Below, in pieces: positions 1-64,000 of a stretch of 64,000 nucleotides of DNA; positions within the stretch are counted from its first letter, which is position 1, and each line of letters opens with the position of its first letter. The notes under the pieces are model-generated. The model had not been told where the DNA came from, did no database searches, and was given only the letters and a program-made list of their open reading frames with translations. A program made the translations under genes and the position numbers. Source of the stretch: Lacibacter luteus (GTDB lineage: Bacteria > Bacteroidota > Bacteroidia > Chitinophagales > Chitinophagaceae); contig NZ_SDHW01000002.1 in the NCBI RefSeq assembly GCF_004118265.1, forward strand, positions 310,001 to 374,000. The letters are read 5' to 3'.

Positions 1-14
1 GCGGGGCTTTTTTG
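1..14 (+). terminator. Right half of a hairpin terminator cut by the window edge
   Basis: The window opens with GCGGGGC followed by a run of six T. This is the typical right arm and T-tract of a rho-independent terminator whose left arm lies outside the window. It probably ends a plus-strand gene upstream, or acts in both directions for the glycosyltransferase at 35. Only the right half is visible. Confidence 0.3.
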
Positions 15-34
15 TGAAGTCCGTTATTTAAATA

Positions 35-1369
35 CTAAGCTCTTACCTGTACCGATGTTATTGCTGCCCCAATTAACTCCTGCACATACTTTGCAGTAAG
101 TTCGTTGGGATTGTATTGTGCAAACTCCTCGCCTAATTGTTCAATATTCTGTTTGTACTCAGCATTACGCAACACTTCGTTTACGGCTTTGCGTAGCTGT
201 TCTGCTGTTGGTGTTTCTGTTTTTAAGTTTACACCGTATTTAAAATAACCGATGCGTGCACAAATTTCGTTCTTGCCTTCGTTTATTCCTGCAACTACCA
301 TTGGCAGCCGATGTTCAATGCCAAGCATTACACCACCATAACCACCATTGGTTATGTAAGCATCGGCATAAGGCATTACATCATCAAACGAAATAAAATC
401 TTCGATAATAATATTTTGTTGCGGGTATTGTTTACGCAGCTGTTCGGTTTGCGAACCACCTGTTGTACAAATCACCAACACATCGCTGTTTTTAAATGCT
501 TCCAATGCAGGCACCAACAGTTTGTTTACATCACGTTCTACCGTGCCTTGTGTAAGCACAACAACTTTTTCGTACTTGCTCAACCGGGCATCGTACCACT
601 GGCTGTTGTTAGCAGTGCTGCTTCTGTAAGGCAATAGCGAACCAATATAACGCACCCGCTCACTTAAATCGCTGCGCCTGTATTCGAAGCCCGGTGTACC
701 GCTTTGCAACAGGTAATCCGATTTCACCGCCATAATATCGAAAATGAATTCGCCTTTTGTTTTTACAGCATACTGTTTAAAAAGCTTGTGTGCAAAGCTG
801 TTTACTTTGCCAAACAAAATTTTATGCGCTGCAAAACGCAATGCAGCCTGTTTCACTTTTCCAAATAAAGTATAAGACGGCTCCATACCTAAGCCGCTTG
901 GCGGAAGATCTTTTGATGTTTCGGTAAGCGGAAATACGCCAATTGAAATAACCGGCTTTTGCAAAAGATCTTTTACAAAGGGAATACCTGTAAATGCCAC
1001 ATCAGCAATCAACAGATCAAAGTCAAATTCTTTTTGAATGTTGCGGATGTCGGCATAATACTCTGGCCCACGACGAATGAAATAATGCTCCAGGTCGAAG
1101 TTGAGTTTTTTAATGGGGTTTTTGATCTTTGAACGTTCGGGAAACAGCTCATCAATTTTTTCTGCCGGAATATCTTTTGCCTGTACAAAATCGTAATGCG
1201 GTATCTGCATACGGTCGAGTTTCTTTTTGTACAGATTAGAAGTGTACCAGCGTACATCGTATCCGGTTTGCTGTAAATGTTTGGCCAATCCTGTTAAAGG
1301 ATTAAAGTGCCCGTCGCCCGGCACGCAGGCAAACAGAATTTTTTTTGCATGTGCTTGTTCGGTGTGCAT
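35..1369 (-). CDS. GT1-family glycosyltransferase (UGT/MGT type)
   Basis: Predicted cytoplasmic glycosyltransferase of 444 residues with the GT-B fold, moving a sugar from a nucleotide sugar to a small or lipid acceptor. The N-terminal part has ILFACVPGDGHFNP near residues 11-24, the loop that carries the catalytic His in GT1 enzymes. The C-terminal part has TNGGYGGVMLG followed by LPMVVAGINEGKNE, the nucleotide-sugar binding region equivalent to the HGG...E/DQ signature of UGT enzymes. Here Asn replaces the usual His of that signature. Length is normal for the family. No signal peptide is seen. It stands alone, divergent from the sensor gene at 1622, so the acceptor cannot be deduced. Family confident, substrate unknown. 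Confidence 0.85.
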   Translation of the reverse strand: MHTEQAHAKKILFACVPGDGHFNPLTGLAKHLQQTGYDVRWYTSNLYKKKLDRMQIPHYDFVQAKDIPAEKIDELFPERSKIKNPIKKLNFDLEHYFIRRGPEYYADIRNIQKEFDFDLLIADVAFTGIPFVKDLLQKPVISIGVFPLTETSKDLPPSGLGMEPSYTLFGKVKQAALRFAAHKILFGKVNSFAHKLFKQYAVKTKGEFIFDIMAVKSDYLLQSGTPGFEYRRSDLSERVRYIGSLLPYRSSTANNSQWYDARLSKYEKVVVLTQGTVERDVNKLLVPALEAFKNSDVLVICTTGGSQTEQLRKQYPQQNIIIEDFISFDDVMPYADAYITNGGYGGVMLGIEHRLPMVVAGINEGKNEICARIGYFKYGVNLKTETPTAEQLRKAVNEVLRNAEYKQNIEQLGEEFAQYNPNELTAKYVQELIGAAITSVQVRA

Positions 1370-1489
1370 ATAAATAAGGTTTAATGATTACACAAGAATA
1401 ACCTTACTCCATTGCACGAACAGCAGTAAAGCACATGAGTTGCTCTTTTTGTTGTATGATCTGTTGTAACAGCGCTTTTGCTAGCTGTA

Positions 1490-1558
1490 AGCATCTTCTT
1501 TTACCAGCCCTGTTTAACATCAACTGCAGAAAACAGGGAATGAACTGTGTAAGATGCT
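1490..1558. repeat. Nested inverted repeats in a divergent intergenic region
   Basis: Two perfect 8-bp inverted repeats are nested. The outer pair is AGCATCTT (1490-1497) with AAGATGCT (1551-1558). The inner pair is CCCTGTTT (1508-1515) with AAACAGGG (1531-1538). The structure lies between the divergent glycosyltransferase and sensor genes, just upstream of the promoter at 1570-1600. It could be a compound operator or fold as a hairpin in a leader of the minus-strand gene. No T-run follows, so a terminator is less likely. Confidence 0.45.
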
Positions 1559-1569
1559 GTATGAACGGG

Positions 1570-1600
1570 TTGACCTTAACGCAGCAATCAGTTATTTTTG
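1570..1600 (+). promoter_or_regulatory. Bacteroidota-type promoter of the propeller sensor gene
   Basis: TTG (1570-1572), 20 bases, then TATTTTTG (1593-1600), matching the phylum consensus TTG-N19..21-TAnnTTTG. A TTG codon that could start the reading frame (1598) lies inside the -7 box, so it cannot be in the transcript if this promoter is used. Confidence 0.65.
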
Positions 1601-1621
1601 ATAGAACCTAATTCAACGCTG

Positions 1622-4600
1622 TTGCTCAAGTATTTTTTACCGTCGCTTTTACTTTTTATAACAACAGAGGCTTTTGCACAAAAGCCGCTGCAGTTTTCGT
1701 TTACACACTATACAACAGAAACCGGTTTGCTATCGAACCAGGTAAACACTGTTGTGCAGGACGAGCAGGGCTATTTATGGATCGGTACAATTGATGGGCT
1801 GCAACGTTACGATGGTGTGCGGTACAAAGTGTTCAAGCATATTGAAGGCGACAGCAGCAGCATACCTGTAAGCCATGTGCAGCAACTCGTTATCGATTCT
1901 AAAAAAAGAATCTGGCTGTTGGCTGGCGATGGATCGGTTGGTATTTGGGATCATAAAAAACTAAAATTCAAACAAGCCGCCGTTCGCTACAAGCATCCAA
2001 ACATTCAATATGTATCAAAGAGTTTACGGGTTGATGAATTTGGCCATGTGTTCTACCACATGCCTTCAATTATTACTCTTACGTTTCACGAACGGCGCAA
2101 CGAATTTTCTGAGAAACATAATTTCTTTAAAACGAAACCGGGAACCATTATTGCCGAGTTTGTACAACAGCCCGGAACAAAACGTTACTGGATATCCATT
2201 CACGGCGGAGGTTTTGCAGTGTATAATGATGTTACAAAAACCATCAGCTATGCCGGACGAAACGTGGAAAAAATAAAAGCGATCGATTTTTACGAAGGCC
2301 CTATCCGTCCTTACAATATCTTTTTCGATAAACAAGACCGTGTGTGGTTTCAAAGCTGGGGCCCCGGCTATCCCGAACTGTTTGCTTATAATCTAAAGCA
2401 GGATCAACCCGTATTCGAAAAACTCAATTTTCATACAAAAGAACGTGGCTATTACGAAACAAGGCCTTTCTTTCTGCAAAGCAATGGCAGCGTTTGGATA
2501 AGCGGATTAAAAGTGCTTGCACGTTTTAATGAAACAACTAAACAGTTCGAGTTTGTATCAATGGGTGGCGATAACCGCCATGGTATCGATGCAAATTCAA
2601 TAACGGGCATGTATGAAGACAGAGAGCATAACAGCTGGATAGCAACAGGTAACAACGGTATTTACCGCTTTAACCCCGAAGAAGAGTATTTCAGCAACAT
2701 TAAACACACCAATCATGCATCGGGTAAAGATGGCGATGGTTCGGTAATGTCGGTAATGCCACTTAAAGATGGCTCTGTATTAATGGGTACCTGGAGCGAA
2801 GGCTTGTATCGTTACGATAAAAGCTGGAATCAGCTTCCGCTGAACTTGCAGGGCATCGACAATAACAATTACTACTCTGCATGGAGTATGTACGCATCTA
2901 AAGACAGTAATACAATCTGGCTTGGTTTACAGCCATCGGTTGGTAAAATTGATCAGAAGAATAATCGCTTTACTGTTTACTATCCTTCATCGCTTCCGCA
3001 AAAAACAGTGCGTTCCATTTCGGAAGATAAGTACGGCAATTTATGGATCGGTTTAAACGGAAGCGGTTTGTATAAATGGAATGCACAAAAAGGTAAAAAC
3101 GATTTTAATGCAGGTATTGAAAAAATAGCCTTTATCCCCGACCGTAACATCAACAAGATCATTAGCGACAACAAAGGCAATGTTTGGGTTGCCACTGCTA
3201 CTGATGGCGTTTTTGTTATTGACCCTGCAACAAACAGGCAACTGCTTTTATTCAACAACTCCGCAGCCGGTGCATACAAATTACCGGAAGAAGCTGTTTC
3301 GGGTGTTTTACAATACAACGATACAGCGATGCTTATTTCGCTGGGCAAGCGTATTGTGCTGTACAATACAGCAAAGAAAACATCAAGAGTTATTATTAAC
3401 CCTGCAAACACATCGGGCTATATTGCTTCAATGGAAAAAGATGCTGCAGGCTTTTTGTGGGTTACTACCACAAACGGCTTGTACCGGGTTGATCTTACAA
3501 CAAAAGTTGTGATACGGTTCGACAGGCTCGATGGTATGGATAACGAAAACTTTGTGCTGGCATCATCCTTCAGATTTAATGATGGCCGTTTATTTTTTGG
3601 TTCGCCCGGTAATGCTATTGTGTTTCAACCTTCGGCAATCCGTTTATCAGAACCCGTACTTCCTGCTGTAATTATAAACGAGTTTAAAGTGCTTAACCGT
3701 CCATTGCTTGTTGATTCGTTATTGCAGCAGCCGCAAATTGTTTTACAACATCAGCAAAACTCAATTGAAATTGCTTTTGCTACCATGAACTTTGTTAACC
3801 CCTATCTTATCCGCTACAAAATGGAAGCACTGGATAAAGAGTGGCGATTAGCTGAGCGTGACTTTACAGCTGTTTATTCTTACTTACCTCCCGGCACATA
3901 TCATTTTTTAGTAAAAGCAGAAGATCCGGGTATGAAGTCGGGACCGGTTACCATGCTTACTATTGTAATAAAACCTCCGTTCTGGAAAAGCTGGTGGTTT
4001 TATGGTTTGCTGGTGTTACTTGCTGCAGGGCTTTTGTACTGGATAGATAAAGAACGTATGAAACGGAAAGAAGTGCTGTTACAAATGCGTACGTCTATAG
4101 CAAACAATTTACACGAAGAAGTAAATACGGCACTGAACAATATTAACATGCTTAGCGAAATGGCCCGTATTAAGGCCGATAAGGATGCAGAAAAATCGAA
4201 AGAGTTTATTGAGCAGATCCACAGCAAAAGCCATAACATGATTATTGCTATGGATGATATGCTGTGGAGTATTGATCCCGAAAACGACAGCATGGAAAAA
4301 ACCGTGCTGCGGTTAAACGAATACATTGCTGCACAAAACAACCGCAACATTAGCCAATACGAATTACAGGTAGATGAGCGGATTCTTAAACTGAAACTGA
4401 ATATGCAGCTGCGGCACGAAACATTTCTGCTGTTTAAAGAAACCATTATTGCACTTATAAAAGCAAGCGTTCAGCAATGCCGCATTTATATTGGCCTGGA
4501 AAAGGGAAATCTTGTTTATACCGCCGAGTTTAGTAACGAAGGGGGCAATATGCAGCAGCTTACCAATGTACTCCACAGCAATGAAATGACCAGGAGACAG

Positions 4601-4690
4601 AATTCATTAAAAGCAGTTGTTGATACAAATTTTCATAAAAGCCATTCTATACTAACCTTAAAAATTCCGGTTGACAGACCGGAGCAATAG
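1622..4690 (+). CDS. Propeller (Reg_prop/Y_Y_Y) sensor with a degenerate histidine-kinase module
   Basis: Large sensor of the hybrid-sensor-like class. A signal peptide ends at EAFAQ. It is followed by a periplasmic beta-propeller with Reg_prop blades (LWIGTIDGLQRYDG, LWIGLNGSGLYKW, LWVTTTNGLYRVD), a Y_Y_Y domain (YLPPGTYHFLVKAED) and one membrane helix near residues 788-808. A cytoplasmic DHp-like helix follows with LHEEVN near residue 830. The ATPase region is poor: the N-box position reads LLFKETIIALIKASV instead of E..NN..KH, and the G1 box reads SNEGGN instead of DNGxG. I chose the TTG at 1622 because the upstream TTG (1598) overlaps the -7 promoter box; no ATG is available before the signal peptide. 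The LytS/LytTR genes downstream suggest it feeds the same regulator. It may be a pseudokinase that senses but does not phosphorylate. Confidence 0.85.
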   Translation: MLKYFLPSLLLFITTEAFAQKPLQFSFTHYTTETGLLSNQVNTVVQDEQGYLWIGTIDGLQRYDGVRYKVFKHIEGDSSSIPVSHVQQLVIDSKKRIWLLAGDGSVGIWDHKKLKFKQAAVRYKHPNIQYVSKSLRVDEFGHVFYHMPSIITLTFHERRNEFSEKHNFFKTKPGTIIAEFVQQPGTKRYWISIHGGGFAVYNDVTKTISYAGRNVEKIKAIDFYEGPIRPYNIFFDKQDRVWFQSWGPGYPELFAYNLKQDQPVFEKLNFHTKERGYYETRPFFLQSNGSVWISGLKVLARFNETTKQFEFVSMGGDNRHGIDANSITGMYEDREHNSWIATGNNGIYRFNPEEEYFSNIKHTNHASGKDGDGSVMSVMPLKDGSVLMGTWSEGLYRYDKSWNQLPLNLQGIDNNNYYSAWSMYASKDSNTIWLGLQPSVGKIDQKNNRFTVYYPSSLPQKTVRSISEDKYGNLWIGLNGSGLYKWNAQKGKNDFNAGIEKIAFIPDRNINKIISDNKGNVWVATATDGVFVIDPATNRQLLLFNNSAAGAYKLPEEAVSGVLQYNDTAMLISLGKRIVLYNTAKKTSRVIINPANTSGYIASMEKDAAGFLWVTTTNGLYRVDLTTKVVIRFDRLDGMDNENFVLASSFRFNDGRLFFGSPGNAIVFQPSAIRLSEPVLPAVIINEFKVLNRPLLVDSLLQQPQIVLQHQQNSIEIAFATMNFVNPYLIRYKMEALDKEWRLAERDFTAVYSYLPPGTYHFLVKAEDPGMKSGPVTMLTIVIKPPFWKSWWFYGLLVLLAAGLLYWIDKERMKRKEVLLQMRTSIANNLHEEVNTALNNINMLSEMARIKADKDAEKSKEFIEQIHSKSHNMIIAMDDMLWSIDPENDSMEKTVLRLNEYIAAQNNRNISQYELQVDERILKLKLNMQLRHETFLLFKETIIALIKASVQQCRIYIGLEKGNLVYTAEFSNEGGNMQQLTNVLHSNEMTRRQNSLKAVVDTNFHKSHSILTLKIPVDRPEQ

Positions 4691-4899
4691 CGGCAGTTCA
4701 TACAGGTATTCGTTCAATTCATAACGGATTACCAGCCTGCAATAGCTGCATTTTTGGACTTTTGTATTGCTGTTAAAACAAAAAAGAACAATAGCAAACT
4801 GTTTGCAGGCAGTTCAATTAACAACAATGTATACCGCTGCCGTTGCAGGTTGTGTACACGCTGTAAAAAAGGGAAAACGTATTTAATTTGTGAAGGAAG

Positions 4900-5955
4900 A
4901 TGCAGTTTAGCTTACCGAAATATACCAGTAAAGATTATATGGTACTCGCCGTGGTGATTGTACCAATCAGTCTTTTTATAAATACAATCGTGTTTCAGTA
5001 TGCCCTGCTCAGCAGTTTGTTGTATTTCCTTGTTACAACCGTTTCTACTATGATCGGTTTTTCGCTCTTCTTTGTTATTTGTGGTGCAGTAGCAGTACTT
5101 CTGAAAAAACGTTTTCCTGCAGAAGAACAGTTGAGCACAAGGCTGTCGTTAATGATCTCTGCGTTTCTCTTAATGTCGGGCCTGTTTCTTTTTCTGCTCT
5201 TTACTATTTATGCTGCCATACCTTTTTACCGTTACAGTTTTAACGAAAACACTTTTGTATGGGCTTATTTTTCGCTGGGCATCGGTAATATCTTTCTTAC
5301 GTTTTTACACGAAGGCATACACCGTTACGAAAACTGGACAAAAAGTATTGATGAAACCAATAAGCTTCGTGCCACTTATCAACGCAGCCGTTTGCAAGGC
5401 TTACGCAGCCAGGTAAATCCGCACTTTTTATTCAACAGCCTTAACTCGCTCTCCAGTTTAATAAGCGAAGAAGGCGATGAGGCAGAAAAATTTTTAGATG
5501 AAATGAGTAAAGTGTACCGGTATATGCTCCGCAGCGAATCGGACACGATGGTAACGCTGAACGAAGAGCTGAAATTTTTAGATGCTTATTATTTTTTACT
5601 ATCAACAAGATATGGCAGCGGATTACAAATAACCACGCAAATACAGGAAACACACCGTAAGCTGTTGTTGCCTCCGCTTTCGTTACAGATAATTCTCGAA
5701 AATATTATTACCCAAAACAGCATCAGCAAAACAAGTCCGTTACGCATTAGTATTACAGCAATGGAAGGCAGCCTGTTTATTCTCAACAATGTGCAGGCAA
5801 AAACCATTAAAGACGATTTTGATTCGGATGCCGGTATCGACAACCTGTTAAGCAAATACCGTTTACTGAATCACCAGGCACTGGTAACCGAGAAAGCAAC
5901 CGAACGTATTATACGCCTGCCATTACTGCAACAACAAGAGGAGGTGCCGGTATGA
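4900..5955 (+). CDS. LytS/YehU-type sensor histidine kinase, first of a tandem pair
   Basis: Membrane histidine kinase of the His_kinase (LytS/YehU) family, 351 residues. About four hydrophobic segments occupy residues 13-137. They are followed by the family signature RSQVNPHFLFNSLNSLSSLI with the phospho-acceptor His at 175. A C-terminal ATPase part reads LPPLSLQIILENIITQNSISK, where the usual His of the ENxxKHN N-box is Gln, and the glycine motif is only GIDNL. No extracellular sensor domain is visible. It overlaps the next kinase by 4 bases and sits in one operon with the LytTR regulator at 7057. Kinase activity is plausible but the N-box change leaves doubt; it may work as a heterodimer with the second kinase. 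Confidence 0.85.
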   Translation: MQFSLPKYTSKDYMVLAVVIVPISLFINTIVFQYALLSSLLYFLVTTVSTMIGFSLFFVICGAVAVLLKKRFPAEEQLSTRLSLMISAFLLMSGLFLFLLFTIYAAIPFYRYSFNENTFVWAYFSLGIGNIFLTFLHEGIHRYENWTKSIDETNKLRATYQRSRLQGLRSQVNPHFLFNSLNSLSSLISEEGDEAEKFLDEMSKVYRYMLRSESDTMVTLNEELKFLDAYYFLLSTRYGSGLQITTQIQETHRKLLLPPLSLQIILENIITQNSISKTSPLRISITAMEGSLFILNNVQAKTIKDDFDSDAGIDNLLSKYRLLNHQALVTEKATERIIRLPLLQQQEEVPV

Positions 5956-7046
5956 AACTGATAAAACCTCCAAAGCTTGAGCTTTACTCCTTTTTGTTTT
6001 CAATGCCGCTTATTGATGTGGCGTTGAATGTTGTTTTGTACAAACACCGCATCTGGAGCGAGGGATCTATTTGGCTGATCTCCTTTCCGCTGATGTTTTT
6101 ATTTGGCACTATCAGCTGGTTTCTGCACATACAATATGAGCATTGGGTTGAAACAAAATTTCCTGAACTCAACCAAACAAAGCAACGCATTGCATTAAAA
6201 GCAGCAGCATTTCTGTTTATTATGCAGCCTTCAATATTGGTCATTTTTTATTTATACGATCATTACCAGATACTGGGTTACAGCATTGAAAGAAATGATT
6301 TGCTGAAAGGGATGATCATTGGCTTCTCTGTAAATCTTGTTTTTGAAACCCTGTACGAAGGCGATTATGCATTAACCAAGTACAAAGAAAGCTATGCCGA
6401 AAAAGAAACCCTGCAGGAACTGTCGTTACAAACAGAATTTGATGCATTAAAAAACCAGGTGAACCCGCATTTCCTGTTCAACTGTTTTAATACACTCTCA
6501 TCGTTGATTGCTGTAGACAGGCAACGGGCCGAAGAGTTTTTAAACGAGCTGAGCATTGTGTACCGTTACCTTTTGCGCAACAACGAAGAAGGGCTGAGTA
6601 CTTTGGCCAACGAAATTAATTTCATAAAATCGTACTACCGTTTACTGCAAACAAGACACGGCGAAGCCGTCGAAATTCATATTGAAATTGATAAACGTTA
6701 CGAACCTTACCTGTTACCCTCGCTTACGCTGCAACTGTTGGTAGAAAACGTGGTGAAGCACAATGCACTTTCGAAAAACAAACCACTGGTGATAGATATA
6801 TTTACAATGGCAGGTAATAAACTTGTAGTTAATAACAACCTGCAGCGAAGAACTGTAAAAGCGCCCAGTAATAATGTGGGACTTGAAAATATTAAAACCA
6901 AATACAGTTTACTAAAGCAGCAAGGATTTCAGGTAATGGAAAACGAAAAAAACTTTACGGTTGTGTTACCGTTGATCTGGAAACCTGTTGACAGCGAAAG
7001 TGAACGTATTAAAAAAGAAAAGCTGTTTATTAACAATAACCATTAA
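5952..7046 (+). CDS. LytS/YehU-type sensor histidine kinase, second of a tandem pair
   Basis: Paralogue of the preceding gene, 364 residues, starting inside its last codons (ATGA overlap). Hydrophobic segments lie at about 12-30, 41-60, 85-101 and 119-135. The signature KNQVNPHFLFNCFNTLSSLI has the phospho-acceptor His at 173. The ATPase part is better conserved than in its neighbour: LPSLTLQLLVENVVKHNALSK keeps the N-box, and NNVGLENIKTKY is the glycine motif. It should phosphorylate the LytTR regulator 10 bases downstream. Input signal is unknown. Translational coupling suggests equal amounts of both kinases. Confidence 0.88.
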   Translation: MKLIKPPKLELYSFLFSMPLIDVALNVVLYKHRIWSEGSIWLISFPLMFLFGTISWFLHIQYEHWVETKFPELNQTKQRIALKAAAFLFIMQPSILVIFYLYDHYQILGYSIERNDLLKGMIIGFSVNLVFETLYEGDYALTKYKESYAEKETLQELSLQTEFDALKNQVNPHFLFNCFNTLSSLIAVDRQRAEEFLNELSIVYRYLLRNNEEGLSTLANEINFIKSYYRLLQTRHGEAVEIHIEIDKRYEPYLLPSLTLQLLVENVVKHNALSKNKPLVIDIFTMAGNKLVVNNNLQRRTVKAPSNNVGLENIKTKYSLLKQQGFQVMENEKNFTVVLPLIWKPVDSESERIKKEKLFINNNH

Positions 7047-7056
7047 ACACTGTTGT

Positions 7057-7821
7057 ATGAATATTTTAATTGTTGAAGACGAAGAACTGGCTGTAAAAAA
7101 ATTACAGAAAACATTGGCGGCTGTAGACGATACTGCTGTTGTGCTTGCATCAACCGATAGTATTAAAAGTACAGTTGAGTGGTTGAATGAGAATCCGCAG
7201 CCCGATCTTATACTGATGGATATTGAACTGGCCGATGGCCAGAGCTTTGAAATATTTAACCTGGTTGATGTAAAAAGCCCGGTAATCTTTACCACTTCGT
7301 ACGATGAATATGCATTAAAAGCTTTTAAAGTAAACAGTGTAGATTATTTGCTGAAGCCAATTCAGAAGGAGGAGCTGGCTGCCGCATTAACCAAGTACAA
7401 AAAATTACAGAGTAATGCCAAGCCCGACTTAAGCCTTGATAACCTTGTAAAAGAACTGCAGCAGAAACTGCAACCCAAAGAATACCGTAAACGCTTTTTG
7501 GTAAAGCACGGGCAAAAGTTGGTAAGTGTGGAAGTAGAAGACATTGCTTATTTCTACAGCGATGGCCGCTTGAACTTTTTTAAAACAAAAGACAATAAAA
7601 AATTTGTGGTTGATTATACTATGGATGAGTTGGAAGACATGCTCGACCCGGCACAATACTTCCGCATCAGCCGTTCGTTTTATGTATCGGTAACCAGCAT
7701 CGATAAAATTGATGATTATTTTGGCAACCGTCTTGTTCTTGGTCTTATACCAGAAGTAGATAAAGAGGCACTCGTAAGCAGAGAAAAAGTTACAGACTTT
7801 AAAAAGTGGATGGGCAAATAA
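7057..7821 (+). CDS. LytTR-family response regulator
   Basis: Two-component response regulator of 254 residues. The receiver domain (about 1-120) has the acidic cluster VEDEE, phospho-acceptor Asp55 in LILMDIELADG, the switch Thr/Ser in VIFTTSYDEYALKAF and the invariant Lys in YLLKPIQ. A LytTR DNA-binding domain (about 150-254) follows, with KRFLVKHGQKLVSV, DIAYFYSDGRLNF and YFRISRSFYV. I chose the ATG at 7057 because MNILIVEDEE is the canonical receiver start; an earlier in-frame ATG (6988) lies inside the preceding kinase gene. It is the output of the kinase pair and is followed by a strong terminator. Confidence 0.93.
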   Translation: MNILIVEDEELAVKKLQKTLAAVDDTAVVLASTDSIKSTVEWLNENPQPDLILMDIELADGQSFEIFNLVDVKSPVIFTTSYDEYALKAFKVNSVDYLLKPIQKEELAAALTKYKKLQSNAKPDLSLDNLVKELQQKLQPKEYRKRFLVKHGQKLVSVEVEDIAYFYSDGRLNFFKTKDNKKFVVDYTMDELEDMLDPAQYFRISRSFYVSVTSIDKIDDYFGNRLVLGLIPEVDKEALVSREKVTDFKKWMGK

Positions 7822-7840
7822 ATCAGCTCACCTGTTTATC

Positions 7841-7867
7841 AAAGCTCCGCCATGTGCGGAGCTTTTT
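7841..7867 (+). terminator. Terminator of the LytS/LytTR operon
   Basis: AAAGCTCCGC, a 5-base loop, GCGGAGCTTT and a T-run: a strong rho-independent hairpin 20 bases after the regulator stop codon. Confidence 0.85.
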
Positions 7868-7977
7868 ATTTTGGTACAGTTCATCCCTTCTTTCTTTCAG
7901 TTCAGGCATATTGCTGAAAATTTATTTCAACTGCGCATTCATTTTTGCAGTTATTAATAAAACAAAACCCTTTCATC

Positions 7978-8826
7978 ATGCTAAAACATCTTTTCCGCAA
8001 CAAACGCAAAGCCCAATTTTCTGCAGCAACAGGTTTGGCAGTTTGCAGCTTTGCAGTATTCTTTCTTTATTCGTTTACAACCAAACAACTTGCTGCCGAT
8101 TTTCTGCAACAGCTCGGCATTACCAAAGCAACAGCCAACGAAAAAATAGGCAGCGGTTTCTTAGGAGGCGCCTTCGATGCCTACGGTATTAAAAACTTAA
8201 AAAATATTCCTGCAACAGCAAGGGTTTCGCTTACCAAAGAAATTGCAGCATACAGTAAACAATATGTACAAACAGCTGCTTACCTGAAAGAGTACAATGA
8301 GCTGCGTAACAATCACAAACCCGAGTTCAAGCCATTACAAACACCGGAAGAAATGCAGCAACAGTTCATTGCGCAATACAAAAAAAGTGTTGCTGATATG
8401 GAGCAAACAGTTAAAACCGCCGACGCAACAATGAAGCCGATATTTGAAAAAATGCTGGCCGATGCTAAAAAGCAACTGAAAGAAGCTGAAGATCCCAACA
8501 ATAAATCATTAGTGAACTATCGTAAAAATTATGAAGCAGCTGCACAGCAAAACAAAGCCGGTTACGAACAACAGATTGCACGTTGGGAGCAGCAGTATCC
8601 ATCCAATCATTTACTGTACGTTAAAAAGCGTTTACAAACTTTTCTTGCAGAAACAGCAGATGTTGATTTTGATGCAGAAACTATTGAGAAAAATGGAAAA
8701 AAATATTTTGTGAACCGTGCATACGAAAGCAAAGGCTCGCATTGGAAAATGGCCTATCGTGCAGGTAAAGATGTGGTAACAACAGCAAGAACATTTGTTG
8801 AAGCATGGCTGAAAGAAATTAACTGA
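7978..8826 (+). CDS. Conserved hypothetical protein with N-terminal membrane anchor
   Basis: A 282-residue protein that I cannot assign to a function. A basic start (MLKHLFRNKRK) precedes one membrane helix at about 15-31. The rest is predicted periplasmic, with a Gly-rich stretch (KIGSGFLGGAFDAYGIKNL) and a long Lys/Glu/Gln/Ala-rich helical part (about 120-215), perhaps a coiled coil. I chose the ATG at 7978 because it gives a normal n-region; an earlier ATG at 7945 would add an odd extension. Single gene with its own terminator. Confidence 0.7.
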   Translation: MLKHLFRNKRKAQFSAATGLAVCSFAVFFLYSFTTKQLAADFLQQLGITKATANEKIGSGFLGGAFDAYGIKNLKNIPATARVSLTKEIAAYSKQYVQTAAYLKEYNELRNNHKPEFKPLQTPEEMQQQFIAQYKKSVADMEQTVKTADATMKPIFEKMLADAKKQLKEAEDPNNKSLVNYRKNYEAAAQQNKAGYEQQIARWEQQYPSNHLLYVKKRLQTFLAETADVDFDAETIEKNGKKYFVNRAYESKGSHWKMAYRAGKDVVTTARTFVEAWLKEIN

Positions 8827-8848
8827 TCTGCAAACTGTTTTTATTTAC

Positions 8849-8876
8849 AAAAGCCTGTTTGAATAAACAGGCTTTT
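8849..8876 (+). terminator. Hairpin terminator
   Basis: AAAAGCCTGTTT, loop GAAT, AAACAGGCTTTT: perfect 12-bp stem ending in T residues, 22 bases after the stop of the gene at 7978. Confidence 0.85.
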
Positions 8877-9035
8877 CTTATGCGCTTTATACAGTTGCTA
8901 CATTTCATACATGCAAATAAGCAATTGAAACATTACAGTCTTTTTCTCCGCCTGTATCTGCAACATCTTTGCACTGTTAATTCACTACACTGTAAAAAAC
9001 AACCAGTGTTTTCATCATCATTAAACCTTTCATCA

Positions 9036-9800
9036 ATGAAAAAGTTATTCTTCGTTTTTACTGCAGCGGCAGTTGTGCTCACTTCATGTACTAAAGACAA
9101 AGGCCAATCGAAAGCCGGTATTTTCAAAGGTCCGGAAACAACAATGCACGAGGGTAAAGCCTGGACCTGGGTTCAGTTAGATAAAGACGGTAACCCTGAA
9201 AGAGTTGCCATCAGTGTTAACGAAGATGCGCTGAACAGTATGCCTACAGACGATGGCAGTGGTGGTGGTCACGATCACGACAACAATACTGTACTTTCTT
9301 TTCCCTCGCAGGCTGCAAACATTGCATTTAAGCATGCATGGGTAAACTGGAATCCCGCAGGTCATCCGCCGGCAAACATTTACACCAGCCCACATTTCGA
9401 TTTTCACTTTTACACCGTTTCATCTGCAGAAAGAGAAACATTTCTTGACCCTGCAAAACTTGCTGCAAGTGTTCCGGCCGAATACCTTCCTGCCAACTAC
9501 ATAGGTATCGATCCTGTGCCAACAATGGGCAAACATTATGTTGATGTTACATCACCCGAATTAAACGGCCAGCCTTTTACCGAAACATTTATTTTAGGTT
9601 CGTACGATGCCAAGATCAATTTTTACGAACCAATGATCACACTCGAATTTTTAAAAGCAACGGCAACTTACGAGCGTGCTATTCCGCAGCCTGCTAAATA
9701 TCAGCAAAACGGTTACTATCCAACCAAAATGAGAATTCAAAAAGCAGGACAGGCAACCAACATTATCCTTGAAGGCTTTGTTTACCGCACTGCTTCATAA
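9036..9800 (+). CDS. His-rich lipoprotein resembling DUF5602/TTHB210-like proteins
   Basis: Secreted lipoprotein of 254 residues. MKKLFFVFTAAAVVLTSC gives a lipobox with Cys18. The mature part has a His/Asp-rich loop (GGGHDHDNN), then HPPANIYTSPHFDFHFYTV, a motif I associate with the DUF5602/TTHB210-like family. The spaced His residues suggest metal or small-ligand binding, but this is inference. The start at 9036 is set by the lipoprotein signal; the longer frame from 8859 crosses the preceding terminator. The neighbouring hemerythrin-like and YceI genes suggest an envelope or redox stress setting. Confidence 0.75.
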   Translation: MKKLFFVFTAAAVVLTSCTKDKGQSKAGIFKGPETTMHEGKAWTWVQLDKDGNPERVAISVNEDALNSMPTDDGSGGGHDHDNNTVLSFPSQAANIAFKHAWVNWNPAGHPPANIYTSPHFDFHFYTVSSAERETFLDPAKLAASVPAEYLPANYIGIDPVPTMGKHYVDVTSPELNGQPFTETFILGSYDAKINFYEPMITLEFLKATATYERAIPQPAKYQQNGYYPTKMRIQKAGQATNIILEGFVYRTAS

Positions 9801-9883
9801 ATAATACTTCAATTGTTCAGCCGCTGATAAAACACCGGCGATCCTGTAAGAAAGCCGGTTTCTTTCACTTTAAAAAAAACACC

Positions 9884-10567
9884 ATGCAACGTTATAATAT
9901 TTTTTACCAGGTGCACAAAGGCTTGCGTGCGCTTTTGTACAATACAATGATGAAGCTGCAGCAAACGGATTTCACCAATGAAAAAGATGCTGCTGCAGTA
10001 ACTGCACAAGTTGCTACCGTGCTGCAACTTTTCGATGCGCATGCACATACCGAAGACAATTTTGTTTTACCCGAAATAACTGCTTTTGAACCTTCGGTTG
10101 TTGCTTTGTTTGAAAACGAACATGTACTTGATCTGAAGTTGAGTACGGGTTTGTCGGACATGTTAAAAGCATTTTCGCTTTGCCAATCGGATGAAGCAAA
10201 ACAAGACATCGGTCGTAAACTGGAACACGCAGTTGCAGCATTTATGAATTTTAACCTTGCACATATGGCAAAGGAGGAAGATGTGCTCAATACAATTTTA
10301 TGGCGCTATTATACCGATGAACAATTGCACCAGGTAACACTGCGTATACTGGCACATGTTGATCCTGCACTTATGCCCATCTATAATAAATGGATGATGC
10401 ACGGTCTATCGAACAGCGAAATAAAACAATGGTTGCTGCAGGTTAAAAACAATGCACCCGATTTTGTATTTCGCAGTATGATGGATTTAGCCGCTGCTGA
10501 ATTACCGGTTTCAAGACTATCGGTTATTCAAGCCGAATTATCTGAGGGTGCTATGTTGGCTGCCTGA
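9884..10567 (+). CDS. Hemerythrin-like (HHE) cation-binding protein
   Basis: Cytoplasmic alpha-helical protein of 227 residues with hemerythrin-like spacing of metal ligands: His11 in YQVHKGLR, His53 and His55 with nearby acids in FDAHAHTEDNFVLPE, His80 in FENEHVLDLKL and His in LAHMAKEEDVLN. These fit a di-iron four-helix bundle, used for oxygen, NO or iron handling in relatives. The C-terminal quarter (NKWMMHGLSNSEIKQWL) is outside the core bundle. It lies between a His-rich lipoprotein and YceI and ends in a strong terminator. Confidence 0.82.
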   Translation: MQRYNIFYQVHKGLRALLYNTMMKLQQTDFTNEKDAAAVTAQVATVLQLFDAHAHTEDNFVLPEITAFEPSVVALFENEHVLDLKLSTGLSDMLKAFSLCQSDEAKQDIGRKLEHAVAAFMNFNLAHMAKEEDVLNTILWRYYTDEQLHQVTLRILAHVDPALMPIYNKWMMHGLSNSEIKQWLLQVKNNAPDFVFRSMMDLAAAELPVSRLSVIQAELSEGAMLAA

Positions 10568-10588
10568 CCGATTTAAACAAACTTCCAC

Positions 10589-10638
10589 AAGCACGCCTCT
10601 TTTTGCCCAAGCCGGGGTAAAAGGAGGCGTGCTTTTTT
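10589..10638 (+). terminator. Terminator after the hemerythrin-like gene
   Basis: AAGCACGCCTC...GAGGCGTGCTT with a stem extended by T/A pairs around GCCCAAGCCGGGG and followed by six T. Strong rho-independent hairpin. Confidence 0.85.
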
Positions 10639-10720
10639 GTTCCTGTGTTAGTTTGCCGTGTTTAAACATTGATTTTAAACCGTTTAAATAGCTTTCGGGC
10701 TTTTTAACATATACATTACA

Positions 10721-10734
10721 TGTATGTACATACA
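10721..10734. promoter_or_regulatory. Perfect 14-bp palindrome upstream of the yceI-like gene
   Basis: TGTATGTACATACA is self-complementary over 14 bases. It ends 7 bases before a probable -7 box CATCTTTG (10742-10749) and so covers the spacer and approaches the -33 area of the YceI promoter. This position fits a repressor operator. The regulator is not identifiable from the window. Confidence 0.5.
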
Positions 10735-10769
10735 CTTTCCGCATCTTTGCAGTCTAAATCAATTGACTA

Positions 10770-11402
10770 ATGAAGAAGTTATTTTTTGTGCTGATTGCAG
10801 GTGTTGGTGTAGCGAGCCTCTCAGCTTTTTTAAAGAAAGAAGATTCGGTTGCGCAACCGGCTCCGGCAGTACAAACTCCTACCAAATGGACACTGGACAA
10901 ATCGCATTCCAACGTAAAATTCACTGTAACGCATATGGTGGTTTCTGAAACAGAAGGTTCTTTCAAAATTTTTGATGGTACAGTAGAACATACCAAGGCC
11001 GACTGGAGTGATGCGAAGATTAATTTTACAGTAGACATCAACTCGATCAACACCGATAACGAAGGCCGTGACAAACATTTGAAAGGTGACGATTTCTTTA
11101 ACGCAGAAAAATTTCCTAAAGCAACTTTCGTTGGTAAAACATTTAAACCGCTCGGTAATAATAAATACGAACTGACAGGCGATCTTACTATTCGTGACGT
11201 AACCAAAAGCGTGAAGTTTGATGTGAAGTTTGGTGGTATTGCTACAAGCAGCCGTGGCGATAAAGCAGGCTTTAAAGCAACGGCTTCCATTAACCGTTTT
11301 GATTACAACTTAAAATGGGATCGTGCAACAGAAGCAGGAGGATTGGTTGTAGGTAAAGATGTTGAATTAACGGTGTTACTTGAGTTGAACAAAGCAAAAT
11401 AA
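10770..11402 (+). CDS. YceI-family periplasmic lipid-binding protein
   Basis: A 210-residue exported protein of the YceI family (lipocalin-like barrel binding polyisoprenoid or similar lipids). After an N-terminal hydrophobic segment (about 4-20) come the family motifs WTLDKSHSNVKFTVTHMVVSETEGSF, in parts the hallmark opening, then GRDKHLKGDDFFNAEKFP and the C-terminal RFDYNLKW with VVGKDVELTV. Length is typical. It is a single gene between two hairpin terminators, with a palindromic site upstream. Ligand cannot be told from sequence. Confidence 0.92.
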   Translation: MKKLFFVLIAGVGVASLSAFLKKEDSVAQPAPAVQTPTKWTLDKSHSNVKFTVTHMVVSETEGSFKIFDGTVEHTKADWSDAKINFTVDINSINTDNEGRDKHLKGDDFFNAEKFPKATFVGKTFKPLGNNKYELTGDLTIRDVTKSVKFDVKFGGIATSSRGDKAGFKATASINRFDYNLKWDRATEAGGLVVGKDVELTVLLELNKAK

Positions 11403-11426
11403 GCAGTGGTTAGTTTTGGGTTATAA

Positions 11427-11454
11427 AAAACGCCTCACAATTGTGAGGCGTTTT
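11427..11454. terminator. 28-bp palindromic terminator after yceI-like gene
   Basis: AAAACGCCTCACAA joined directly to its reverse complement, ending in TTTT: perfect 14-bp arms, able to act on both strands. Confidence 0.85.
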
Positions 11455-11475
11455 GCTTTTATAGATTATCAGAAA

Positions 11476-11515
11476 AATAAAGAAAGCCATCTCAAATAAG
11501 AGGGCTTTCTTTATT
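11476..11515. terminator. Bidirectional terminator between convergent genes
   Basis: AATAAAGAAAGCC (11476-11488) pairs perfectly with GGCTTTCTTTATT (11503-11515). On the minus strand it follows the DUF4920 gene by 18 bases. Confidence 0.8.
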
Positions 11516-11532
11516 ACAGAATTTATACATTC

Positions 11533-12003
11533 TTATAGCACCAGTACACCCGATGCAACAAACTGTACTTCCTTTTTTGCATCTTTTATCTGCTTAATTT
11601 CTTCTTTTGTTTTACCTGCATCGCCTGCATAATGTTTCTGCTGCTTTACACTTACTTCCTTCACTTTTGCTTCGCCTTCTAACACCACTGTTTGACCAAC
11701 AATATTCTTTGGCATAAAGAAACCGTAATCTTTAAACTTAACCATTACTGTTTCTCCATTTGATTTTTCAACTTTCATCCAGCAACCTTTTTCCTGGCAT
11801 ACTTCCGTAACCTTGCCAGTAATTTTTCCGTTAAAGCTTCCACTTTTTTGCACCTGCTCTTCCATTACAGCAACGGTAACCACATCTTTGTTTTCGGTAC
11901 CTGTACCATAAGTAACCCCTTTTGCGGCAGGTTTAGGATCGTTTTGTGCCATAGCAGCAACGCTAATAAAAGCTGCCATCATCAATAAAGACAGTTTTTT
12001 CAT
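11533..12003 (-). CDS. DUF4920-family secreted protein
   Basis: A 156-residue exported protein with signal peptide MKKLSLLMMAAFISVAAMAQ. It matches DUF4920: GKITGKVTEVCQEKGCWMKV with two conserved Cys six residues apart, then VMVKFKDYGFFMPK and ITGKV/LEGEAKV beta strands of an OB-like fold. The Cys pair could bind a metal or form a disulfide; the molecular role is not established. It has its own promoter and terminator, divergent from recA. Confidence 0.85.
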   Translation of the reverse strand: MKKLSLLMMAAFISVAAMAQNDPKPAAKGVTYGTGTENKDVVTVAVMEEQVQKSGSFNGKITGKVTEVCQEKGCWMKVEKSNGETVMVKFKDYGFFMPKNIVGQTVVLEGEAKVKEVSVKQQKHYAGDAGKTKEEIKQIKDAKKEVQFVASGVLVL

Positions 12004-12023
12004 GCTTTGTAATTTTTAGGTGC

Positions 12024-12054
12024 TAAAGTTAACATCCTTACTAAAGTAAACAAA
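12024..12054 (-). promoter_or_regulatory. Promoter of the DUF4920 gene
   Basis: On the minus strand TTTG, 19 bases, TAACTTTA: one mismatch to the TAnnTTTG box. The box ends about 20 bases before the start codon at 12003. Confidence 0.5.
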
Positions 12055-12177
12055 CTGCTGCTGTTAAAATTCCGCTATTGGTAAACATCTCATCTTAATA
12101 TATGTTCTAAACAGCTTTAATTGATAACCCATTCCTCAGCTATATTTTCATCTTCCTTAATTATTTTGCTAAAATAG

Positions 12178-12208
12178 TTGGTTTCTAAAATAATTAGTTT
12201 TAGTATTG
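12178..12208 (+). promoter_or_regulatory. Probable recA promoter
   Basis: TTG (12178-12180), 20 bases, TAGTATTG (12201-12208): one mismatch to the phylum -7 consensus. No obvious LexA-type palindrome overlaps it. Confidence 0.45.
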
Positions 12209-12288
12209 CTAAATAAATTAGTGTGTACAAACAAAACAAACCCGTTATGGAAGAGACTTTAATTTTGGAGAAACCAAAAAAGGAAAAA

Positions 12289-13317
12289 ATGAGTAAAGAG
12301 AGCAACCTCAACAATGAAAAGCTCAAGGCATTAAAGCTCACCATCGACAAGATTGATAAAGACTTTGGCAAGGGCAGTGTAATGATGATGAATGAGAAAG
12401 GCGTACATGAAATTGAAGTGGTATCAACAGGCTCTATTGGTCTAGATACAGCTTTAGGTGTAGGCGGCGTACCCAAAGGACGTATTGTAGAGATCTATGG
12501 ACCTGAAAGCTCTGGTAAAACAACCATTGCCACACATATTATTGCTGAAGCACAAAAGAAAGGCGGCATCTGCGCTATCATTGATGCGGAACATGCCTTC
12601 GACAGTGTTTACGCACAAAAGCTGGGTGTTGATGTAGACAACCTGCTGATCTCTCAACCCGACTATGGCGAACAGGCCTTGGAAATTGCAGATCGCTTGA
12701 TCCTTTCCGGTGCATTGGATGTAGTAGTGATCGACTCTGTAGCAGCACTTGTACCCAAAGGTGAACTGGAAGGTGAAATGGGCGACAGCAAAATGGGCTT
12801 GCAGGCACGTTTAATGAGCCAGGCTCTGCGTAAACTCACAGCTACCATTTCAAAAACAAATACCATCTGTATTTTCATTAACCAGTTACGTGAAAAAATT
12901 GGCGTTATGTTCGGTAACCCCGAAACAACAACCGGTGGTAATGCGTTGAAGTTCTATGCATCGGTTCGTTTAGACATCCGTCGTATGAGCCAGATCAAAG
13001 ATGGTGATGAAGCAATTGGTAACCGTGTTAAAGTAAAAGTGGTAAAGAATAAAGTGGCTCCTCCATTTAAAGCAGCTGAATTCGATATCATTTTTGGAGA
13101 AGGTGTAAGCAAAACAGGTGAAATTATTGATATGGGTGTTGATCTTGCCATTATTCAGAAAAGCGGCAGCTGGTATAGCTACAATGGCGACAGACTGGGA
13201 CAAGGTCGTGATGCAGTAAAACAACTGATCATTGATAACCCTGAAATGTCAGCAGAAATTGAAGCAAAAATTCGTGAAAAGATAAAAGAAATTCAAAGCG
13301 GAGCGGCAGCTTCGTAA
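12289..13317 (+). CDS. recA: Recombinase A
   Basis: RecA, the ATP-dependent strand-exchange protein of homologous recombination and SOS induction. Walker A is GPESSGKTT, Walker [11 protein letters not shown], the L1/L2 region holds [37 protein letters not shown] in consecutive segments, and the acid-lysine C-terminal region ends [11 protein letters not shown] chose the ATG at 12289 (342 residues, preceded by AAGGA) because RecA proteins usually start near [22 protein letters not shown]. The ATG at 12247 would add 14 residues and cannot be excluded. Single gene with its own promoter and terminator. Confidence 0.97.
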
Positions 13318-13340
13318 ACTTCGGGTTTGTTTGTAAGTAC

Positions 13341-13380
13341 AGGTCTTTCGGTTGCAGCAATGCGTACCGGAGGACCTTTT
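13341..13380 (+). terminator. recA terminator
   Basis: AGGTC...CGGT and ACCG...GACCT form a nested stem around a loop, followed by a T-rich tract. Confidence 0.7.
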
Positions 13381-13503
13381 TCTTTTACGCATAGGGGATG
13401 ACAAGAAACATTGCATGAAGCAAGTATTCCGTTTACTTTAGCAGCATCTTTTACAGAAAAATTTACTGTGAAGATGATTAGATCAACTATTCAATAGCTA
13501 CAA

Positions 13504-14007
13504 ATGAAACGTTTACTACAGTTAGCTCTTATACTTTTAGTAAGTTTTGCATTAACAGGCTGCCCTTACGAATCAACAGTGCCAATTGATAAACCAGCTG
13601 TTAAGTTTCCCGAAAACCTGTTTGGAAAATGGGAACCTAAAAATTCAGGTGAAGAACTGTTCACGATAAAGAAAAAAAACGACTGGGTTGTATACATCAG
13701 CAAAACAAAAAAAGATCCCAAGCCGGAGGATAGTCCTGAAGAATATGAAGCCTTTCTGTCGGAAGTAAATGCTGTTTGGTTTTTGAATGTATCGAATAAA
13801 ACAGATAAGAGTTCGCCGGAGTCGTATTGTTTGTACAAAATGCAGGTTGCTGCCAACGGATCACAAATAACATTAAGTGCGGTTACAGAAAATATCGATG
13901 AGCAGTTCAGCAACTCTGCGGAGCTAAAAGCATTCATCGAAAAAAATATGCAGCTGTCTTTCTTCTTCGATAATGAAGAGGATATTTATCTCCGCCCACA
14001 TAAGTAA
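13504..14007 (+). CDS. Lipoprotein of unknown function
   Basis: A 167-residue lipoprotein: MKRLLQLALILLVSFALTGC gives a lipobox with Cys20. The mature part contains FGKWEPKNSGEELFTIKKKND, in parts typical of small lipocalin-like or Lipocalin_5-like envelope proteins, but I do not recognise the family with certainty. It is rich in Lys and Glu and has no other motif. Single gene, convergent with the DUF3817 gene. Confidence 0.72.
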   Translation: MKRLLQLALILLVSFALTGCPYESTVPIDKPAVKFPENLFGKWEPKNSGEELFTIKKKNDWVVYISKTKKDPKPEDSPEEYEAFLSEVNAVWFLNVSNKTDKSSPESYCLYKMQVAANGSQITLSAVTENIDEQFSNSAELKAFIEKNMQLSFFFDNEEDIYLRPHK

Positions 14008-14033
14008 GCCGCATTTCATCTATTGTGCAAATC

Positions 14034-14342
14034 TTATTTAGCAGAAAGCAGTTCTTCTTCTTTCTTTAATTGCCTGTCGTACACAAATGTTCCGAGAGGT
14101 AACCATGCCGCAATAAATGCGTAGAGAAACTTTTTAAACGGCCAGTTGTATACTTCCTTTACATAAAAAGCCTGCGCTACATAAAGCACAAACAATAAAC
14201 CATGCGCCCAACCGGTGTACTTAACTGCCAACGGCAAATCAAAAATGTATTTCAACGGCATGGCAATGAGTAGTAACACAAGAAACGATATACCTTCTGC
14301 AATACCAGTTTTGCGAAGAAGTTTTAAAGGCTTTAGACTCAT
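14034..14342 (-). CDS. DUF3817-family membrane protein
   Basis: A 102-residue integral membrane protein with three hydrophobic segments (about 13-35, 43-60, 66-88). The motifs GIAEGISFLVLLLIAMPLKY and VKYTGWAHGLLFVLYVAQA are those of DUF3817. Function of the family is unknown. It follows the MerC-like gene on the same strand with a 14-base gap, so both are probably co-transcribed. Confidence 0.85.
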   Translation of the reverse strand: MSLKPLKLLRKTGIAEGISFLVLLLIAMPLKYIFDLPLAVKYTGWAHGLLFVLYVAQAFYVKEVYNWPFKKFLYAFIAAWLPLGTFVYDRQLKKEEELLSAK

Positions 14343-14356
14343 AATTCAAAAGAAGA

Positions 14357-14755
14357 TCAGTGATTACAATCGGTGCTGTGGCAATGATTTGCTTTGCGGC
14401 AAAAACGATGGTTGAGCATGTGTGCAGTAATAATTAAAGCAACAGCCGGCACTACAAACAAAAAGGATGAGTAGGGAAAATGCACAAACTGGTTTACTGT
14501 AAACAATACCATTGCTGCAGAAAAGGGAACGAGCGTACCCCAGTGGTGGTGGTGCTTTTTATAACCATGCCACAGTGTACTGAAACCAATTACAAAAGCT
14601 GCGCCCAATAACAATACTTCCACAAATACATTGTGGATGATGTTCACTCCAAATAAAGGAAGGCTGGTAATAAATAAAGGAACTACGGCACAGTGTATGG
14701 CACAGGCTACAGATGCGGCAATTCCTAAGGCTTCCCAGTTAATGCGAAAATTCAT
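14357..14755 (-). CDS. MerC-domain membrane protein
   Basis: A 132-residue membrane protein with about four helices and the MerC-type opening GIAASVACAIHCAVVPLFITSL, in which a Cys and a His-Cys pair lie in helix one, the proposed metal path. The C-terminus is His/Cys-rich (NHRFCRKANHCHSTDCNH), a likely soft-metal or zinc site. I chose the ATG at 14755 because the longer frame (to 14794) would run through its own promoter. It is divergent from an SCO gene and a Fur-family gene, with an inverted repeat over its promoter. Metal specificity (Hg, Cu or Zn) is not shown by sequence. Confidence 0.82.
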   Translation of the reverse strand: MNFRINWEALGIAASVACAIHCAVVPLFITSLPLFGVNIIHNVFVEVLLLGAAFVIGFSTLWHGYKKHHHHWGTLVPFSAAMVLFTVNQFVHFPYSSFLFVVPAVALIITAHMLNHRFCRKANHCHSTDCNH

Positions 14756-14764
14756 AAAGGAGAG

Positions 14765-14795
14765 CAAAAGTACATATTTGCAATTATGTTGCAAA
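14765..14795 (-). promoter_or_regulatory. Promoter of the MerC-like gene
   Basis: On the minus strand TTTG (14792-14795), 19 bases, TACTTTTG (14765-14772): a perfect TTTG-N19-TAnnTTTG promoter. The start codon is only 10 bases after the -7 box, so the leader would be very short. Confidence 0.7.
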
Positions 14796-14796
14796 T
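14776..14796. promoter_or_regulatory. Inverted-repeat operator, likely for the Fur-family regulator
   Basis: ATTTGCAA, 5 bases, TTGCAAAT: perfect 8-bp arms. It covers the -33 box and spacer of the MerC promoter and ends 14 bases before the -33 box of the SCO promoter. A dimeric repressor bound here could control both directions. The Fur-family gene at 15527 is the natural candidate. Confidence 0.6.
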
Positions 14797-14810
14797 TTTA
14801 TTTTCAGGAG

Positions 14811-14839
14811 TTGACGCCTCTCTCCTGTTCGTACCTTTG
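14811..14839 (+). promoter_or_regulatory. Promoter of the SCO/Fur operon
   Basis: TTG (14811-14813), 18 bases, TACCTTTG (14832-14839), 17 bases before the SCO start codon. Confidence 0.65.
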
Positions 14840-14856
14840 CACTTTATTTTACAGAT

Positions 14857-15513
14857 ATGTCGAAAAAATTGTGGATTTACGTTGGGTTCTTTGTTTTGTT
14901 GCTTGCCGTTTTTTATCTCGCTTTATTCTGGGGCACCGATCTGTGGCGCAAAAAATTGCCTGTTATGAACGATGTGAAAGAGTTTGCTTTTGTTAATCAA
15001 CTGGGCGATACAATCACGAATCAACAGGTTACCGGCAAAGTTCAGGTGGTTGAGTTTTTCTTTACAACCTGCACAGGCATCTGTCCTAAAATGAACACCA
15101 ACATGAAAGACATTGTAAAAAACTTTGTTGCTGAAGAAGATTTTATGGTGTTAAGCCACACTGTTGACCCTGACAAAGATTCTGTTACAAGACTGAAACA
15201 TTATGCCGACTCAATGAAAATAGATCCAACCAAATGGATGCTGTTAACCGGCACCAAAGTAAAACTCTACGAAGCTGCACGAAAAAGCTATTTGTTAGAC
15301 GATCAGAAAAACGGACTTGATCCTATTGCCGATCAGTTTATACATACGCAGTTGTTTGCATTGGTTGATAAAAGTGGACGGGTGCGTGGTATTTATGACG
15401 GACTTGATAAAAAGGAGCTGGTAAAACTAAATGATGATATCGCACTCATCTTAAAAGAGCGTTACGATGGCCCTCGTTTTGTGAATGGTATTTTTCAGAA
15501 CAACCCCAATTAA
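14857..15513 (+). CDS. SCO1/SenC-family protein
   Basis: Membrane-anchored thioredoxin-fold protein of 218 residues. It has an N-terminal helix (about 6-26), the copper-binding pair CTGIC (Cys72, Cys76) in FFFTTCTGICPKMNTNM, and the third ligand His164 in DQFIHTQLFALVDKSG. SCO proteins deliver copper to, or keep reduced, the CuA site of cytochrome oxidase, acting outside the inner membrane. It is the first gene of an operon with a Fur-family regulator 13 bases downstream. Not next to cytochrome oxidase genes here. Confidence 0.92.
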   Translation: MSKKLWIYVGFFVLLLAVFYLALFWGTDLWRKKLPVMNDVKEFAFVNQLGDTITNQQVTGKVQVVEFFFTTCTGICPKMNTNMKDIVKNFVAEEDFMVLSHTVDPDKDSVTRLKHYADSMKIDPTKWMLLTGTKVKLYEAARKSYLLDDQKNGLDPIADQFIHTQLFALVDKSGRVRGIYDGLDKKELVKLNDDIALILKERYDGPRFVNGIFQNNPN

Positions 15514-15526
15514 GTAATTTTCGGTT

Positions 15527-15946
15527 ATGAGCGAAGCAATTAAAGATCTCCTGAAAAAAAATCACATGAGTGTAACCGACAGCCGGTTGCAGATACTGGA
15601 CATGTTTTACCATGCACCAGGGGCACTTGCTCATGCCGATATTGAGAAAAAAGCAAGCGACAAAATTGATCGTGTTACAATTTACCGTACGCTTCAAACT
15701 TTTGAGGAGAAAGGCATCATTCATACTATACCTACTGCCGATAACTCGGTAAAGTATGCTTTGTGCAAAGACCGTTGCGAAGAAGGTCATCATCACGATA
15801 ACCATGTGCATTTTGTTTGCGACAAATGCGGCAAAACAATTTGTTTGGATGATGTGCACGTACCTGAGGTAAAACTCCCGAAAGGATTTCAGCCACAGCA
15901 AAGCAATATGGTGGTAAATGGTTTTTGCAGCGATTGCAGAAGCTAG
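15527..15946 (+). CDS. Fur-family metalloregulator
   Basis: A 139-residue transcription regulator of the Fur superfamily. The winged helix has VTDSRLQILDMF and RVTIYRTLQTFEEKGIIH. The metal part has HHHDNHVHFVCDKCGKTICLDD and a C-terminal CSDC, giving two CxxC pairs for a structural zinc plus a His-rich sensory site. Whether it senses Zn, Fe or peroxide (Zur, Fur, PerR) cannot be told by eye; the pairing with a His/Cys-rich MerC-like protein and SCO favours Zn or Cu-related control. Probable target: the inverted repeat at 14776-14796, giving autoregulation. Confidence 0.9.
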   Translation: MSEAIKDLLKKNHMSVTDSRLQILDMFYHAPGALAHADIEKKASDKIDRVTIYRTLQTFEEKGIIHTIPTADNSVKYALCKDRCEEGHHHDNHVHFVCDKCGKTICLDDVHVPEVKLPKGFQPQQSNMVVNGFCSDCRS

Positions 15947-15947
15947 A

Positions 15948-16396
15948 GCTAAGAGTTAAAAAAGAGAAATGAGTGAAAGAGAAGAAATACAAATAAATGA
16001 TAGACGAGAATTTTTACTCCGCTCTCGAATTTAAATTAACAAAGGCATTTTCTAAAGCAGATAATGAATTAATAAATTCATTTTGGTGTGATGGAATATT
16101 GCCGATACCAGCAGAAGATGTTACACGTATCGGCAAGAAGTATAAAAAGGAATTAAGAACAACTGCATTCCTTGGTAATGATGGCCAAGAAAGGTATTTA
16201 ATGACAATTTTTTTCGGCCCAAAAGCATTGACTAACTACTCAAGGGGTATTGATCTCGAAGATTGTATCCCCGATCATACAAAAAACAATTGGTTTGCTG
16301 TTGATGTAGTTAATAAAAGTATTTCGATTAGATTACTTTAATTCTTAAATATAAACGTCTCCCTCCTTTTCTTCTTCCCTCTTTTAACCTTTTAGC
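15948..16396. mobile_element. Putative TIR-bounded cassette carrying an unknown 114-residue gene
   Basis: The gene at 15997 is framed by purine-rich inverted repeats. The left copy (15948-15985) begins GCTAAGAGTTAAAAAAGAG. The right copy (16359-16396), read on the minus strand, begins GCTAAAAGGTTAAAAGAGG. They align over about 38 bases with one gap. The left end starts one base after the Fur stop codon and the right end abuts the terminator of the M3 peptidase gene. The repeat belongs to the same family as that around the GxxExxY gene at 43396. No transposase is inside, so mobility would need help in trans. Confidence 0.5.
15997..16341 (+). CDS. Hypothetical protein in a TIR-bounded cassette
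   Basis: A 114-residue soluble protein that I do not recognise. It begins MIDENFYSALEFKLTKAFSK, has an acidic/basic mixed middle and a C-terminal NNWFAVDVVNKSISIRLL strand pattern. No signal peptide or membrane segment. It is AT-richer than its neighbours, which with the flanking inverted repeats suggests recent arrival. Could be an immunity-type or accessory protein, but nothing visible proves it. Confidence 0.65.
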   Translation: MIDENFYSALEFKLTKAFSKADNELINSFWCDGILPIPAEDVTRIGKKYKKELRTTAFLGNDGQERYLMTIFFGPKALTNYSRGIDLEDCIPDHTKNNWFAVDVVNKSISIRLL

Positions 16397-16397
16397 C

Positions 16398-16434
16398 AAA
16401 AAAAAAATGCCCTGCCGTAGAAACGGCAGAGCAT
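16398..16434 (-). terminator. Terminator of the M3 peptidase gene
   Basis: On the minus strand ATGCTCTGCCG, loop, CGGCAGGGCAT then a run of T. Lies 37 bases after the stop of the oligoendopeptidase gene. Confidence 0.8.
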
Positions 16435-16470
16435 GATTAATGTTCTGATTTAGCTCTGCAAATATCGGTA

Positions 16471-18189
16471 TTAATTGAGATTATCCATTTCAGTTTTTAC
16501 AAAATCCATCAACGTTTTGATATGACCGGGTGAAAAATCAAATTTCAACCCTGCTGTTTCATAAAGCTGAGGCAAGGTTTTGGTACCGCCCAGGCTCAAT
16601 GCATCCATATAATTCTGCAAAGCCTGTTGCTGGTTTTGCTTAAACTGCATCCACAAACCAATTGCCCCTAACTGTGCAATGCCATACTCAATATAATAAA
16701 ACGGCACTTCAAACAAATGCAACTGGCGTTGCCATTCAGTTGGTCTGAATTGTTCCAAACCTGTATAATCAATCAGGCCGGTGCTGTATTCGTTTGCCAG
16801 TTGCATCCATTTTGCACCACGCTCTTCGGCCGTATGCGTTGGGTTTTCGTAAATCCAATGCTGAAAGGCATCAATACGGGCAATCCAGGGTAAAATGGTA
16901 AGTACACGTTCGAGTTGTTTGAATTTTGCTCTGCGTAACTCTTCCTTGTCCTTAAAGAAAATTGTCCAATGCTCCATACTGAACAATTCCATTGCCATAC
17001 TTGCCACTTCGGCAATTTCAGCTCCGTATTCTTTAAACCCAGTGAGTTCAAGATTATGCGTAAGGAACGAATGAACCGCATGACCGCCTTCGTGTACCAT
17101 TGTGGTAACATCGTCCAGCGTACCTGCAGCATTCATGAAAATAAACGGAGCGCCTGTTTCTGCTAACGGCATATTGTAACCACCGGGAGCTTTGCCTTTG
17201 CGGCTGTCGAGATCAAAACGCTTCAGTTCATTCATCTTGCGTAAGCAATCGGCAAAGAAGGGATTGAGTTGCTCAAAACATTCAATTGTTTTTTCGGTTA
17301 ACTCTGTTCCATTGCTGAACGGTTGTAACGGCTCAATACCTGCAGGTTCTGCATCCATATCCCAAGGACGTAACTGGTCTACTCCAATTGCTTTGCGCTG
17401 TTCTTCGTAAATAATTTTCACCAGCGGCACTACATGTTGCTTCACTGCTTCATGAAAATTAAAACAATCCTGCGGCGTATAGTCGAAACGGCCAAGTTCC
17501 TTAAACTTATAATCCCGGTAGTTTTTAAAATCAGCATTCAATGCCAATTGATGGCGCTTGGCAACAAGTTTATCGAATAATTCGTTCAACGTACCACGAT
17601 CCTGGTAACGGCGGTTCTGCACTTTCATGTACACTTCTTCACGCAACTGACGATCGGAGCTTTCTAAAAATTTAGCTGCCTGTTGCAACGTATACTCCTT
17701 GCCGTTTACATCTACGGTCATCTTTCCGGCAATCTGTCCAAACTGTTGTTGCATCACACTCAGCTCAGACATGATGGGAATATTTGCTTCTCTGAACAAT
17801 TCAATGCTCTTTTTAATTGATCGCAGGTAAGTAAAGTATTTATCTGCATCAAGTTCTTTTGTAAATGCACAATCAACCAACTTACGGTTCAACTTATCTG
17901 CATAAGGCTGCATTTTTGGCGCAATCTCCATATAGAAATAGTTGAACGCTTCTTCAAGTGCTTTGTTCTCTGTGTCGCAAGTCATACGTACCTGGCGCCA
18001 GCAGGCATCTTCACTAATTACAGCTTCCAGTTCGCTGCTGTCTTTTAACCACTGCTCAAGATCGGCCTTGCTGTTAATAGCCCGGTCAAGCAATTGTGTA
18101 AAATAGGGCTCAAGGGTATCCCATGTTGTAATGGAAAAACCGGCTGGTAAAAAATTCCGTTCAATTGGTTTTATATCGGCAGAGTACAT
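16471..18189 (-). CDS. M3-family oligoendopeptidase
   Basis: Zinc oligopeptidase of 572 residues (PepF/M3 type), hydrolysing short peptides in the cytoplasm. The zinc motif HEGGHAVHS in TTMVHEGGHAVHSFLTH gives HExxH, and a downstream glutamate lies in EYGAEIAEVASMAMELFS. The C-terminal PFYYIEYGIAQLGAIGLW is also typical of M3. No signal peptide. Length matches the family. Single gene with its own terminator. Confidence 0.93.
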   Translation of the reverse strand: MYSADIKPIERNFLPAGFSITTWDTLEPYFTQLLDRAINSKADLEQWLKDSSELEAVISEDACWRQVRMTCDTENKALEEAFNYFYMEIAPKMQPYADKLNRKLVDCAFTKELDADKYFTYLRSIKKSIELFREANIPIMSELSVMQQQFGQIAGKMTVDVNGKEYTLQQAAKFLESSDRQLREEVYMKVQNRRYQDRGTLNELFDKLVAKRHQLALNADFKNYRDYKFKELGRFDYTPQDCFNFHEAVKQHVVPLVKIIYEEQRKAIGVDQLRPWDMDAEPAGIEPLQPFSNGTELTEKTIECFEQLNPFFADCLRKMNELKRFDLDSRKGKAPGGYNMPLAETGAPFIFMNAAGTLDDVTTMVHEGGHAVHSFLTHNLELTGFKEYGAEIAEVASMAMELFSMEHWTIFFKDKEELRRAKFKQLERVLTILPWIARIDAFQHWIYENPTHTAEERGAKWMQLANEYSTGLIDYTGLEQFRPTEWQRQLHLFEVPFYYIEYGIAQLGAIGLWMQFKQNQQQALQNYMDALSLGGTKTLPQLYETAGLKFDFSPGHIKTLMDFVKTEMDNLN

Positions 18190-18204
18190 AACAGAAGTTT
18201 AAAT

Positions 18205-18295
18205 GATAAAAATAAAAAACGTCATTCCAGACAAAAGAGAAAGCTCACTATATTCAAAAGAACAGATGAGTGCTCTCAAAACCCGGCATGACGTT
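18205..18295 (-). terminator. Long-stem terminator of the DUF5606 gene
   Basis: AACGTCATTCC (18218-18228) and GGCATGACGTT (18285-18295) form an 11-bp outer stem with one mismatch, with weaker pairing inside. On the minus strand it is followed by a T-rich tract. The core GTCATGCC resembles REP-like strings of Bacteroidota, so it may be a repeat used as terminator. Confidence 0.55.
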
Positions 18296-18323
18296 CTAAT
18301 TTAAGACAGGATTTGAAAAAAGC

Positions 18324-18872
18324 TTAGTCTTCTTTTTTCTTCCTGGTAGTTTTTTTCTTTGGAGCTTCTTCGCCTGCTTCTTCAGCCGGTGCTTCTGCTT
18401 TTTTCTTAGCTGCTTTTTTTGCAGGCTTTGCTTCTTCAACTTCAGCAACTACCGCTTCTTCAACGGGAGCTTCTTCTTCAATCAATTGTTCAGTTAATTT
18501 CAGCTCAATGCCTTTAGCAGTAATAACGCCAAACCATTTTACCATCTTCTTCATATCGCTGGCGTACACACGTTCAAAATCCAGATCGGGATATACTTTT
18601 TCGAAATAAGCTTTTACTGCTTTTGCATCTTTTTCTTCCGGTAATTTTCCACCATCGTCCTGCATTGCTTTAAAAATATCAATGAGGTTAACGTTATCAC
18701 GAACGGTATACACTTCAATACTTTCCAGGTGCGAAAACTGGTGTTGGCGGGTTGATGCAAACTTGGTTGAATTGTCTTCGAGCGACCGTACAATAGCACC
18801 ATCGTTTTTGCTGCTAACAAGTTCAAACAAACCGGGTAAGCCGGTAACTGCAATTAATTTTCCGTATTCCAT
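18324..18872 (-). CDS. DUF5606-family protein
   Basis: A 182-residue cytoplasmic protein. The conserved part (about 1-130) reads LIAVTGLPGLFELVSSKND, FASTRQHQFSHLESIEVYT and VYASDMKKMVKWFGVI, which I recognise as DUF5606 of Bacteroidota. The C-terminal 45 residues are a low-complexity Ala/Lys/Glu tail (KKAAKKKAEAPAEEAG) ending in basic KKKTTRKKKED, likely disordered and able to bind nucleic acid or protein. Function unknown. Single gene with its own terminator. Confidence 0.85.
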   Translation of the reverse strand: MEYGKLIAVTGLPGLFELVSSKNDGAIVRSLEDNSTKFASTRQHQFSHLESIEVYTVRDNVNLIDIFKAMQDDGGKLPEEKDAKAVKAYFEKVYPDLDFERVYASDMKKMVKWFGVITAKGIELKLTEQLIEEEAPVEEAVVAEVEEAKPAKKAAKKKAEAPAEEAGEEAPKKKTTRKKKED

Positions 18873-19110
18873 AATTTTAAATTCAAGGGCTGCAAGTTAA
18901 CGGATTTCGTTTAACCTGTTTTCAATTTTAGCTGTTAAAGCTCTACAAGTTTCCCAACAGCTATTTAATTGTAAACCAATAGATAAGCTTTGCGAACCTA
19001 TTTTGGCCGTTAATTATTTGTCGTACAAACTATGAAAGCAGTGGCTACTTGTTTGTAATACTGGGAAACTGTTTATATTCGTTTCCATCAAGTAACTCAA
19101 AATCCAGCGC

Positions 19111-19740
19111 TTGCAACAGACAATATCCGAAGTAAACTTCAACCGCATCAGCAACGAACAGGTTGTTTCTTTCATACACGATAATGAATTGTATAAACTG
19201 AATGATTTTGCAGCATTAGAATCATTTTGTCCGAAAACCAATTGCACGAAGCAGTTCTATCAGCACCATAAAACGTTTTTTATTGAAGAGCGACTGGAAA
19301 AAGTATGGAATGCGTACAAAAGCATTCATCCAAAAAAAGCATGGTGCGGATCAATGCTGGAGTTTGGTTTGCAGTACTGCCGCAACAACAATAAGCTTTC
19401 TTATATTGATGATGAATACACAGGAGCGAAAGCAGGACAAATTGTACTGATTCGGGTAAAGGCATTAGGAGGTTTGGCAAAAGTTGCAGTTGGCCACGAA
19501 ATAACATCTATTAACGACGAACAACATACGCTTGAAACAAGCTATTTGGTGAAAGGAAAATCGCTGGGCAGCCAACGTATACAACTCAGCACCTGTAATA
19601 AAGGCTTTACAAAAATCTCCCATCACACTATTTATAAAAGCGGCTCCTGGTTGCGGGATAAACTCATCTACCCTTTCTTTCATACCAAAGCCATTCGTGA
19701 ATTTCACAGCAACATCCGCAAGTCGTTGGCAAAACAATAA
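19111..19740 (+). CDS. Hypothetical protein, possibly SRPBCC-like
   Basis: A 209-residue protein with no signal peptide. The middle and end (AGQIVLIRVKALGGLAKVAVGHEITSI in parts, YLVKGKSLGSQRIQL, SHHTIYKSGSWLRDKLIYPFFHTKAI) have the strand-rich then helix pattern of START/SRPBCC ligand-binding proteins, but no decisive motif. The only usable start is TTG at 19111; no ATG precedes the conserved part. It precedes gmk on the same strand. Confidence 0.65.
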   Translation: MQQTISEVNFNRISNEQVVSFIHDNELYKLNDFAALESFCPKTNCTKQFYQHHKTFFIEERLEKVWNAYKSIHPKKAWCGSMLEFGLQYCRNNNKLSYIDDEYTGAKAGQIVLIRVKALGGLAKVAVGHEITSINDEQHTLETSYLVKGKSLGSQRIQLSTCNKGFTKISHHTIYKSGSWLRDKLIYPFFHTKAIREFHSNIRKSLAKQ

Positions 19741-19777
19741 CGGATTTGCATTTCGGTTAACATTAGCTGTATTCATT

Positions 19778-19785
19778 TAATTTTG
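19778..19785 (+). promoter_or_regulatory. -7 box of the gmk promoter
   Basis: TAATTTTG fits TAnnTTTG and ends 6 bases before the gmk ATG, implying a nearly leaderless mRNA. No good -33 box was found. Confidence 0.4.
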
Positions 19786-19791
19786 GGGCTT

Positions 19792-20370
19792 ATGGAACAG
19801 GGCCACCAGAAAATTATTATCATTACCGCTCCATCGGGTGCTGGTAAAACATCTATTACCAAACAGCTGATGAAACATTTTCCGCAGCTGTCGTTCTCCA
19901 TCTCTGCTGCAACACGCAACCCGAGGGCACACGAAACTGATGGTAAAGATTATTACTTCATCAGTGTTGAAAGTTTTCAGCAAAAAATTCAGGAAGAAGC
20001 TTTTGTTGAGTGGGAAATGGTTTACGAAGGCAATTACTATGGCACATTAAAAAGCGAAATGCAACGCATCTGGAACAACAAACAAGTGCCGGTACTTGAT
20101 ATTGATGTAAAGGGCGCTATTCATGTGCAGGATCTCTATCCAAAACAAACACTTTCGCTCTTTATTGAACCACCTTCTGTTGAAGAGTTGCGCCGCAGGC
20201 TCGAAAGCCGTGGCACCGAAACAGCCGACTCGCTGGAAGCAAGAGTAAACAAAGCTGCTTATGAAATATCGTTCAAACATTCATTTCAGCATGTAATTCT
20301 TAACGATAACCTCGACAGGGCCATTGCAGAAGCAATTAGCATTGTAGGTAATTTTATCGGCGCTGTTTAA
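19792..20370 (+). CDS. gmk: Guanylate kinase
   Basis: Guanylate kinase, 192 residues, phosphorylating GMP to GDP with ATP. P-loop is APSGAGKTS; the GMP-binding part holds SFSISAATRNPRAHETDGKDYYFIS and EWEMVYEGNYYGT, and ESRGTETADSLEARV is the lid/adenine region. I chose the ATG at 19792 because it is the canonical start and an earlier frame start overlaps the -7 box. It is followed 41 bases later by a CNNM/CorC gene. Confidence 0.96.
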   Translation: MEQGHQKIIIITAPSGAGKTSITKQLMKHFPQLSFSISAATRNPRAHETDGKDYYFISVESFQQKIQEEAFVEWEMVYEGNYYGTLKSEMQRIWNNKQVPVLDIDVKGAIHVQDLYPKQTLSLFIEPPSVEELRRRLESRGTETADSLEARVNKAAYEISFKHSFQHVILNDNLDRAIAEAISIVGNFIGAV

Positions 20371-20411
20371 TTCTATTGTATTTTTTTGCAAAAGCACTAT
20401 TTTTAAGTACT

Positions 20412-21674
20412 ATGAACTGGTACATGTTGATATGGATTGGAGTGAGTATGCTGCTGATGGGTTTTTTTGCAGGTCTGCAATCGGCATTTGGTGCTTTAAA
20501 TCGTTTTTCGGTTGAGCTGAAAAAGAAACAAGGCGCAGCCAGCGGCCGTATTCTCAGTTTCTTTATCGATAACCAGAGTAAGTTTATTGGTGCAATACTG
20601 GTAGGCTCAACACTTACATTGGTTGTATTTGCATTGTTGGTGAATCGTTTTTTCCAACCTGTGTGGCAGGAAATGCCTGCATCAATTAAAAATTCTGCGC
20701 TCTTACGTTTAGGTCTCGATTTTCTTACAGGCGGTATTATTGCGTTGATTGTTTACACCGTTTTTAAAGCCTACTTCCGCAAAAAAAGTAATGCAGCTCT
20801 TTCGTTTTTTGCCCGTATTACCAATATTTTTTATCGCATTTTTTCGCCCGTTGCTTCACTCTTCGTTGGCCTGGCAGAGTGGATCTTAAAATATCTCTTC
20901 GATGTACGTGTAAACGATAAAAAAGAATCGTTCACCCGTGTAGATCTTGATCATTTTGTGCAGCAAAGCAAAGACAACGACGACGAAACACAAGACATCA
21001 ACACAGAGTTGTTTGAAAATGCACTTTCGCTACCGAGTGTAAAAGTGCGTGAGTGTTTAATACCCCGTAAAGAAATTGTAGGTGTTGAAGCAAATGCAGA
21101 TATTGATGAGTTGAAACAAAAGTTCATTGAAACAAAACTCAGCAAGCTTATTGTTTACGAAGGCAATATCGATAACATTGTTGGCTATGCACATCAGCTG
21201 GATATGTTTCGTAAACCGGCCGACATTAAATCGATCTTATTACCTATTCCTGCTGTTCCCGAAAGCATGGGCATTACCGATCTTATCAATCAATTTACAC
21301 GTGAACGTAAAAGTATTGCATGGGTAGTAGATGAGTTTGGCGGCACCAGCGGCATTGTTACAATGGAAGATTTGCTGGAAGAAATTTTTGGCGAAATACA
21401 GGATGAGTACGATACCGAAGAGTTTGTTGAAAAACAATTAGCCGAAAACGAATTCATCTTCAGCGGAAGGCTTGAACTTGATTACTTAAACGAAAAATAT
21501 AACCTCGATTTTAAAGAAGAAAGCGATGCTGAAACTTTATCGGGTTACATAGTAGAACACCATGAAACAATACCTGTTGCCAAAGACCGCATTATTATCG
21601 ACGATTACGAATTTGACATCCTCTCCGTAAGCGAAACAAGAATTGAAACGGTTAAAATGAAAGTGCTTCGTTAA
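20412..21674 (+). CDS. CNNM/CorC (hemolysin-type) membrane protein with CBS domains, possibly GldE
   Basis: A 420-residue inner-membrane protein. N-terminal DUF21/CNNM-like region with hydrophobic segments (about 1-25, 52-78, 95-118, 130-160), then two CBS domains around VRECLIPRKEIVGVEAN and WVVDEFGGTSGIVTMEDLLEEIFGEI, the hallmark HlyC/CorC string, then a C-terminal CorC_HlyC domain ending DDYEFDILSVSETRIETVKM. Family members export Mg or Co; in gliding Bacteroidota the GldE protein belongs here. Start at 20412 is supported by MNWYMLIWIGVS. Role between these two options is open. Confidence 0.88.
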   Translation: MNWYMLIWIGVSMLLMGFFAGLQSAFGALNRFSVELKKKQGAASGRILSFFIDNQSKFIGAILVGSTLTLVVFALLVNRFFQPVWQEMPASIKNSALLRLGLDFLTGGIIALIVYTVFKAYFRKKSNAALSFFARITNIFYRIFSPVASLFVGLAEWILKYLFDVRVNDKKESFTRVDLDHFVQQSKDNDDETQDINTELFENALSLPSVKVRECLIPRKEIVGVEANADIDELKQKFIETKLSKLIVYEGNIDNIVGYAHQLDMFRKPADIKSILLPIPAVPESMGITDLINQFTRERKSIAWVVDEFGGTSGIVTMEDLLEEIFGEIQDEYDTEEFVEKQLAENEFIFSGRLELDYLNEKYNLDFKEESDAETLSGYIVEHHETIPVAKDRIIIDDYEFDILSVSETRIETVKMKVLR

Positions 21675-21786
21675 GCATTTCAGCAACCAGTTACAATTTG
21701 GCAGTTCCGTTTATATAATGCAACCGAACCCCCTAAAATTTTAGAGTATCTTTTCATTTCATCTGTTAATCATTAAACCACGAATT

Positions 21787-24384
21787 ATGAAGAAGCAATT
21801 TGCAGTGGCACTCTCTGCTTTGTGCCTGCTGCTGGCTAATGAAGCCTCCTCGCAGGCAAAACCGCCAGCCTCTCCTGTACCGGCCGACACAACAAAAAAA
21901 GCGCCCCCAAAACCAAGTATTAACGACAAAGTAAAATCGAGCAAGAAACATGCTGGCTTGTTTACTGTTTACCAGGATACAACTACCGGTAGTGTACAGA
22001 TGTACATTCGAAAAGACCAGTTGGAAAAAGATTTCATTTACCAAAGCTTTTCGTTAAGCGGACCAACATCGTTGTATCTCAACCAAAGCATGCACCGTTC
22101 AACCTTGCTGTTTAAAATTCGTAAGTCGTTTGATAAGCTGGAATTTTCGTTAGTGAACACCAGTTTCTTTTACGACCCAAGCAATGCAGTAAGTAAGTCG
22201 GCGAATGTAGACGTGGCTGAATCGGTATTCTTTGCCGATAAAGTTTCATTCGAAGATTCTACCGGCTATCTTATTACGGCTGACGCCTTGTTTGTGAGCG
22301 AAAAGCTCGATCCGGTAAAACCATTACCTAATCCATCGGTTCCTTCGTTCTTGTTTTTTAACCTCGGCGGTTACAATCCAATGAAGAGTAAGGTGAGCGG
22401 CTTACGTTCTTACCCAAACAATACCGATGTAATTGTTGATCTGGCGTACGACAATCCTGCTCCTTTCAACCAAGGCGGAAAAGATATTACCGATGCTCGT
22501 TACATCCGTATTAAACTGCAACATTCATTTATCGAAGTACCGAAGAACGATTATCGTCCACGCAAAGACGACCCTCGTATTGGTTTCTTTTCGCAGGAAG
22601 TTGATGATCTTACATCGAACAGTTACACTCCGTACAAAGACATCATCAACCGTTGGCATTTAAAGAAAAAAGATCCATCGGCTGCAATGAGCGAACCTGT
22701 TGAACCGATTACGTATTGGGTTGAAAACACAACACCTGTTGAATATCGCCAAACAATTGTAGAAGCAGGTTTAAAATGGAACGAAGCATTTGAAAAAGCA
22801 GGTTATAAAAATGCTGTTCAAATGAAAATTATGCCCGAGGATGCAACATGGGATCCTGCTGATATACGTTACAATGTTATTCGTTGGGTGTCGTCAATGT
22901 ATCCATCATACGGCGCCATTGGACCAAGCTTTGTAAACCCTAAAACCGGGCAGATACTTGGTGCAGATATTACCATCGAATGGAAACCTGCAGCATTATT
23001 TCCTGGCGATGCCGTTTATACCGATCGTACTGCTGCGTCTGTAACACAAACAGAAGATGCAGCCGATGCATTTGAAAAAATGTTGCCCGCCAATATGCAC
23101 AACCATTGGAAAAACTGCAATATTGGTAAATATGTAATGCAGCAATATGCGGCAGGCTTTGCAATGGCACAAATTGCAGGCGCAACCAGCGAAGATGAAA
23201 AAGAGTTTCACAAACAATTCCTGTATTACCTGGTAATGCATGAAATGGGGCACACACTTGGTCTTAACCACAACATGAAAGCAAGTACCATTCTTTCGCC
23301 AAACGAATTACATAACAAAGCCATTACATCGAAAGTTGGTTTAATGGGTAGCGTTATGGATTACCCTGCGGTAAACGTTGCGCTCGATAAAACAAAGCAA
23401 GGCGATTACTATACCACCAAAGTTGGTCCGTACGATGTTTGGGCAATTGAATATGGTTACAGCGAATTTGCTGCCGGCGAAGAAGAGGGCAAACTCAGCG
23501 CAATCGCATCACGCAGCAACGAGCCTTATTTAACATTTGGTAACGATGCCGATGATATGCGCAGCCCCGGTAACGGTATCGATCCTCGTGTAATGGTGAA
23601 CGATATGAGCAGCGATATGGTTGCTTATGCCGAAGACCGTTTCAAATTTGTAAATGCAGCCTTACCAAAACTCATCAGCAAGTTTGGTAAACCAGGTGAA
23701 TCGTATGCCGGTATTCGTGGCCGTTACAACTTACTCAACTTCGAACGCCGTACCATGGCACAGTCTGTTGCCAACTATATTGGTGGTGTGTATGTAGACA
23801 GAAGTTTTATTGGTCAGAACGGCGACAGCAAACCTTACACTGTTGTGCCTGTTGCTTATCAGAAAAAAGCAATGGACATGTTGGTGAAATATGTTTTTGC
23901 GCCGAATGCATTCGATGCTGATGCACAGTTGTTCCGCTATTTGCAACTGCAACGCCGTGGTTACAATTTCTTTGGTGCAACAGAAGATCCAAAACTGCAA
24001 AACAACCTGTTTTCGAACCAGGTTGTAGCATTACAAAGCATGCTCAACCCTGTTACGCTTAGCCGTATCAGCAACAGCAGCCTGTATGGTAACACTTACA
24101 GTGTGGCCGATGTAATGACCGATCTTGCAAACGGGATTTTTAAAGCAGATATTGCCGGTGCTGTAAACCTGTATCGCCAAAACCTGCAAACCGAATTTGT
24201 AAAAGGTACCATTGGTATTGTTTTATCAAACACAGGATACGACAATGCATCTCGCAGTGCAGCATTTAACACATTACGGAAAATAAAAACAATGCTCGGT
24301 ACAGCTGTATCGCCTAACGAGCAAACAAAAGCACACCGCAGTATGCTTGTTTTTCTGATTGATAAAGCATTGGCTACAAAATAA
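21787..24384 (+). CDS. Secreted zinc-dependent metalloprotease (DUF5117/DUF5118 type)
   Basis: An 865-residue exported metalloprotease. The signal peptide ends at EASSQA, followed by a Pro-rich stretch and a DUF5118-like then DUF5117-like region (LEKDFIYQSFSLSGPTSLYL, FVSEKLDPVKPLPNPS). The catalytic site is HEMGHTLGLNHN in LVMHEMGHTLGLNHNMKAST, an extended metzincin-type HExxHxxGxxH motif. The C-terminal half (GRYNLLNFERRTMAQSVANY) matches family members without known role. Likely periplasmic or secreted peptide degradation. Own terminator downstream. Confidence 0.92.
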   Translation: MKKQFAVALSALCLLLANEASSQAKPPASPVPADTTKKAPPKPSINDKVKSSKKHAGLFTVYQDTTTGSVQMYIRKDQLEKDFIYQSFSLSGPTSLYLNQSMHRSTLLFKIRKSFDKLEFSLVNTSFFYDPSNAVSKSANVDVAESVFFADKVSFEDSTGYLITADALFVSEKLDPVKPLPNPSVPSFLFFNLGGYNPMKSKVSGLRSYPNNTDVIVDLAYDNPAPFNQGGKDITDARYIRIKLQHSFIEVPKNDYRPRKDDPRIGFFSQEVDDLTSNSYTPYKDIINRWHLKKKDPSAAMSEPVEPITYWVENTTPVEYRQTIVEAGLKWNEAFEKAGYKNAVQMKIMPEDATWDPADIRYNVIRWVSSMYPSYGAIGPSFVNPKTGQILGADITIEWKPAALFPGDAVYTDRTAASVTQTEDAADAFEKMLPANMHNHWKNCNIGKYVMQQYAAGFAMAQIAGATSEDEKEFHKQFLYYLVMHEMGHTLGLNHNMKASTILSPNELHNKAITSKVGLMGSVMDYPAVNVALDKTKQGDYYTTKVGPYDVWAIEYGYSEFAAGEEEGKLSAIASRSNEPYLTFGNDADDMRSPGNGIDPRVMVNDMSSDMVAYAEDRFKFVNAALPKLISKFGKPGESYAGIRGRYNLLNFERRTMAQSVANYIGGVYVDRSFIGQNGDSKPYTVVPVAYQKKAMDMLVKYVFAPNAFDADAQLFRYLQLQRRGYNFFGATEDPKLQNNLFSNQVVALQSMLNPVTLSRISNSSLYGNTYSVADVMTDLANGIFKADIAGAVNLYRQNLQTEFVKGTIGIVLSNTGYDNASRSAAFNTLRKIKTMLGTAVSPNEQTKAHRSMLVFLIDKALATK

Positions 24385-24404
24385 GCCTGTATTAAAAGGT
24401 TAAG

Positions 24405-24432
24405 AAAAGCGGTCCATTAGGACCGCTTTTTT
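24405..24432 (+). terminator. Terminator after the zinc metalloprotease
   Basis: AAAAGCGGTCC, loop ATTA, GGACCGCTTTT plus T residues: perfect 11-bp stem. Confidence 0.88.
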
Positions 24433-24454
24433 ATTTGCTCATTGGTTTTCGGGT

Positions 24455-24462
24455 TACATTTG
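24455..24462 (+). promoter_or_regulatory. -7 box of the tatC promoter
   Basis: TACATTTG fits the consensus; TTTG lies 17 bases upstream (24434-24437). Located 18 bases before the GTG start of tatC. Confidence 0.5.
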
Positions 24463-24480
24463 CAACTGAAATCATTAACC

Positions 24481-25362
24481 GTGGCTGAAGCAACTTCTGA
24501 ACGCAGATCATTAATACAACGCATTCGTGGTAAAAAAGGCGAAGAAAAAGCCGAAATGAGCTTTATCGATCACCTTGAAGAATTACGATGGCATGTAATA
24601 CGTGCCGTATTGGCCGTAATCATCGCTTCTATTTTTGTTTTTTTTAAAATCGAATTTGTTGTTGATAAGATATTAATGGGACCAGCCCATAAAGACTTCA
24701 TAACTTATCGATGGCTCTGTAAGCTGGGCGAATTGCTTCATGTGAACGCACTTTGTTTATCTGATTTTACTATTAAGTTTCAGAGTAATGCCATGACAGA
24801 ACAGTTCCTCACCACGTTTACTGTTGGTTTTACTGTTGGGTTCATCATTGCGTTTCCCTACGTGTTCTGGGAAATCTGGAAATTCATTAGCCCTGCTTTG
24901 AGCGATAAAGAGCGTAAAGGAACTACCGGCGCAATTTTCTGGATCTCTGCCCTGTTCTTTATTGGTGTTGCGTTTGGCTACCTGGTGCTTACCCCTTTCA
25001 TGGTAAACTTCTACTCAAACTATTCTCTTGGTCCTTTAATTGAGTTTAAACCCACCATCAGCGATTATTTCGAAAACCTTATTTACTTAACCGTAGGGAT
25101 TGGTTTATTGTTTCAACTGCCCGTGGTAATTATGTTACTTACCAAAGTTGGAATGCTTACACCCATTACACTTCGCCGCATCCGCAAATATGCGTTTGTG
25201 GTCATTCTTATTCTGGCAGCGATCATTACCCCATCTACTGATCCGTTCAGTTTGGCATTGGTAACTATTCCGCTATATGGTTTGTACGAATTAAGTATTG
25301 CCATGAGTATGCGTATTTACAAACGCCAGATCAAGCAGGAAGATATTGAGGAATGGAGCTAA
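24481..25362 (+). CDS. tatC: Twin-arginine translocase subunit TatC
   Basis: TatC, the multi-span receptor subunit of the Tat pathway, which exports folded proteins. MSFIDHLEELRWHVIRAVLAV is present in overlapping parts as the signature first loop (FIDHLEELR), and about six membrane helices follow. VGFIIAFPYVFWEIWKFISPALSDKERKG holds the conserved P and ERK motif. The C-terminus is basic. I chose GTG at 24481 because the longer frame from 24442 includes the -7 promoter box. No tatA is next to it; rpiB follows. Confidence 0.94.
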   Translation: MAEATSERRSLIQRIRGKKGEEKAEMSFIDHLEELRWHVIRAVLAVIIASIFVFFKIEFVVDKILMGPAHKDFITYRWLCKLGELLHVNALCLSDFTIKFQSNAMTEQFLTTFTVGFTVGFIIAFPYVFWEIWKFISPALSDKERKGTTGAIFWISALFFIGVAFGYLVLTPFMVNFYSNYSLGPLIEFKPTISDYFENLIYLTVGIGLLFQLPVVIMLLTKVGMLTPITLRRIRKYAFVVILILAAIITPSTDPFSLALVTIPLYGLYELSIAMSMRIYKRQIKQEDIEEWS

Positions 25363-25386
25363 GAATAATGGATAATTTTATAATGA

Positions 25387-25446
25387 ATAATTGATAATAG
25401 CTACAACTTAAACAGAGAAGGTATCTTTGCAGAAATTATCAATTAT
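25387..25446. repeat. 12-bp inverted repeat around the rpiB promoter box
   Basis: ATAATTGATAAT (25387-25398) and ATTATCAATTAT (25435-25446) flank the -7 box TATCTTTG (25422-25429). The AT-rich strings occur in several imperfect copies nearby. This could be an operator pair or an intergenic repeat remnant. Confidence 0.4.
25422..25429 (+). promoter_or_regulatory. -7 box of the rpiB promoter
   Basis: TATCTTTG matches TAnnTTTG, 45 bases before the rpiB start codon. No clear -33 box. Confidence 0.45.
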
Positions 25447-25474
25447 CCAGTTATCAACTATAAATTTTTAAGCT

Positions 25475-25927
25475 ATGCAAGTGTTCGATTTGAGTAAGCC
25501 GGTTGCCATAGGTTGCGACCATGCAGGGTTCGATTACAAAGAAGACCTGATCTCTTTCCTCGAAGGAAAAGGAATTGCGTTTAAAGATTTTGGTACGCAC
25601 TCGAAAGACAGTGTAGATTATCCCGATTTTGCGCATCCGGTTGCATCGGCTGTTGAAAACGGCGAAGCAGCATTTGGCATTTTACTCTGCGGCAGTGCAA
25701 ACGGTGTTGCAATAACAGCCAACAAACATCAGGGCATTCGTGCCGGGCTTTGCTGGGGCGAAGAGATTGCACAGTTGGTTCGTGCACACAACAATGCCAA
25801 CATTATTTGTATTCCTGCCCGTTTTGTGCGTGAAGGCGATGCTGAGAAAATGGTACATACTTTCATGACAACAGAATTTGAAGGTGGTCGCCACGGCTTG
25901 CGTGTAAATAAAATTGCCTGCGCATAG
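25475..25927 (+). CDS. rpiB: Ribose-5-phosphate isomerase B
   Basis: RpiB/LacAB-family sugar isomerase, 150 residues, interconverting ribose-5-phosphate and ribulose-5-phosphate. AIGCDHAGFDYKE is the phosphate-binding start; DYPDFAHPVASAVENGEAAFGILLCGSANGVAITANK, seen in parts, carries the catalytic Cys (LLCGSANG) and the anion hole; RAHNNANIICIPARF completes the site. Ends 3 bases before the next lipoprotein gene. Confidence 0.95.
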   Translation: MQVFDLSKPVAIGCDHAGFDYKEDLISFLEGKGIAFKDFGTHSKDSVDYPDFAHPVASAVENGEAAFGILLCGSANGVAITANKHQGIRAGLCWGEEIAQLVRAHNNANIICIPARFVREGDAEKMVHTFMTTEFEGGRHGLRVNKIACA

Positions 25928-25930
25928 TTT

Positions 25931-26614
25931 ATGAAAGGTCTTAACTATGTTGTTAATATATCAGTAGCTATTTTATTCGCTGGTCTGTTCTTAATCTCCT
26001 GCCAACAACCAGAAAAAGAAAACAAAAAAGTCGCAGAACAGGCATCCATACCAACCACAGTTTCAATTGAAGCTATTTTACTAAGTTCCTTGCAACAAGG
26101 AGATGCTGGCTTGAAAATGGAATCACCTTTTGGTTTTTTCCAAACAGGAAATTTTCTTGATAAAAAAATGCGATGTGCTTTTACTGTTAGTTGCACAAAA
26201 GACTCTACATACCTTGTTAAGCTTTATCGCATTGAGGACCTAAAGTTGTACCTGCTGGATAGCATTGCAGGGCTTGAGGCAAATCCCTCTCAATTTTCCA
26301 CCACTTATGCGGATTATAATTTCGACGGTCAAACCGATATTTATATTGATGTGTCAATGTCGAGTGATTTTTTATTTTATTGGGGGCATTTGATAACTAT
26401 TGACCCCACAACAAAAAAACTCACTCACCATCCCGAAGCTAGGGGATTAGCCAATATACAAGCAGATCCAAAAACAAAAACCATATTCTCAGATGAACCT
26501 ATTACTTGCAGATATTCCGGCAAACAGGCAGCATGTAAAGTAACAAATGAATGGATCAACGGACAGCTAAAATCAGCTAAAAAGGATTGCCCATGTGAAA
26601 CGTTTCAACAATAG
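25931..26614 (+). CDS. Lipoprotein with an FG-GAP/VCBS-like motif
   Basis: A 227-residue lipoprotein. The signal ends at LFLISC (Cys24). The mature part carries DYNFDGQTDIYID, a calcium-binding loop like those in VCBS/FG-GAP repeats, and paired Cys near the end (CRYSGKQAACKV, CPCETF). No catalytic motif. It is only 3 bases from rpiB and may be co-transcribed, but no functional link is apparent. AT-richer than neighbours. Confidence 0.68.
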   Translation: MKGLNYVVNISVAILFAGLFLISCQQPEKENKKVAEQASIPTTVSIEAILLSSLQQGDAGLKMESPFGFFQTGNFLDKKMRCAFTVSCTKDSTYLVKLYRIEDLKLYLLDSIAGLEANPSQFSTTYADYNFDGQTDIYIDVSMSSDFLFYWGHLITIDPTTKKLTHHPEARGLANIQADPKTKTIFSDEPITCRYSGKQAACKVTNEWINGQLKSAKKDCPCETFQQ

Positions 26615-26645
26615 TTTAAACACTGGACTACCATTCATACAACTG

Positions 26646-26672
26646 TCCCGCCATTGGCGGGATTTTCTTTTA
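26646..26672 (+). terminator. Hairpin terminator
   Basis: TCCCGCC, loop ATT, GGCGGGA then a T-rich tract, 31 bases after the lipoprotein stop. Confidence 0.8.
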
Positions 26673-26700
26673 TATTCGGCCTTCTAAAAAATTTTAATGC

Positions 26701-28164
26701 ATGAGGACTTACTTCCTGGCCGCACTTAGTTTGCTGGCTCTCTCTGCATCGGCCCAAAAGAAAAACAAAACGGCCGAGCAGTTTTCAAAAACAATCACTG
26801 CCGACGATCTGAAAACACATCTTTACATTCTGGCCGGTCCGGAAATGGAAGGAAGGGAAACAGGTACTGCCGGACAACGTAAAGCAGCCGATTACCTGAA
26901 ACAACAATTTCAGCGTATTGGTATTGCTCCTGCAAACAATGGCAACTACGAACAGTTTTACCCTTTGTACAAAGACACATTGAAAGATGCATCTGTATCT
27001 GTAAACGGAAAGACCTTTGAATTTGGTAAAGATTTTTCAGCTGCACTCAACAGCGTCTTTACAAGTCAACAGTTTTTCAGCGAAGTAGTGTACATGAGCA
27101 AAATCGATACTACAACAGATATTCGTGGTAAAGCAGTGGTGATTGTTGCAAAGAACGGAACGCAATTGCCTGCATTTAACGACATCAACAAACTGTACAG
27201 CCGCCAGCCTGCTGCTGTTTTGTTTGTGGTGAACAATGTAGATAAAACGCCCTCGCCACGTGGTGGCCGTTTAAGCATGAACCTGTACCGCAACCGTCAG
27301 AACCCAATAGTGGTTCGCATTTCGGAAGCAATGGGTGAGGCTTTGTTAAAAACCGATTTCGCTACTGCAAAAACGCAAACACTCGAAACAAAAACAGTTG
27401 CAACTGAGTTAATGCTCAGCTTCAAAAAAGATTTTGATGTTACGCAAGCTTCGAATGTGTTGGGTTTTATTGAAGGAACCGATAAGAAAGATGAGTGGGT
27501 GATCATTTCTGCACACTACGATCATGTGGGTATCATTGGTGGTAAAATTCACCCGGGTGCCGATGATGATGGAAGTGGCACGGTGGGTGTACTGGAAGTT
27601 GCCGAAGCATTTGCAAAAGCAAAAGCCGCAGGTAAAGGTCCACGCCGCAGTATTTTATTCTTAGCTGTTAGTGGCGAAGAAAAAGGTTTGTGGGGAAGTG
27701 CATACTATGCAGATCATCCTGTTTATCCGTTGGAAAAAACCAGCATCGATATCAACATCGACATGATCGGTCGTAAAGATGATAACCTTAAATCGCTCGA
27801 CAGCAATAACCATGTGTACTTAATTGGCGATGACAAACTGAGCAGCCAGTTAACACCGTTTGTTGACAGCATCAACAACATGTACATTAACATTATTACC
27901 GATCGCAAATACAACGATCCGAAAGATCCTAACCGTTTATACTACCGCAGCGACCATTACAATTTTGCTGCAAAAGGAGTTCCGATCGTATTCTTCTTTG
28001 ATGGCATTCATAAAGATTATCACAAACCAAGCGATACTCCGGATAAAATCAATTACGATCTGCACGAGAAACGCAGCCGTTTGGTATTTCTGTTAGCTTG
28101 GGAAGCAGCCAACCGTAACAATATGTTTGTGCGTGATATTCCCTTGAACGTACCTGCGAGATAA
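26701..28164 (+). CDS. Secreted M28-family zinc peptidase
   Basis: A 487-residue exported aminopeptidase-type enzyme. The signal peptide ends at ALSASAQ; LAGPEMEGRETGTAGQRKAADYL is seen in parts as the typical N-terminal motif. The M28 core has zinc ligands in SAHYDHVG (His, Asp nearby), GADDDGSG, the catalytic pair SGEEKGLWGS and downstream IDMIGR and the last His in DYHKPSDTPDKI. A PA-like insert lies at about 100-200. It removes N-terminal residues from peptides in the periplasm or outside. Own terminator. Confidence 0.92.
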   Translation: MRTYFLAALSLLALSASAQKKNKTAEQFSKTITADDLKTHLYILAGPEMEGRETGTAGQRKAADYLKQQFQRIGIAPANNGNYEQFYPLYKDTLKDASVSVNGKTFEFGKDFSAALNSVFTSQQFFSEVVYMSKIDTTTDIRGKAVVIVAKNGTQLPAFNDINKLYSRQPAAVLFVVNNVDKTPSPRGGRLSMNLYRNRQNPIVVRISEAMGEALLKTDFATAKTQTLETKTVATELMLSFKKDFDVTQASNVLGFIEGTDKKDEWVIISAHYDHVGIIGGKIHPGADDDGSGTVGVLEVAEAFAKAKAAGKGPRRSILFLAVSGEEKGLWGSAYYADHPVYPLEKTSIDINIDMIGRKDDNLKSLDSNNHVYLIGDDKLSSQLTPFVDSINNMYINIITDRKYNDPKDPNRLYYRSDHYNFAAKGVPIVFFFDGIHKDYHKPSDTPDKINYDLHEKRSRLVFLLAWEAANRNNMFVRDIPLNVPAR

Positions 28165-28186
28165 TTGCAAGCTCAACGCATCATAA

Positions 28187-28214
28187 AAAACCCCGGCAAG
28201 TTTGCCAGGGTTTT
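28187..28214. terminator. Terminator between convergent genes
   Basis: AAAACCCCGGCAA, GT, TTGCCAGGGTTTT: 13-bp stem with one mismatch, T-run on both strands. Confidence 0.8.
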
Positions 28215-28273
28215 GTTTTTGTTGCTGCTGAACAAAATTGAACAACACATCAACCTGCATAACTCCTGCTTTT

Positions 28274-29941
28274 TTACGATAAGAACAAAATCAATAGTTG
28301 AGCTGCAATGATCCTTAAGATCATTGTTAACGGATATACGGTTGCGTATGTAACAGAAGCTACTTCGTTTTTTGCCAGTTGTGTTGAGAAAGCCAATGCC
28401 GGCGGATCGGTACTTGCACCGGAAAGCAAACCACATACTTCAAAAAATGTTTTACGAAATACATAGTGTGCAATCATACCCACAATTAATAAGGGAACAA
28501 TGGTAATGGTCAGCCCCATTACAATCCATAACCATGCATTGTTACCACTTAATGCTGTTTGTAAATTGGCACCGCTGCTTAATCCAACACTTGCAAGAAA
28601 CAAACTGATGCCTAACTCCCGCAACATTAAGTTGGCACTATACGTTGTGTATTGGTTCAAATAAAACTTGCCACCATAACGGCTAAGTAATAATGCAATA
28701 ATCAACGGACCTCCTGCCAATCCTATTTTCACGGGCACCGGCATATTAAAGAAGAACATTGGAACACTTCCAAGCACAACACCGGCTACAATACCAATAA
28801 AGATGGGCGCAAGATCGGGCACATCCAAACGTTTCAACTGGTTACCTACTGTTTTGGTAACAAGATCAATCCCTTCTTCTGTGCCAACCACTTTCACCTG
28901 GTCGCCGAGTTGCAAAACAATATCGCCATGCGGAACCATTTCCACACCTGCACGGCTTAAACGGGTTAAGGTAAAATCGTGTTGATGCAGTGCGGCAATA
29001 TCGCCCAAACGTCTGTGTGTAACTTCCGATTGTGTAACAATAATAATGCGGGAGATCAGTTCACTCTTCGGCAGCTCTTTCAAATTCATATCACTCTCTT
29101 CGCCGATGATTGTTTTTAATACCTGCAGTTGATCTTTATGTGCAACGATCAGCAACACATCGTCCTCTGCCAAATGCGTTTGTGGTGTAGGTGTTATTAC
29201 TTTTCCCTGGTGATACAGGCGGGATACAACAACAGGTTCTTTCAACAATTCAAACACATTGCGCAATGGCTTGCCCACCAGCTGTTTGTTTTGCATTACT
29301 AAATGAATCGAAACAGGTTTGTTCGATTTAAGCACATCAAGCTTGCGATGCAATTCACGTTCTTTATCCAGGTTCACACGGAAGAACGCTTTCAATATTA
29401 AGATTGCAGCGATAATACCGAATACACCAAACGGGTAAACAACTGCATATGCAAGTGTGATAAACGAGGTAGTGTCGGCGGGCAGATGCAGATCTTTTGC
29501 TGCTGCCTGTGCAGCGCCAAGACCGGGCGTGTTGGTTACTGCACCGCTCATAACACCGGTAAGTGTAGTAATTGGTTGCCCCAGTAAAAAGTAAAAGCCA
29601 ACCACTGTTAATACACCAAGCAGTACTACCATTGCGGCAAGTCCGTTGGTAACAGCTGCATTTTTCTTCAGCGATGAAAAAAAACCCGGACCAACCTGTA
29701 AGCCTATGGAATACACAAAAAGAATTAAACCGAACTCTTTTAAAAAGTGTTCGGTTTCTTTATTTACATGAATGCCTGCATAAGAAATAGCAAGGCCCAT
29801 AAACAGGATCCATGTAACGCCGAGTGAAATACCGAAAATTTTTACTCTTCCTAACCAGGTGCCAATCGCAATAACAACACCAAAGATGATTACTGTTTGC
29901 GGAATACTTTCTTCAAGCAGTAGTTTAATAAACCAGTTCAT
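28274..29941 (-). CDS. AspT/YidE/YbjL-type transporter with TrkA_C domains
   Basis: A 555-residue membrane protein with two hydrophobic halves separated by a cytoplasmic region. Membrane motifs GLQVGPGFFSSLK and GAVTNTPGLGAAQAAAKDL in the first half, and VGLSSGANLQTAL and GLLSGASTDPPALAF in the second, show the duplicated AspT/YidE domain. Between them are two TrkA_C-like ligand-binding domains (VGKPLRNVFELL, VLLIVAHKDQLQVL, LGDQVKVVGTEEGI). Relatives exchange amino or dicarboxylic acids; substrate here unknown. Single gene. Confidence 0.88.
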   Translation of the reverse strand: MNWFIKLLLEESIPQTVIIFGVVIAIGTWLGRVKIFGISLGVTWILFMGLAISYAGIHVNKETEHFLKEFGLILFVYSIGLQVGPGFFSSLKKNAAVTNGLAAMVVLLGVLTVVGFYFLLGQPITTLTGVMSGAVTNTPGLGAAQAAAKDLHLPADTTSFITLAYAVVYPFGVFGIIAAILILKAFFRVNLDKERELHRKLDVLKSNKPVSIHLVMQNKQLVGKPLRNVFELLKEPVVVSRLYHQGKVITPTPQTHLAEDDVLLIVAHKDQLQVLKTIIGEESDMNLKELPKSELISRIIIVTQSEVTHRRLGDIAALHQHDFTLTRLSRAGVEMVPHGDIVLQLGDQVKVVGTEEGIDLVTKTVGNQLKRLDVPDLAPIFIGIVAGVVLGSVPMFFFNMPVPVKIGLAGGPLIIALLLSRYGGKFYLNQYTTYSANLMLRELGISLFLASVGLSSGANLQTALSGNNAWLWIVMGLTITIVPLLIVGMIAHYVFRKTFFEVCGLLSGASTDPPALAFSTQLAKNEVASVTYATVYPLTMILRIIAAQLLILFLS

Positions 29942-30310
29942 GTGATTATGTTTTGTTATCTGCCGTTCGCAGATGTTTTTTGCCTCCTGATATGCCCATG
30001 CTCTTTTTTGAACTTACTTGTAATTGCGAATGAGCGTTTCCTAATAACAAAATAGGATGTGTAAAACTAAGTTGCTGATTATACACAGGTACTAATCAAA
30101 ATCACAGTTTCTGCTTTTTTTAAACATGTTCTGTCAGGAATGCCCTCTAAATTATCCTGTACTGTCATGCTGGGGACAAGCTCAGCAACAACATATACAA
30201 TCTTAGTCAACGAAAAACCACAGTGTTTGTGTTAATAAAATACTGTTTTAAGTTTACCCATTATTTTTATTTCAATATTGAATTATATTGATTCTTCAAA
30301 ATACCTATTC
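29942..30310. other. Intergenic region between divergent transporter and TraB/GumN genes
   Basis: About 370 bases without a gene. ATCTGC-CGTTC-GCAGAT (29958-29974) is a small hairpin in what would be the leader of the transporter gene. Around 30164-30190 the string GTCATGCTGGGGACAAGCTCAGCA is seen in parts and looks like a solitary REP-type repeat common in Bacteroidota. I found no convincing promoter for the plus-strand gene. Confidence 0.4.
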
Positions 30311-31810
30311 ATGTTGAGAATATTTCTACTGATTGCCTTGCTTTTTGTATACACATCGAGTTTTTCTCAAGCATTTAGCAAAAGCGGTACAGACGATCTT
30401 TACTTATACAAAGGGACTGTGCTATACAAAGATGGTAACGGCTTCATTGCAAACGTGCAGAAGAATTTTGACTCAATCAGTGTATTGCTAAAATATGGCG
30501 AAATGTTTTTACGTGTGATCAGGAAGAAAGAGAATCAAGCATCAAAGACCGCAAAAGTCAATTCCGGCTTTCAGGCTAAAATGACAGACACTATAATTCG
30601 CCACATTTCCCAATTTCAACTTGACACTCTTTCTTATGGCAGAACAAAAGAACACACAAAGCAGGGGCAAAATCTCCACGGAAACAGTCTTGCCTATTTT
30701 CTTGAAAAGGACGATAGTGTTCGTGTAGAAGAAACATTTTATTTCAACAATTATGCTATTGTTATGAGCAATCACCTGGCTGAAGAATTCAGCATGCCGG
30801 TGTTGACGATCGAACGTGATTTCAATTTTTCAGATGAAGCAACTGACGAAGAGAATATTTCAATAATTGAAACCGGAGATATAAACTTTCCCTATGAAGT
30901 AAAAGTGCCAGAAACTTCTAAGAACAAAGTGTATCATAAAACATCCTCATACCTTCAGAGGCCTATAGCTGATAATTACAAAACCGGGAACTCCCAATTT
31001 TTTGCCATTATCAATAAGCAGACAAATGATACATCTTTTATTCTTGGCAGTATGCATGCAACAGAAGCGGCATTCTGGAATAAAAAGATTAATCAACCGG
31101 AAATACTTCAGCGCCTATTCTCTTGCAACGCATTGTATTTTGAAAGCATGTCAGATATTATTATAGACAGAGAAGATTCAACCAATAAAAGCACAACTAC
31201 ACAACTTAGAACATTGGAAAATGAACTAACATCACAACAAAAAGTTTTTTTTCGCCAGCAGTACAATACCTATCTGAAAGAATCGGGTATTGCTTATAAT
31301 GATTTAATAACATTTCACCCTCTTGTGATTGGTAATATTTTTGGGGTTTCTTTTTTTGCTGAAAAAAATATTATTCTTGAGGAAATACTAAGCGCCACAC
31401 TTCAAAAAGAGTTAATAAAGCAAGGAAGAATTGATTTTGATTTCAGAGGACTTGATTCAAATGAAGAAATTAGAGAGGTTAACAATTTCAGATGGAAATA
31501 TTACACCCCGTCCTATCTGATAACTGAGTTGAAGGTGATGAAGTCTTATCTTAAATCAGTTTGGTTAGAGTATGAGAACGGTGATATCGAAAAACTAGCA
31601 GAATCTGTAAAAACTAAATACGGTACCTCTTTTTATTATAAGACTGTTGATAAGCGAAATGAAAACTGGCTACCCCGCATGATAGAAGGTATGAAACAAG
31701 AAAAATGCTTTTTTGTTGTAGGATCGGCACATCTAGGAGGCCCGCAAGGAATACTCCATTTGCTTAAAGAAAAAGGTTACTCTATTCTTCCTTTGAAATG
31801 GCTGAATTAA
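30311..31810 (+). CDS. TraB/GumN-family secreted protein
   Basis: A 499-residue protein with signal peptide MLRIFLLIALLFVYTSSFSQ. An N-terminal part of about 200 residues is unassigned. The C-terminal part is TraB/GumN-like: FAIINKQTNDTSFILGSMHA gives the strand and the conserved GSxH; FSCNALYFESM matches the acidic motif; FFVVGSAHLGGPQGILHLLKEKGY is the closing G-AHL-G signature. The family has Tiki-like protease relatives. I chose the ATG at 30311 over a TTG at 30278 because it begins a clean signal peptide. Low GC compared with neighbours. Confidence 0.82.
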   Translation: MLRIFLLIALLFVYTSSFSQAFSKSGTDDLYLYKGTVLYKDGNGFIANVQKNFDSISVLLKYGEMFLRVIRKKENQASKTAKVNSGFQAKMTDTIIRHISQFQLDTLSYGRTKEHTKQGQNLHGNSLAYFLEKDDSVRVEETFYFNNYAIVMSNHLAEEFSMPVLTIERDFNFSDEATDEENISIIETGDINFPYEVKVPETSKNKVYHKTSSYLQRPIADNYKTGNSQFFAIINKQTNDTSFILGSMHATEAAFWNKKINQPEILQRLFSCNALYFESMSDIIIDREDSTNKSTTTQLRTLENELTSQQKVFFRQQYNTYLKESGIAYNDLITFHPLVIGNIFGVSFFAEKNIILEEILSATLQKELIKQGRIDFDFRGLDSNEEIREVNNFRWKYYTPSYLITELKVMKSYLKSVWLEYENGDIEKLAESVKTKYGTSFYYKTVDKRNENWLPRMIEGMKQEKCFFVVGSAHLGGPQGILHLLKEKGYSILPLKWLN

Positions 31811-31864
31811 ATAGCGACGACATGAAACATACACACCATTCGTTCCGTTTTAAATAACACAAAC

Positions 31865-31893
31865 AAAAACCGCAGCAATAGCTGCGGTTTTTT
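31865..31893. terminator. Terminator between convergent genes
   Basis: AAAAACCGCAGC, loop AATA, GCTGCGGTTTTTT: perfect stem usable from both sides. Confidence 0.85.
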
Positions 31894-31913
31894 AATAACA
31901 GTTCTGTTTATTA

Positions 31914-32888
31914 TTACCAACCAAGAATCCATGCAAACATCAGTGGCGCTACAATTGTTGCATCACTTTCTACAATGAATTTTGGTGTGTTGATATCGAG
32001 TTTACCCCAAGTAATTTTTTCGTTGGGCACTGCACCACTGTACGAACCATACGATGTTGTTGAATCGCTGATTTGGCAGAAATAACTCCAGAAAGGAACA
32101 TCGTGCCATTCAAGATCCTGGTACATCATCGGTACAACACAAATCGGGAAATCACCAGCAATACCACCACCAATCTGGAAGAAGCCAACACCTTTTCCAT
32201 CGCTGTTCTGACGGTACCAATCGGCTAACCAAACCATGTATTCAATACCACTCTTCACTGTGCTTGCCTTCAGCTCGTTTTTAATTACATAGCTGGCAAA
32301 GATGTTACCGGTTGTACTGTCTTCCCAACCCGGCACCACAATTGGAATGTTTTTTTCTGCTGCTGCAACGATCCAGCTGTTCTTTGGATCGATCTCGTAA
32401 TACTGTTCCAGATCGCCGCTTAAAACGGTTTTGTATAAAAACTCATGTGGGAAATAGCGTTCACCCTTTGCTTCTGCTTCCACCCACTGACGATGCAAGT
32501 GCTTTTGTAAACGACGGAAAGCTTCTTCTTCAGGAATACAGGTATCGGTTACACGGTTGTAATGGTTCTCTAACAGATCCCACTCGTCCTGTGGTGTAAG
32601 ATCACGATAGTTGGGCACACGCTTGTAGTGACTGTGTGCAACAAGATTCATCACATCTTCTTCCAGGTTGGCACCTGTACAGCTAATGATCTGTACTTTA
32701 TCCTGGCGGATCATTTCGGCCAGGCTTAAACCAAGTTCGGCAGTGCTCATAGCGCCTGCAAGGGTAACCATCATCTTACCACCCTCGTTCAGGTGTGTTT
32801 CATAACCTTTGGCTGCATCCATTAAAGCTGCTGCATTGAAATGACGGTAATGATGCTGGATAAATTGAGAAACGGGTCCTTTGTTCAT
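31914..32888 (-). CDS. Deoxyhypusine-synthase-like protein lacking the catalytic lysine
   Basis: A 324-residue protein of the deoxyhypusine synthase superfamily. MVTLAGAMSTAELGLSLAEMI and IISCTGANLEEDVMN show the NAD-binding fold start; IPIVVPGWEDSTTGNIFAS, FFQIGGGIAGDFPI and YGSYSGAVPNEKITWGKL follow in family order. In eukaryotic DHS the loop after GGG holds the catalytic Lys (GGGVxKHH); here it reads GGGIAGDF, so this Lys is absent. Bacteria also lack eIF5A. Bacterial relatives include homospermidine synthases, but that chemistry also uses the Lys. The real reaction is therefore open; spermidine-related metabolism is the best guess. Confidence 0.85.
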   Translation of the reverse strand: MNKGPVSQFIQHHYRHFNAAALMDAAKGYETHLNEGGKMMVTLAGAMSTAELGLSLAEMIRQDKVQIISCTGANLEEDVMNLVAHSHYKRVPNYRDLTPQDEWDLLENHYNRVTDTCIPEEEAFRRLQKHLHRQWVEAEAKGERYFPHEFLYKTVLSGDLEQYYEIDPKNSWIVAAAEKNIPIVVPGWEDSTTGNIFASYVIKNELKASTVKSGIEYMVWLADWYRQNSDGKGVGFFQIGGGIAGDFPICVVPMMYQDLEWHDVPFWSYFCQISDSTTSYGSYSGAVPNEKITWGKLDINTPKFIVESDATIVAPLMFAWILGW

Positions 32889-32919
32889 TTTTTAATTTTT
32901 AAAAGTGACCGCCTTCAGA

Positions 32920-32939
32920 TCCCGACCAAAGCGTCGGGA
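32920..32939 (-). promoter_or_regulatory. Hairpin in the leader of the DHS-like gene
   Basis: TCCCGAC, loop of 6, GTCGGGA: perfect 7-bp stem, 31 bases upstream of the start codon and downstream of a probable -7 box. It may be a regulatory hairpin or a REP-like repeat. Confidence 0.45.
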
Positions 32940-32975
32940 GACTTTGCGAATACCGGTAGTTAACTATCGGGAGCG

Positions 32976-32983
32976 CAAAATTA
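32976..32983 (-). promoter_or_regulatory. -7 box of the DHS-like gene
   Basis: TAATTTTG on the minus strand fits TAnnTTTG; it would give a leader of about 80 bases. No good -33 box. Confidence 0.4.
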
Positions 32984-33071
32984 AAGGATTGTAGCAAGAA
33001 CAGGTGGCTGTTTTTGTTATGCTTTCGTTGTGGCTTGTTGCAATATTGCAAAAGAAGAACGGACAGGTAAA

Positions 33072-33100
33072 AACAAAAAGCCCCCGTGTTAAACGGAGGC
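33072..33100 (-). terminator. Terminator of the PepSY-like gene
   Basis: On the minus strand GCCTCCGT, loop, ACGGGGGC then TTTTTGTTTTT, 33 bases after the stop at 33133. Confidence 0.75.
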
Positions 33101-33132
33101 TGTTCCAAAACAACAAGCATATGGCTGCTTTG

Positions 33133-33579
33133 TTATACAGTTTTCTTTTTTGTTTTGCTGATGCGTGAATATTCGCCTGAAGCATACATTTTATAAACGC
33201 TTACACATTTATCGTCGTCAATTTTAACCAGGTAAAACAGTTCACCTTCTTTACTTATTTCAGCAATATTCAGTACTGTTTTATTGGCACCAAGTTCCTC
33301 AACTTTTTTTGTAGCGAGGAAGGTCATTTGCGAAGGTTGAATTGAACGTTGTGTCGCCTGGAGTTGTCCATCATCGGTATACCATGCAGTCATCCAGTCG
33401 TTATTAAACTTAAACGATACAAGATAGTAGCCGTCTTTTTGTGTCCAGTTAACTTCTTTTGCTGTGCTGAATTCTTTTTGAAATGCTTCTTTTGCTTTTT
33501 CGTTTTCTTTTGGTGAAGGAGAAGCCCAGGCTGAAGCAGTGATGACAACTGCTGTCAGCATTACAAAGATCTTTTTCAT
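33133..33579 (-). CDS. Secreted PepSY/BLIP-like small protein
   Basis: A 148-residue exported protein with signal peptide MKKIFVMLTAVVITASAWA. The mature part reads FQKEFSTAKEVNWTQKDGYYLVSFKFNND followed by AWYTDDGQLQAT in parts, the pattern of the PepSY-like/DUF2874 beta-lactamase-inhibitor-like fold common in Bacteroidota periplasms. Such proteins are small inhibitors or scaffolds of unknown partners. It ends in a basic KTKKKTV. Own promoter and terminator. Confidence 0.8.
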   Translation of the reverse strand: MKKIFVMLTAVVITASAWASPSPKENEKAKEAFQKEFSTAKEVNWTQKDGYYLVSFKFNNDWMTAWYTDDGQLQATQRSIQPSQMTFLATKKVEELGANKTVLNIAEISKEGELFYLVKIDDDKCVSVYKMYASGEYSRISKTKKKTV

Positions 33580-33644
33580 ACAAACTATATTTTTAAGGTT
33601 TAATGATTAATGACTCTTTTACAGAAATCATTTTTTTGATGATG

Positions 33645-33675
33645 CAAACATATTTTTATGCCCGTTGCAGTGCAA
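33645..33675 (-). promoter_or_regulatory. Promoter of the PepSY-like gene
   Basis: Minus strand TTG (33673-33675), 20 bases, TATGTTTG (33645-33652): a full consensus promoter, about 65 bases before the start codon. Confidence 0.7.
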
Positions 33676-33751
33676 GCAATTCGTGACAAAAGGCTGTTAA
33701 CAGTACGTTCATAGTGATGAACGGATGCAACATGTGTAACACGGACATGCT

Positions 33752-33783
33752 AAAAAAAGAAAAACCTTTACAGTAAAGGGTTT
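33752..33783 (-). terminator. Orphan minus-strand terminator
   Basis: On the minus strand AAACCCTTTAC pairs with TAAAGGTTT and is followed by a long T-rich tract. No minus-strand gene ends directly before it: the nearest is the amidase gene ending at 34636, with an oppositely oriented gene in between. Confidence 0.6.
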
Positions 33784-33807
33784 CAGCTACTCTTAAAGAA
33801 ATGATAA

Positions 33808-34635
33808 ATGCCGACTGGCTTCACGAACGGCAAAACCAATATTGGGCGAGCGGAAAACGGTTTTACTGTTTTTTACATCGTCAACCCTTTTAAAAGTCGG
33901 TGCATTAAGATACTTTTGCTTAACAACACAATCGGTTTGCTAATCTGTAAATTTCATATACGCCGTTTTCTGTTTTTCTTCCTGTTAGTATCTATAGCAG
34001 CTTCCTGCAACTTAATGTTCAAGGTTTCTACAGGGTTTAGAAATCCTCAGGTGAGAGAAGATGCTGAAATTACCTATTTCATCAAAAAAAATAATCTTCC
34101 AACGAGCAACCACTATTTACTTAATGGAACAAATTACCTTGATCGAATGCCAAAGCTCGGCGGAATGCTTTATGGAATAGTTTGGCTTTTCGATAGTTCG
34201 GGTTCATTTTGTCGTGTTATGCCTAACACTGTTACAAGCAACATGCTAAGGAAATTAGAGTATGGACATGTCGCTGATTTTTCAAGAAGCTTTGCGATAA
34301 AACTTAATCTACTCGATTCTTCATCAAAGGCAAACATGCACAGGTTTTATTACACATTACATGTTGACAGCTTTTTATCAAAAACAACAAAGCTTGATGT
34401 GATTTCTCAAAAGTCAGAAGATCTAAAAGTCAAATACGATTTTACATTAGTTATTCCTTGGGCAATTTTTATGGGAAAGAAGGATCAGTTGCGAGCAATC
34501 AGGTCTTATTTAGAGGGAGTTGAAAAAAATCACACCTCAAGAATCAAGATCGTTTTTATTAACTATGACATTGGCTCAAACTTTGAAAATAAAAACGAGT
34601 TGGTTAAAAACTTTAAACTCACCCGCTATAAATAA
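33808..34635 (+). CDS. Lipoprotein of unknown function, probably a recent insertion
   Basis: A hypothetical lipoprotein. FLFFFLLVSIAASC is a lipobox. The 275-residue frame from the ATG at 33808 puts 50 residues before it, which is unusual; a TTG at 33937 would give a normal signal (MLICKFHIRRFLFFFLLV) and lies 18 bases after a -7-like TACTTTTG (33911-33918). The mature part has no recognised motif. It is clearly AT-rich, and its stop codon touches the stop codon of the convergent amidase gene. An orphan terminator lies upstream of it. These facts suggest insertion between the amidase gene and its terminator. Confidence 0.6.
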   Translation: MPTGFTNGKTNIGRAENGFTVFYIVNPFKSRCIKILLLNNTIGLLICKFHIRRFLFFFLLVSIAASCNLMFKVSTGFRNPQVREDAEITYFIKKNNLPTSNHYLLNGTNYLDRMPKLGGMLYGIVWLFDSSGSFCRVMPNTVTSNMLRKLEYGHVADFSRSFAIKLNLLDSSSKANMHRFYYTLHVDSFLSKTTKLDVISQKSEDLKVKYDFTLVIPWAIFMGKKDQLRAIRSYLEGVEKNHTSRIKIVFINYDIGSNFENKNELVKNFKLTRYK

Positions 34636-36375
34636 TTATTCTTGTTTTTCAGTTAGTTCCAGCCAATCTTTTATTCCCTGTACAATGGCATCGGCCATTT
34701 GTTTTCGGTAAGCAGGTGTAAGTACATTCATCTCATCTTCAGGATTGCTGATGAACAGGGTTTCCACCAATACATTGGGAAACTCGGTATAGCCATTTAA
34801 GATAAAGTTGAAATTGCCGACATTGCCGTATTCGCCTAAGCCCATTGCAAGCATACGCCGTAAGATGGTTTGCGTTAACGAACGGTACCCGATATGTTTA
34901 TAGTAAGTACTTACTCCTTTTGTTGTAACAGGATCTGCACTGCTGTTTAAATGAATGCTCAACAGCAGATCGGGATTTTTTTCTTTGTAAAACGTGTAGC
35001 GATCGTGGTTATCGTAGGTTGTATCTTTTAATCGTGTGGTAATAACGCTTGCACCTTCGGCTTCAAGGGCAAATTGCAGTTCTTTTGAAATTGCCAGCGT
35101 CATGTCTTTCTCCATCGCACCCGTTAAACCAAACGCTCCCTTGTTAGTGCCACCATGCCCTGCGTCAACAGCAATTACCAGATCTTTCAACAAAAGACTT
35201 TTGGGTTTTCGCTTAACACGCACAACAAGCGTATTGCCGTTGTAATAAATACTGTGGCCCCAATGCTGTTGGTTTTTTAATTGAATGTTGATGCGGAAAA
35301 TATCTTCGTCAAGTTGATTGTAGGTTACGTTTGCAATTTCATTGATGCTGCTCATTTGTGTGATCCAGTTGGTATTGGATGTTGCACCAAACACATCAAC
35401 TGTTATGGTTGCAGGATTTACTTGCTGAAAAGTTTGATAGGCTAAACGTTCTGTAAGTGCAAGTGTAACATAATCGAAACTGCTGTCGCCCCAAACACGC
35501 ATATTGCCCGTGATGGATGTTGCTGTATAGTTTTGTGCCAATACTGTTACATGTTCTTCTTCTATATAAGCTTGGCGGTTTTTGCTCAACTGCACACAAT
35601 ATTTATCGCCCACTTTACTTACCGCCTTTAATTTCACCAGCGAATCAACATAGCCCATCTTTGTTCCGCCAAGTCTGTCTTCCCCAAGTCCCAATAAGAT
35701 GTACGGTATCTTTCCCTTTGTCTGTAACAATAACCCGTTTTCCGGCATAGTTGCAAAACTGTTTTTGCTGCTTGCTTCAACAGGATCGTTACCTTCTGCC
35801 CATACCATCAGTTTCAGCTTAGATGGTTTTGCAGTAAACAAATCATCATTCGGTTTTACAACGTACTCCAGCTGATAAACGCCTTTTACCCCATTTGAAT
35901 CTTTAACAGGCAGCTCAATAAATTTTGTTCCGTTTTCGAGTTGCACCACAGCTCCGGGCAATGCTTTGGCTGTCATCTTTAATTTATCGCCGGGCTTCAG
36001 CAACAAATCGCCTTGCGGATCGATACGCCAGTAAGCGACCGTATTTGTTGTAAGTGCTTTTTCTTTTTCGGGTAATTGATACTTATAAAAGATGCGTTGT
36101 GTTTCTTTTGCTCCTTTTTCGTTTACAGCCTGCAGTAAAAAACTGGTATCACCTAATTGCAGTTTTAACTCAACTGCAAACGCACCGGTTGGCCAGACTT
36201 TTATTTCGTTGCCATTCATCGTTACAGTACAGGTTTTGCAGGTGAGTCCGGCAATGTATTGTTTAGCTGCAGTAACCGTATTTTGATTTTTTGTTGGTGT
36301 GCTTACACGCAGAAACACCTGTTGGGCAGTTGCTGTTTGTAAAATGAAAAGCGACAATATGGTGAGAAGCCTCAT
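34636..36375 (-). CDS. N-acetylmuramoyl-L-alanine amidase (AmiC/Amidase_3 family)
   Basis: A 579-residue exported cell-wall hydrolase, cutting the bond between MurNAc and the stem peptide. The signal peptide ends at QTATAQ. A long N-terminal part with SH3-like and AMIN-like strands follows. The C-terminal Amidase_3 domain (about 400-579) has zinc ligands in VIAVDAGHGGTNKGAFG, the Glu of TGAMEKDMTLAIS, SIHLNSSAD and catalytic Glu in PNVLVETLFISNPEDE. I chose the ATG at 36375 because the longer frame would cross the terminator at 36391. Septal or turnover role is inference. Confidence 0.9.
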   Translation of the reverse strand: MRLLTILSLFILQTATAQQVFLRVSTPTKNQNTVTAAKQYIAGLTCKTCTVTMNGNEIKVWPTGAFAVELKLQLGDTSFLLQAVNEKGAKETQRIFYKYQLPEKEKALTTNTVAYWRIDPQGDLLLKPGDKLKMTAKALPGAVVQLENGTKFIELPVKDSNGVKGVYQLEYVVKPNDDLFTAKPSKLKLMVWAEGNDPVEASSKNSFATMPENGLLLQTKGKIPYILLGLGEDRLGGTKMGYVDSLVKLKAVSKVGDKYCVQLSKNRQAYIEEEHVTVLAQNYTATSITGNMRVWGDSSFDYVTLALTERLAYQTFQQVNPATITVDVFGATSNTNWITQMSSINEIANVTYNQLDEDIFRINIQLKNQQHWGHSIYYNGNTLVVRVKRKPKSLLLKDLVIAVDAGHGGTNKGAFGLTGAMEKDMTLAISKELQFALEAEGASVITTRLKDTTYDNHDRYTFYKEKNPDLLLSIHLNSSADPVTTKGVSTYYKHIGYRSLTQTILRRMLAMGLGEYGNVGNFNFILNGYTEFPNVLVETLFISNPEDEMNVLTPAYRKQMADAIVQGIKDWLELTEKQE

Positions 36376-36390
36376 ATAGTAAGTTGAATA

Positions 36391-36422
36391 AAAAATCCTT
36401 TGCAAATTAGCAAAGGATTTTT
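36391..36422 (-). terminator. Terminator after the acyl-CoA dehydrogenase gene
   Basis: AAAAATCCTTTGC, loop of 6, GCAAAGGATTTTT: perfect 13-bp stem with T/A tracts on both sides, between two minus-strand genes. Confidence 0.85.
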
Positions 36423-36450
36423 AATAGTTATGCCGATGAAACACGGCTTA

Positions 36451-38241
36451 TTACAACGGATACTTTCCGTCGTTTCTCAGCTTCGCTACGATGCGCCTTC
36501 TTGCATCTTTTGTATTGAAAGGATCAACTTTTGTAAAACGTTTTAAGCCCAATAACATCATACGGTGTTCATCACCTTCTGCAAATGCATTGATGGCATC
36601 TTTACCAAACTTGTTAATGCGGTCTGCAGCATCGTACAAATATGTACGCATCATATCCAGTTCAAACGCACAGGCATTCTCGCCTTTTTCTGCAACCAGT
36701 TTAGCTGCACGCAGCAAGGCACTTTCTGCATTAAAGGTTTGAATGGCCATATCGGCAATATTCATCAACACCTCTTGTTCATGTTCAATCTTCATCATGA
36801 ACTTTTGTACAGCAGCGCCCGCTGTAAGCATGATGGCTTTTTTGAAATTGGCAATTGCTTTGTACTCTTTTGCAAATGCTGTTTCATCATCGCTGCCAAA
36901 ATCAGGAATGCTCATCAGTTCTTTCTGCACATTCATTGCTGCAGTCATAATATCCAAACGGCCTTTCATAGCACGCTTCAACACCATATCTACTGTTAAC
37001 AGGCGATTGATCTCGTTTGTTCCTTCGTAAATACGGTTAATGCGGCTGTCACGGTAAGCTCTTGAAATATCATACTCATCACTAAACCCATTACCGCCGT
37101 GTACCTGCACACCTTCATCCACCACATAATCCAGCACTTCACTGCCATCTACTTTCAGCATTGCACATTCAATGGCATATTCTTCGGCAGCACCGAGCAA
37201 CGCTTCGTTGAAAGGTTTGCCCGCTGCCAACAGTTCGTGTTCCTTATCATCGATCCATTTGCTGGTACGGTACAATGCGCTTTCGCAAACCCAGATACGG
37301 ATGGCCATTTCTGCAAGTTTATGCTGAATAGCACCAAAGTTGAGAATGGGTTGTTTAAACTGTTCTCTTGTTGCTGCATACGTTAATGCAATATTGAGTG
37401 AACGTTTAGAACCACCCAATGCTGCAGCAGCTAACTTCAAACGACCGATATTGAGGATGTTGAAAGCAATGACGTGCCCTTTGCCAACTTCGCCCAGCAA
37501 ATTTTCTACCGGCACTTTACAATCCTGGAAATAGAGTTGTACAGTTGATGAACCCTTGATGCCCATTTTATGTTCTTCCGAGCCCTGTGTAAATCCTTCC
37601 ATGCCACGTTCAACAATAAACCCTGTAAAGTCTTTACCATCGATCTTTGCAAACACGGTGTATACATCAGCAAAACCACCATTGGTGATCCAGCATTTCT
37701 GTCCGTTTAAAATATAATACTTACCATCTTCACTTAACACAGCGGTTGTTTTTGCGCCTAACGCATCGCTGCCGCTGTTAGGTTCTGTTAAACCGTACGC
37801 ACCTTTCCATTCGCCCGTTGCCAGCTTGGGAATATATTTTGCTTTTTGTTCGGGTGTACCAAAATAGAGAATGGGCAATGTGCCAATGCCTGTATGTGCA
37901 GCAACGGCCACAGAAAATGAATAGCCGCCACCCAATGCTTCATTCACCAATGTTGCCGTAATGAAATCTTTTCCAAGTCCGCCATACTCTTCCGGTGCAG
38001 ATGTACCCAGTAAACCCTGTTCGCCGGCCTTATCCATCAGAGATGGCATCAACCCCTCTTCCATTTTATCGAGGCGTTGTACAACAGGCAAAACTTCGGT
38101 GTCAAGAAACGTAGCACACATTTCCTTTACCATCACCTGTTCTTCGTTAAAATTTTCGGGAATAAATGTTTCCTCAGGAGTGCCGGTCTTTATCAACCAT
38201 TCGCCACCTTTTACTGTTGTTGCAATCGTTGCGGTGCTCAT
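36451..38241 (-). CDS. Acyl-CoA dehydrogenase (long-chain/VLCAD-like)
   Basis: A 596-residue FAD enzyme of fatty-acid beta-oxidation, oxidising acyl-CoA to enoyl-CoA. FAD/substrate motifs: AYGLTEPNSGSDALGAKTTA in parts, CWITNGGFADVYTVFAK, HKMGIKGSSTVQLYF, and the C-terminal RDSRINRIYEGTNEINRLL. The C-terminal extension of about 150 residues after this is the VLCAD/ACAD9 type. It follows a MarR-family gene by 33 bases in the same operon, so MarR likely controls it in response to a fatty acyl or aromatic ligand. Confidence 0.93.
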   Translation of the reverse strand: MSTATIATTVKGGEWLIKTGTPEETFIPENFNEEQVMVKEMCATFLDTEVLPVVQRLDKMEEGLMPSLMDKAGEQGLLGTSAPEEYGGLGKDFITATLVNEALGGGYSFSVAVAAHTGIGTLPILYFGTPEQKAKYIPKLATGEWKGAYGLTEPNSGSDALGAKTTAVLSEDGKYYILNGQKCWITNGGFADVYTVFAKIDGKDFTGFIVERGMEGFTQGSEEHKMGIKGSSTVQLYFQDCKVPVENLLGEVGKGHVIAFNILNIGRLKLAAAALGGSKRSLNIALTYAATREQFKQPILNFGAIQHKLAEMAIRIWVCESALYRTSKWIDDKEHELLAAGKPFNEALLGAAEEYAIECAMLKVDGSEVLDYVVDEGVQVHGGNGFSDEYDISRAYRDSRINRIYEGTNEINRLLTVDMVLKRAMKGRLDIMTAAMNVQKELMSIPDFGSDDETAFAKEYKAIANFKKAIMLTAGAAVQKFMMKIEHEQEVLMNIADMAIQTFNAESALLRAAKLVAEKGENACAFELDMMRTYLYDAADRINKFGKDAINAFAEGDEHRMMLLGLKRFTKVDPFNTKDARRRIVAKLRNDGKYPL

Positions 38242-38274
38242 ATCAATAGTATTTAAGATTTAGTGATTGAATGC

Positions 38275-38715
38275 TTATTTCAGATTATCGTACACAATCT
38301 GTAACACCTCCTTACAAATGTCCACCCTGTCTGCAGGTACGCCAATCAGTGCTTCATTCAATGTGTTGTTGGCCACCATCATGGTTTCTTCTTCCAGCTT
38401 ACGACCCTGCTCCGTTAAAAACACCTGGTTAATTCGCCGGTCGTTTTTACTCGCAACCCGCTTCACCAGTTTCAGCTTTTCCAGGTTATCTACTAATCGT
38501 GTAATGCTCGGTTTATCTCTAAACGTGGCATTGCACAGCTCCTGCTGGCTAAGCCCATCGTTCTTCCATAAATGATACAATACACTCCATTGTTCAACGG
38601 TAATTTCAATACCGCCATGCTTCATATTCTTCTGCAAACGGCGTGCTATAGCGGTGCTGGCTTTGCCCGTCATGAAGCTGTATAGCTCGCCTTTTTTAAA
38701 TTGGTTGTTTGGCAT
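38275..38715 (-). CDS. MarR-family transcription regulator
   Basis: A 146-residue winged-helix regulator. EITVEQWSVLYHLWKNDGLSQQEL and KPSITRLVDNLEKLKLVKRVASKNDRRINQV, in parts, show the recognition helix and the DRR wing of the family. I chose the ATG at 38715, giving MPNNQFKKGE; earlier starts add only a few residues. It is the first gene of an operon with acyl-CoA dehydrogenase and divergent from a DUF418 gene, so it may control both. Confidence 0.92.
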   Translation of the reverse strand: MPNNQFKKGELYSFMTGKASTAIARRLQKNMKHGGIEITVEQWSVLYHLWKNDGLSQQELCNATFRDKPSITRLVDNLEKLKLVKRVASKNDRRINQVFLTEQGRKLEEETMMVANNTLNEALIGVPADRVDICKEVLQIVYDNLK

Positions 38716-38851
38716 ATAGTTGTTTATGCAACTACTCAAATATAATAATACTTCCCGAAAGCTGGCAAATTTTTTATTTAAAGAGTATCTTAATGTTCAC
38801 TCCTGCCCTTCGCAAAGCTGCTCCCTTTTTCACTACCAAAACCAACCAATT

Positions 38852-40159
38852 ATGTCTATTGCACAAGCTGCACCTGTATCGCAGGAAGAACGTATTGTAC
38901 TTCTCGATTCGCTACGTGGCATTGCTATCCTCGGCATTTTATTAATGAACATTCCAGGCTTTGCACTTCCCGATCCTGTTCATCACGATCCTTCTGTTTT
39001 GAACGAATGGGGAACCGGTAATTACAAAGCGTGGTATTATATTGATTGGATACTCGAGGGTAGTCAACGTGCTTTGTTTTCGATGTTGTTTGGCGCCGGC
39101 ATTATTTTGTTTGTAAGCAGGCAGGAACGAAAAACGGAAGGACTCTGGCCTGCTGATTATTTTTTCAGAAGACAATTATGGCTGCTTGTGTTTGGCTTGT
39201 TCAATGCCTTTGTGCTGCTTTGGTTTTGGGATATACTGTTTCAGTATGCCTGCTTTGGCATGCTTGCGTTTACATTTAGAAGATTAGCACCAAAAGGTTT
39301 ATTTATTGCCGCATTTATTTCGCTTGTGTTAATGACAGTACGTGAAAATGTTGACGCTTACCGGGATTATAAAATGATAGCAAAAGGAGAAGCTATTGCA
39401 AAAATTGATACTACTGTTACCAAGCTTACCGATAAACAAAAAGAAGAGCTGGGCGCAATGACGGAGATGAAAGAAAAATCAACGCTCAAGGAAAAGAAAA
39501 AGAAAATGGAAAAGGGTCTTGCTTTGGTACGTGGCAACTACAGCGAGTTCTACCGTTACCAAAGCAACCGCAGTTTTGAAGGCGAGATCTTTTTTACCTA
39601 TTTCGGTATTTGGGACATTCTTGTATTTCTCTTTCTGGGAATGGCATTTTATAAATCGGGCATAATAACCGGACAGGCCCCTGTTCGTACTTACCTTATT
39701 CTTTGCATTACAGGTCTTGGATTAGGATTATTGTTGTCATACTTCCGTTTACAACCATTGATCGTACATAAGTTTAACGGATTTGAAATTATGAAACGGC
39801 CGCATTTCGAGTTTTATGAAATCTCAAGAACATTCCGTTCCATAGGCATTTTTGGCTTGATCATGTTGCTGTACAAATCCGGATGGTTCAAATGGTTCTT
39901 TGCTTTGTTACGTCCTGTTGGTCAAATGGCATTCACCAATTACCTGATGCAATCTTTTCTTGTTGGCTTATTCTTTTACGGTGTTGGTTTTGGTATGTAT
40001 GGAAAACTAAGCCGTTTTGAAATGTACTATGTTGTTGCCGGCACCTGGTTATTGCAAATTATCTGGAGCCATCTCTGGTTACGGTTCTTCCGCTTTGGAC
40101 CGCTTGAGTGGTGCTGGCGCAGTTTAACGTACTGGAAGAGGCAGCCGTTTGTGAAGTAA
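38852..40159 (+). CDS. DUF418-family membrane protein
   Basis: A 435-residue integral membrane protein with around eight hydrophobic segments. RIVLLDSLRGIAILGILLMNI is seen in parts as the typical DUF418/DUF1624 opening, and VGQMAFTNYLMQSFLVGLFFYG with the following helix is the C-terminal DUF418 motif. A Lys/Glu-rich stretch (KEKSTLKEKKKKMEKG) interrupts the middle. Family members are thought to be acyltransferase-like membrane proteins; substrate unknown. Start at 38852 is chosen because the longer frame adds a non-homologous 44 residues. Confidence 0.88.
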   Translation: MSIAQAAPVSQEERIVLLDSLRGIAILGILLMNIPGFALPDPVHHDPSVLNEWGTGNYKAWYYIDWILEGSQRALFSMLFGAGIILFVSRQERKTEGLWPADYFFRRQLWLLVFGLFNAFVLLWFWDILFQYACFGMLAFTFRRLAPKGLFIAAFISLVLMTVRENVDAYRDYKMIAKGEAIAKIDTTVTKLTDKQKEELGAMTEMKEKSTLKEKKKKMEKGLALVRGNYSEFYRYQSNRSFEGEIFFTYFGIWDILVFLFLGMAFYKSGIITGQAPVRTYLILCITGLGLGLLLSYFRLQPLIVHKFNGFEIMKRPHFEFYEISRTFRSIGIFGLIMLLYKSGWFKWFFALLRPVGQMAFTNYLMQSFLVGLFFYGVGFGMYGKLSRFEMYYVVAGTWLLQIIWSHLWLRFFRFGPLEWCWRSLTYWKRQPFVK

Positions 40160-40165
40160 AATAAC

Positions 40166-40200
40166 AAAAGCCTGTTGCTAATGAAAGCAACAGGCTTTTT
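40166..40200 (+). terminator. Terminator after the DUF418 gene
   Basis: AAAAGCCTGTTGC, loop, GCAACAGGCTTTTT: perfect 13-bp stem. Confidence 0.88.
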
Positions 40201-40253
40201 CTTAATTGAACTACTTATTCAAATACTGTAATTGCAGCTATCTTTGATGCTTC

Positions 40254-41285
40254 ATGCCGCAATTACACCGCAACGATATACTCAACCTGTTTTCAAAAAT
40301 TACTCCACGCCGTGCATGGAACATGACCAAAGTGTGGAGCAGTTATCAACTAAGCAGGTTGCTGAACAAACCGATCCAGTGGGGTTATCCTGTTTCCATT
40401 TCTTTTGAGCCAACTACAAGCTGTAATCTGCGTTGCCCTGAATGCCCGAGTGGTTTGCGTGAGTTTACAAGACCAACCGGAATGTTGCAGAAAAGTTTTT
40501 TTGAACAGACCATTGATGATATTCATAAAGACTTACTCTATCTTATTTTTTATTTCCAGGGCGAACCATTTTTGAATCCGGAGTTTTTACCGATGGTGAA
40601 ATATGCATCGCAGAAAAAAATTTATACTGCTACATCTACCAATGCTCATTACCTCACCGAAGAAAAAGCAAAACAAACTGTTGAAAGCGGTTTGGACCGT
40701 TTAATCATTTCTATTGATGGTACTACACAGGATGTGTACCAGCAATACCGTGTAGGCGGCAAGCTTGATAAAGTAATTGCAGGTGCAAAGAACATCGTCA
40801 AGTGGAAAAAAGAACTGAACAGTAAAAAACCATTTGTGGTATTTCAGTTTTTAGTAGTGAAGCCCAATGAACATCAGCTGGAAGATGTAAAACAACTGGC
40901 AAAAGAAGTGGGTGTTGATGATGTATGGTTTAAAACGGCACAGGTATACGATTACGAGAACGATCCTAATCAATTGATACCAACGCTCAATAAATACAGT
41001 CGCTATAAAAAGAATGCAGATGGTTCTTACACTCCCAAGAATAAACTACAGAACCATTGCTGGAAGTTGTGGCATGCCAATGTGATTACATGGGATGGAT
41101 TGGTAGTGCCCTGTTGCTTTGATAAAGATGCTATGCACCAGCTGGGTAATTTAAAAATGCAATCGTTCAAACAAGTGTGGCAGAACGATAATTACAAACA
41201 GTTCCGCCGTGAACTGATGACAAGCAGAAAAAATATCGACATCTGCGCCAACTGCAGCGAAGGATTAAAAGTATGGGAAGAATAA
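40254..41285 (+). CDS. Radical SAM/SPASM-domain protein
   Basis: A 343-residue radical SAM enzyme. EPTTSCNLRCPECPSGL carries the CxxxCxxC 4Fe-4S motif, followed by FYFQGEPFLNPEFLPM (GEP motif) and RLIISIDGTTQDVYQQYR. A C-terminal SPASM-like region has VPCCFDKDAMHQLGNLK and ICANCSEG for auxiliary clusters. Such proteins modify peptides, enzymes or sugars. No peptide precursor or partner gene is adjacent; a CHRD lipoprotein follows. Substrate unknown. Confidence 0.9.
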   Translation: MPQLHRNDILNLFSKITPRRAWNMTKVWSSYQLSRLLNKPIQWGYPVSISFEPTTSCNLRCPECPSGLREFTRPTGMLQKSFFEQTIDDIHKDLLYLIFYFQGEPFLNPEFLPMVKYASQKKIYTATSTNAHYLTEEKAKQTVESGLDRLIISIDGTTQDVYQQYRVGGKLDKVIAGAKNIVKWKKELNSKKPFVVFQFLVVKPNEHQLEDVKQLAKEVGVDDVWFKTAQVYDYENDPNQLIPTLNKYSRYKKNADGSYTPKNKLQNHCWKLWHANVITWDGLVVPCCFDKDAMHQLGNLKMQSFKQVWQNDNYKQFRRELMTSRKNIDICANCSEGLKVWEE

Positions 41286-41396
41286 GTGCTGCACATATTC
41301 CTTTGCGGCACGGTTTCGGCTACCTCTTCTTTATCACATCAAACTAAATCCATCAATGTTGCTTTTTTCGTAAATGATAGCCTAAACATCATTTGT

Positions 41397-42215
41397 ATGA
41401 AAAGTATAGCATTGAAATCTCTATTAGTAGTAGTAAGCCCCATAATATTATTCTCCTGCAAAAAAGAAAAAGCACCTTCTGTAACTATAGTAAAAGAATG
41501 GAACGTTTCGCTTAGTGCTAAATACGAAAATCCTGCTCCTGCAGGAAGAAATGAAACAGGCACTGCCAACTTTAAACTTATGAGCGACAATTCGCTCAGT
41601 TATAGTTTTTCTGTAATGGGCCTCGCAAGTGGCGATGCATTAACAGCTGCTCACTTTCATGTAGGTGATGCAGGTACTAACGGAGGGGTGATATTAAACT
41701 TCAACCCAACTTTTTCCGGCGCAGCTTCAAGCGGCACTGTTATGAATATCCGCCAAACATTAGTTGACAGTTTAAAAAGTAATGCGAACGAAATTTACTT
41801 CAATGTACATTCCACGCAAGTTGCTTCAGGTCTTGTACGTTCACAGATTAATACAAAAATTGACTTCGCTGCAGATATTGCATTAAGCGGAGCCAATGAA
41901 GTTCCTGCAGTAACAACAACTGCAACAGGAACAGCACGCATTCGTGTAACATCCGATAAAAAAATGTATTCCATTGTAACCGTAACCAACCTTGAGGCCG
42001 GCGATGCATTAACAGCTGCTCATATACACAGTGGTGCTGCAGGTGTTAATGGCGGAGTATTGATTGGTCTGGCATCAACTTCAGCCGATTTTGCAATTGC
42101 AAAAGTATTTATGCTAACCGACGCCATTTATAATTCTGTAAAAGCGGATGCACTCTATGTAAATGCACATTCTACATTACATGCAAGTGGTGTAGTGCGT
42201 GGACAAATAAGGTAA
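41397..42215 (+). CDS. Lipoprotein with two CHRD domains
   Basis: A 272-residue lipoprotein: MKSIALKSLLVVVSPIILFSC gives Cys21. Two CHRD repeats follow, the first with GLASGDALTAAHFHVGDAGTNGG, the second with NLEAGDALTAAHIHSGAAGVNGG (shown here in parts); each ends with YxNAHST..ASGxVRxQI. CHRD domains are beta-rich extracellular units of unknown ligand. Start at 41397 is set by the lipoprotein signal; the frame from 41286 adds non-signal residues. Confidence 0.9.
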   Translation: MKSIALKSLLVVVSPIILFSCKKEKAPSVTIVKEWNVSLSAKYENPAPAGRNETGTANFKLMSDNSLSYSFSVMGLASGDALTAAHFHVGDAGTNGGVILNFNPTFSGAASSGTVMNIRQTLVDSLKSNANEIYFNVHSTQVASGLVRSQINTKIDFAADIALSGANEVPAVTTTATGTARIRVTSDKKMYSIVTVTNLEAGDALTAAHIHSGAAGVNGGVLIGLASTSADFAIAKVFMLTDAIYNSVKADALYVNAHSTLHASGVVRGQIR

Positions 42216-42236
42216 CCAACAGCAACAATAAAAAAG

Positions 42237-42263
42237 AAAGCCGGGTTTAATGCCCGGCTTTTT
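42237..42263 (+). terminator. Terminator after the CHRD lipoprotein
   Basis: AAAGCCGGG, loop, CCCGGCTTTTT: clear hairpin with T-run. Confidence 0.85.
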
Positions 42264-42297
42264 GCGTTGCTAATAAAAGCTTTTGTAATTTCAACAC

Positions 42298-43338
42298 ATG
42301 GCATCATTCAGCAACCGTTTACGACAAATCATTCTTTTAGTTGTTTTAATTGCACTTGGCTTTTTGCTGGTAAAGGAGTTATATATTTTTCTTCCCGGTT
42401 TTTTAGGTGCAGTAACACTCTACATTCTCAGCAGAGGTTGGTATCGCTACTTAACTGTTCAACGCAAGTGGAATAAAAATGCAACCGCCACTTTGTTCAT
42501 GTTTGGTTTTTTGATCATGATTGGTCTGCCGGTGTACTACATCATCAGCTTACTTTCTCCAAAAATCAGCGAAATATTCAGCCATTCCGATGAAGTGCTG
42601 CTTGGTTTAAAATCTGTTTCTGCTAAAATTCAGGAATGGACAGGGCAAGAATTATTTACCGATGCAAACATTGCCGAGCTGCAAAAGCGTATTGCTAATT
42701 TCTTTCCCGCTTTTTTAAACAGTACAGCCATGATTTTGTCTAACCTTGCAATGATGCTGTTTGTGTATTTCTTTATGCTTACCAATGGCAAAGCAATGGA
42801 AGCATCGTTCGATTATTTTTTACCACTCCACGAAAAAAACATCGACATACTCGGTAAAGAAACCATCAGCGTTGTTCGTGCAAACGCAATTGGTATTCCG
42901 CTTATCTCATTTATTCAAGGTGTGTTTGCAATGGTCGGTTACTGGATATTTGGCATTAAAGAACCTGTGCTGTGGGGTTTTATTACAGGTGTGTTTGCGT
43001 TCTTTCCCATCGTTGGTACAACACTTATCTGGGCACCGTTGGTGGTGTTTCTGTTTTCTCAGGGAAACACCGGACAGGGAATTGGTTTACTCATCTATAG
43101 TTTGCTTGTAACAGGCAATGTTGATTATCTCGCCCGCATTACATTAATGAAACGTCTCGGCGATGTGCATCCTCTTGTTACGGTTTTAGGCGTTATTGTT
43201 GGATTGAGTTTATTTGGTTTCTGGGGTTTCATCTTTGGACCATTACTTATCAGCTATTTTATGTTACTGTTTAAAATTTACACCAACGAGTTTGGGCCAA
43301 TGCATGCAACAGATAGTCCACATGAGCATGGGAGCTAA
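42298..43338 (+). CDS. AI-2E/PerM-family membrane transporter
   Basis: A 346-residue membrane protein of the AI-2E family (PerM/YdiK type) with about seven to eight hydrophobic segments. The central soluble loop (ISEIFSHSDEVLLGLKSV to FFPAF) and the motifs WGFITGVFAFFPIVGTTLIWAP and GDVHPLVTVLGVIVGLSLFGFWGFIFGPLL, seen in parts, are diagnostic. Relatives act as ion/proton exchangers or, less surely, as autoinducer exporters. Its stop codon lies 4 bases from the left repeat of the GxxExxY cassette. Confidence 0.9.
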   Translation: MASFSNRLRQIILLVVLIALGFLLVKELYIFLPGFLGAVTLYILSRGWYRYLTVQRKWNKNATATLFMFGFLIMIGLPVYYIISLLSPKISEIFSHSDEVLLGLKSVSAKIQEWTGQELFTDANIAELQKRIANFFPAFLNSTAMILSNLAMMLFVYFFMLTNGKAMEASFDYFLPLHEKNIDILGKETISVVRANAIGIPLISFIQGVFAMVGYWIFGIKEPVLWGFITGVFAFFPIVGTTLIWAPLVVFLFSQGNTGQGIGLLIYSLLVTGNVDYLARITLMKRLGDVHPLVTVLGVIVGLSLFGFWGFIFGPLLISYFMLLFKIYTNEFGPMHATDSPHEHGS

Positions 43339-43341
43339 GGG

Positions 43342-43831
43342 CTAAGAGTTTAAAGGAGGGAAAAGAGAAGAAAAAGAAAACACCAATTTACTTTTATGCA
43401 TATTGATGAGCTAACTAACCTTGTAATTAATTTCTGTATTAAAATTCATACAAGAATTGGATCTGGCTGTTTTGAAAAAGTATATGAAGAGGTTCTTTAT
43501 TACGAATTAATTAAAGCAGAAGTAAAAGTTGAACGGCAATTGCTGCTACCGATCAGCTACGAAGAGCTAACTATAAAAAGAGCTTATAAGCTTGATTTGT
43601 TAGTTGACGACAAACTGATTCTTGAGCTAAAATCTGTACATCCTCTTCCGTCTGTTTATTTCAATCAACTGCAAACACACCTTGTGCTTACAATCTTAAA
43701 ACACGGTTTATTGCTAAATTTTAAAGTGCCACTTATGAAAGATGGTATCCACAGAGTGTTCAACAACAAAGGGAGAGAATTAATCGTGTAGAATGCTCTT
43801 CTTTACTCTTTTCCCTCCTTCAAACTCCTAG
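43342..43831. mobile_element. Putative TIR-bounded cassette with GxxExxY gene (copy 1)
   Basis: The GxxExxY gene is flanked by 26-bp inverted repeats that match at 24 positions: left 43342-43367 (CTAAGAGTTTAAAGGAGG then GAAAAGAG) and right 43806-43831 (on the minus strand CTAGGAGTTTGAAGGAGG then GAAAAGAG). The left end is 4 bases after the AI-2E gene stop codon; the right end contains the stop codon of the cytochrome gene. Total about 490 bases. No transposase inside. Confidence 0.6.
43396..43791 (+). CDS. GxxExxY protein (PD-(D/E)XK-like), copy 1
   Basis: A 131-residue soluble protein of the GxxExxY family. The naming motif is GCFEKVY (Gly24, Glu27, Tyr30). Downstream, YKLDLLVDDKLILELKSV has the Asp...Glu-x-Lys spacing of PD-(D/E)XK nuclease-like folds. 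The paralogue at 54674 shares the plan but is diverged. The family often occurs in several scattered copies per genome and has no settled function. Here it is the only gene inside a terminal-inverted-repeat cassette. Confidence 0.88.
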   Translation: MHIDELTNLVINFCIKIHTRIGSGCFEKVYEEVLYYELIKAEVKVERQLLLPISYEELTIKRAYKLDLLVDDKLILELKSVHPLPSVYFNQLQTHLVLTILKHGLLLNFKVPLMKDGIHRVFNNKGRELIV

Positions 43832-44874
43832 TTCTGCATTTCCTTTATCCACTTCGCAATCAACTCCATTCCTTCTTTATGAATCCTGTTTCTACCCAAC
43901 TCCGGCATGGCGATACCCACATCAATACTGTTCATCCGATACAATAAAAAGGATTGATTGGGCTTACCCGGTTCAATAGCATATTTCAAGCCACCGCTTC
44001 CTCTTCCTGCCGCAACAGGTGTTTTGTAAATACCAAGTGGTGTTGGATTGGTTGTATGAATATCTAAAAACAAACCCGATGTGCTTGCCGGACCTTGCGG
44101 ATTATGACAATGGCCACAATTGATATCGAGATATGCTCTTGCACGATCATTGACAGAACTGCTTTGCTCATCGTTCCATTTGGCGTTAGCAGGAATAGTG
44201 GTTGATGGAAGATCGATGATTGCATGCTGTTGCCAGTATTGCAATTGATTTTGTTTGCCACTTGTATATACATGATCGCCGTTGAGATGGCGTGCAGCAA
44301 TACCAATCGGAAGAATTGTATCTCTTCGGCTGTGGCATCCTTTGCATTGTGGTTGATTGGGCACTACATACTTCGCTTTTATCTTCTTTCCTGCCGCATC
44401 AATGTATTCAACTGTAGTTATATCGCCGATGGGTTCAAACACAGCATCCGTTTGCTCTTCGTTCCAGATGTATTGATAGGTATGCCAGCCATCCTGCATA
44501 TGTGCCAGCAAACGTGTTTCAATAATTCTGCGGCCCAGTTCAGGCTTGCGTACATCATGGTAGAAATAAAAGTTTTTGATGAGTACTGTACCCAGCGGCA
44601 TTTCAAACACATTGTTTGCATTGTAGCTGATCTTTTTTCCTGCAGGAACTTTGATGAAACGTAGTTTCTCCGCATAATCGCTGAAGAGTGGAGTGTTCAA
44701 ATCGTATGGAAGAATGTTCTCAGCAGGTTGCAGTTGTTTCAATTCACCTTTGAAGAAACTGTATTCGCTGAGGTTTTCGTGGAATTGAAAATACGGATCG
44801 CTTTGTTTATTGCTGAAGGATAACACAACAAACATGCAGGTGATTACAAGAGTGATAATAGTCAGCTTCTTCAT
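43828..44874 (-). CDS. SO2930-family diheme c-type cytochrome
   Basis: A 348-residue exported cytochrome. After signal MKKLTIITLVITCMFVVLSFS come two heme motifs, CKGCH (in NQPQCKGCHSRRD) and CGHCH (in DINCGHCHNPQG). The repeated SEYSFFKGELKQLQPAENILPYDLNTPLFSDYA opening, seen in parts, is that of the SO2930/TIGR03806 group. In other genomes it pairs with a beta-helix protein; none is adjacent here. Electron partner unknown. Its stop codon TAG is formed by the outer end of the GxxExxY cassette repeat. Confidence 0.86.
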   Translation of the reverse strand: MKKLTIITLVITCMFVVLSFSNKQSDPYFQFHENLSEYSFFKGELKQLQPAENILPYDLNTPLFSDYAEKLRFIKVPAGKKISYNANNVFEMPLGTVLIKNFYFYHDVRKPELGRRIIETRLLAHMQDGWHTYQYIWNEEQTDAVFEPIGDITTVEYIDAAGKKIKAKYVVPNQPQCKGCHSRRDTILPIGIAARHLNGDHVYTSGKQNQLQYWQQHAIIDLPSTTIPANAKWNDEQSSSVNDRARAYLDINCGHCHNPQGPASTSGLFLDIHTTNPTPLGIYKTPVAAGRGSGGLKYAIEPGKPNQSFLLYRMNSIDVGIAMPELGRNRIHKEGMELIAKWIKEMQN

Positions 44875-44930
44875 AGTTTGAAAATAAAAAATTCTGATCC
44901 ATTAACAGCAGCTTGTAATGAGTGAAAGCA

Positions 44931-45764
44931 TCAGGCTTCAACAGCTTTTATTCCTGTTTGTGTAAGCTCGATCTTTTTCTCTTTGTACAATTTGCCAACT
45001 GTCATCTTAAATGCTTTCTTGCTCATGCCAAAAAAATCATAGATGGCTTCAGGATCACTTTTATCATGATAAGGAAGATAGCCATTGTTCTCTTCCAGCA
45101 AACGCAGGATCTTTTGTGCTTCATCTTCCACACGCTTGTAACCTTGTTTGCCTAAAGCCACATCGATCTTACCATCTTCACGAATGGTTTTGATATATCC
45201 GCTCACCTGGTCGCCGATATTGAGCGGTTGAAACACTTCGTTGAAATATAAAAGCCCGATGTGTTTTTTGTTGATGATAACCGACCAGCCCAATTCTGTC
45301 TGGCGGTAGATGATGAGTTCAACTTCGTCTTTTTCTTTAACCGTCAGCTCCTCATTAGTCAACAAATGTTCAATGTATTGCGAAGCAACTGTTCGGCCGG
45401 TCTGTTCATCGATGTACACATGTACCAGGTATTCGCCACCTAAACGCATGGGCGAAATCTGTTTGCTTTTGGGTACAAAAAGATCTTTCATTAAGCCCCA
45501 GTCTAAAAAAGCACCATGGCTGCTTGTACCAACTACTTTCATTAAAGTAATATCGCCCACTACAGCCGTTGGATGTTGCGTAGTAGCGATCAACCTGTCT
45601 TCACCATCATGGTAAACAAACACTGTTAACTCATCACCGGCTCTTGTACCACGTGGTACAAAACGTTTGGGTAAAAGAATGCCTTCTGCACCATCATCCA
45701 TGTAAGCACCTGCATCTTTCATGCGCTTTACGATAAGCCGATTGTATTGACCAACATTTACCAT
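44931..45764 (-). CDS. cvfB: CvfB-like S1 RNA-binding protein
   Basis: A 277-residue cytoplasmic protein of the CvfB/YitL family: three S1-like domains followed by a winged helix. GAYMDDGAEGILLPKRFVPRG and TSSHGAFLDWGLMKDLFVPKS, in parts, are S1-like strands; IGDQVSGYIKTIREDGKIDVAL is the third; AIYDFFGMSKKAFKMTVGKLYKEKKI is the C-terminal winged helix. In firmicutes CvfB affects virulence-gene expression through RNA; here the role is unknown. Gene name by family only. Confidence 0.85.
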   Translation of the reverse strand: MVNVGQYNRLIVKRMKDAGAYMDDGAEGILLPKRFVPRGTRAGDELTVFVYHDGEDRLIATTQHPTAVVGDITLMKVVGTSSHGAFLDWGLMKDLFVPKSKQISPMRLGGEYLVHVYIDEQTGRTVASQYIEHLLTNEELTVKEKDEVELIIYRQTELGWSVIINKKHIGLLYFNEVFQPLNIGDQVSGYIKTIREDGKIDVALGKQGYKRVEDEAQKILRLLEENNGYLPYHDKSDPEAIYDFFGMSKKAFKMTVGKLYKEKKIELTQTGIKAVEA

Positions 45765-45784
45765 GAGTACGAAGATAAGCTAAG

Positions 45785-45895
45785 AGAAGAAGATGTCTGA
45801 TTCAGGATGGAGGATTTATGATTTGTTACGGGTTACAAGTTGCCGGTTTCTTGTTCCTCGTGTCTTGAACCCTGTATCTAGCTTCTTATCCACTT
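45785..45895. repeat. Dispersed intergenic repeat (copy related to 52059-52141)
   Basis: On the minus strand this stretch holds GAGGAACAAGAAAC and AAATCATAAATCC...ATCCTGAATCAGACATC, closely similar to the plus-strand stretch before 52142. Both lie at gene borders. Confidence 0.5.
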
Positions 45896-45972
45896 CGTTG
45901 CAAGAGAAAAAGAATCGGTATATTCACAGTTCTGTTAAACACAGGAACATTTCATCATTAAAATTTATTGCT

Positions 45973-46134
45973 ATGTCGCTGTTCAATACCGGAAAAAACA
46001 AAAAGGATAAAAAGAAAAACGCACCTGCAGGTAACAAATCAATGTTTATTGCCCCGAAAGGTGGTGGTAAGGCCAATACAAAAACGGCAAGCAGCGCCGG
46101 CAAACATGTAGGTGGCGCTCAGCGTGGAGCTTAA
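45973..46134 (+). CDS. Small basic protein of unknown function
   Basis: A 53-residue protein MSLFNTGKNKKDKKKN... with many Lys, Gly and Asn, a short hydrophobic-aromatic piece (KSMFIAPKGGG) and a Gly/Ala-rich end (GKHVGGAQRGA). Strongly basic, probably disordered, possibly RNA- or DNA-binding. I chose the ATG at 45973 because the longer frame upstream is built of a dispersed repeat. It is followed by a strong terminator, which supports a real gene. I do not recognise the family. Confidence 0.6.
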   Translation: MSLFNTGKNKKDKKKNAPAGNKSMFIAPKGGGKANTKTASSAGKHVGGAQRGA

Positions 46135-46154
46135 CAACACTCATTAATAATAAG

Positions 46155-46187
46155 GCCCTTCAGATTCTAAACCTGAAGGGCTTTTTT
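46155..46187 (+). terminator. Terminator of the small basic protein gene
   Basis: GCCCTTCAG, loop of 9, CTGAAGGGC then six T. Strong hairpin 20 bases after the stop. Confidence 0.88.
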
Positions 46188-46211
46188 ATGCAAGCTGTAT
46201 AAATACGATGA

Positions 46212-47879
46212 TCAGTAATCGAACAGAATACCCGTTTGAGCAATATATTTTTCAAGCCTGTTATAAGCTGCTTCAATAACATCTGCAGTTGCTTTTCCTT
46301 TTTTTGATTCTTTACGCAGCAATGCTCCTTCCTTATCGTACACAAATAACAACTCACCTGTTCCGGTTGACGTAACAGTTGACAACTGATCGAATGAATC
46401 GTATTTATAAATCAATTCAGTTTGCCCTTGTTTGATGCGTGTAACTTTCTGGCTGGCTGAATAAGTAATTGTGGTTGTAACGGTATCTTCCTGCATCCTT
46501 ACCGGATTGCCACTGCTGTTATACGTTATCTTTTTTTCTTTTGTGCTGTTGGTGCGTTTGTCGGTTGTAAGCATACGACTGGCTTTGTTCCATGCGGTAT
46601 CGATCTCAGCCTTTACCAATATTGTATCATTTTCATAGGTAACAGGAATACAATTGCTGTTGTAAGTGTAAAGATGTTTCATATTCGCCTTTAAAACATG
46701 ATCGGGCATTTCGCATTGTTCATTGTTCAACTCTTCAAATAATTCACTGTTCTTTTTATAAATGAAGTGATAGATATAAGAACTGCCATCCGGTTTATCC
46801 CTGATCTCGTATTCGTAATAAGCACTGTCAGCTTTTACACTTCCTTTTGGTAATGAAAGAACCAGTGTTGCATAATGATTGTCGTTTACATTTCCTTCTG
46901 CATCAAAAAAAGTTTTGTATTCGTACATACTTACATTTCCATTTGGCTCTGTAACTTTTTTGCAGAAGAAAGTAGTGGTTTCATATTCAATAAGCATGCT
47001 GGCGCCGTTTGTATAATGAATACCCGTCATGTTAAAAGATGAATCGTAACTATGGCGATAGGTATTGTTGGCAATGTCTTTTGTTTTAACAAGCGCCAAA
47101 CCTTCGTACCAATAAAATGAAGTTCCCTGTCTGCTTTTAATGCTTATAACCCTGCCATCTTTATTTGTAGTGAAAGTAAAAATGTTGCCGCCTTTGTCTT
47201 TTAGTTGGGCAATACGGTTTGCAGCATTGTAACTGATGCTGTAAACAAGTCGACCATCGGCTTTATATCGACCGATAAACAAACCCCTGTTGTTGAACAG
47301 ATCGTAACTGCCATCATCGTTTGTGCGTTTGAAACCAGCAGTTGTTTTTGTGAGTTGCTGGTAGCCAAGATCCTGGCTTTCCCATTTTGAATATTCAGTA
47401 ATTACAGGTGGTTTCAACAAACCTTCATCTGTATAAAATAACCATTTGCGGAAACGTGCTTCCAGGTTGTTTCGCATTTCCCTGCGAAATTGGTTAATGG
47501 CAGCAGGATTGTTTTCAATGTCTTCGTTTTGCAATGCTGCTTTCACCAATTGATTGATGCATTGCGTAATGAGTGCTTCATTTGTTTCAGCCGGAGAGAA
47601 CTGGTTGGGCGAACCTGCGCCAAATTCTTTAATGAGTACATGACCATCACCGATCATGTACAGTCTTGTTTCGATTTCTGAACCCCATCCAATACCAAAC
47701 AAACCTTTTTCACTCGACTTGGAATTATAGGTACGCATGATCTCCATACCGTTGAAGCGTGCAAGATCATGATCGGTATATGAAATATAAAAATTCCCGT
47801 TTTTAATGTTAACGCCTGCCGTTGCTGATACTGTTATAAAAAACAGCAAGGCAGTTAAAACCTGTTTTGTACGAATCAT
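46212..47879 (-). CDS. Secreted YD-repeat (RHS-like) protein
   Basis: A 555-residue exported protein with signal peptide ending at VSATAG. It opens with MEIMRTYNSKSSEKGLFGIGWGSEIE, in parts, the motif found at the start of RHS/DUF6531 proteins. YD-type strands follow (DGSYDLFNNRGLFIGRYKADGR, YSISYNAANRIAQLKDKGGN, YSASQKVTRIKQGQTELIYKYDSFDQL), seen in parts. There is no C-terminal RHS core boundary (DPxGxR) and no toxin domain. It starts 1 base after the stop codon of the caspase-TPR gene, so the two are translationally coupled. Confidence 0.82.
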   Translation of the reverse strand: MIRTKQVLTALLFFITVSATAGVNIKNGNFYISYTDHDLARFNGMEIMRTYNSKSSEKGLFGIGWGSEIETRLYMIGDGHVLIKEFGAGSPNQFSPAETNEALITQCINQLVKAALQNEDIENNPAAINQFRREMRNNLEARFRKWLFYTDEGLLKPPVITEYSKWESQDLGYQQLTKTTAGFKRTNDDGSYDLFNNRGLFIGRYKADGRLVYSISYNAANRIAQLKDKGGNIFTFTTNKDGRVISIKSRQGTSFYWYEGLALVKTKDIANNTYRHSYDSSFNMTGIHYTNGASMLIEYETTTFFCKKVTEPNGNVSMYEYKTFFDAEGNVNDNHYATLVLSLPKGSVKADSAYYEYEIRDKPDGSSYIYHFIYKKNSELFEELNNEQCEMPDHVLKANMKHLYTYNSNCIPVTYENDTILVKAEIDTAWNKASRMLTTDKRTNSTKEKKITYNSSGNPVRMQEDTVTTTITYSASQKVTRIKQGQTELIYKYDSFDQLSTVTSTGTGELLFVYDKEGALLRKESKKGKATADVIEAAYNRLEKYIAQTGILFDY

Positions 47880-47880
47880 G

Positions 47881-50800
47881 TTATGGTAATTGTTTCAACT
47901 GTTGTAATAATTGAATAGTTGTTTTACTGTATTGCCTGCTCCAGTTGTTTGTATTTTGCCAGTTCGGATTGTTTTTATTTTCTTTCGTCAACCATTCCGC
48001 TGCTTTTTCTTTTTGCCCTGCCGCAAACAAAGAAGCAGCAAGCCCGAGATAAGAAGGGTTGCTAGTTTGCGTAAGTGATGCTTCAAACAACTTCGCTGCT
48101 TCTGAATAGTTACCTTCATCAATTTTACAGCAACCGAGCAATTGCATAAAACGGTAACGATAACCTGCTGTAAGATCCTGTTGTGTCAATAGTTGTTCCA
48201 GCAACGGAATTGCTTTTTTGTATTCCCCGTTGATATAATACAACGATGCTGTTTTGAAGTAGAGATCACTTTGACTTGCAGGAATAAAAGTAGTTGCAAG
48301 CGAAAGCAATGAAAGTGCTTCTGCCTGTTTTTGATCGAGCAGAAGATTATCGGCTTTATCAATCAATACAAGCGAAATATCTTTTATCGAAAACAATAGC
48401 GGATCGTTATCGTGTGCTTTCTTGAAATAACGAACAGCGTTTGCAAAATCATTTATTTCAAGCGATGTATAGGCAAGATTACCGTAGGCATTTGCATAAC
48501 TGCTGTCGGCAGTCAATGCTTTAGCATATTGCAAGGCTGCTTCTGTAAAGTTGCCGTTTGCATAATGAAAATTGCCAAGCAGGTTGTAGAGATCTGGATT
48601 CTGACCGAAATAATTTTGTGCCTGTTGCAAAATAGCTAATGCACTGTCGGGCTTATTCAGTTTCAGCCATGATTCATGCATCCATTCATAGTTCTCCCAA
48701 TACCATGGGCTAACGGCTAGTCCTTTTTTATACCAACTGATGGCTTGTTTATAGTTCTTCGTTAACTGAAAATATCTTCCATAGTAAGCATATGCTGAAG
48801 GTTTGTCTTCGTTGATGCGAATACTTTCTTTAAACAAACGGATTGCTTCAGCCGTATCTTTCAATTGTGCTTTGCCCCATGCTTTTCCTGCATATGCCCA
48901 GGTGTAATAGGGATTGTTGCTGATGGCTGCCTGGTATAAACTGTCGGCCAGTTTCCATTCCTGCAGCAATGGTCCTTCACGATAATAATCGGCCAACTCT
49001 GTAAGCCCTTCAGCAAAATAAGGTTCACGATTAACAGACTGTATCAACAGGTCGTTGGTTTGTTTTGCATTGATCTTTTTATACAACTCTGCAAGATGAT
49101 GATACGCATACACCATGTTACTGTCGGCATGAATGGCTTTGGTAAAAAATGTTTCTGCTTTTTTAATATTTCCCCGGTCTTTAAAAACCAAACCAAGATT
49201 ACTGTATTCTGTAGCAGCATCAACCGAATCAATTTTAATAGAATAATTATAGAGCTGCTCTGCTTCGTTGTAACGCTTCAGATCGTAATAAACATTTGCT
49301 AGATTGTTATAAGGCCAGCTGAATGCCGGTGCAAGTTTGATCACTTCTTTAAACACAGCAATCGCTTCGTTAACTCTGTTCTGGCTCCGCAGGGCATTAC
49401 CCAAACTACTTCGTGGATAGGTCCATGTTGGAATAAGTTCAATCGCCTGCCTGTAATATTTTTCAGCCAGCGGAAAATTATCCTGGTATTCTGCAACAAG
49501 TCCTAATGCATGCAACACAAATGCAGCATCCTGTTCTGCTGCCAATGCTTCCTGCAATAATTTTTTTGCAACAGGGTACATTTTGTAATTCTTCCCACGC
49601 AGGTAAGAGTACGATTCAAGATAGCGGGCATAGATGTAATAGATCTTGTGTTCATAATCTGATTTGTCCAGCACAGACAACAGCAGTTTACTTTTTTCAG
49701 CCGCTGCCATAAAATATGAAGCAGATGGCTGATTGTTATTACCTAACAATACAGTGTTCACTGCCTGTTGTGGATCAATTGATAGCTGTTGTACAAGTTT
49801 CAGTTTAATGAAGCGCAACCAATCGGCAGGAAACGATTTTTGTTTTACAAACGAAGTATAAAATGTAATTGCTTCTTTATGCTGTTCGTTTTTTAGAGCG
49901 CTATTTAACTTGTTCAGCAAGTCTTGTTGTGCTGTGGTTAATGTTGTTAAACCTGCGTTGGGTTCAACAACAATTGATCTTGCTGTTGTGTTCGATTCTT
50001 TAATTTCCTGCATTGCATTTAACCGAAGACTATCGAATGCAATCAGTTTCATTGCAGGAGATACCGTCATTACTACTTTACCTCCCGATGATGCACCAAT
50101 GTTTGGTTCCTGTAATTCTTTCGATTCCTGGAATACGTTGTTGTACACATACATATTCAGTTCGTTCACATTTATTTTATTGTTGAGCGGACTGTTATCG
50201 GCAGCGCCCATCATTCCATGCACGAGATAAAAAGTGAAATAACCATGTCCGATCAACTCACTTTCAAAAGAGCGTTGATTGGCGCCACAGCTTAAATAAC
50301 GAATGGTGTTGCGGAAAGAAGTAAGAGCAGATTCACTTAACAGGTTTGCACCTTCTTCATTAACTGTTTGACCACTGTGGCAGGCATCCAACACAATACT
50401 TACCTGTATACTACTTTGCGAAAGTTTTGAAACAACATCGTTCAGATCTTTAAAACTGAGTGTGCCCTGTGCACCGGTGTAAGCCCGTTCAATGTTTACA
50501 TCGCTGCAAAGAAGATAGCCAATATAGCCACCTGCATTGGCAGTGTCTTTTGATTTTTGAATATCACCATGACCGGAAAAGTAAAAGATCACTTCATCGC
50601 CCGGTTTCATTTTTTTGGTTAGTAAAGAACGGATGGCAGCGTTCACTGCAGCACTATTGGCTTTTTTATTGAGCAGCAGCTGTAGATTTTCTTTGCTCAC
50701 TGTTTTTGTTTCAAGTAAGAAGCGGGCAAACAAAGCTGCATCCTTATCTGCAACATTCAGTTGTAAGCGTGGCGCATCGTAATCGGAAACGCCTACTATA

Positions 50801-50940
50801 ATTGCATGGGTTGTTTTTGCTCCTCCTGCCGCAGCCACTTCTTCTTCGGAAGAGCCCTTTGCATTTTGTTGAGCAAAGAGATGCTGTGTTGTGGCTGAGA
50901 AAAGGGCGAGGACGGTAAATAGATAGATGCGGCGGTACAT
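47881..50940 (-). CDS. Secreted caspase-like (C14) protein with C-terminal TPR repeats
   Basis: A 1019-residue exported protein: signal peptide ending at HLFAQQ. A caspase/metacaspase domain (about 40-290) has HAIIVGVSDYD, catalytic His124 in IFYFSGHGD and catalytic Cys187 in IVLDACHSG. The C-terminal two thirds hold many TPR repeats, for example FPLAEKYYRQAIELIPTWTYP and YNEAEQLYNYSIKID. Start at 50940 gives a clean signal peptide; the earlier ATG at 51009 adds 23 unrelated residues. Unlike cytoplasmic orthocaspases this one is predicted outside the cytoplasm. It is followed 1 base later by the YD-repeat gene, a possible substrate or partner. Confidence 0.88.
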   Translation of the reverse strand: MYRRIYLFTVLALFSATTQHLFAQQNAKGSSEEEVAAAGGAKTTHAIIVGVSDYDAPRLQLNVADKDAALFARFLLETKTVSKENLQLLLNKKANSAAVNAAIRSLLTKKMKPGDEVIFYFSGHGDIQKSKDTANAGGYIGYLLCSDVNIERAYTGAQGTLSFKDLNDVVSKLSQSSIQVSIVLDACHSGQTVNEEGANLLSESALTSFRNTIRYLSCGANQRSFESELIGHGYFTFYLVHGMMGAADNSPLNNKINVNELNMYVYNNVFQESKELQEPNIGASSGGKVVMTVSPAMKLIAFDSLRLNAMQEIKESNTTARSIVVEPNAGLTTLTTAQQDLLNKLNSALKNEQHKEAITFYTSFVKQKSFPADWLRFIKLKLVQQLSIDPQQAVNTVLLGNNNQPSASYFMAAAEKSKLLLSVLDKSDYEHKIYYIYARYLESYSYLRGKNYKMYPVAKKLLQEALAAEQDAAFVLHALGLVAEYQDNFPLAEKYYRQAIELIPTWTYPRSSLGNALRSQNRVNEAIAVFKEVIKLAPAFSWPYNNLANVYYDLKRYNEAEQLYNYSIKIDSVDAATEYSNLGLVFKDRGNIKKAETFFTKAIHADSNMVYAYHHLAELYKKINAKQTNDLLIQSVNREPYFAEGLTELADYYREGPLLQEWKLADSLYQAAISNNPYYTWAYAGKAWGKAQLKDTAEAIRLFKESIRINEDKPSAYAYYGRYFQLTKNYKQAISWYKKGLAVSPWYWENYEWMHESWLKLNKPDSALAILQQAQNYFGQNPDLYNLLGNFHYANGNFTEAALQYAKALTADSSYANAYGNLAYTSLEINDFANAVRYFKKAHDNDPLLFSIKDISLVLIDKADNLLLDQKQAEALSLLSLATTFIPASQSDLYFKTASLYYINGEYKKAIPLLEQLLTQQDLTAGYRYRFMQLLGCCKIDEGNYSEAAKLFEASLTQTSNPSYLGLAASLFAAGQKEKAAEWLTKENKNNPNWQNTNNWSRQYSKTTIQLLQQLKQLP

Positions 50941-51033
50941 GGTGTTTAAAAATAAAACATATCTGTTTATGTGCCGATACCCATTAAGAGGTATTTCTCC
51001 CTTATTCAAAACGAGGCAGTCTGTTAAAATAAA

Positions 51034-51060
51034 AAAAGGTTGTCGAGTGACAACCTTTTA
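51034..51060 (-). terminator. Terminator of the cupin/JmjC gene
   Basis: AAAAGGTTGTC, loop GAGT, GACAACCTTTT. Lies 17 bases after the stop at 51077 on the minus strand. Confidence 0.8.
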
Positions 51061-51076
51061 CTAAAAACATGTATAA

Positions 51077-51949
51077 TTATTTTATACGCTGCATTGCTTT
51101 GTCTGCACGTTTAAACGCCAGTTGCTTTTTATAATTGAACCATTTCTGTCCACGTATCTTGAACATAATGTCATCGAACTTGCGTTGCAGACTTACATTC
51201 CATAAACCGGTTAAGATAGTACCAACACTTGCACCGATAGTACGAACAGATAAACCAAAACCTCCTTCTGCATATTCAATATGATGCCAGTAACCGCTTG
51301 GCATATACAAGGTATCGCCATATTCGAGATAGCCTGTAACACCTTTTGCATATTGCATGGCAGGATAGGTTTCAAAGTCGGGCTTATCAATATCAACCAA
51401 ACCATGCACATTGAATGGAAGACGGTACAGAAAATCGCTTTGATCGGGAGGGAACAATACCACACGACGTTTACCTGCAAACTGTGTGAGGAACACATTG
51501 CTCATATCAATATCCATGTGCATACGGGTCACCGAATTCTTTGGACCAAAAAACATGAATGGAATTTTGATATAACGACCGGTGATCTTTGGATAGCCAA
51601 AATCTTTCAACAGTTCGGGTTTGTGTTTAAACACGGGGAATAAGAACAAACGCAGATCGGTTGGTTCTTTTTCGATGAGATCAAGATATTCGTTGAACTT
51701 CATTTCCGCATGCGCCACGCTCAATGTTTCGCTGGGGTTTGCTTTCTTGGTGCTGAACAGTTTCACTTTAATATCGCCCATGGATTGTTTGAAATAATCC
51801 ATTGTCCACTTTTCGTAAGCAGGATATTGTTTCCACAAACCACGCAGGATAACCGGCTTCTGTGGCTTCAAATATTTTTCTGTAAACTCTTTACGTGTAA
51901 TGGTTGTGCCATCCACAATAGGAATCGGCGTATCGATATTCATCTTCAT
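51077..51949 (-). CDS. JmjC/cupin_8-family protein
   Basis: A 290-residue protein of the cupin-like/JmjC dioxygenase family. KPQKPVILRGLWKQYPA is the typical opening. The iron site is visible: HMDIDMSNVFLTQFAGKRRVVLFPP gives HxD and the 2-oxoglutarate Lys/Arg region, and DTLYMPSGYWHHIEY gives the second His. Bacterial relatives are hydroxylases of proteins or RNA, or modifiers of small molecules; substrate unknown. Start at 51949 (MKMNIDTPIPIVDG) gives a family-like N-terminus. Confidence 0.88.
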   Translation of the reverse strand: MKMNIDTPIPIVDGTTITRKEFTEKYLKPQKPVILRGLWKQYPAYEKWTMDYFKQSMGDIKVKLFSTKKANPSETLSVAHAEMKFNEYLDLIEKEPTDLRLFLFPVFKHKPELLKDFGYPKITGRYIKIPFMFFGPKNSVTRMHMDIDMSNVFLTQFAGKRRVVLFPPDQSDFLYRLPFNVHGLVDIDKPDFETYPAMQYAKGVTGYLEYGDTLYMPSGYWHHIEYAEGGFGLSVRTIGASVGTILTGLWNVSLQRKFDDIMFKIRGQKWFNYKKQLAFKRADKAMQRIK

Positions 51950-52058
51950 GTTTGCCTTTTTTACAATACTCAGTTGTAAGCGGCACAAATTTAGGCCAAT
52001 TCGGCCAACAGCGTTTCAACTGAAGCTGATATTGGTCAGATGCAACGAAATTTTAAGA

Positions 52059-52141
52059 AGAATAAAGAAAATCCAAGAAGAAGGCACAAGCCTCAAGGAA
52101 CAAGAGAAATCCAAAATCGTACATCCGAAATCAGACATCAT
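52059..52141. repeat. Dispersed intergenic repeat (copy related to 45785-45895)
   Basis: CAAGGAACAAGAG and AAATCCAAAATCG...ATCCGAAATCAGACATC end exactly at the stop codon of the Mur-ligase gene. The same string, inverted, occurs near 45785. Confidence 0.5.
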
Positions 52142-53542
52142 CTAAAGTTTCTCCCATACCTGTTTTGCAAACTGTTCCAAAGAAGGGTCACGTGCACCCA
52201 TGAGCAGCAGTACACAGTCTTCGGTAAAGTGAGGCTGTAATGCTTCAACAAGATCGTTCCTGTTCTCAACAAAAAATGCATTTGCTCCTTTTGCTTTGAG
52301 ATCGGTAATAAGGTCGTTAGAGGAAATATCTTTTACAGCCGTACCACCGGCATAAAAAATTTCACTCATCCAGATTTCATCCTGCGGACGAAGCGCCTTG
52401 CTGATCTCTTCCACAAAATCTGTTCGCAGAAATTTTGTTGGTCCGTAACCATGTGGCTGAAACCAAGCGATTACTTTTTTCGCCAATGGCTGACAAGCTT
52501 CAATACTTGCAGCACATTTTGCAGGGTTGTGTGCATAATCATCGATGAGCCATACATTGTTCTTTTGCCCGATGATCTGGTGGCGACGATAAATGCCTTC
52601 GTATGTTTTCAACGCTTCGGCTGCAGTGCTTAACGGAACACCGATAAGATTGGCAACGGTTGCTGCGGCGAGGGCGTTTTCCATATTGTGTCTACCTACG
52701 GAGTGAATGGTGAATGGTGAGTGGTGAATGGAGGTTCCGCTGTTTGTAATGTCAAATGAAATGGTAAACCCTTCCTGATTAAAGTTACTTGCATGAAAAG
52801 CCGCATCATCATCTGCATCAACAGAAAAATTATGTGCAGGATTGGCTGATAATTTCTTTGCCAGTGCATGCGATTGATTCACCACAAAAAACTGTGTGGT
52901 ATTCTTTTTAAACTGATCGAATACATCCATCAGTACATCAATTTCTTTATGGTCTTTATCAATGTTAAGCAGCAAACCAACTTCTGGTGTGTAGTTCACA
53001 ATGCTGCCGTCGCTTTCATCAGCTTCTATCACCAGCCAATCACCACTGCCCACTTTTGCATTGCCGATCTTTCCTTCTTTAATAATGCTTGTTAAGCCAG
53101 CACCACTGATGATGCTGGGCTGTAAACCTGCATGTTGCAGAATATCGAACAACATTGCACTGGTGGTGCTTTTACCACTGGTGCCGCCAACAGCAATGGT
53201 CTTTTTACTTCTTGCAATAGCCGCCAGCAACTCTGCACGTTTGATGATAGGAATGTTAAGCTGTTTGGCTTTGATCACTTCTTCAACAGTATCTTCCACC
53301 GCAGTTGATACAACTACCAGGTCTGTTTCATTGGTAATACCTTCTCCGTTCTGCAAAAAACAAAGGATGCCTTCTGCTTCCAGTTTTTCTTTTGTTTCGT
53401 TGGGTTCGTTGGGATGAAAATAACGGTCGCTCCCGCTTACTTCTTTACCAACCCCTTTTAAGTATTGCGCAATAGCGCTCATACCCGTGCCGGCCACACC
53501 AATGAAAAAAACATTTTTGAAATCGTTGATAGAAGTAATCAT
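52142..53542 (-). CDS. MurC-like Mur ligase (possible paralogue)
   Basis: A 466-residue Mur ligase. N-terminal Rossmann part VFFIGVAGTGMSAIAQYLKG and GSDRYF, P-loop GGTSGKSTTSAML (Ser where MurC usually has His, and GKST instead of GKTT), central DESDGSI and the HNMENALAA motif, then DDYAHNP and RRHQIIG of the C-terminal domain. The fold and order are MurC/Mpl-like, adding L-Ala to UDP-MurNAc or recycling peptides. The variant P-loop suggests a paralogue rather than the essential murC, but this is uncertain. A loop near residue 280 is encoded by a short tandem repeat (52701-52732). Start at 53542 is a canonical MITSINDFKNVFFIG. Confidence 0.82.
   Translation of the reverse strand: MITSINDFKNVFFIGVAGTGMSAIAQYLKGVGKEVSGSDRYFHPNEPNETKEKLEAEGILCFLQNGEGITNETDLVVVSTAVEDTVEEVIKAKQLNIPIIKRAELLAAIARSKKTIAVGGTSGKSTTSAMLFDILQHAGLQPSIISGAGLTSIIKEGKIGNAKVGSGDWLVIEADESDGSIVNYTPEVGLLLNIDKDHKEIDVLMDVFDQFKKNTTQFFVVNQSHALAKKLSANPAHNFSVDADDDAAFHASNFNQEGFTISFDITNSGTSIHHSPFTIHSVGRHNMENALAAATVANLIGVPLSTAAEALKTYEGIYRRHQIIGQKNNVWLIDDYAHNPAKCAASIEACQPLAKKVIAWFQPHGYGPTKFLRTDFVEEISKALRPQDEIWMSEIFYAGGTAVKDISSNDLITDLKAKGANAFFVENRNDLVEALQPHFTEDCVLLLMGARDPSLEQFAKQVWEKL
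52701..52732. repeat. Tandem-repeat insertion inside the Mur-ligase gene
   Basis: GTGAATGGTGAATGGTGA and GTGGTGAATGG are about four 7-base units (GTGAATG type). On the coding strand they give HHSPFTIHS in the loop before GRHN. The string resembles common intergenic Bacteroidota repeats. Confidence 0.6.
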
Positions 53543-53587
53543 AGAAAGCAAATGTAATTGAAACATTAAAGTGAAACGAGATTCTCT

Positions 53588-53595
53588 ACCTTTGG
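53588..53595 (+). promoter_or_regulatory. -7 box upstream of the FAH-family gene
   Basis: TACCTTTG fits TAnnTTTG and lies about 22 bases before the start codon at 53618. No clear -33 box. Confidence 0.45.
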
Positions 53596-53617
53596 CCTTC
53601 TTCAAAAATTGACTTGC

Positions 53618-54622
53618 ATGAAATTGATCTCCTACTTAAAAGACGAACACGAACAATTAGCTGTTTTGCACAATGGACTTGTGTACGATATGGATAGCCT
53701 GCATCCCGATCTTCCTACCAGTATGAATATGTTTTTGCAATACTGGGATGAATATATTGAAATGGCGAAAGCAAGTTTCAAAGCCATACAGGAAGGACGC
53801 TTAACAGCTGGCTACGTGCAAAAGATCGAAGAAGTACAATTGCTGGCACCTGTTACTATGCCACCGAGTTGCAGAGATGGTTATGCCTTTCGTCAGCATG
53901 TGGAAGCTGCAAGAAGAAACCGTAAGGTGGATATGATCGCCGAGTTTGATCAATACCCCATTTTTTATTTTACCAATCATCACAGCATACAAGGTCCGGG
54001 TGATGTGCGTTGTATGCCCGATCATTTTGAAAAGCTAGACTTTGAATTAGAGGTGGCCATTGTGATCTGCAAACATGGACGTAATATCCGTGCAGAAGAG
54101 GCTGATCAATACATTGCCGGCTTGATGATCATGAACGATTTGAGTGCACGACGTTTACAGATGGAAGAGATGTTGCTGAATCTTGGTCCGGCGAAAGGAA
54201 AAGATTTCTCCACAGCCATTGGTCCGTGGTTGGTAACATTGGATGAGTTGCAAGAGTTTGTTGTACCTGCAAAAGAAAACCATGTCGGTCTCAACTGGAA
54301 CTTAACTATGAAATGTTGGGTCAATGGTGTGCAGGTGAGTGCTGGTAATGTAGCACAAATGGATTGGACTTTTGCAGAGATCATTGAACGTGCAAGCTAT
54401 GGTGTTGATCTTTATCCCGGTGATGTGATCGGTAGTGGTACAGTTGGCACGGGCTGTTTCTTAGAACTCAACGGCACCGGCAAACTCAACGATCCAAATT
54501 ATACTGAACAATGGTTGCAGGAAGATGATGTAGTAGAAATGGAAATTGATGGCTTGGGACGATTGAGTAATACAATGGTGAGAGAGGAAGATGATTTTTC
54601 GATTTTAGCGAAGAAGAAGTAA
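53618..54622 (+). CDS. Fumarylacetoacetate-hydrolase family protein
   Basis: A 334-residue FAH-superfamily hydrolase, splitting C-C bonds of oxo-acids or acting as a decarboxylase/isomerase with a divalent metal. RDGYAFRQHVEAARR precedes the fold; LDFELEVAIVICKHGRNI carries the metal-binding Glu pair; GLMIMNDLSARRLQ carries Asp; KGKDFSTAIGPWLVT and GDVIGSGTVGTGC complete the site. No signal peptide. The flavin-reductase gene downstream may once have been its operon partner; a cassette now separates them. Confidence 0.88.
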   Translation: MKLISYLKDEHEQLAVLHNGLVYDMDSLHPDLPTSMNMFLQYWDEYIEMAKASFKAIQEGRLTAGYVQKIEEVQLLAPVTMPPSCRDGYAFRQHVEAARRNRKVDMIAEFDQYPIFYFTNHHSIQGPGDVRCMPDHFEKLDFELEVAIVICKHGRNIRAEEADQYIAGLMIMNDLSARRLQMEEMLLNLGPAKGKDFSTAIGPWLVTLDELQEFVVPAKENHVGLNWNLTMKCWVNGVQVSAGNVAQMDWTFAEIIERASYGVDLYPGDVIGSGTVGTGCFLELNGTGKLNDPNYTEQWLQEDDVVEMEIDGLGRLSNTMVREEDDFSILAKKK

Positions 54623-54623
54623 G

Positions 54624-55101
54624 CCAACCGCAGAGAAGAGAGAAAAGAAGCTAACGCAGAGAAAATTTAAACTATGCATACCAAAGAACACCTTAACAAT
54701 CTGGGAGCTGTTATACTCGATGCTGCTATTACAGTTCATAGGGAACTTGGTCCGGGATTGTTGGAAAGCGCCTATGAACTTGCACTTGCGAGAGAGTTAA
54801 TTTTAAGAGGAGTAAATGTGAAAGCACAAATTCCCGTTGAATTAATGTATAAGGATATTTCTTTGGGAAAAGCATATGTAATGGATATGTTAGTTGAAGA
54901 TGAAATAGTGGTTGAGATCAAGTCGGTTGAAGTAATGAACCCTGTTTATACAGCTCAATTGATCACCTATTTGAAACTCGCCAATAAAAAACTTGGTTAC
55001 CTTATTAACTTTAATGTACCGCTGTTGAAGGATGGATTTAAGAGAATTGTGCATGGATTTTAACTCTGCGCATTCTTTGCTTCTCATTTCTCTGCGGTTG
55101 G
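54624..55101. mobile_element. Putative TIR-bounded cassette with GxxExxY gene (copy 2)
   Basis: 38-bp terminal inverted repeats, 29 of 38 identical: left 54624-54661 starts CCAACCGCAGAGAA and ends CGCAGAG; right 55064-55101 is its inverse, beginning with the last base of the gene. The element is 478 bases long. The left end starts 1 base after the FAH gene stop codon. The repeat type (CGCAGAG) differs from the purine-rich type around 43342, so two TIR families carry the same cargo class. Confidence 0.65.
54674..55063 (+). CDS. GxxExxY protein (PD-(D/E)XK-like), copy 2
   Basis: A 129-residue protein. Motif GLLESAY (Gly28, Glu31, Tyr34) and VMDMLVEDEIVVEIKSV, with Asp and Glu-x-Lys spacing of nuclease-like folds, then GYLINFNVPLLKDG, a motif shared with copy 1 (LLNFKVPLMKDG). 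Sole gene of a 478-base inverted-repeat cassette. The two copies are clearly diverged, so they are unlikely to be a recent duplication. Confidence 0.9.
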   Translation: MHTKEHLNNLGAVILDAAITVHRELGPGLLESAYELALARELILRGVNVKAQIPVELMYKDISLGKAYVMDMLVEDEIVVEIKSVEVMNPVYTAQLITYLKLANKKLGYLINFNVPLLKDGFKRIVHGF

Positions 55102-55112
55102 AAAATACGAAT

Positions 55113-55997
55113 ATGATTATTGATCTCTCACAACTAACTCCCATGCAAAAACAACAATGGCTGCAACATGCTATTGCGCCTCGTCCTGTTTGTTTTGCAT
55201 CAACTATTGATAAAGAAGGAAATGTAAACCTGAGTCCTTTCAGTTTTTTTAATTTGTTTTCATCTAATCCGCCGGTAGTTGTTTTTTCGCCTGCACGCAG
55301 GGTAAGAGATAATACTACCAAACATACTTTGCAGAATGTATTGGAAGTGCCGGAAGTGGTCATCAACATCGTGGATTATGATATGGTGCAGCAGGTGAGC
55401 CTTGCAAGCTGTGAATTTCCAAAAGAGGTGAATGAATTTATAAAAGCTGGATTTACAGAGGAAGCTGCAACGCTGGTGAAACCACCAATGGTAAAAGAAA
55501 GCAAGGTGAAGATGGAGTGCAAAGTGCTTGAAGTAAAACCATTGGGCAGCGAAGGTGGCGCAGGCAATCTTGTTATTTGTGAAGTGCTGCGTATGCATGT
55601 TGACGAAAATATTCTCAACGCAGAGTCAACCATGATCGACCAACGCAAGCTGCATCATATTGCACGCCTCGGCGGCGATTGGTATTGCAAGGTTGATGAA
55701 CATAGTCTGTTTCATGTTGCCAAACCCAATACCCAGCTTGGTATTGGTATTGATGCATTGCCCGAAACCATCCGCAACAGCAATATCTTAACAGGCAACA
55801 ATCTTGGTCAATTAGCCAATGTGCATGAATACCCGGCTGTTGATGCAACATTCGAAGACGAGCAACTCAAAAATATCATCCAGTATTTTTCCATCAACCC
55901 CGATGAAATGGATAAGGAGCTGCACAAATATGCAAAAGAGTTGCTCGACGCAGGAAAAGTAAATGAAGCATGGCAGGTGCTACTTGCCGACAGCTAA
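55113..55997 (+). CDS. Flavin reductase-like (FMN-binding split barrel) protein
   Basis: A 294-residue flavoprotein of the flavin_reductase family. APRPVCFASTIDKEGNVNLSPFSFFNLFSSNPP, in parts, is the FMN-binding motif; RDTTKHTLQN-like (RDNTTKHTLQNVL) and LVICEVLRMHVDENIL follow. A C-terminal extension of about 90 residues (YWCKVDEHSLFHVAKPNT onward) is not part of the core. Start at 55113 (MIIDLSQLTP) is clean; the frame from 55032 overlaps the cassette. It likely supplies reduced flavin or acts on an aromatic compound. Confidence 0.88.
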   Translation: MIIDLSQLTPMQKQQWLQHAIAPRPVCFASTIDKEGNVNLSPFSFFNLFSSNPPVVVFSPARRVRDNTTKHTLQNVLEVPEVVINIVDYDMVQQVSLASCEFPKEVNEFIKAGFTEEAATLVKPPMVKESKVKMECKVLEVKPLGSEGGAGNLVICEVLRMHVDENILNAESTMIDQRKLHHIARLGGDWYCKVDEHSLFHVAKPNTQLGIGIDALPETIRNSNILTGNNLGQLANVHEYPAVDATFEDEQLKNIIQYFSINPDEMDKELHKYAKELLDAGKVNEAWQVLLADS

Positions 55998-56132
55998 TTG
56001 CACAAAGCAATTGTGTTACTGTTTCTGTTTTGAGCTTTCTGCAAAAACTGCAAAGCTTTGTTTTCCGATTCGCAAACAACAATTAGGAGCTGTCATAAAC
56101 CCATAATAGCTTAGAGGTACATTATAAGGCTT

Positions 56133-56639
56133 ATGTATCTCCGACTCCTTTTATTCATTTTCGTTTTTCTGAACAGTTCTTCCTCAATGGGCTTATCTGT
56201 TTTGCAGGACACAACAATTCCATTAGGCCGGCAGGTAAAGGTAATTACGATGGAGGGGAAATACATTGATGGTCATTTGCAATATGCAACAGCCGATTCA
56301 CTCTATATATCTCCGGGAACACGGAAGGATGCAAAAAGAGGTGTGTTTTATCAACAACTTATCGTTTCCTATAAAAACGTCGCTTCCGTCAGAATGAAAG
56401 ACAACAGCTTTTGGCCTGAACTGCTGTTGGGTTTAATTGGTATCGCAGGCCTTGTATTAATGATAACCAGTGCTGTTCCTGTTTTTGGTAACGGACTTGG
56501 CGACGGGAACTTTATTATTCTTTTGTCGCCTTTGTTTCTTGGCTCAGCTATCTGGAAAATGCTGAAGAAAAAAAGCTATTTCATTAACGGGCAGAAAAAT
56601 TTATACGATCGTTTTCGCTCCAGAATAAATAAAAGATAG
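56133..56639 (+). CDS. Hypothetical membrane protein
   Basis: A 168-residue protein I do not recognise. An N-terminal hydrophobic stretch (1-25) may be a signal peptide; a central beta-like part (VKVITMEGKYIDGHLQYATADSLYIS) looks like a small barrel or SH3/LSM-type fold; two membrane helices (about 97-135) and a basic tail (RFRSRINKR) follow. No partner is apparent. Confidence 0.68.
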   Translation: MYLRLLLFIFVFLNSSSSMGLSVLQDTTIPLGRQVKVITMEGKYIDGHLQYATADSLYISPGTRKDAKRGVFYQQLIVSYKNVASVRMKDNSFWPELLLGLIGIAGLVLMITSAVPVFGNGLGDGNFIILLSPLFLGSAIWKMLKKKSYFINGQKNLYDRFRSRINKR

Positions 56640-56705
56640 TTTTACAGGAGTTGTTAATTCTTTCAAAACAAAGCTTGCTTTTAATTTCATCAATTAATTT
56701 TAAGC

Positions 56706-57491
56706 ATGCCCCACGCCGTTCAAACCTGGTTTTCTTATTTCTTCATTATCGGATCGAGGTATCTCATCATTGCAGGAGTTGCGTTCCTTTTCTGGTATGT
56801 GCTGTTGCGTAAACGCATATTCTTTAAAAAAATTCAGCTGCGTTTCCCATCAGGAAAAGATTACCAACGGGAAATATTCTTTTCACTTTTTACAATGTTC
56901 CTGTTTTCATTTGTGGCCTGGTTCTTTTTGGGTCGGCAGGAAATAAGACAACACACTACTTTTTACAAAGCCATCAACCAGAATGGACAATTGTATTTCT
57001 GGCTGGCCTTTCCATTGATGTTACTGATACACGATACTTATTTCTATTGGATTCACCGGCTCATGCATCATCCCAAACTGTTTCGTGTACTTCATCTTAT
57101 TCATCACAAGAGTACCAACCCATCACCGTGGGCTGCTTTTGCATTTCATCCATTGGAAGGAGTGTTGGAAGTAGGAATTTTAGTTGTACTGCTTTACACG
57201 ATTCCCGTTACTAAGTTTCATCTCCTGTTCTTCTTTTTGTTCCAGATGTTTTACAATGTATATGGTCATTTGGGTTGGGAGTTGTTCCCGAAAAATTTTC
57301 AACGTACCTGGATCGGCAGGTGGATCAACACTTCCACAACACACAATCAGCATCACCAATACTTCACCGGTAATTATGGCTTATACTTTTTGTTCTGGGA
57401 TAGAATGATGGGTACCATGCGTGAAGATTATGAAGCAAAGTATGATGAAGTGAAGGGGAGAACGAAGAGTTTAAAGGAGGAGAAGAAGTAA
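56706..57491 (+). CDS. Sterol desaturase/fatty-acid hydroxylase family protein
   Basis: A 261-residue membrane di-iron enzyme. His clusters HDTYFYWIHRLMHH, HLIHHKSTNPSPW and THNQHHQYF give the three His boxes; hydrophobic segments lie at about 15-32, 57-75, 97-115 and 158-180. It oxidises or desaturates lipid or carotenoid substrates at the membrane. The last residues (RTKSLKEEKK) are encoded by a purine-rich repeat like the cassette ends, so the C-terminus may have been replaced. Confidence 0.9.
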   Translation: MPHAVQTWFSYFFIIGSRYLIIAGVAFLFWYVLLRKRIFFKKIQLRFPSGKDYQREIFFSLFTMFLFSFVAWFFLGRQEIRQHTTFYKAINQNGQLYFWLAFPLMLLIHDTYFYWIHRLMHHPKLFRVLHLIHHKSTNPSPWAAFAFHPLEGVLEVGILVVLLYTIPVTKFHLLFFFLFQMFYNVYGHLGWELFPKNFQRTWIGRWINTSTTHNQHHQYFTGNYGLYFLFWDRMMGTMREDYEAKYDEVKGRTKSLKEEKK

Positions 57492-57693
57492 AAGAGGATT
57501 GTTCGCTTCGCTCACACTAATTTTTCACACAGAGTTCACGGAGAACACAGAGAAAAAAACAAATCACATGCATTATCTGTGTTAATCCGTGCAATCCCCG
57601 CCTGAATGACGACAGTCGGGCAGGTGTGAGCAACAGCAATAAAAAAAGGCTGCACCAAGTACAGCCCTCTTTTTATCTTTTTCAAACTCTTAG
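57464..57693. mobile_element. Gene-less remnant flanked by the cassette repeat
   Basis: The left side AAGAGTTTAAAGGAGG (57465-57480) is identical over 16 bases to the left repeat at 43342; the right side on the minus strand begins CTAAGAGTTTGAAAAAG (ends at 57693). Between them are CACAGAG and ACACAGAG strings and AATCCGTGCAATCC, typical intergenic repeats, and no gene. It may be a decayed or solo element. The left end lies in the last codons of the hydroxylase gene; the right end is 1 base from the stop codon of the DUF4197 gene. Confidence 0.45.
57638..57666 (-). terminator. Terminator of the DUF4197 gene
   Basis: On the minus strand GGCTG, loop, CAGCC then a T-run, 29 bases after the stop. 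Confidence 0.7.
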
Positions 57694-57694
57694 T

Positions 57695-58408
57695 TTACTT
57701 CCACACAGCACCAAACACCTTCTTCATAATTTCTGTAGTACGTTTCACCGGGTTTTCACGAATCTCCAGTTCTTCTTTTGCGATCTGATCGAACAAGGCA
57801 TCAACCGCTTTACCTACAACATATGCTGTAAGATCGGGATTGAGTTTATTACGGGTGGTAGGCAACCTGTTATAACCATTCACCAAATCACCATAATATT
57901 TTGTTGCTTCCACTTTATCCAATGAGTTTTTAACAGCAGGTGAAAAGGCTGCGATCAATTGCTCTGTTGTTTTTTGACGGAAGTAATTTGTAGCACCATC
58001 TTTTGGTCCTTTAATAATGTTGATGGCATCGGTAATGGTCATCTGCTTAATGGCATTCACAAAAATGGGTGTAGCAAAACCTACTGCATCTTCTGCACCA
58101 CGGTTGATCTGCAGAATGGCTTTGTCGACAGTATTACCCAACCCGATATTGCGTAACGTACGCTCAACTTTCTGCACTTCGGGCGGCAGTAAAATTTTAT
58201 AGAAATCGCTGCCGAAGAAAGCATCGGTCTTGTTGAGATTAGCTACTGCACGGGTTAAACCCTGGCCCAATGCGTCTTTTATACCCTGACCAGCCTCAGC
58301 TTCTGTAACCCCTGTTGAGCCGGGTATGCTGCCTGGTAACTGACTTAATACTTCGCAAGAACTTAAAAGGAATGCCGAAAGGGCAAGAGAGAGGAACATT
58401 TTTTTCAT
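57695..58408 (-). CDS. DUF4197-family lipoprotein
   Basis: A 237-residue lipoprotein: MKKMFLSLALSAFLLSSC gives Cys18. TEAEAGQGIKDALGQGLTRAV, FYKILLPPEVQKVERTLRNIG, AINIIKGPKDGATNYFRQKT and LNPDLTAYVVGKAVDALFDQIAKEE, in parts, are DUF4197 motifs. The family is periplasmic and of unknown function. Start at 58408 fits the lipoprotein signal; earlier ATGs at 58426 and 58459 are less likely. Confidence 0.88.
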   Translation of the reverse strand: MKKMFLSLALSAFLLSSCEVLSQLPGSIPGSTGVTEAEAGQGIKDALGQGLTRAVANLNKTDAFFGSDFYKILLPPEVQKVERTLRNIGLGNTVDKAILQINRGAEDAVGFATPIFVNAIKQMTITDAINIIKGPKDGATNYFRQKTTEQLIAAFSPAVKNSLDKVEATKYYGDLVNGYNRLPTTRNKLNPDLTAYVVGKAVDALFDQIAKEELEIRENPVKRTTEIMKKVFGAVWK

Positions 58409-58481
58409 CTGTTCGATTGTTTTCATTAATAAACGGTTTTTCAATGCAAAACGTTGCATAATTTATGCCGAAGATACTTGC

Positions 58482-58513
58482 TTTGCCCGTTTGCTCTTCT
58501 TACGGTAATTTTG
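58482..58513 (+). promoter_or_regulatory. Promoter of lysS
   Basis: TTTG (58482-58485), 20 bases, TAATTTTG (58506-58513), 52 bases before the start codon: full consensus. Confidence 0.7.
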
Positions 58514-58565
58514 CGGGCTGTTAAAATGAAGCCAAGAAACGCAGGCTTCCTATCAACCAATCGTT

Positions 58566-60086
58566 ATGAGTACACATTTGAGCGAACAGGAACTTATCCG
58601 CAGAGAGAAATTAGCTGAGTTAAATAAACTGGGAATTGATGCATACCCTGCACCATTATACCCGGTTACGCATTATTCAACCGCCATCAAGGCCGGCTTT
58701 AATGAAGACACAAAGGAAGAATACAAAGATGTTTGTATTGCAGGCCGTGTTATGAGCGTGCGTGATATGGGGAAGGCTTGCTTCGCTGTGTTGCAGGATA
58801 GTCATGGTCGCTTGCAGGTGTATGTACGCAGAGATGATATTTGCCCCGGCGAAGACAAAACATTGTACGATGTGGTGTTTAAAAAGTTATTGGACATTGG
58901 CGACATTATTGGTGTGAAGGGTTATGTGTTCACCACCAAAACAGGCGAAACAAGTCTGCATGTAAAAGAACTCACCGTTCTTACAAAATCGTTGAAGCCA
59001 TTACCGGTTGTGAAGGAAGCAGAAGGCCAAACTTTTGATGCGGTTACTGATCCTGAGTTCAAATACCGTCAGCGTTATGCCGATCTTATTATTAATCCGC
59101 AAGTGAAGGACACGTTTGTAAAACGCACTATCCTTATCAATACCATTCGTGAATATTTGAACGAGCATGGGGCACTTGAAGTAGATACGCCGGTGTTGCA
59201 AACCATTCCTGGTGGTGCAGCTGCCCGTCCGTTCAGCACACATCACAACGCATTGGATGTACCCATGTACATGCGTATTGCAAACGAATTGTATTTAAAA
59301 CGTTTGATCGTTGGTGGTTTCGATTGGGTGTATGAATTCAGTCGCAATTTCCGTAACGAAGGGATGGACCGCACTCACAATCCTGAGTTTACCGTGTTGG
59401 AATGGTACACAGCGTACAAAGATTATTTCTGGATGATGAATGTAACGGAGAATCTGCTGGAGCGTATTGCCATTGCATTGCATGGCACAACCGATGTACA
59501 GGTGGGTGATAAAACCATCAGCTTTAAAGCGCCGTTCAAACGCCTTTCTATTTTCGATGCTATTAAAGAAAACACAGGCATTGATGTGAGTGAAATGGAT
59601 GAAGAAGGCTTACGCACTGTTTGCAAACAACTCAATATACATGTGGATGCTTCAATGGGTAAAGGCAAACTGATCGATGAATTGTTTGGTGAAACAAGTG
59701 AAGCAAAATGTATTCAGCCAACATTCATTATTGATTACCCGATTGAAATGAGTCCGCTTACCAAGAAGCACCGCAGCAAAGAAGGATTGGTGGAGCGTTT
59801 TGAATTAATGGTAAATGGTAAGGAAGTAGCGAATGCATATAGTGAGTTGAACGATCCTATCGATCAGCGTGAGCGTTTCGAAGACCAGGTAAAACTGAAA
59901 GAACGTGGTGATGATGAAGCGATGTTCATTGATTATGATTTCCTCCGTGCGTTGGAATATGGTATGCCGCCAACAAGTGGTATTGGTATCGGTATCGATC
60001 GTTTGGTGATGTTGATGACGAACCAACCTTCTATCCAGGATGTGTTATTATTCCCGATGATGAGACCGGAGAAAACGGTTGAATAG
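58566..60086 (+). CDS. lysS: Lysyl-tRNA synthetase (class II)
   Basis: LysS charges tRNA-Lys, 506 residues. An N-terminal OB-fold anticodon domain (about 55-160, VCIAGRVMSVRDMGKACFAVLQD in parts) precedes the class II core: motif 1 near RTILINTIREYLNEHG, motif 2 FRNEGMDRTHNPEFTVLEWY, motif 3 GIGIGIDRLVMLMTN. All are intact. Start is a normal ATG with a consensus promoter upstream. A SUKH gene begins 8 bases after its stop. Confidence 0.97.
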   Translation: MSTHLSEQELIRREKLAELNKLGIDAYPAPLYPVTHYSTAIKAGFNEDTKEEYKDVCIAGRVMSVRDMGKACFAVLQDSHGRLQVYVRRDDICPGEDKTLYDVVFKKLLDIGDIIGVKGYVFTTKTGETSLHVKELTVLTKSLKPLPVVKEAEGQTFDAVTDPEFKYRQRYADLIINPQVKDTFVKRTILINTIREYLNEHGALEVDTPVLQTIPGGAAARPFSTHHNALDVPMYMRIANELYLKRLIVGGFDWVYEFSRNFRNEGMDRTHNPEFTVLEWYTAYKDYFWMMNVTENLLERIAIALHGTTDVQVGDKTISFKAPFKRLSIFDAIKENTGIDVSEMDEEGLRTVCKQLNIHVDASMGKGKLIDELFGETSEAKCIQPTFIIDYPIEMSPLTKKHRSKEGLVERFELMVNGKEVANAYSELNDPIDQRERFEDQVKLKERGDDEAMFIDYDFLRALEYGMPPTSGIGIGIDRLVMLMTNQPSIQDVLLFPMMRPEKTVE

Positions 60087-60094
60087 TTTAAAGG

Positions 60095-60457
60095 TTGAAT
60101 ACAATATCAAATATTGAGCAGACAAAAGGAATAATTCTCCCTGACTTATATAAGGATTTTTATAGGTCTTGTTCAATTGGTATTCCTGAGAAACTAATTG
60201 GTTCAGATCTTCCGAATCATTATTTGGAATTAGAAAAATTTGCAAAAGAGCTTTTAGCAGATAATAGTGTGATAAATTTCTTAGAGCCTGATGACTTTGT
60301 TTTTATCATGCATCAAGGATACCAGTTTTGGTACTTTAAAGCTGACGGAAAAAAAGATCCGATAGTTTATGGTTATACCGAAGGGAATACCCAGCCTGAT
60401 AATTTTGGAGTATTGTCGAAGTTTATTACTGAATTAATTAACTCAAGCCGCACTTAG
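60095..60457 (+). CDS. SMI1/KNR4 (SUKH)-family protein
   Basis: A 120-residue protein with the SUKH fold pattern: ILPDLYKDFYRSC near the start, ELEKFAKELL in the middle, and FVFIMHQGYQFWYFKADGKKDPIVYGYTEG, in parts, as the core motif. SUKH proteins often serve as immunity proteins against nuclease or deaminase toxins. No toxin gene is next to it. The only start is TTG at 60095, 8 bases after lysS. AT-richer than lysS. Confidence 0.72.
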   Translation: MNTISNIEQTKGIILPDLYKDFYRSCSIGIPEKLIGSDLPNHYLELEKFAKELLADNSVINFLEPDDFVFIMHQGYQFWYFKADGKKDPIVYGYTEGNTQPDNFGVLSKFITELINSSRT

Positions 60458-60478
60458 CAATAACTGCGGTTTTTTTAT
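60448..60478 (+). terminator. Terminator after the SUKH gene
   Basis: CCGCA, loop, TGCGG followed by seven T; the left arm overlaps the last codons. Confidence 0.75.
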
Positions 60479-60546
60479 TCCATTCATCCCAATGCGCCTG
60501 TTACTTTCCCCAAAAAAATTATCTTCATCCCCTTAAAAAATAACGC

Positions 60547-62673
60547 ATGCGAAAAAATGGATTCTTTCTGTTGTTTGTGGCGGCTGCATTTGGCGCTTCG
60601 GCTCAAACAGCATTAACCACAGACCAGATGCTCAAAGGAGCAGCACAAAAAATAACCAAACCACTTCCGCAGTTTGTTGAATGGATCGGCGATAACAGTT
60701 TTGTTATCCGTCGTGATGGCAAACAATACCTGCACGATGTAAAAACAGGTAAGGAAACAGATTACACTTCTTCTGTTATGACAACCATGGTGGTTGTTCC
60801 CGAGATCATCAACAAAGGAAATGATCTGTACCTGAAAATGGCGAACGAAGAAACACGCCTCACCAATAATAAAGACGAAGAGAAGAATCCAGTTCTTTCG
60901 CCCGATAAACAGTTTGTAGCGTTTACACGTAACAACAATCTGTACACGATCAATCTTGCAACAAAAAAAGAAACACAACTCACCAGCGATGGTACCGACG
61001 TGATCTTAAATGGTTTTGCAAGCTGGGTGTATTTCGAAGAAATTCTCGGCCGTGCAAGCCGTTACAAAAGTTTTTGGTGGAGCCCCGACAGTAAGAAGAT
61101 CGCTTACATGCGCATGGATGAAAGCGAAGTGCCGATGTTTCCGATTTACAGCGAAGAAGGACAGCATGGTTTTATTGAACGCACCCGTTACCCAAAAGCG
61201 GGCGATAAAAATCCTGAAGTAAAGATTGGTGTGGTGGCAGCAGAAGGAGGTTCAACCGTGTGGGCCGATTTTAATCAGAAAGACGATCAGTATTTTGGTA
61301 TGCCTTTGTGGAAACCCGATGGCAGTGCATTGTGGATCCAGTGGATGCCACGTACACAAGACAATCTGAAAGTGTATGAAATGAACCTGGCTGATGGAAG
61401 CAAGAAAGTGATCTACGATGAAACACAAAAAACATGGGTTGATCTCGATGATCAGAACCGGATCACTTTTTTGAAAAACGGAAAACAATTCATTCTGCAA
61501 AGTGATGCAACAGGCTGGAATCATATTTACCTGCACGACATGAGCGGTAAACGCATCAATGCCATCACCAGCGGAAACTTTACGGTTACCGATGTTACAT
61601 TGATCGATGAAAAGAACAAGCTTGTTTACTTCACTTGTCGTAAAGACAACAGTGCCCGTTACGATCTGTACAAAGTAAAAATGGATGGCACCGGTTTACA
61701 GCGTTTAACCTTTGGTGAGTTCACCCATCGTAACATTCGTGTATCACCAAGCGGAACATATTTTATTACCAACTACTCCAATGTTGCTACACCCGATGTA
61801 ATGGCATTGGTTGATAATAAAGGAAAACAGTTGCGTGAGTTAGGCAATGCAAAAGGTGAAGCCTTTGCAACAACTGCATTGGCAAAAACAGAATTGTTGC
61901 GTGTGAAAAGTGAAGATGGCAAATATGATCTGCCTTTGCGTATAGTATGGCCGGTGAATTATGATAAGAGCAAAAAATATCCTGTGATGATCAGCATTTA
62001 TGGTGGTCCGAACGCAGGAACAGTATATGATGGCTGGGGTTTAAATATGCAGCAACAATGGTGGGCAAAAGAAGGGATGATACAGGTGGCAATGGATCAT
62101 CGTGCAAGCGGCCACTTTGGTAAAGAAGGGATCAACTACATGCACCGCAACCTTGGTTACTGGGAAATGAAAGACTGGATCACAATTGTAAAATGGCTGA
62201 TCGAGAACGCAAGTGTTGATAAGAACAAAGTTGCCATCAGTGGTTTCAGCTATGGTGGTTATATGAGTGCATACGCACTTACATATGGTGCTGATTATTT
62301 CACACATGGCTTGGCAGGTGGTAGTGTTACCGACTGGAGTTTGTACGATAGTCATTACACCGAACGTTTTATGGATACGCCAAAAGAAAATCCTGAAGGT
62401 TATAAATCTTCTTCGGTTTATACTTATATCGATCAATACAAAGGTTTGCTGCGTATCTATCATGGAACAATGGATGATAACGTACATATGCAAAACAGTA
62501 TGCAGCTCATTAAGAAACTACAGGAAAAGAAAAAACATTTTGAGTTTATGCTATACCCTGGTGGCCGTCACGGCTGGCCTGGAAATCAGCAACTGCATTC
62601 GCAAAATGAAATAGTGTTGTTCATTTATAAAAACTTATTGGAAAGAGAAGTGCCGAAGGATGTGTTGAAGTAA
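60547..62673 (+). CDS. Dipeptidyl peptidase IV (S9B family)
   Basis: A 708-residue exported serine peptidase: signal ends at FGASAQ. The DPP-IV N-terminal beta-propeller has WVYFEEILGRASRYKSFWWSPDSKKIAYMRMDE, in parts, with the Glu-Glu pair that binds the substrate N-terminus. The hydrolase domain has nucleophile Ser in SGFSYGGYMSAY, Asp in GTMDDNVH and His in GGRHGW. It releases X-Pro/Ala dipeptides from N-termini in the periplasm, fitting the peptide-using lifestyle suggested by the other peptidases here. Confidence 0.95.
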   Translation: MRKNGFFLLFVAAAFGASAQTALTTDQMLKGAAQKITKPLPQFVEWIGDNSFVIRRDGKQYLHDVKTGKETDYTSSVMTTMVVVPEIINKGNDLYLKMANEETRLTNNKDEEKNPVLSPDKQFVAFTRNNNLYTINLATKKETQLTSDGTDVILNGFASWVYFEEILGRASRYKSFWWSPDSKKIAYMRMDESEVPMFPIYSEEGQHGFIERTRYPKAGDKNPEVKIGVVAAEGGSTVWADFNQKDDQYFGMPLWKPDGSALWIQWMPRTQDNLKVYEMNLADGSKKVIYDETQKTWVDLDDQNRITFLKNGKQFILQSDATGWNHIYLHDMSGKRINAITSGNFTVTDVTLIDEKNKLVYFTCRKDNSARYDLYKVKMDGTGLQRLTFGEFTHRNIRVSPSGTYFITNYSNVATPDVMALVDNKGKQLRELGNAKGEAFATTALAKTELLRVKSEDGKYDLPLRIVWPVNYDKSKKYPVMISIYGGPNAGTVYDGWGLNMQQQWWAKEGMIQVAMDHRASGHFGKEGINYMHRNLGYWEMKDWITIVKWLIENASVDKNKVAISGFSYGGYMSAYALTYGADYFTHGLAGGSVTDWSLYDSHYTERFMDTPKENPEGYKSSSVYTYIDQYKGLLRIYHGTMDDNVHMQNSMQLIKKLQEKKKHFEFMLYPGGRHGWPGNQQLHSQNEIVLFIYKNLLEREVPKDVLK

Positions 62674-62690
62674 AAGGAATGATTTTTTAT

Positions 62691-62720
62691 AAAGAGGGTA
62701 AGCTTTAGCTTACCCTCTTT
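62691..62720. terminator. Bidirectional terminator overlapping a stop codon
   Basis: AAAGAGGGTAAGC, loop TTTA, GCTTACCCTCTTT: perfect 13-bp stem. It lies between convergent genes and includes the last codons and stop of the minus-strand gene at 62710. Confidence 0.85.
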
Positions 62721-63774
62721 TCATAGACCAAATGCCATAGTCAATTTGCTCAGAGCTGGACCCGTCTGGGAATTTGATATTTGAATTAATTTCCCATTCC
62801 CCTGTAAATTCATGTTTAAACGAGTTGTATGTGCCTTTATATGCCAACTGAGAATTAAGAACTTTGTGATCAGTCAACTCCTCGCTGGTTTCATCAACCA
62901 TCCATGCTGAAACATATTCTTTAGTAAAAGAGATAAAGTTATCGTTAATGAATCCACTTATTTTCGCAAACCCTTTTTGTGAACCAACTCCTTCTAAATC
63001 CTGGCATTCCCCTTCAAATGTACCATCGTCTATATCGCTTAAATCTAAATTGAACGCCACCTTCTTACCATAAAGCTCATCTCCATATAGAGGTCCGTAC
63101 TCATAGTAACCGGTCCACTTGCCTCTCATTGAACTAATATTGCTTGAAACTAATTGATTCGATGGTAAGTATTTTTTAAAAGGCGTTTCAAACAATAACT
63201 GATCTCCCTCGTCTGCGTCAATACGAACACCGAGCAAACGTTTAGCTACTTCAAAACTGAAATCTTCCAGTAGCTGGTTTTCTTCAAATTTATCATCAGG
63301 TAAATCTTCATAACTCCAGTACATTGTATTGCCATCAACGAAGCCTTTATTATAAAGCACAATTTCTTCTGATAAGAATTCACCTCCATCTAAAATCTTC
63401 CCATTATCAGCGTCAATTGCTTTCACTCTTACTTTGTGTCCTTTATCAATTAATGAGTAACCATGAAAATTTGTTGTGCTTAAAAAAGCAATGGATAAAA
63501 TTTCAGATTCGGGATAAATAGAAATTAGTTGTCTTTCTTTATAAGTAGTAACATCGTTAATGAAATCGTCAATGATTTGAAAGCCATCACAAATAATAAT
63601 CGTGTTATTAAAGTAGCCAATATTAATGCTATTATCATCGGGATATAAACATTCATCTAACAATGTTTCTTCTGAGAAAGTGTAATTGTCAAGTCCCAGT
63701 GCGGAAAGCAGTTTTTTATCATCCCGAACATTACCAGGATCTTGTATAATAATCATTGAACCTTTCCAGCCCAT
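62710..63774 (-). CDS. Hypothetical protein, DUF6928-like start
   Basis: A 354-residue soluble protein. The opening MGWKGSMIIIQDPG resembles the start of DUF6928-type proteins, but I am not sure. The first half is acidic (LLDECLYPDDNSINIGYF, FQIIDDFINDVTTYKERQLI), the second half beta-rich with Trp/Gly (MRGKWTGYYEYGPLYGDELYG, FKHEFTGEWEINS). No signal peptide or catalytic motif. It lies 18 bases downstream of a small membrane protein gene, probably the same operon. AT-rich. Confidence 0.68.
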   Translation of the reverse strand: MGWKGSMIIIQDPGNVRDDKKLLSALGLDNYTFSEETLLDECLYPDDNSINIGYFNNTIIICDGFQIIDDFINDVTTYKERQLISIYPESEILSIAFLSTTNFHGYSLIDKGHKVRVKAIDADNGKILDGGEFLSEEIVLYNKGFVDGNTMYWSYEDLPDDKFEENQLLEDFSFEVAKRLLGVRIDADEGDQLLFETPFKKYLPSNQLVSSNISSMRGKWTGYYEYGPLYGDELYGKKVAFNLDLSDIDDGTFEGECQDLEGVGSQKGFAKISGFINDNFISFTKEYVSAWMVDETSEELTDHKVLNSQLAYKGTYNSFKHEFTGEWEINSNIKFPDGSSSEQIDYGIWSMKRG

Positions 63775-63792
63775 AAAATTTATTTATTTTAA

Positions 63793-63993
63793 TTATTTAT
63801 TCCACAACACCAATCCTGCCGTAGCCGAAAGTAATGTATATGTCACGCCAAAAATCAAAATATCTTCCTTCGGGTTTCCATCAAGCGAACCCAGCCATAA
63901 AACGACTACGGTAATTAGAAACGTAACGATTGCATTAATGAGCGGCAGGAACAAAGCCAGCGCCCAATTGTTTCGCTCAACAGTCAACTGCAA
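63793..63993 (-). CDS. Small two-helix membrane protein, perhaps cut by the window edge
   Basis: At least 66 residues: two hydrophobic segments (about 11-35 and 46-64) separated by a short acidic loop (SLDGNPKEDI). The first visible start is TTG at 63993, 7 bases from the window end; the true start may lie outside. Precedes the hypothetical gene at 62710 by 18 bases. No family recognised. Confidence 0.6.
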   Translation of the reverse strand: MQLTVERNNWALALFLPLINAIVTFLITVVVLWLGSLDGNPKEDILIFGVTYTLLSATAGLVLWNK

Positions 63994-64000
63994 AACTAAA

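Follow-up and report, generated by a model that had tools for sequence, protein, structure and literature searches.

GxxExxY genes are multicopy, scattered and without a known role, and a unit with defined ends accounts for their scatter. In the window, the whole stretch of 64,000 nucleotides from Lacibacter luteus that was analysed, one such gene lies alone between inverted repeats in a cassette of 490 bp. The locus raises the question of what this cassette is a copy of, and what copies it. Our preferred reading, held with moderate confidence, is that it represents one copy of a widespread REP/RAYT-like unit whose copying would be started by its own nuclease. At the level of sequence, comparison establishes the ends of the unit, the tie between arms and protein subfamily, copying that ends at the arms, sites elsewhere that are empty, sense placement at stop codons, purifying selection on the protein, and retention of its active-site residues; that the nuclease itself would move the unit is what we infer from these patterns.

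A cassette with defined ends

The features of the window that concern the unit are as follows.

42298..43338, plus strand: AI-2E family transporter gene, upstream of the GxxExxY gene and co-directional with it
43342..43374, plus strand: left inverted-repeat arm, CTAAGAG class
43396..43791, plus strand: GxxExxY gene, 131 aa, PD-(D/E)XK (PDDEXK_3) nuclease, sole gene between the arms
43799..43831, minus strand: right arm of the unit, within which the cytochrome gene has its stop codon
43828..44874, minus strand: SO2930-family diheme cytochrome gene, convergent, its end within the right arm
54624..55101, plus strand: second GxxExxY unit, with gene 54674-55063, left arm 54624-54666 (CCAACCGCAGAGAA...) and right arm 55057-55101
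57465..57693: gene-less CTAAGAG-class arm pair, arms at about 57465-57495 and about 57667-57693 (right arm by eye)
57528-57552: CACAGAGTTCACGGAGAACACAGAG array, between the gene-less CTAAGAG-class arms

A preliminary description of this DNA had reported a 490-bp cassette with nearly perfect 26-bp terminal inverted repeats around a single PD-(D/E)XK-like gene, and both observations are borne out. The left arm at 43342-43367 (CTAAGAGTTTAAAGGAGGGAAAAGAG) and the reverse complement of the right arm at 43806-43831 (CTAGGAGTTTGAAGGAGGGAAAAGAG) are identical at 24 of 26 positions, and a repeat finder lengthens the pair to 33 nt (43342-43374 and 43799-43831) at 85%. The inverted-arm local alignment score of the locus is 45. 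The protein matches TIGR04256 (E 2.4e-32, 111.7 bits against a curated cut-off of 35) and PF13366 PDDEXK_3 (E 6.7e-31), and no other gene lies inside. The stop codons of both convergent neighbors touch or overlap the arms, the TAA of the AI-2E gene (43336-43338) standing 3 bp outside the left one.

Inverted arms at GxxExxY loci

Each GxxExxY gene was scored by the best inverted match between its 250-bp flanks, and arms were called at a score of 28 or more. Arms occur at 145 of 199 loci from the same genus, its class and about a dozen phyla, in samples that overlap in the genus and, except in the within-genome permutation test below, are not phylogenetically independent; roughly a quarter of loci fall under the threshold, which is set on a single alignment score. 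Displaced windows seldom reach it. Within the genus, arms were called at 26 of 36 loci against none of 209 displaced windows, and for all genus loci at 45 of 67 against 5 of 892. The class-wide sample gave 17 of 30 loci against 5 of 173 displaced windows, and a set of named records from about a dozen phyla gave 62 of 76 against 15 of 688. By their record titles, the members of this named set, mostly metagenome-assembled genomes, come from Bacteroidota, Planctomycetota, Cyanobacteria, Acidobacteria, Verrucomicrobia, Lentisphaera, Gemmatimonadetes, Chloroflexi, Aminicenantes, Marinimicrobia, Hydrogenedentota, proteobacteria and one Bacillota MAG; the isolates among them include Baaleninema simplex, Bacteroides gallinarum and Spirosoma oryzae.

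The window occupies C21:310001-374000 of a genome of 5.07 Mb (G000) that has ten GxxExxY genes, most of them between inverted arms of their own, which belong to several sequence classes. To provide a control without selection, we scored 272 small ORFs from a 1.166-Mb part of this genome. Nine reached 34 or more, namely five GxxExxY genes, one four-helix-bundle gene, one DUF559 gene and two nuo genes, and all five GxxExxY genes of the surveyed part are bounded by inverted arms. Together with the displaced windows, this control rules out a chance origin of the arms. The two nuo genes sit between period-9 repeats (AAATTTTCAAATTTTC), which lie between nuo genes at G000:C23:26210-27569 and form inverted pairs around two of them.

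Plasmid or phage carriage was rejected as the vehicle, the family being nearly absent from both. Matches to the window protein were found in 2 of 72,556 plasmid records, from Bacteroides finegoldii (NZ_OY725952.1, L468) and Bernardetia (NZ_CP147018.1, L469), each with a full unit, arms included, between co-directional genes; no phage record matched when queried with a protein related to the window protein.

Arms differ with protein subfamily

In the named set the canonical arm consists mostly of three CRCNRAG heptamers, CACAGAG being the most frequent, at intervals of 8 bp (114 cases) or 9 bp (47) and preceded by TTCA or TTAA-like letters. Different GxxExxY protein subfamilies have different arm units, and the CTAAGAG class of the window is a rare one, common to two other species of the comparison (G006 and G008). 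Similarity of arms and similarity of proteins, compared as matrices rather than as trees, correlate across non-orthologous loci with a Spearman coefficient of 0.45, the best of 300 permutations reaching 0.16. When arms are permuted only inside genomes, which controls for host composition, the observed value is 0.38 against 0.02 +/- 0.06, and none of 1000 permutations reaches it. Since arm similarity tracks protein similarity even within genomes, gene and arms are inherited together.

Most arm arrays have no gene. The surveyed 1.166 Mb contains 19 unit arrays, most of them gene-less, and shuffled sequence contains none. The preliminary description would have been refuted by absence of the 26-bp repeat from the rest of the genome, but the repeat does recur there. 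No single 26-mer is shared by all units, however; each protein subfamily goes with its own class of arm. On its left, the G008 ortholog (L060) has a tandemly repeated stretch, CTAAGAGGGAAAGGAGGAAAAGAGAAAAGCAGGGCTAAGAGGAA, and arms may therefore grow by tandem duplication. Concerted evolution of the two arms, hinted at by locus c (G013b), was dropped as an idea, as at nuoF/nuoG left arms resemble left arms and right arms resemble right arms.

Copying and empty sites

Two pairs of paralogs in one genome (G047) occupy unrelated sites, L389 and L402 agreeing at 89.6% over 483 bp and L385 and L392 at 84.8% over 513 bp. The likeness of L389 and L402 sets in no more than about 11 bp from the left arm and stops at the right arm. 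Junctions that are comparable across species vary in their contents. Of 14 species compared at nuoF/nuoG, five have no more than a plain spacer of 26-61 bp and three have a GxxExxY unit; a four-helix-bundle gene, a gene-less CCCCCTAAATCCCCC repeat and an ATPase-like gene (by eye) account for two species each. The metH junction has one GxxExxY lineage in five species, a second lineage in two, a lone arm in L. cauensis and a DUF1016-like gene (by eye) in G008, and is without insert in at least three species. From these differing inserts it follows that the same junctions have been occupied repeatedly by different units. Both junctions (L326-L351 and L355-L379) look like hot spots at which small units of different kinds come to lie.

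The proposal that GxxExxY genes are scattered because they belong to an element with definite ends is thus upheld by arms across phyla, by the copying of gene and arms together, and by empty sites at other loci; the label "non-autonomous" given to the element is without support. On inspection, no target-site duplication is readable at nuoF/nuoG, at metH or at the G047 paralogs, and no exact excision was seen among the compared loci.

At the window locus itself, G006 has the unit with the same neighbors on both sides; in G008 the unit adjoins the cytochrome gene, and the left neighbor differs. Common to two further species, this copy did not arrive recently. In L. cauensis (G009), G003 and G002 the same convergent genes enclose a short inverted repeat with no gene in it, of the canonical ACCAC...CAAAG kind, a class other than that of the window unit. 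Relatives therefore do not always carry the gene at the AI-2E/cytochrome junction, where the preliminary description had counted constant presence in relatives as a refutation, and the empty site it had proposed to read there proves to be this gene-less repeat in three species, with no readable target duplication; among the compared species, no true empty site was found at this locus. The flanking genes of G009 and G003 are closer to those of the window genome than are those of G006, which implies that a gain, a loss or a replacement has occurred at the locus at least once.

Orientation, position and selection

The upstream gene is co-directional with the unit at 114 of 136 loci, ordinary spacers of the window genome being co-directional in about 72% of cases. 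The orientation pattern >E> was counted 103 times against 7 for <E<, where random placement would give equal numbers. The distance from the upstream stop codon to the arm has a median of 2.5 bp and is within 15 bp in 66%. Placed in the reading direction in this way, the nuclease gene can be expressed by host transcription.

For orthologous GxxExxY genes dN/dS is mostly 0.02-0.12, with one value of 0.27; for the window gene, synonymous sites are saturated in both comparisons, and no ratio results. The G047 paralogs give about 0.08 and about 0.11. By these ratios GxxExxY proteins are under purifying selection, and low values at fixed orthologous sites are at least as compatible with a function for the host as with a role in mobility.

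Predicted fold and active site

Residues G22, G24, E27, Y30, D67 and K79 are invariant in 55 GxxExxY proteins, and E77 and Q91 are conserved in more than 90%. E27, D67, E77-x-K79 and Q91 fit the pattern of a RecB-like active site. An AlphaFold2 model was obtained with pLDDT 94 and pTM 0.86. A search by sequence found no relative of solved structure; by Foldseek, the best solved structures are SSO0001 (E 5e-3, probability 1.0), which we take to be a Cas4 protein, and lambda exonuclease, with weak E-values. One member of the family matches Cas4 profiles of a defence library weakly (E 4e-4). PF13366 and TIGR04256 are the only domain matches of the window protein, which has no HUH or other transposase domain. 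The nearest "PD-(D/E)XK transposase" candidate, Rpn (PF04754), was set aside, as no profile match to it appears among the Pfam results.

How the unit may spread

Two inverted arms, canonically of three CRCNRAG heptamers 8-9 bp apart, flank the gene for a predicted minimal PD-(D/E)XK nuclease of the Cas4/lambda-exonuclease type, and gene and arms are copied to new places as one unit, gene-less arms likewise spreading or persisting. The coupling of protein and arm suggests that the nuclease recognizes the heptamer array of its own arms. Its cut would then start copying of the unit and, in trans, of gene-less arms, and host repair would complete the process. Units settle at the 3' ends of genes, at the stop codon and along transcription, so that the nuclease gene can be read from the host operon.

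The main rival explanation, unlikely in our estimate but kept alive by the low dN/dS, has the unit moved via its arms by an unrelated transposase or by host recombination on transferred DNA. The nuclease would then be carried along and serve the host, for example in defence or DNA repair, and would for that reason be under strong purifying selection. Values mostly of 0.02-0.12 at fixed sites would agree with this, as would the relation to Cas4 found in the defence library and the re-occupation of the same junction by unrelated gene families. An outside enzyme shared among units, however, would not cause arms to track nuclease subfamily within genomes. The absence of a companion gene from the unit and the near absence of the family from plasmids and phages also weigh against this rival.

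Sense-strand placement within operons also admits a reading in terms of RNA, to which we assign a low probability. By base pairing in the transcript of the operon the two arms would form a long stem, comparable to the 23S IVS that RNase III excises, with the gene carried inside. Genes for the four-helix-bundle (IVS) protein do share the layout, and heptamer repeats are found in the Coxiella IVS along with terminal inverted repeats of 28 bp (PMC4990558). Arm mismatches, however, are G-U on the gene strand in 128 cases against 205 on the other strand and so show no enrichment, no Rfam match was found, and the arms are arrays of units resembling protein sites, with near-constant spacing.

Least probable of all, and refuted as a general account, is that a conserved operon gene lies by chance between terminator-like or other intergenic repeats without any mobility: long retention at orthologous sites under purifying selection, and an inverted repeat at the window junction even where the gene is missing, mean that the present state of the window locus alone could fit it, but paralog homology stops at the arms, empty sites exist, one arm consensus recurs in about a dozen phyla, and protein and arm are coupled.

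Other gene families within inverted repeats

Three further families in the genus show a similar layout. Four-helix-bundle genes (TIGR02436, 23S IVS-type; L086-L115) have inverted arms of their own at 24 of 29 loci. These arms are short-period repeats (GTTTGTAGTTTATAGTTTGTAG, AGTTCATAGTTGATGG) at upstream stop codons; 23 of 24 units have the pattern >E>, and the median distance to the stop codon is 1.5 bp. Short GIY-YIG genes (L408-L437) lie between TGTCATCCCGAGG / CCCTGAGCGGAGTCGAAGGG repeats at 13 of 23 loci, and short DUF559 genes (L439-L467) between CCCCCTAAATCCCCC-like repeats at 8 of 12. That GIY-YIG and DUF559 genes too lie within inverted repeats of their own suggests a wider class. In such a class, unrelated families of small nucleic-acid enzymes (GxxExxY, four-helix-bundle/S23p, GIY-YIG, DUF559 and perhaps DUF1016) would each possess a dispersed inverted repeat of their own, with which they reach stop codons without involvement of RAYTs; jointly they would explain many of the abundant but unexplained intergenic repeats of environmental bacteria, such as CACAGAG arrays, CCTGAGCGNAGTCGAAGG, TGTCATCCCGACG and CCCCCTAAATCCCCC. 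We regard this generalization as evenly balanced between true and false.

The results suggest a candidate enzyme and a unit of origin for a common dispersed repeat of bacterial chromosomes. Among 5.39 million open-access papers searched in full text, three name the GxxExxY family or give its accession, and six canonical arm sequences occur in none.

Comparison with known systems

The predicted fold and the residue pattern E ... D ... ExK ... QxxxY liken GxxExxY proteins to Cas4 and lambda exonuclease. GxxExxY proteins differ from both in being only about 115-130 aa long, and from Cas4 in that the alignments show no conserved iron-sulphur cluster cysteines and no CRISPR neighbors were noticed at the loci read.

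Insertion sequences and MITEs resemble the unit in having a gene within terminal inverted repeats, gene-less relatives, and both occupied and empty sites, the latter seen here at other loci. Unlike an insertion sequence, the GxxExxY unit has neither a transposase domain nor a readable target duplication, and it shows strong purifying selection at fixed sites and sense placement at stop codons.

The IVS of 23S rRNA is close in size and plan. In Coxiella the unit measures 428 nt; an S23p ORF stands between its 28-bp terminal repeats, and it has heptamer repeats as well (PMC4990558). Points of likeness are the length of roughly 430 nt, the terminal inverted repeats of 28 bp and the one small ORF. 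The IVS, an insert in rRNA that RNase III cuts out, codes for a four-helix bundle, whereas the window unit lies between protein genes (AI-2E and cytochrome) and encodes a nuclease. The Coxiella IVS resembles the four-helix-bundle units of this genus.

In the RAYT/REP system the enzyme gene lies between two inverted repeats, gene-less repeats are scattered in extragenic DNA, and repeat class is congruent with enzyme phylogeny (PMC2817692, PMC3116915). The window genome has RAYT/IS200-like transposase genes with palindromes of its own, at G000:C21:576775-577556 and 35234-35731; the palindromes that accompany them are of the GGTATGCCATACC type, of which several gene-less copies occur in the surveyed part. 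GxxExxY units are like RAYT/REP (REPIN) in that the gene lies between inverted repeats, gene-less copies are dispersed, and the class of repeat follows the enzyme. They differ in that RAYT is an HUH tyrosine transposase and GxxExxY a PD-(D/E)XK nuclease, in that REP is a palindrome with a GTAG-type head whereas each GxxExxY arm is a run of directly repeated heptamers and inversion exists only between the two arms, and in that the units are multicopy within genomes. With a different enzyme fold and a different repeat architecture, this is therefore not a RAYT/REP system; it offers a second, enzymatically unrelated counterpart to RAYT/REP for the study of small replicators in genomes.

Follow-up and report, generated by a model that had tools for sequence, protein, structure and literature searches.

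The caspase-TPR gene and the YD-repeat gene

The window analysed here is a stretch of 64,000 nucleotides of Lacibacter luteus DNA. Two genes follow one another on its minus strand at 46212-50940, first a caspase-TPR gene (47881..50940, 1019 aa product) and then a YD-repeat gene (46212..47879, 555 aa product), with 1 base between the stop of the former and the start of the latter. Open reading frames and translations confirm this spacing, as given in the initial annotation of this DNA. The signal peptides that it attributed to both products are apparent as signal-like N-termini, judging by sequence and hydropathy only: about residues 1-23 of the caspase (50872..50940, like all features below on the minus strand; hydropathy peak of 2.25 at residue 5, AQ end by eye) and about residues 1-21 of the YD protein (47817..47879; peak of 2.75 at residue 7). 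Terminator-like hairpins are found on either side of the pair, one of 12 pairs located 3′ of the YD gene (46155..46181), the other of 11 pairs in the interval that separates the caspase gene from its upstream neighbour (51034..51059). Both are pattern matches only, and with 8 such sites in the window against 4.8 in shuffles, the argument is their position and not their number. The flanking genes look housekeeping-like by eye, no immunity gene was seen nearby, and none of the listed ORFs follows the YD gene immediately on the same strand. A small ORF at 45793-46134, whose C-terminal stretch is basic and Gly/Lys-rich, faces the YD gene.

In the caspase protein, Pfam detects Peptidase_C14 at residues 45-283 (E 3.9e-12) together with many TPR families, and one PADLOC caspase profile matches the same domain (E 4.9e-18). 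The predicted structure (pLDDT 86.4) contains a metacaspase-like domain at residues 43-296 (50053..50814), delimited by structure comparison and Pfam, which aligns with Arabidopsis metacaspase 4 (6w8r_B) over 230 residues with a VIA-align Z of 22.6 and an rmsd of 2.9. The His/Cys dyad is kept, as had been read earlier from the SGHGD and DACHSG motifs: the catalytic His124 (codon 50569..50571) and Cys187 (codon 50380..50382) are invariant in 12/12 aligned caspase-TPR proteins. So are Asp67 (codon 50740-50742) and Asp185 (codon 50386..50388), which align to the metacaspase positions that form, according to PMC6426788, the pocket accepting a basic P1 residue. By these alignments, the protein has the predicted acidic pocket expected of metacaspases and orthocaspases (C14B). 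A TPR superhelix is predicted from about residue 388 to 1016 (47893..49779), based on the helices of the model and a Z of 23.0 to the OGT TPR domain 1w3b_A.

Residues 12-40 are modelled with pLDDT <50, and from family to family there is little conservation in the linker that follows the signal peptide. A K/R-G-[STA] motif is present in this linker at residues 27-30 (50851-50862). Nine of the 11 caspases of the pairs have such a motif just past the signal peptide, at positions 23-30, and K/R-G-[STAIV] is found in 4/10 unlinked caspases at positions 22-32. The motif could be a self-processing site.

The YD protein begins with a DUF6531 domain (Pfam, residues 23-84, E 1.3e-11; 47628..47813) carrying the GVNIKNGNFYISYTD motif, in which K26, G28, N29 and F30 are invariant over 84 sequences. 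Pfam further reports RHS_repeat (E 6e-11), and NCBIfam, run on the window proteins, adds only a YD repeat for this protein. The AlphaFold model, built on the 84-row alignment (pLDDT 91.1, pTM 0.77), has a three-helix insertion at residues 101-151 (47427..47579; helices 101-117, 125-137 and 139-151), then an RHS/YD beta-spiral at residues 165-524 (46308..47387). Alignments and model place a C-terminal helix at residues 529-547 (46239..46295), which is conserved in the family and diverged in the window protein. The best structural matches are RHS shells, the Rhs core 8qjb_A giving a Z of 23.1 for 390 aligned residues of 1037, with an rmsd of 7.6. We read the model as an RHS fold of about half a shell, whose curvature, judged from the rmsd and low TM-scores, would differ. 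No match to the RHS core protease family or to a toxin tip was obtained with Pfam and NCBIfam, and PADLOC has no match for the protein. The C-terminus is conserved in alignments from Bacteroidota to Bdellovibrionota, without a variable tip. An RHS-like start and the absence of a toxin end had both been noted initially, and both hold.

The Bd0109 family in two genomic settings

In Bacteriovoracia, the genes preceding YD encode, according to Pfam, RcpC/CpaB, a secretin, a ParA-T2SSE fusion (TadZ-TadA) and T2SSF (TadB), and the small genes 5′ of these are pilin-like by eye, with no Pfam match. This Tad operon pointed to the hit locus of Bdellovibrio, which was located in genome G771 by exact matches of all six published bd0108/bd0109 primers. 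There, the YD profile matches (E 5.5e-132) a 550-aa gene lying immediately between TadB and the 101-aa bd0108 gene, and the encoded Bd0109 sequence fits the published signal cleavage AFA-LV after residue 18 (PMC3818213). The window YD protein aligns with Bd0109 by BLASTP at E 4e-31, with 23% identity over 553 columns (query residues 5-547 of 555), and by profile comparison (hhalign) over 529 columns at E 2.4e-37. The two proteins have in common the start motif, R142, R185 and the C-terminal region. The match goes beyond what RHS proteins have in common, since other RHS proteins in Lacibacter reach only ~1e-4 over ~120 residues with YD, and only 2 of 395 genomes of the phylum pass 1e-20 (best 3 candidates per genome). 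We conclude from sequence and profile comparison that the window protein is homologous to Bd0109 over its full length and a member of its family, which the initial annotation had not recognised.

Bd0109 is described as a protein that could not be deleted in Bdellovibrio and whose tagged form is directed to the periplasm in E. coli (PMC3818213). It binds the disordered protein Bd0108 with a Kd of 45 uM (PMC3818213, PMC4267844), and its gene shares a transcript with bd0108 and pilus genes (PMC3818213, PMC4267844, PMC5430801). In the same three reports, the authors describe Bd0109 as devoid of protease and tip, and suggest that it encapsulates Bd0108.

YD-family matches were found in 343/368 genomes of Bdellovibrionota, the phylum of Bacteriovorax (best 3 candidates per genome), although RHS proteins of another kind may be among the weakest of them (E up to about 1e-22). 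Gene order was recorded for 82 YD genes, namely 80 relatives, kept out of 111 by a contig scan with the YD alignment that used two peptide patterns only, and the distant Bacteroidota gene of G458. TadB directly precedes 71 of them and a caspase 9; the remaining two follow a tandem YD gene and, in a gammaproteobacterial bin, a hydrolase gene. In that bin (L120:3-3379) the hydrolase-like gene, judged by eye, encodes a lipoprotein and is accompanied by a trypsin-like protease fragment, with neither TadB nor caspase. A gene of 80-89 aa lies directly behind the Bacteriovoracia YD gene in seven cases (L086:8609, L088:8620, L092:8616, L097:2517, L100:8609, L116:8616 and L075:8617), in the place of Bd0108; the products look secreted, bear Cys and are rich in Ser and Lys. 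Such a small protein in the Bd0108 place may be a general partner of the YD family.

The window differs on both sides of the YD gene: the upstream gene is the caspase gene and not TadB, and 3′ of it there is no Bd0108-like small gene, the next listed ORF being on the opposite strand at 77 bases. With the T2SSE/TadA model, the whole window genome gave 2 short weak hits, covering 60 and 82 of 370 positions, the best at 25.5 bits. Without an evident Tad ATPase, the Bd0109-family protein thus appears to work in this genome without a Tad pilus.

All 11 Bacteroidota YD carriers found have a caspase-TPR gene directly upstream (these are the 9 caspase-preceded cases among the 82 YD genes, the window and G160). 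They belong to at least 3 families, Chitinophagaceae, Flavobacteriaceae (Leeuwenhoekiella, Lutibacter, Polaribacter and isolate SAT96) and the family of G458, and the gaps between the two genes are 1, 1, 1, 4, 67, 6, -4, 5, -4, -4 and 27 bases. Among 14 Lacibacter genomes, the same 5 hold orthologues of both YD and caspase-TPR (59-100% identity for the latter), adjacent in all 5, and the other 9 hold neither, several of them carrying other caspase genes. Over 244 genomes of the family, YD was found in 3, all Lacibacter, in a search of the best 5 candidates per genome that, like the other genome searches of family and phylum, makes absences weak. The idea of a pair unique to one genome is therefore rejected, 5/14 Lacibacter genomes and other Bacteroidota carrying it, and we conclude that in Bacteroidota the two genes form a conserved unit. 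The adjacency to which the initial annotation gave weight recurs throughout.

The association is looser from the caspase side. A caspase search of the phylum (best 2 candidates per genome) gave full-length caspase-TPR matches in two genomes, G000 and G458. These are also the two that have YD among the 395, and the caspase sequences of both were part of the query profile. Five other genomes of the phylum had partial caspase-TPR matches and no YD. Many further secreted-looking caspase-TPR proteins occur in the family without a YD partner (best 3 candidates per genome), and the Flavobacteriaceae loci, found through YD, are silent on how often their caspase occurs alone. In four of the latter loci (L070, L071, L072 and L082), the pair stands amid further clan CD proteases, with WD40-caspases on the opposite strand, and L072 has a secreted-looking TPR-CHAT gene directly upstream of the pair. 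Unlinked secreted-looking caspase genes of the family often adjoin a gene for a protein of 432-461 aa that has its own SGHG motif, mostly in convergent orientation (L050, L054, L055 and L056; same strand in L057).

The initial view of YD as a dedicated partner thus stands for Bacteroidota (11/11 carriers) and is half contradicted across all bacteria sampled, where YD is mostly without caspase (the 343/368 Bdellovibrionota genomes). The Bd0109 family is therefore at home in two contexts, with Tad pili in Bdellovibrionota and with the apparently secreted metacaspase-TPR in Bacteroidota. In literature that covers subscription journals thinly, we found no report on a caspase paired with such a YD-repeat partner, nor on a link between Bd0109 and a caspase. 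We rate the conserved enzymatic partner as the new part, the protein family itself being already known.

Evolution of the pair

In G247, the neighbours of the window pair, S1-type, JmjC-type and Mur-ligase-like genes (by eye), are 93, 97 and 89% identical, and there is no pair between the S1-type and JmjC-type genes. The same holds in G213 and G244, with two extra genes, and in G252 the pair is at a different genomic place. We conclude that the pair is gained or moved, or lost, as a unit. Both genes are under purifying selection, with dN/dS of about 0.09-0.13; between the window and G083, dN is about 0.19 and 0.11 for dS of 2.0 and 1.1, near saturation, so that the ratios are rough.

A well supported clade of 12 comprises 10 of the 11 YD-linked caspases, and its other two members sit at the same YD loci; the caspase of G458 is outside. 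The first caspase tree hinted at an independent re-pairing in G458, yet a single clade for all YD-linked caspases is not rejected (p-AU 0.486, longer region, 23 rows), and re-pairing is not claimed. The simplest reading of these trees would be a single old pairing of caspase and YD. A tandem second YD gene lies behind the pair in G083 and G160 (L040:10983-12665 and L041:6529-8241), about 42% identical to the first, and in the YD tree the single YD of G252 groups closer to this second type. That tree covers 26 of the 70 Tad-linked rows, and two of its long branches meet, so that it gives no firm direction of gene transfer.

A possible client-holding role

The initial annotation had proposed a processing pair, with Arg/Lys sites to be looked for in the YD protein. 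Over 13 caspase-linked YD proteins, 9 columns have K or R in at least 85% of the sequences, and these same columns are 96-100% K/R in 70 Tad-linked YD proteins, meaning that no conserved K/R site specific to the caspase-linked group was found in this comparison. A residue exchange distinguishes the groups in two columns (L60 for W, C410 for G). Of the 13 caspase-linked proteins, 12 have the Cys pair 389/410, the exception being the YD protein of G458. The lack of a specific K/R speaks against YD as a dedicated substrate, and a simple scheme in which the caspase cuts YD at a conserved site is left unsupported.

Our best explanation, to which we give a probability of roughly 40%, is that YD serves as scaffold or client-holder, with the caspase as its partner protease. 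The cell envelope would be the site of action for both proteins. YD would be an open RHS half-shell that holds a secreted polypeptide in extended or disordered form, by analogy with Bd0109 and its disordered partner Bd0108. Through its TPR superhelix, the caspase-TPR protein would dock on this half-shell, and would cleave the held client after Arg or Lys, or be switched by it. The genomic arguments are the co-occurrence (5/14 congeners, 11/11 carriers), the compatibility with a single clade, the gain or loss as a unit and the purifying selection. To these are added the homology to Bd0109, the Bd0109-Bd0108 binding, the half shell without protease core and the absence of caspase-specific K/R. 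We count against it that no Bd0108-like gene lies behind the window YD and that 9 congeners live without the pair; the low affinity between Bd0108 and Bd0109 also makes the client-holder idea weak even in Bdellovibrio. On this explanation, one client-holding module would work for two different machines, a protease in Bacteroidota and the Tad pilus in predators. Somewhat more tentatively, the Bd0109 family may be a general secreted client-holding half-shell with a swappable partner machine, and the Bacteroidota pair would then be a proteolytic envelope switch on a module linked to the predator growth switch.

Other readings fare less well than the client-holder one. That the caspase matures or destroys YD itself by cutting after Arg or Lys agrees with the adjacent, apparently coupled genes, the apparent export of both products and the metacaspase-like acidic pocket, and the K/R comparison above makes it unlikely for conserved sites, leaving room for a cut at a non-conserved one. 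We hold it equally doubtful that YD acts on the caspase as chaperone or inhibitor, its shell binding the low-confidence linker next to the signal peptide and keeping the protease off until a signal: residues 12-40 of the model, the disordered partner reported for Bd0109 (PMC4267844) and the gene order, caspase then YD directly, would suit such a role, and the poor conservation of the linker between families does not. Less probable still is a Tad-independent surface or appendage role kept since the Bd0109 ancestor, the caspase being an accessory processing enzyme; the Tad pilus as usual context of the family (71/82) speaks for it, the mere two short weak T2SSE/TadA hits of the window genome against it. 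A decayed or split RHS polymorphic toxin, released by the caspase, would account for the RHS fold and has a precedent in the caspase domains that act as releasing peptidases in polymorphic toxins (PMC3482391), yet it is very improbable given the conserved C-terminus without variable tip, the lack of a core protease match and the absence of a visible immunity gene. A cell-death or anti-phage defence device, which the PADLOC caspase match might suggest, is hardly credible for two exported-looking proteins between housekeeping-like flanks, of which YD has no PADLOC match and has relatives that are near-core genes of Bdellovibrionota.

To our knowledge, the natural substrates of bacterial secreted metacaspases are largely unknown, and these enzymes now gain a conserved partner protein. 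Conversely, the pair offers a new route to the function of the little-understood Bd0109, encoded beside pilus genes in predatory Bdellovibrio: with a homologue that has a single, enzymatically testable partner, and close relatives without the pair, Bd0109 biochemistry becomes directly testable.

Compared with Bd0109 and its Bacteriovoracia homologues, the window YD protein is homologous over the full length, has the same start motif and C-terminal helix, and like them neither protease nor toxin tip, with an N-terminus that looks signal-like by hydropathy; it differs by its partner, a caspase-TPR gene instead of the position between TadB and Bd0108, and by a locus without Tad operon. With RHS effector shells and Tc-toxin cages it shares the beta-spiral fold (Z up to 23.1), at about half the length, and no delivery domain, toxin end or protease core was matched. 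RHS repeats and caspase domains also occur in the polymorphic toxins that use caspases as releasing peptidases (PMC3482391), whereas the window proteins are separate, lack a toxin domain and have a conserved C-terminus. Finally, the caspase resembles metacaspases and orthocaspases (C14B) in its His/Cys dyad, acidic-pocket Asp residues and predicted fold (Z 22.6), and is set apart from them by its apparent export, its long fused TPR superhelix and its dedicated YD partner.

Follow-up and report, generated by a model that had tools for sequence, protein, structure and literature searches.

A GxxExxY gene inside a split palindrome in Lacibacter luteus, and related gene-bearing and gene-less palindromes in bacteria

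The window cassette, its predicted nuclease and the distribution of armed genes

The window analyzed here, a stretch of 64,000 nucleotides of the Lacibacter luteus genome, contains a small GxxExxY gene between two facing repeat arms, and the resulting cassette occupies the gap (slot) between two operon genes. All three genes are codirectional. A sister cassette, the first in the window, lies upstream of this locus.

53609-54622, plus strand: upstream host gene, fumarylacetoacetate hydrolase family (FAA; PF01557)
54624-54661, plus strand: left arm, CCAACCGCAGAG AAGAGAGA AAAGAAGC TAACGCAGAG, with CGCAGAG heptamers at 54629-54635 and 54655-54661
54674-55063, plus strand: GxxExxY gene, 129 aa, PD-(D/E)XK nuclease superfamily, with G28xxE31xxY34, D71, E81xK83 and Q95xxxY99
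55064-55101, minus strand: right arm, inverted, with minus-strand CGCAGAG heptamers at 55064-55070 and 55090-55096
55113-55997, plus strand: downstream host gene, flavin reductase-like (PF01613), its start picked by conservation among relatives
43342-43831, plus strand: sister cassette, with arms of the CTAAGAGTTTAAAGGAGGGAAAAGAG type at 43342-43377 and 43797-43831 and a GxxExxY gene at 43396-43791

The arms are 38 nt each, are separated by 402 nt in the repeat search and are complementary at 29 of 38 positions (76%), with an outer CCAACCGCAGAGAA block and an inner CGCAGAG block that are both perfect. The stop codon of the upstream FAA-family gene lies 1 base from the left arm, the right arm starts at the base directly after the GxxExxY stop codon, and the start codon of the flavin reductase-like gene is found 11 bases beyond the right arm. 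An inverted-repeat score of 20, as obtained here, was reached by 0 of 2000 dinucleotide-preserving shuffles, and a chance origin of the arms was rejected on these shuffles and on the control genes described below. The first-pass annotation had described true inverted ends around the GxxExxY gene, with this match, these perfect blocks and a right arm directly after the stop codon, and our analysis agrees on each point. It had also proposed that end types differ between cassettes; this is borne out within the window, where the end sequences of the sister cassette are unlike those of the cassette at 54624-55101. The neighbors of the window cassette are ordinary metabolic genes, and neighbors vary from slot to slot.

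The window protein matched the GxxExxY family TIGR04256 over its full length (E=4e-40; 136.9 bits compared with a curated cut-off of 35) and PF13366, PDDEXK_3 (E=3e-39; 134.6 bits compared with a cut-off of 22). Alignment of 37 diverse GxxExxY proteins identified G26, G28, E31, Y34, D71, E81, K83 and Q95 as invariant and H22 and Y99 as nearly so. We take the pattern D71, E81xK83 and Q95xxxY99 to be that of a Cas4/RecB-type PD-(D/E)XK nuclease, in line with a weak Cas4 profile match (E=0.004), and these conserved residues lead us to predict that the family consists of nucleases with a PD-(D/E)XK, Cas4/RecB-like core. No relatives were found in the PDB by sequence. GxxExxY proteins are widespread and without known function; in the literature searched they are named only in passing, and searches with the end sequences, or with TIGR04256 or PF13366 together with repeats, led to no description.

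The L. luteus genome contains 10 GxxExxY genes, most of which have arm sequences of their own, and the family was found in 43 of 59 relatives. A gene was counted as armed at an inverted-repeat score of at least 14. Among the 113 GxxExxY genes with flanks from the relatives, 76 were armed, compared with 6 of 174 other ORFs of the same loci, and 37 had no recognizable arms. A multi-phylum sample, biased to the window's subfamily because its query was built of window-like proteins, gave arms at 44 of 73 GxxExxY loci and at 8 of 94 control genes. This sample covers more than 10 phyla, among them Bacteroidota, Ignavibacteria, Verrucomicrobia, Planctomycetota, Chloroflexi, Cyanobacteria, Acidobacteria, Proteobacteria, Desulfobacteraceae, Cloacimonadota and KSB1. 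Relative to codirectional neighbors, GxxExxY cassettes had the same orientation in 81 cases and the opposite one in 6. A plasmid or phage was rejected as the vehicle, with GxxExxY present in 8 of 72,556 plasmid records and in 0 of 50,697 phages.

Several individual loci depart from this layout. At L188, L206 and L210 the arms around the GxxExxY gene face outward (CTTTGCG on the left, CGCAAAG on the right). At L128 and L331 the GxxExxY gene has internal stop codons while the arms are intact, so that gene decay precedes arm decay.

Shared slots and gene-less palindromes

The FAA slot that holds the window cassette was surveyed in 12 congeneric genomes, with the following contents.

L131: empty
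L124: solo (gene-less) palindrome
L125, L127 and L134: GxxExxY gene with CGCTAAG/CACAAAG ends
Window, L128 (broken gene) and L129: GxxExxY gene with CGCAGAG ends
L130 and L132: 23S-IVP four-helix gene with GAGTTATG ends
L126 (G002): CGCTAAG-type left arm, then a membrane-protein-like ORF (155 aa) that matches nothing in Pfam; a right arm is not visible
L133: rearranged end

Similarly, the nuoF/nuoG slot contained cassettes, a solo palindrome (L172), single arms (L166 and L187), the reversed-facing arms of L188 and empty gaps. At one slot in Flavobacterium, some gaps were empty and others held GxxExxY cassettes (eight in all), a GIY-YIG cassette (L336, L346) or one of many solo palindromes, which had several end types. 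The slot is the interchangeable part, since from one related species to another a given gap can be empty or contain one of several cassettes or a palindrome without a gene. When G011, G012 and the solo sites were compared for an exact insertion boundary and a target duplication, the gaps proved too diverged for this or held other palindromes.

We further compared arms between homologous slots, including only elements that still have arms. As protein identity drops from above 0.85 to 0.3-0.5, the similarity of left arms to left arms and of right arms to right arms in different species declines from 39 to 9, whereas left-right similarity within an element stays steady at 19-23. In successive identity bins, the within-element similarity exceeded the between-species similarity in 0/14, 1/14, 14/15, 34/37 and 13/13 pairs. 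The nuoF/nuoG and FAA slots each carry a single protein clade over genera, indicating that both arms changed together in place there; simple replacement was rejected as the cause of arm drift at these two slots on the same ground, and drift in place is the better reading for them. The metH slot carries two unrelated protein clades, and thus replacement also happens.

Solo palindromes also occur outside these slots. A partial census over 464 kb of the L. luteus genome included one in the window.

57528-57591, no strand assigned: gene-less palindrome, CACAGAGTTCACGGAGAACACAGAG (57528-57552) facing ATCTGTGTTAATCCGTG (57575-57591)

Here CACAGAG/CACGGAG units face CACAGAT units, and the palindrome separates a sterol-desaturase-like gene from the gene that follows it. 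For one protein clade, that of L008, the gene-less palindromes are cognate with the cassette. The L008-clade outer end, ATAGANNCRCNGAT, gave 27 hits in the L. luteus genome compared with 0 for the reversed control pattern; its copies form facing pairs approximately 75-165 bp apart, and one further pair, approximately 500 bp apart and with both ends matching, surrounds the gene. Expressed per Mb, this end reached 3.3-8.0 in seven congeneric genomes with the gene of this clade and 0-3.1 in seven without it (one-sided p=0.001, a value that ignores phylogeny). Genomes without the nuclease had 0-16 hits; three of these still have 10-16, perhaps due to gene loss. The window's own end type turned up at just one other locus, L011, whose right arm has decayed. 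Separately, at L407, L416, L395 and L408, ATAGA-type arms enclose terminator-like hairpins, as if placed around a terminator or capturing one.

These observations bear on a homing-type explanation, in which a solo palindrome represents the unoccupied allele. The nuclease would cleave this allele, the gene would be copied into the loop during repair, and the palindrome, once split, would be immune, with no dispersal to new sites needed. Such a cycle would place the gene between inward-facing arms, as is seen, and would fit the solo, occupied and empty alleles at the same slots, the single protein clade per slot over genera at nuoF/nuoG and FAA, and the rarity on plasmids and absence from phages. 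However, genomes with the L008-clade nuclease have 15-36 hits of its one end type, scattered and mostly gene-less, and the palindrome itself therefore seems to disperse. In addition, within one slot the end type of a solo allele is often not that of an occupied allele. We consider homing alone an unlikely account, although one to be taken seriously.

Heptamer arrays and their coupling to protein clade and cargo

Most arms are built of three to four directional units of one degenerate heptamer, C-R-C-N-R-A-G/T, spaced 1-4 bases apart. Among the 32 elements that have three or more units per arm, spacer lengths agreed at 0.91 for facing positions compared with 0.54 for non-facing ones, whereas the free fourth base agreed at 0.57 between facing units and 0.53 between non-facing units. 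Motif and spacing are shared and the free base is not, which argues that neither base pairing nor copied sequence is what the arms conserve. Gene conversion between the arms was rejected on the same free-base comparison. Stem pairing and gene conversion do not explain the likeness of the left and right arms well.

An RNA element was considered in this context, with the arms forming a stem in the operon mRNA and the gene in its loop, for processing like that of RNase III-cut intervening sequences or for expression control. The 81:6 co-orientation with host operons, the arms that adjoin stop and start codons, and the terminator-like hairpins inside some solo palindromes are all in keeping with such an element, and 23S rRNA intervening sequences do combine a stem with an S23 gene (PMC4990558). 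Yet G.U mismatches between the arms are no more frequent than A.C mismatches (92:98), a balance that speaks against selection for pairing in RNA. Co-variation of facing units at the free base is likewise not seen, and the element had no match in Rfam. These tests gave an RNA stem no support, and we regard a role of this kind as very unlikely.

From their fixed layout, the arms look like arrays of candidate protein-binding sites. The fixed-spacing heptamers and their co-evolution with the protein would also suit regulatory sites, and the arms might accordingly be operators of a defense or toxin-like nuclease gene carried in operons. Against this, a symmetric array 3' of the stop codon and gene-less palindromes elsewhere would be unexpected. 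Furthermore, PADLOC returned only weak Cas4 profile matches (E=0.004), with no other known defense profile and no conserved partner gene that would indicate a defense or toxin-antitoxin system. We give the operator explanation hardly any weight.

Arms and protein have co-evolved. Three end classes mapped on a tree of 120 proteins required 14 changes, compared with 39.7 for shuffled labels (0/200 as low), and among 2755 non-orthologous pairs protein identity correlated with end similarity (Spearman 0.36). CTCACGC-type ends occur in one protein clade across Nostoc, Desulfobacteraceae, Verrucomicrobia, Roseiflexus, Planctomycetota and KSB1. Two unrelated gene families are also found in palindromes: 24 of 28 four-helix (PF05635, 23S-IVP) genes and 15 of 25 small GIY-YIG genes have arms. 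Those of the four-helix genes are tandem arrays that repeat strictly every 7 bp (autocorrelation of 0.64 at that lag). The four-helix cassettes had the same orientation as codirectional neighbors in 26 cases and the opposite in 1. CRCNR[AC][GT] heptamers were present in 84/120 GxxExxY, 2/24 four-helix and 0/15 GIY-YIG elements. Ends are coupled to protein clade and cargo family, and are not freely exchanged.

The first-pass annotation had asked whether end type co-varies with protein subfamily, and the tree gives a positive answer. Its suggestion of modular end/cargo pairing survives in part: one slot can host different cassettes, but the ends are specific to the cargo and bound to the protein clade, with L150 as an apparent exception. 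It had further held that a widespread intergenic repeat unrelated to the gene would speak against its reading. The ends do belong to a widespread repeat; that repeat is nonetheless tied to the gene.

The other cargo families offer further observations. The 23S-IVP four-helix genes (L130, L132 and L135-L164) sit inside palindromes in protein-gene operons and not in rRNA genes. The small GIY-YIG genes (L336, L346 and L357-L386) have flanking palindromes with hairpins such as TTTCAGCATCT, GAGCGGAGTCGAAGGGT and GTCATCCCGA..GGGATCTG. L150 is a four-helix gene with GxxExxY-type CACAAAG ends, possibly an end/cargo swap.

The gene could also be a passenger, if the palindromes were non-autonomous repeats moved by another enzyme (e.g. 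a RAYT or an IS transposase) and the cargo had been captured in their loops. That three unrelated gene families lie in comparable palindromes, even in the same slot, would be readily explained in this way. A passenger would leave unexplained, however, why each cargo family has an end type of its own, why end types follow the GxxExxY clades from phylum to phylum, and why the density of solo palindromes follows the cognate nuclease. We judge this explanation quite improbable.

A proposed gene-plus-palindrome system and its relation to known systems

On balance, we lean towards the view that the window cassette is the 'autonomous' form, with its own gene, of a selfish system of gene and palindrome, similar to a REPtron and with a predicted Cas4/RecB-like nuclease. 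In such a system the nuclease, or a complex containing it, would recognize the arrays of heptamers in DNA, probably while the palindromes are folded or single-stranded in the course of replication. It would cut the arrays, and palindromes and cassettes would then be copied or re-installed into intergenic gaps; we infer these steps of binding, cutting and copying from the arrangement of the elements. Insertions that leave the surrounding operon expressed would survive, and cassettes would thereafter be mostly vertically inherited, losing the gene to become a solo palindrome or a single arm before disappearing.

Extending this to all of the elements studied is a more tentative step, and one that we think has a somewhat less than even chance of being right. 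GxxExxY nucleases may form a mobile-element class not described before, which disperses and maintains palindromes of its own heptamer recognition arrays in more than 10 phyla, and 23S-IVP four-helix and GIY-YIG genes may each belong to a parallel system, with an end code of its own, in competition for the same gaps in operons. The data give GxxExxY proteins a likely substrate, their own arms, with a recognition motif that is predicted from sequence clade by clade, and they connect an enzyme with a class of intergenic palindromes found in Bacteroidota and other phyla. Should the proposal be true, systems that spread palindromes evolved around at least two nuclease folds that are unrelated, and the co-evolution of arms and protein would be a ready data set on the change of DNA specificity in a small nuclease.

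Known systems share some of these properties. Homing endonuclease genes (e.g. of the GIY-YIG family) are likewise nuclease genes lodged in a site that their own product may recognize, and they go through cycles of gain, decay and loss; the elements described here differ in having no intron or intein and in their repeat arms and dispersed solo palindromes. MITEs and insertion sequences with terminal inverted repeats are also short elements with inverted ends that come in autonomous and gene-less forms. Here, by contrast, each cassette carries one gene, of PF13366, with no known transposase or recombinase, and the ends are arrays of several motif units that vary per lineage. Near-identical copies at several sites were not found among the 76 armed elements, whose closest non-orthologous pair has 73% protein identity and which include no recent duplicate.

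The 23S rRNA intervening sequence with its S23/IVP gene (PF05635; Coxiella, PMC4990558) resembles the cassettes in its small ORF within the loop of a stem-forming repeat, its size of approximately 430-480 bp and its patchy presence. It differs in its protein and in its location, as the GxxExxY cassettes lie between protein genes, and not in rRNA with an RNase III-cut stem, and show no pairing signature. Degenerate heptamer arrays of suspected mobile origin are also known from the stems of the Nostoc trnL intron (PMC4476775) and from TAACTGA intergenic repeats (PMC4679880), with two exchangeable motif classes in the stem. In the P6b stem of the trnL intron these classes are TDNGATT and NNTGAGT, and they are similar to the heptamer classes found here, ..NGAT and ..NGAG. 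No nuclease gene is linked to those arrays, and we treat the relation only as a lead.

The REPtron consists of TnpA-REP (RAYT) and flanking REP/REPIN palindromes (PMC8266576, PMC8049555, PMC3116915) and uses an HUH enzyme for palindrome spread and maintenance (PMC8266576). In both systems, palindromic repeats lie on either side of a single enzyme gene and recur many times without it in the same genome, enzyme and repeat co-evolve, and persistence is long. Among the elements studied here, the L008 clade has gene-less palindromes that share its end within the same genome, the window's end type has only a single additional copy, and enzyme and repeat type co-evolve on the protein tree. The differences are that the only cassette gene is the PD-(D/E)XK-type GxxExxY gene (PF13366), not an HUH Y1 transposase gene, that the arms are C-R-C-N-R-A-G/T heptamer arrays and not GTAG- or CGTC-tagged REPs (PMC3733652), and that the gene lies inside one split palindrome. 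Thus the element falls outside the REP/RAYT class because of its enzyme, outside the insertion sequences because it has no transposase, and outside the 23S intervening sequences because of its gene and its place. By analogy, it is the REP/RAYT systems that it appears to resemble most closely in function.
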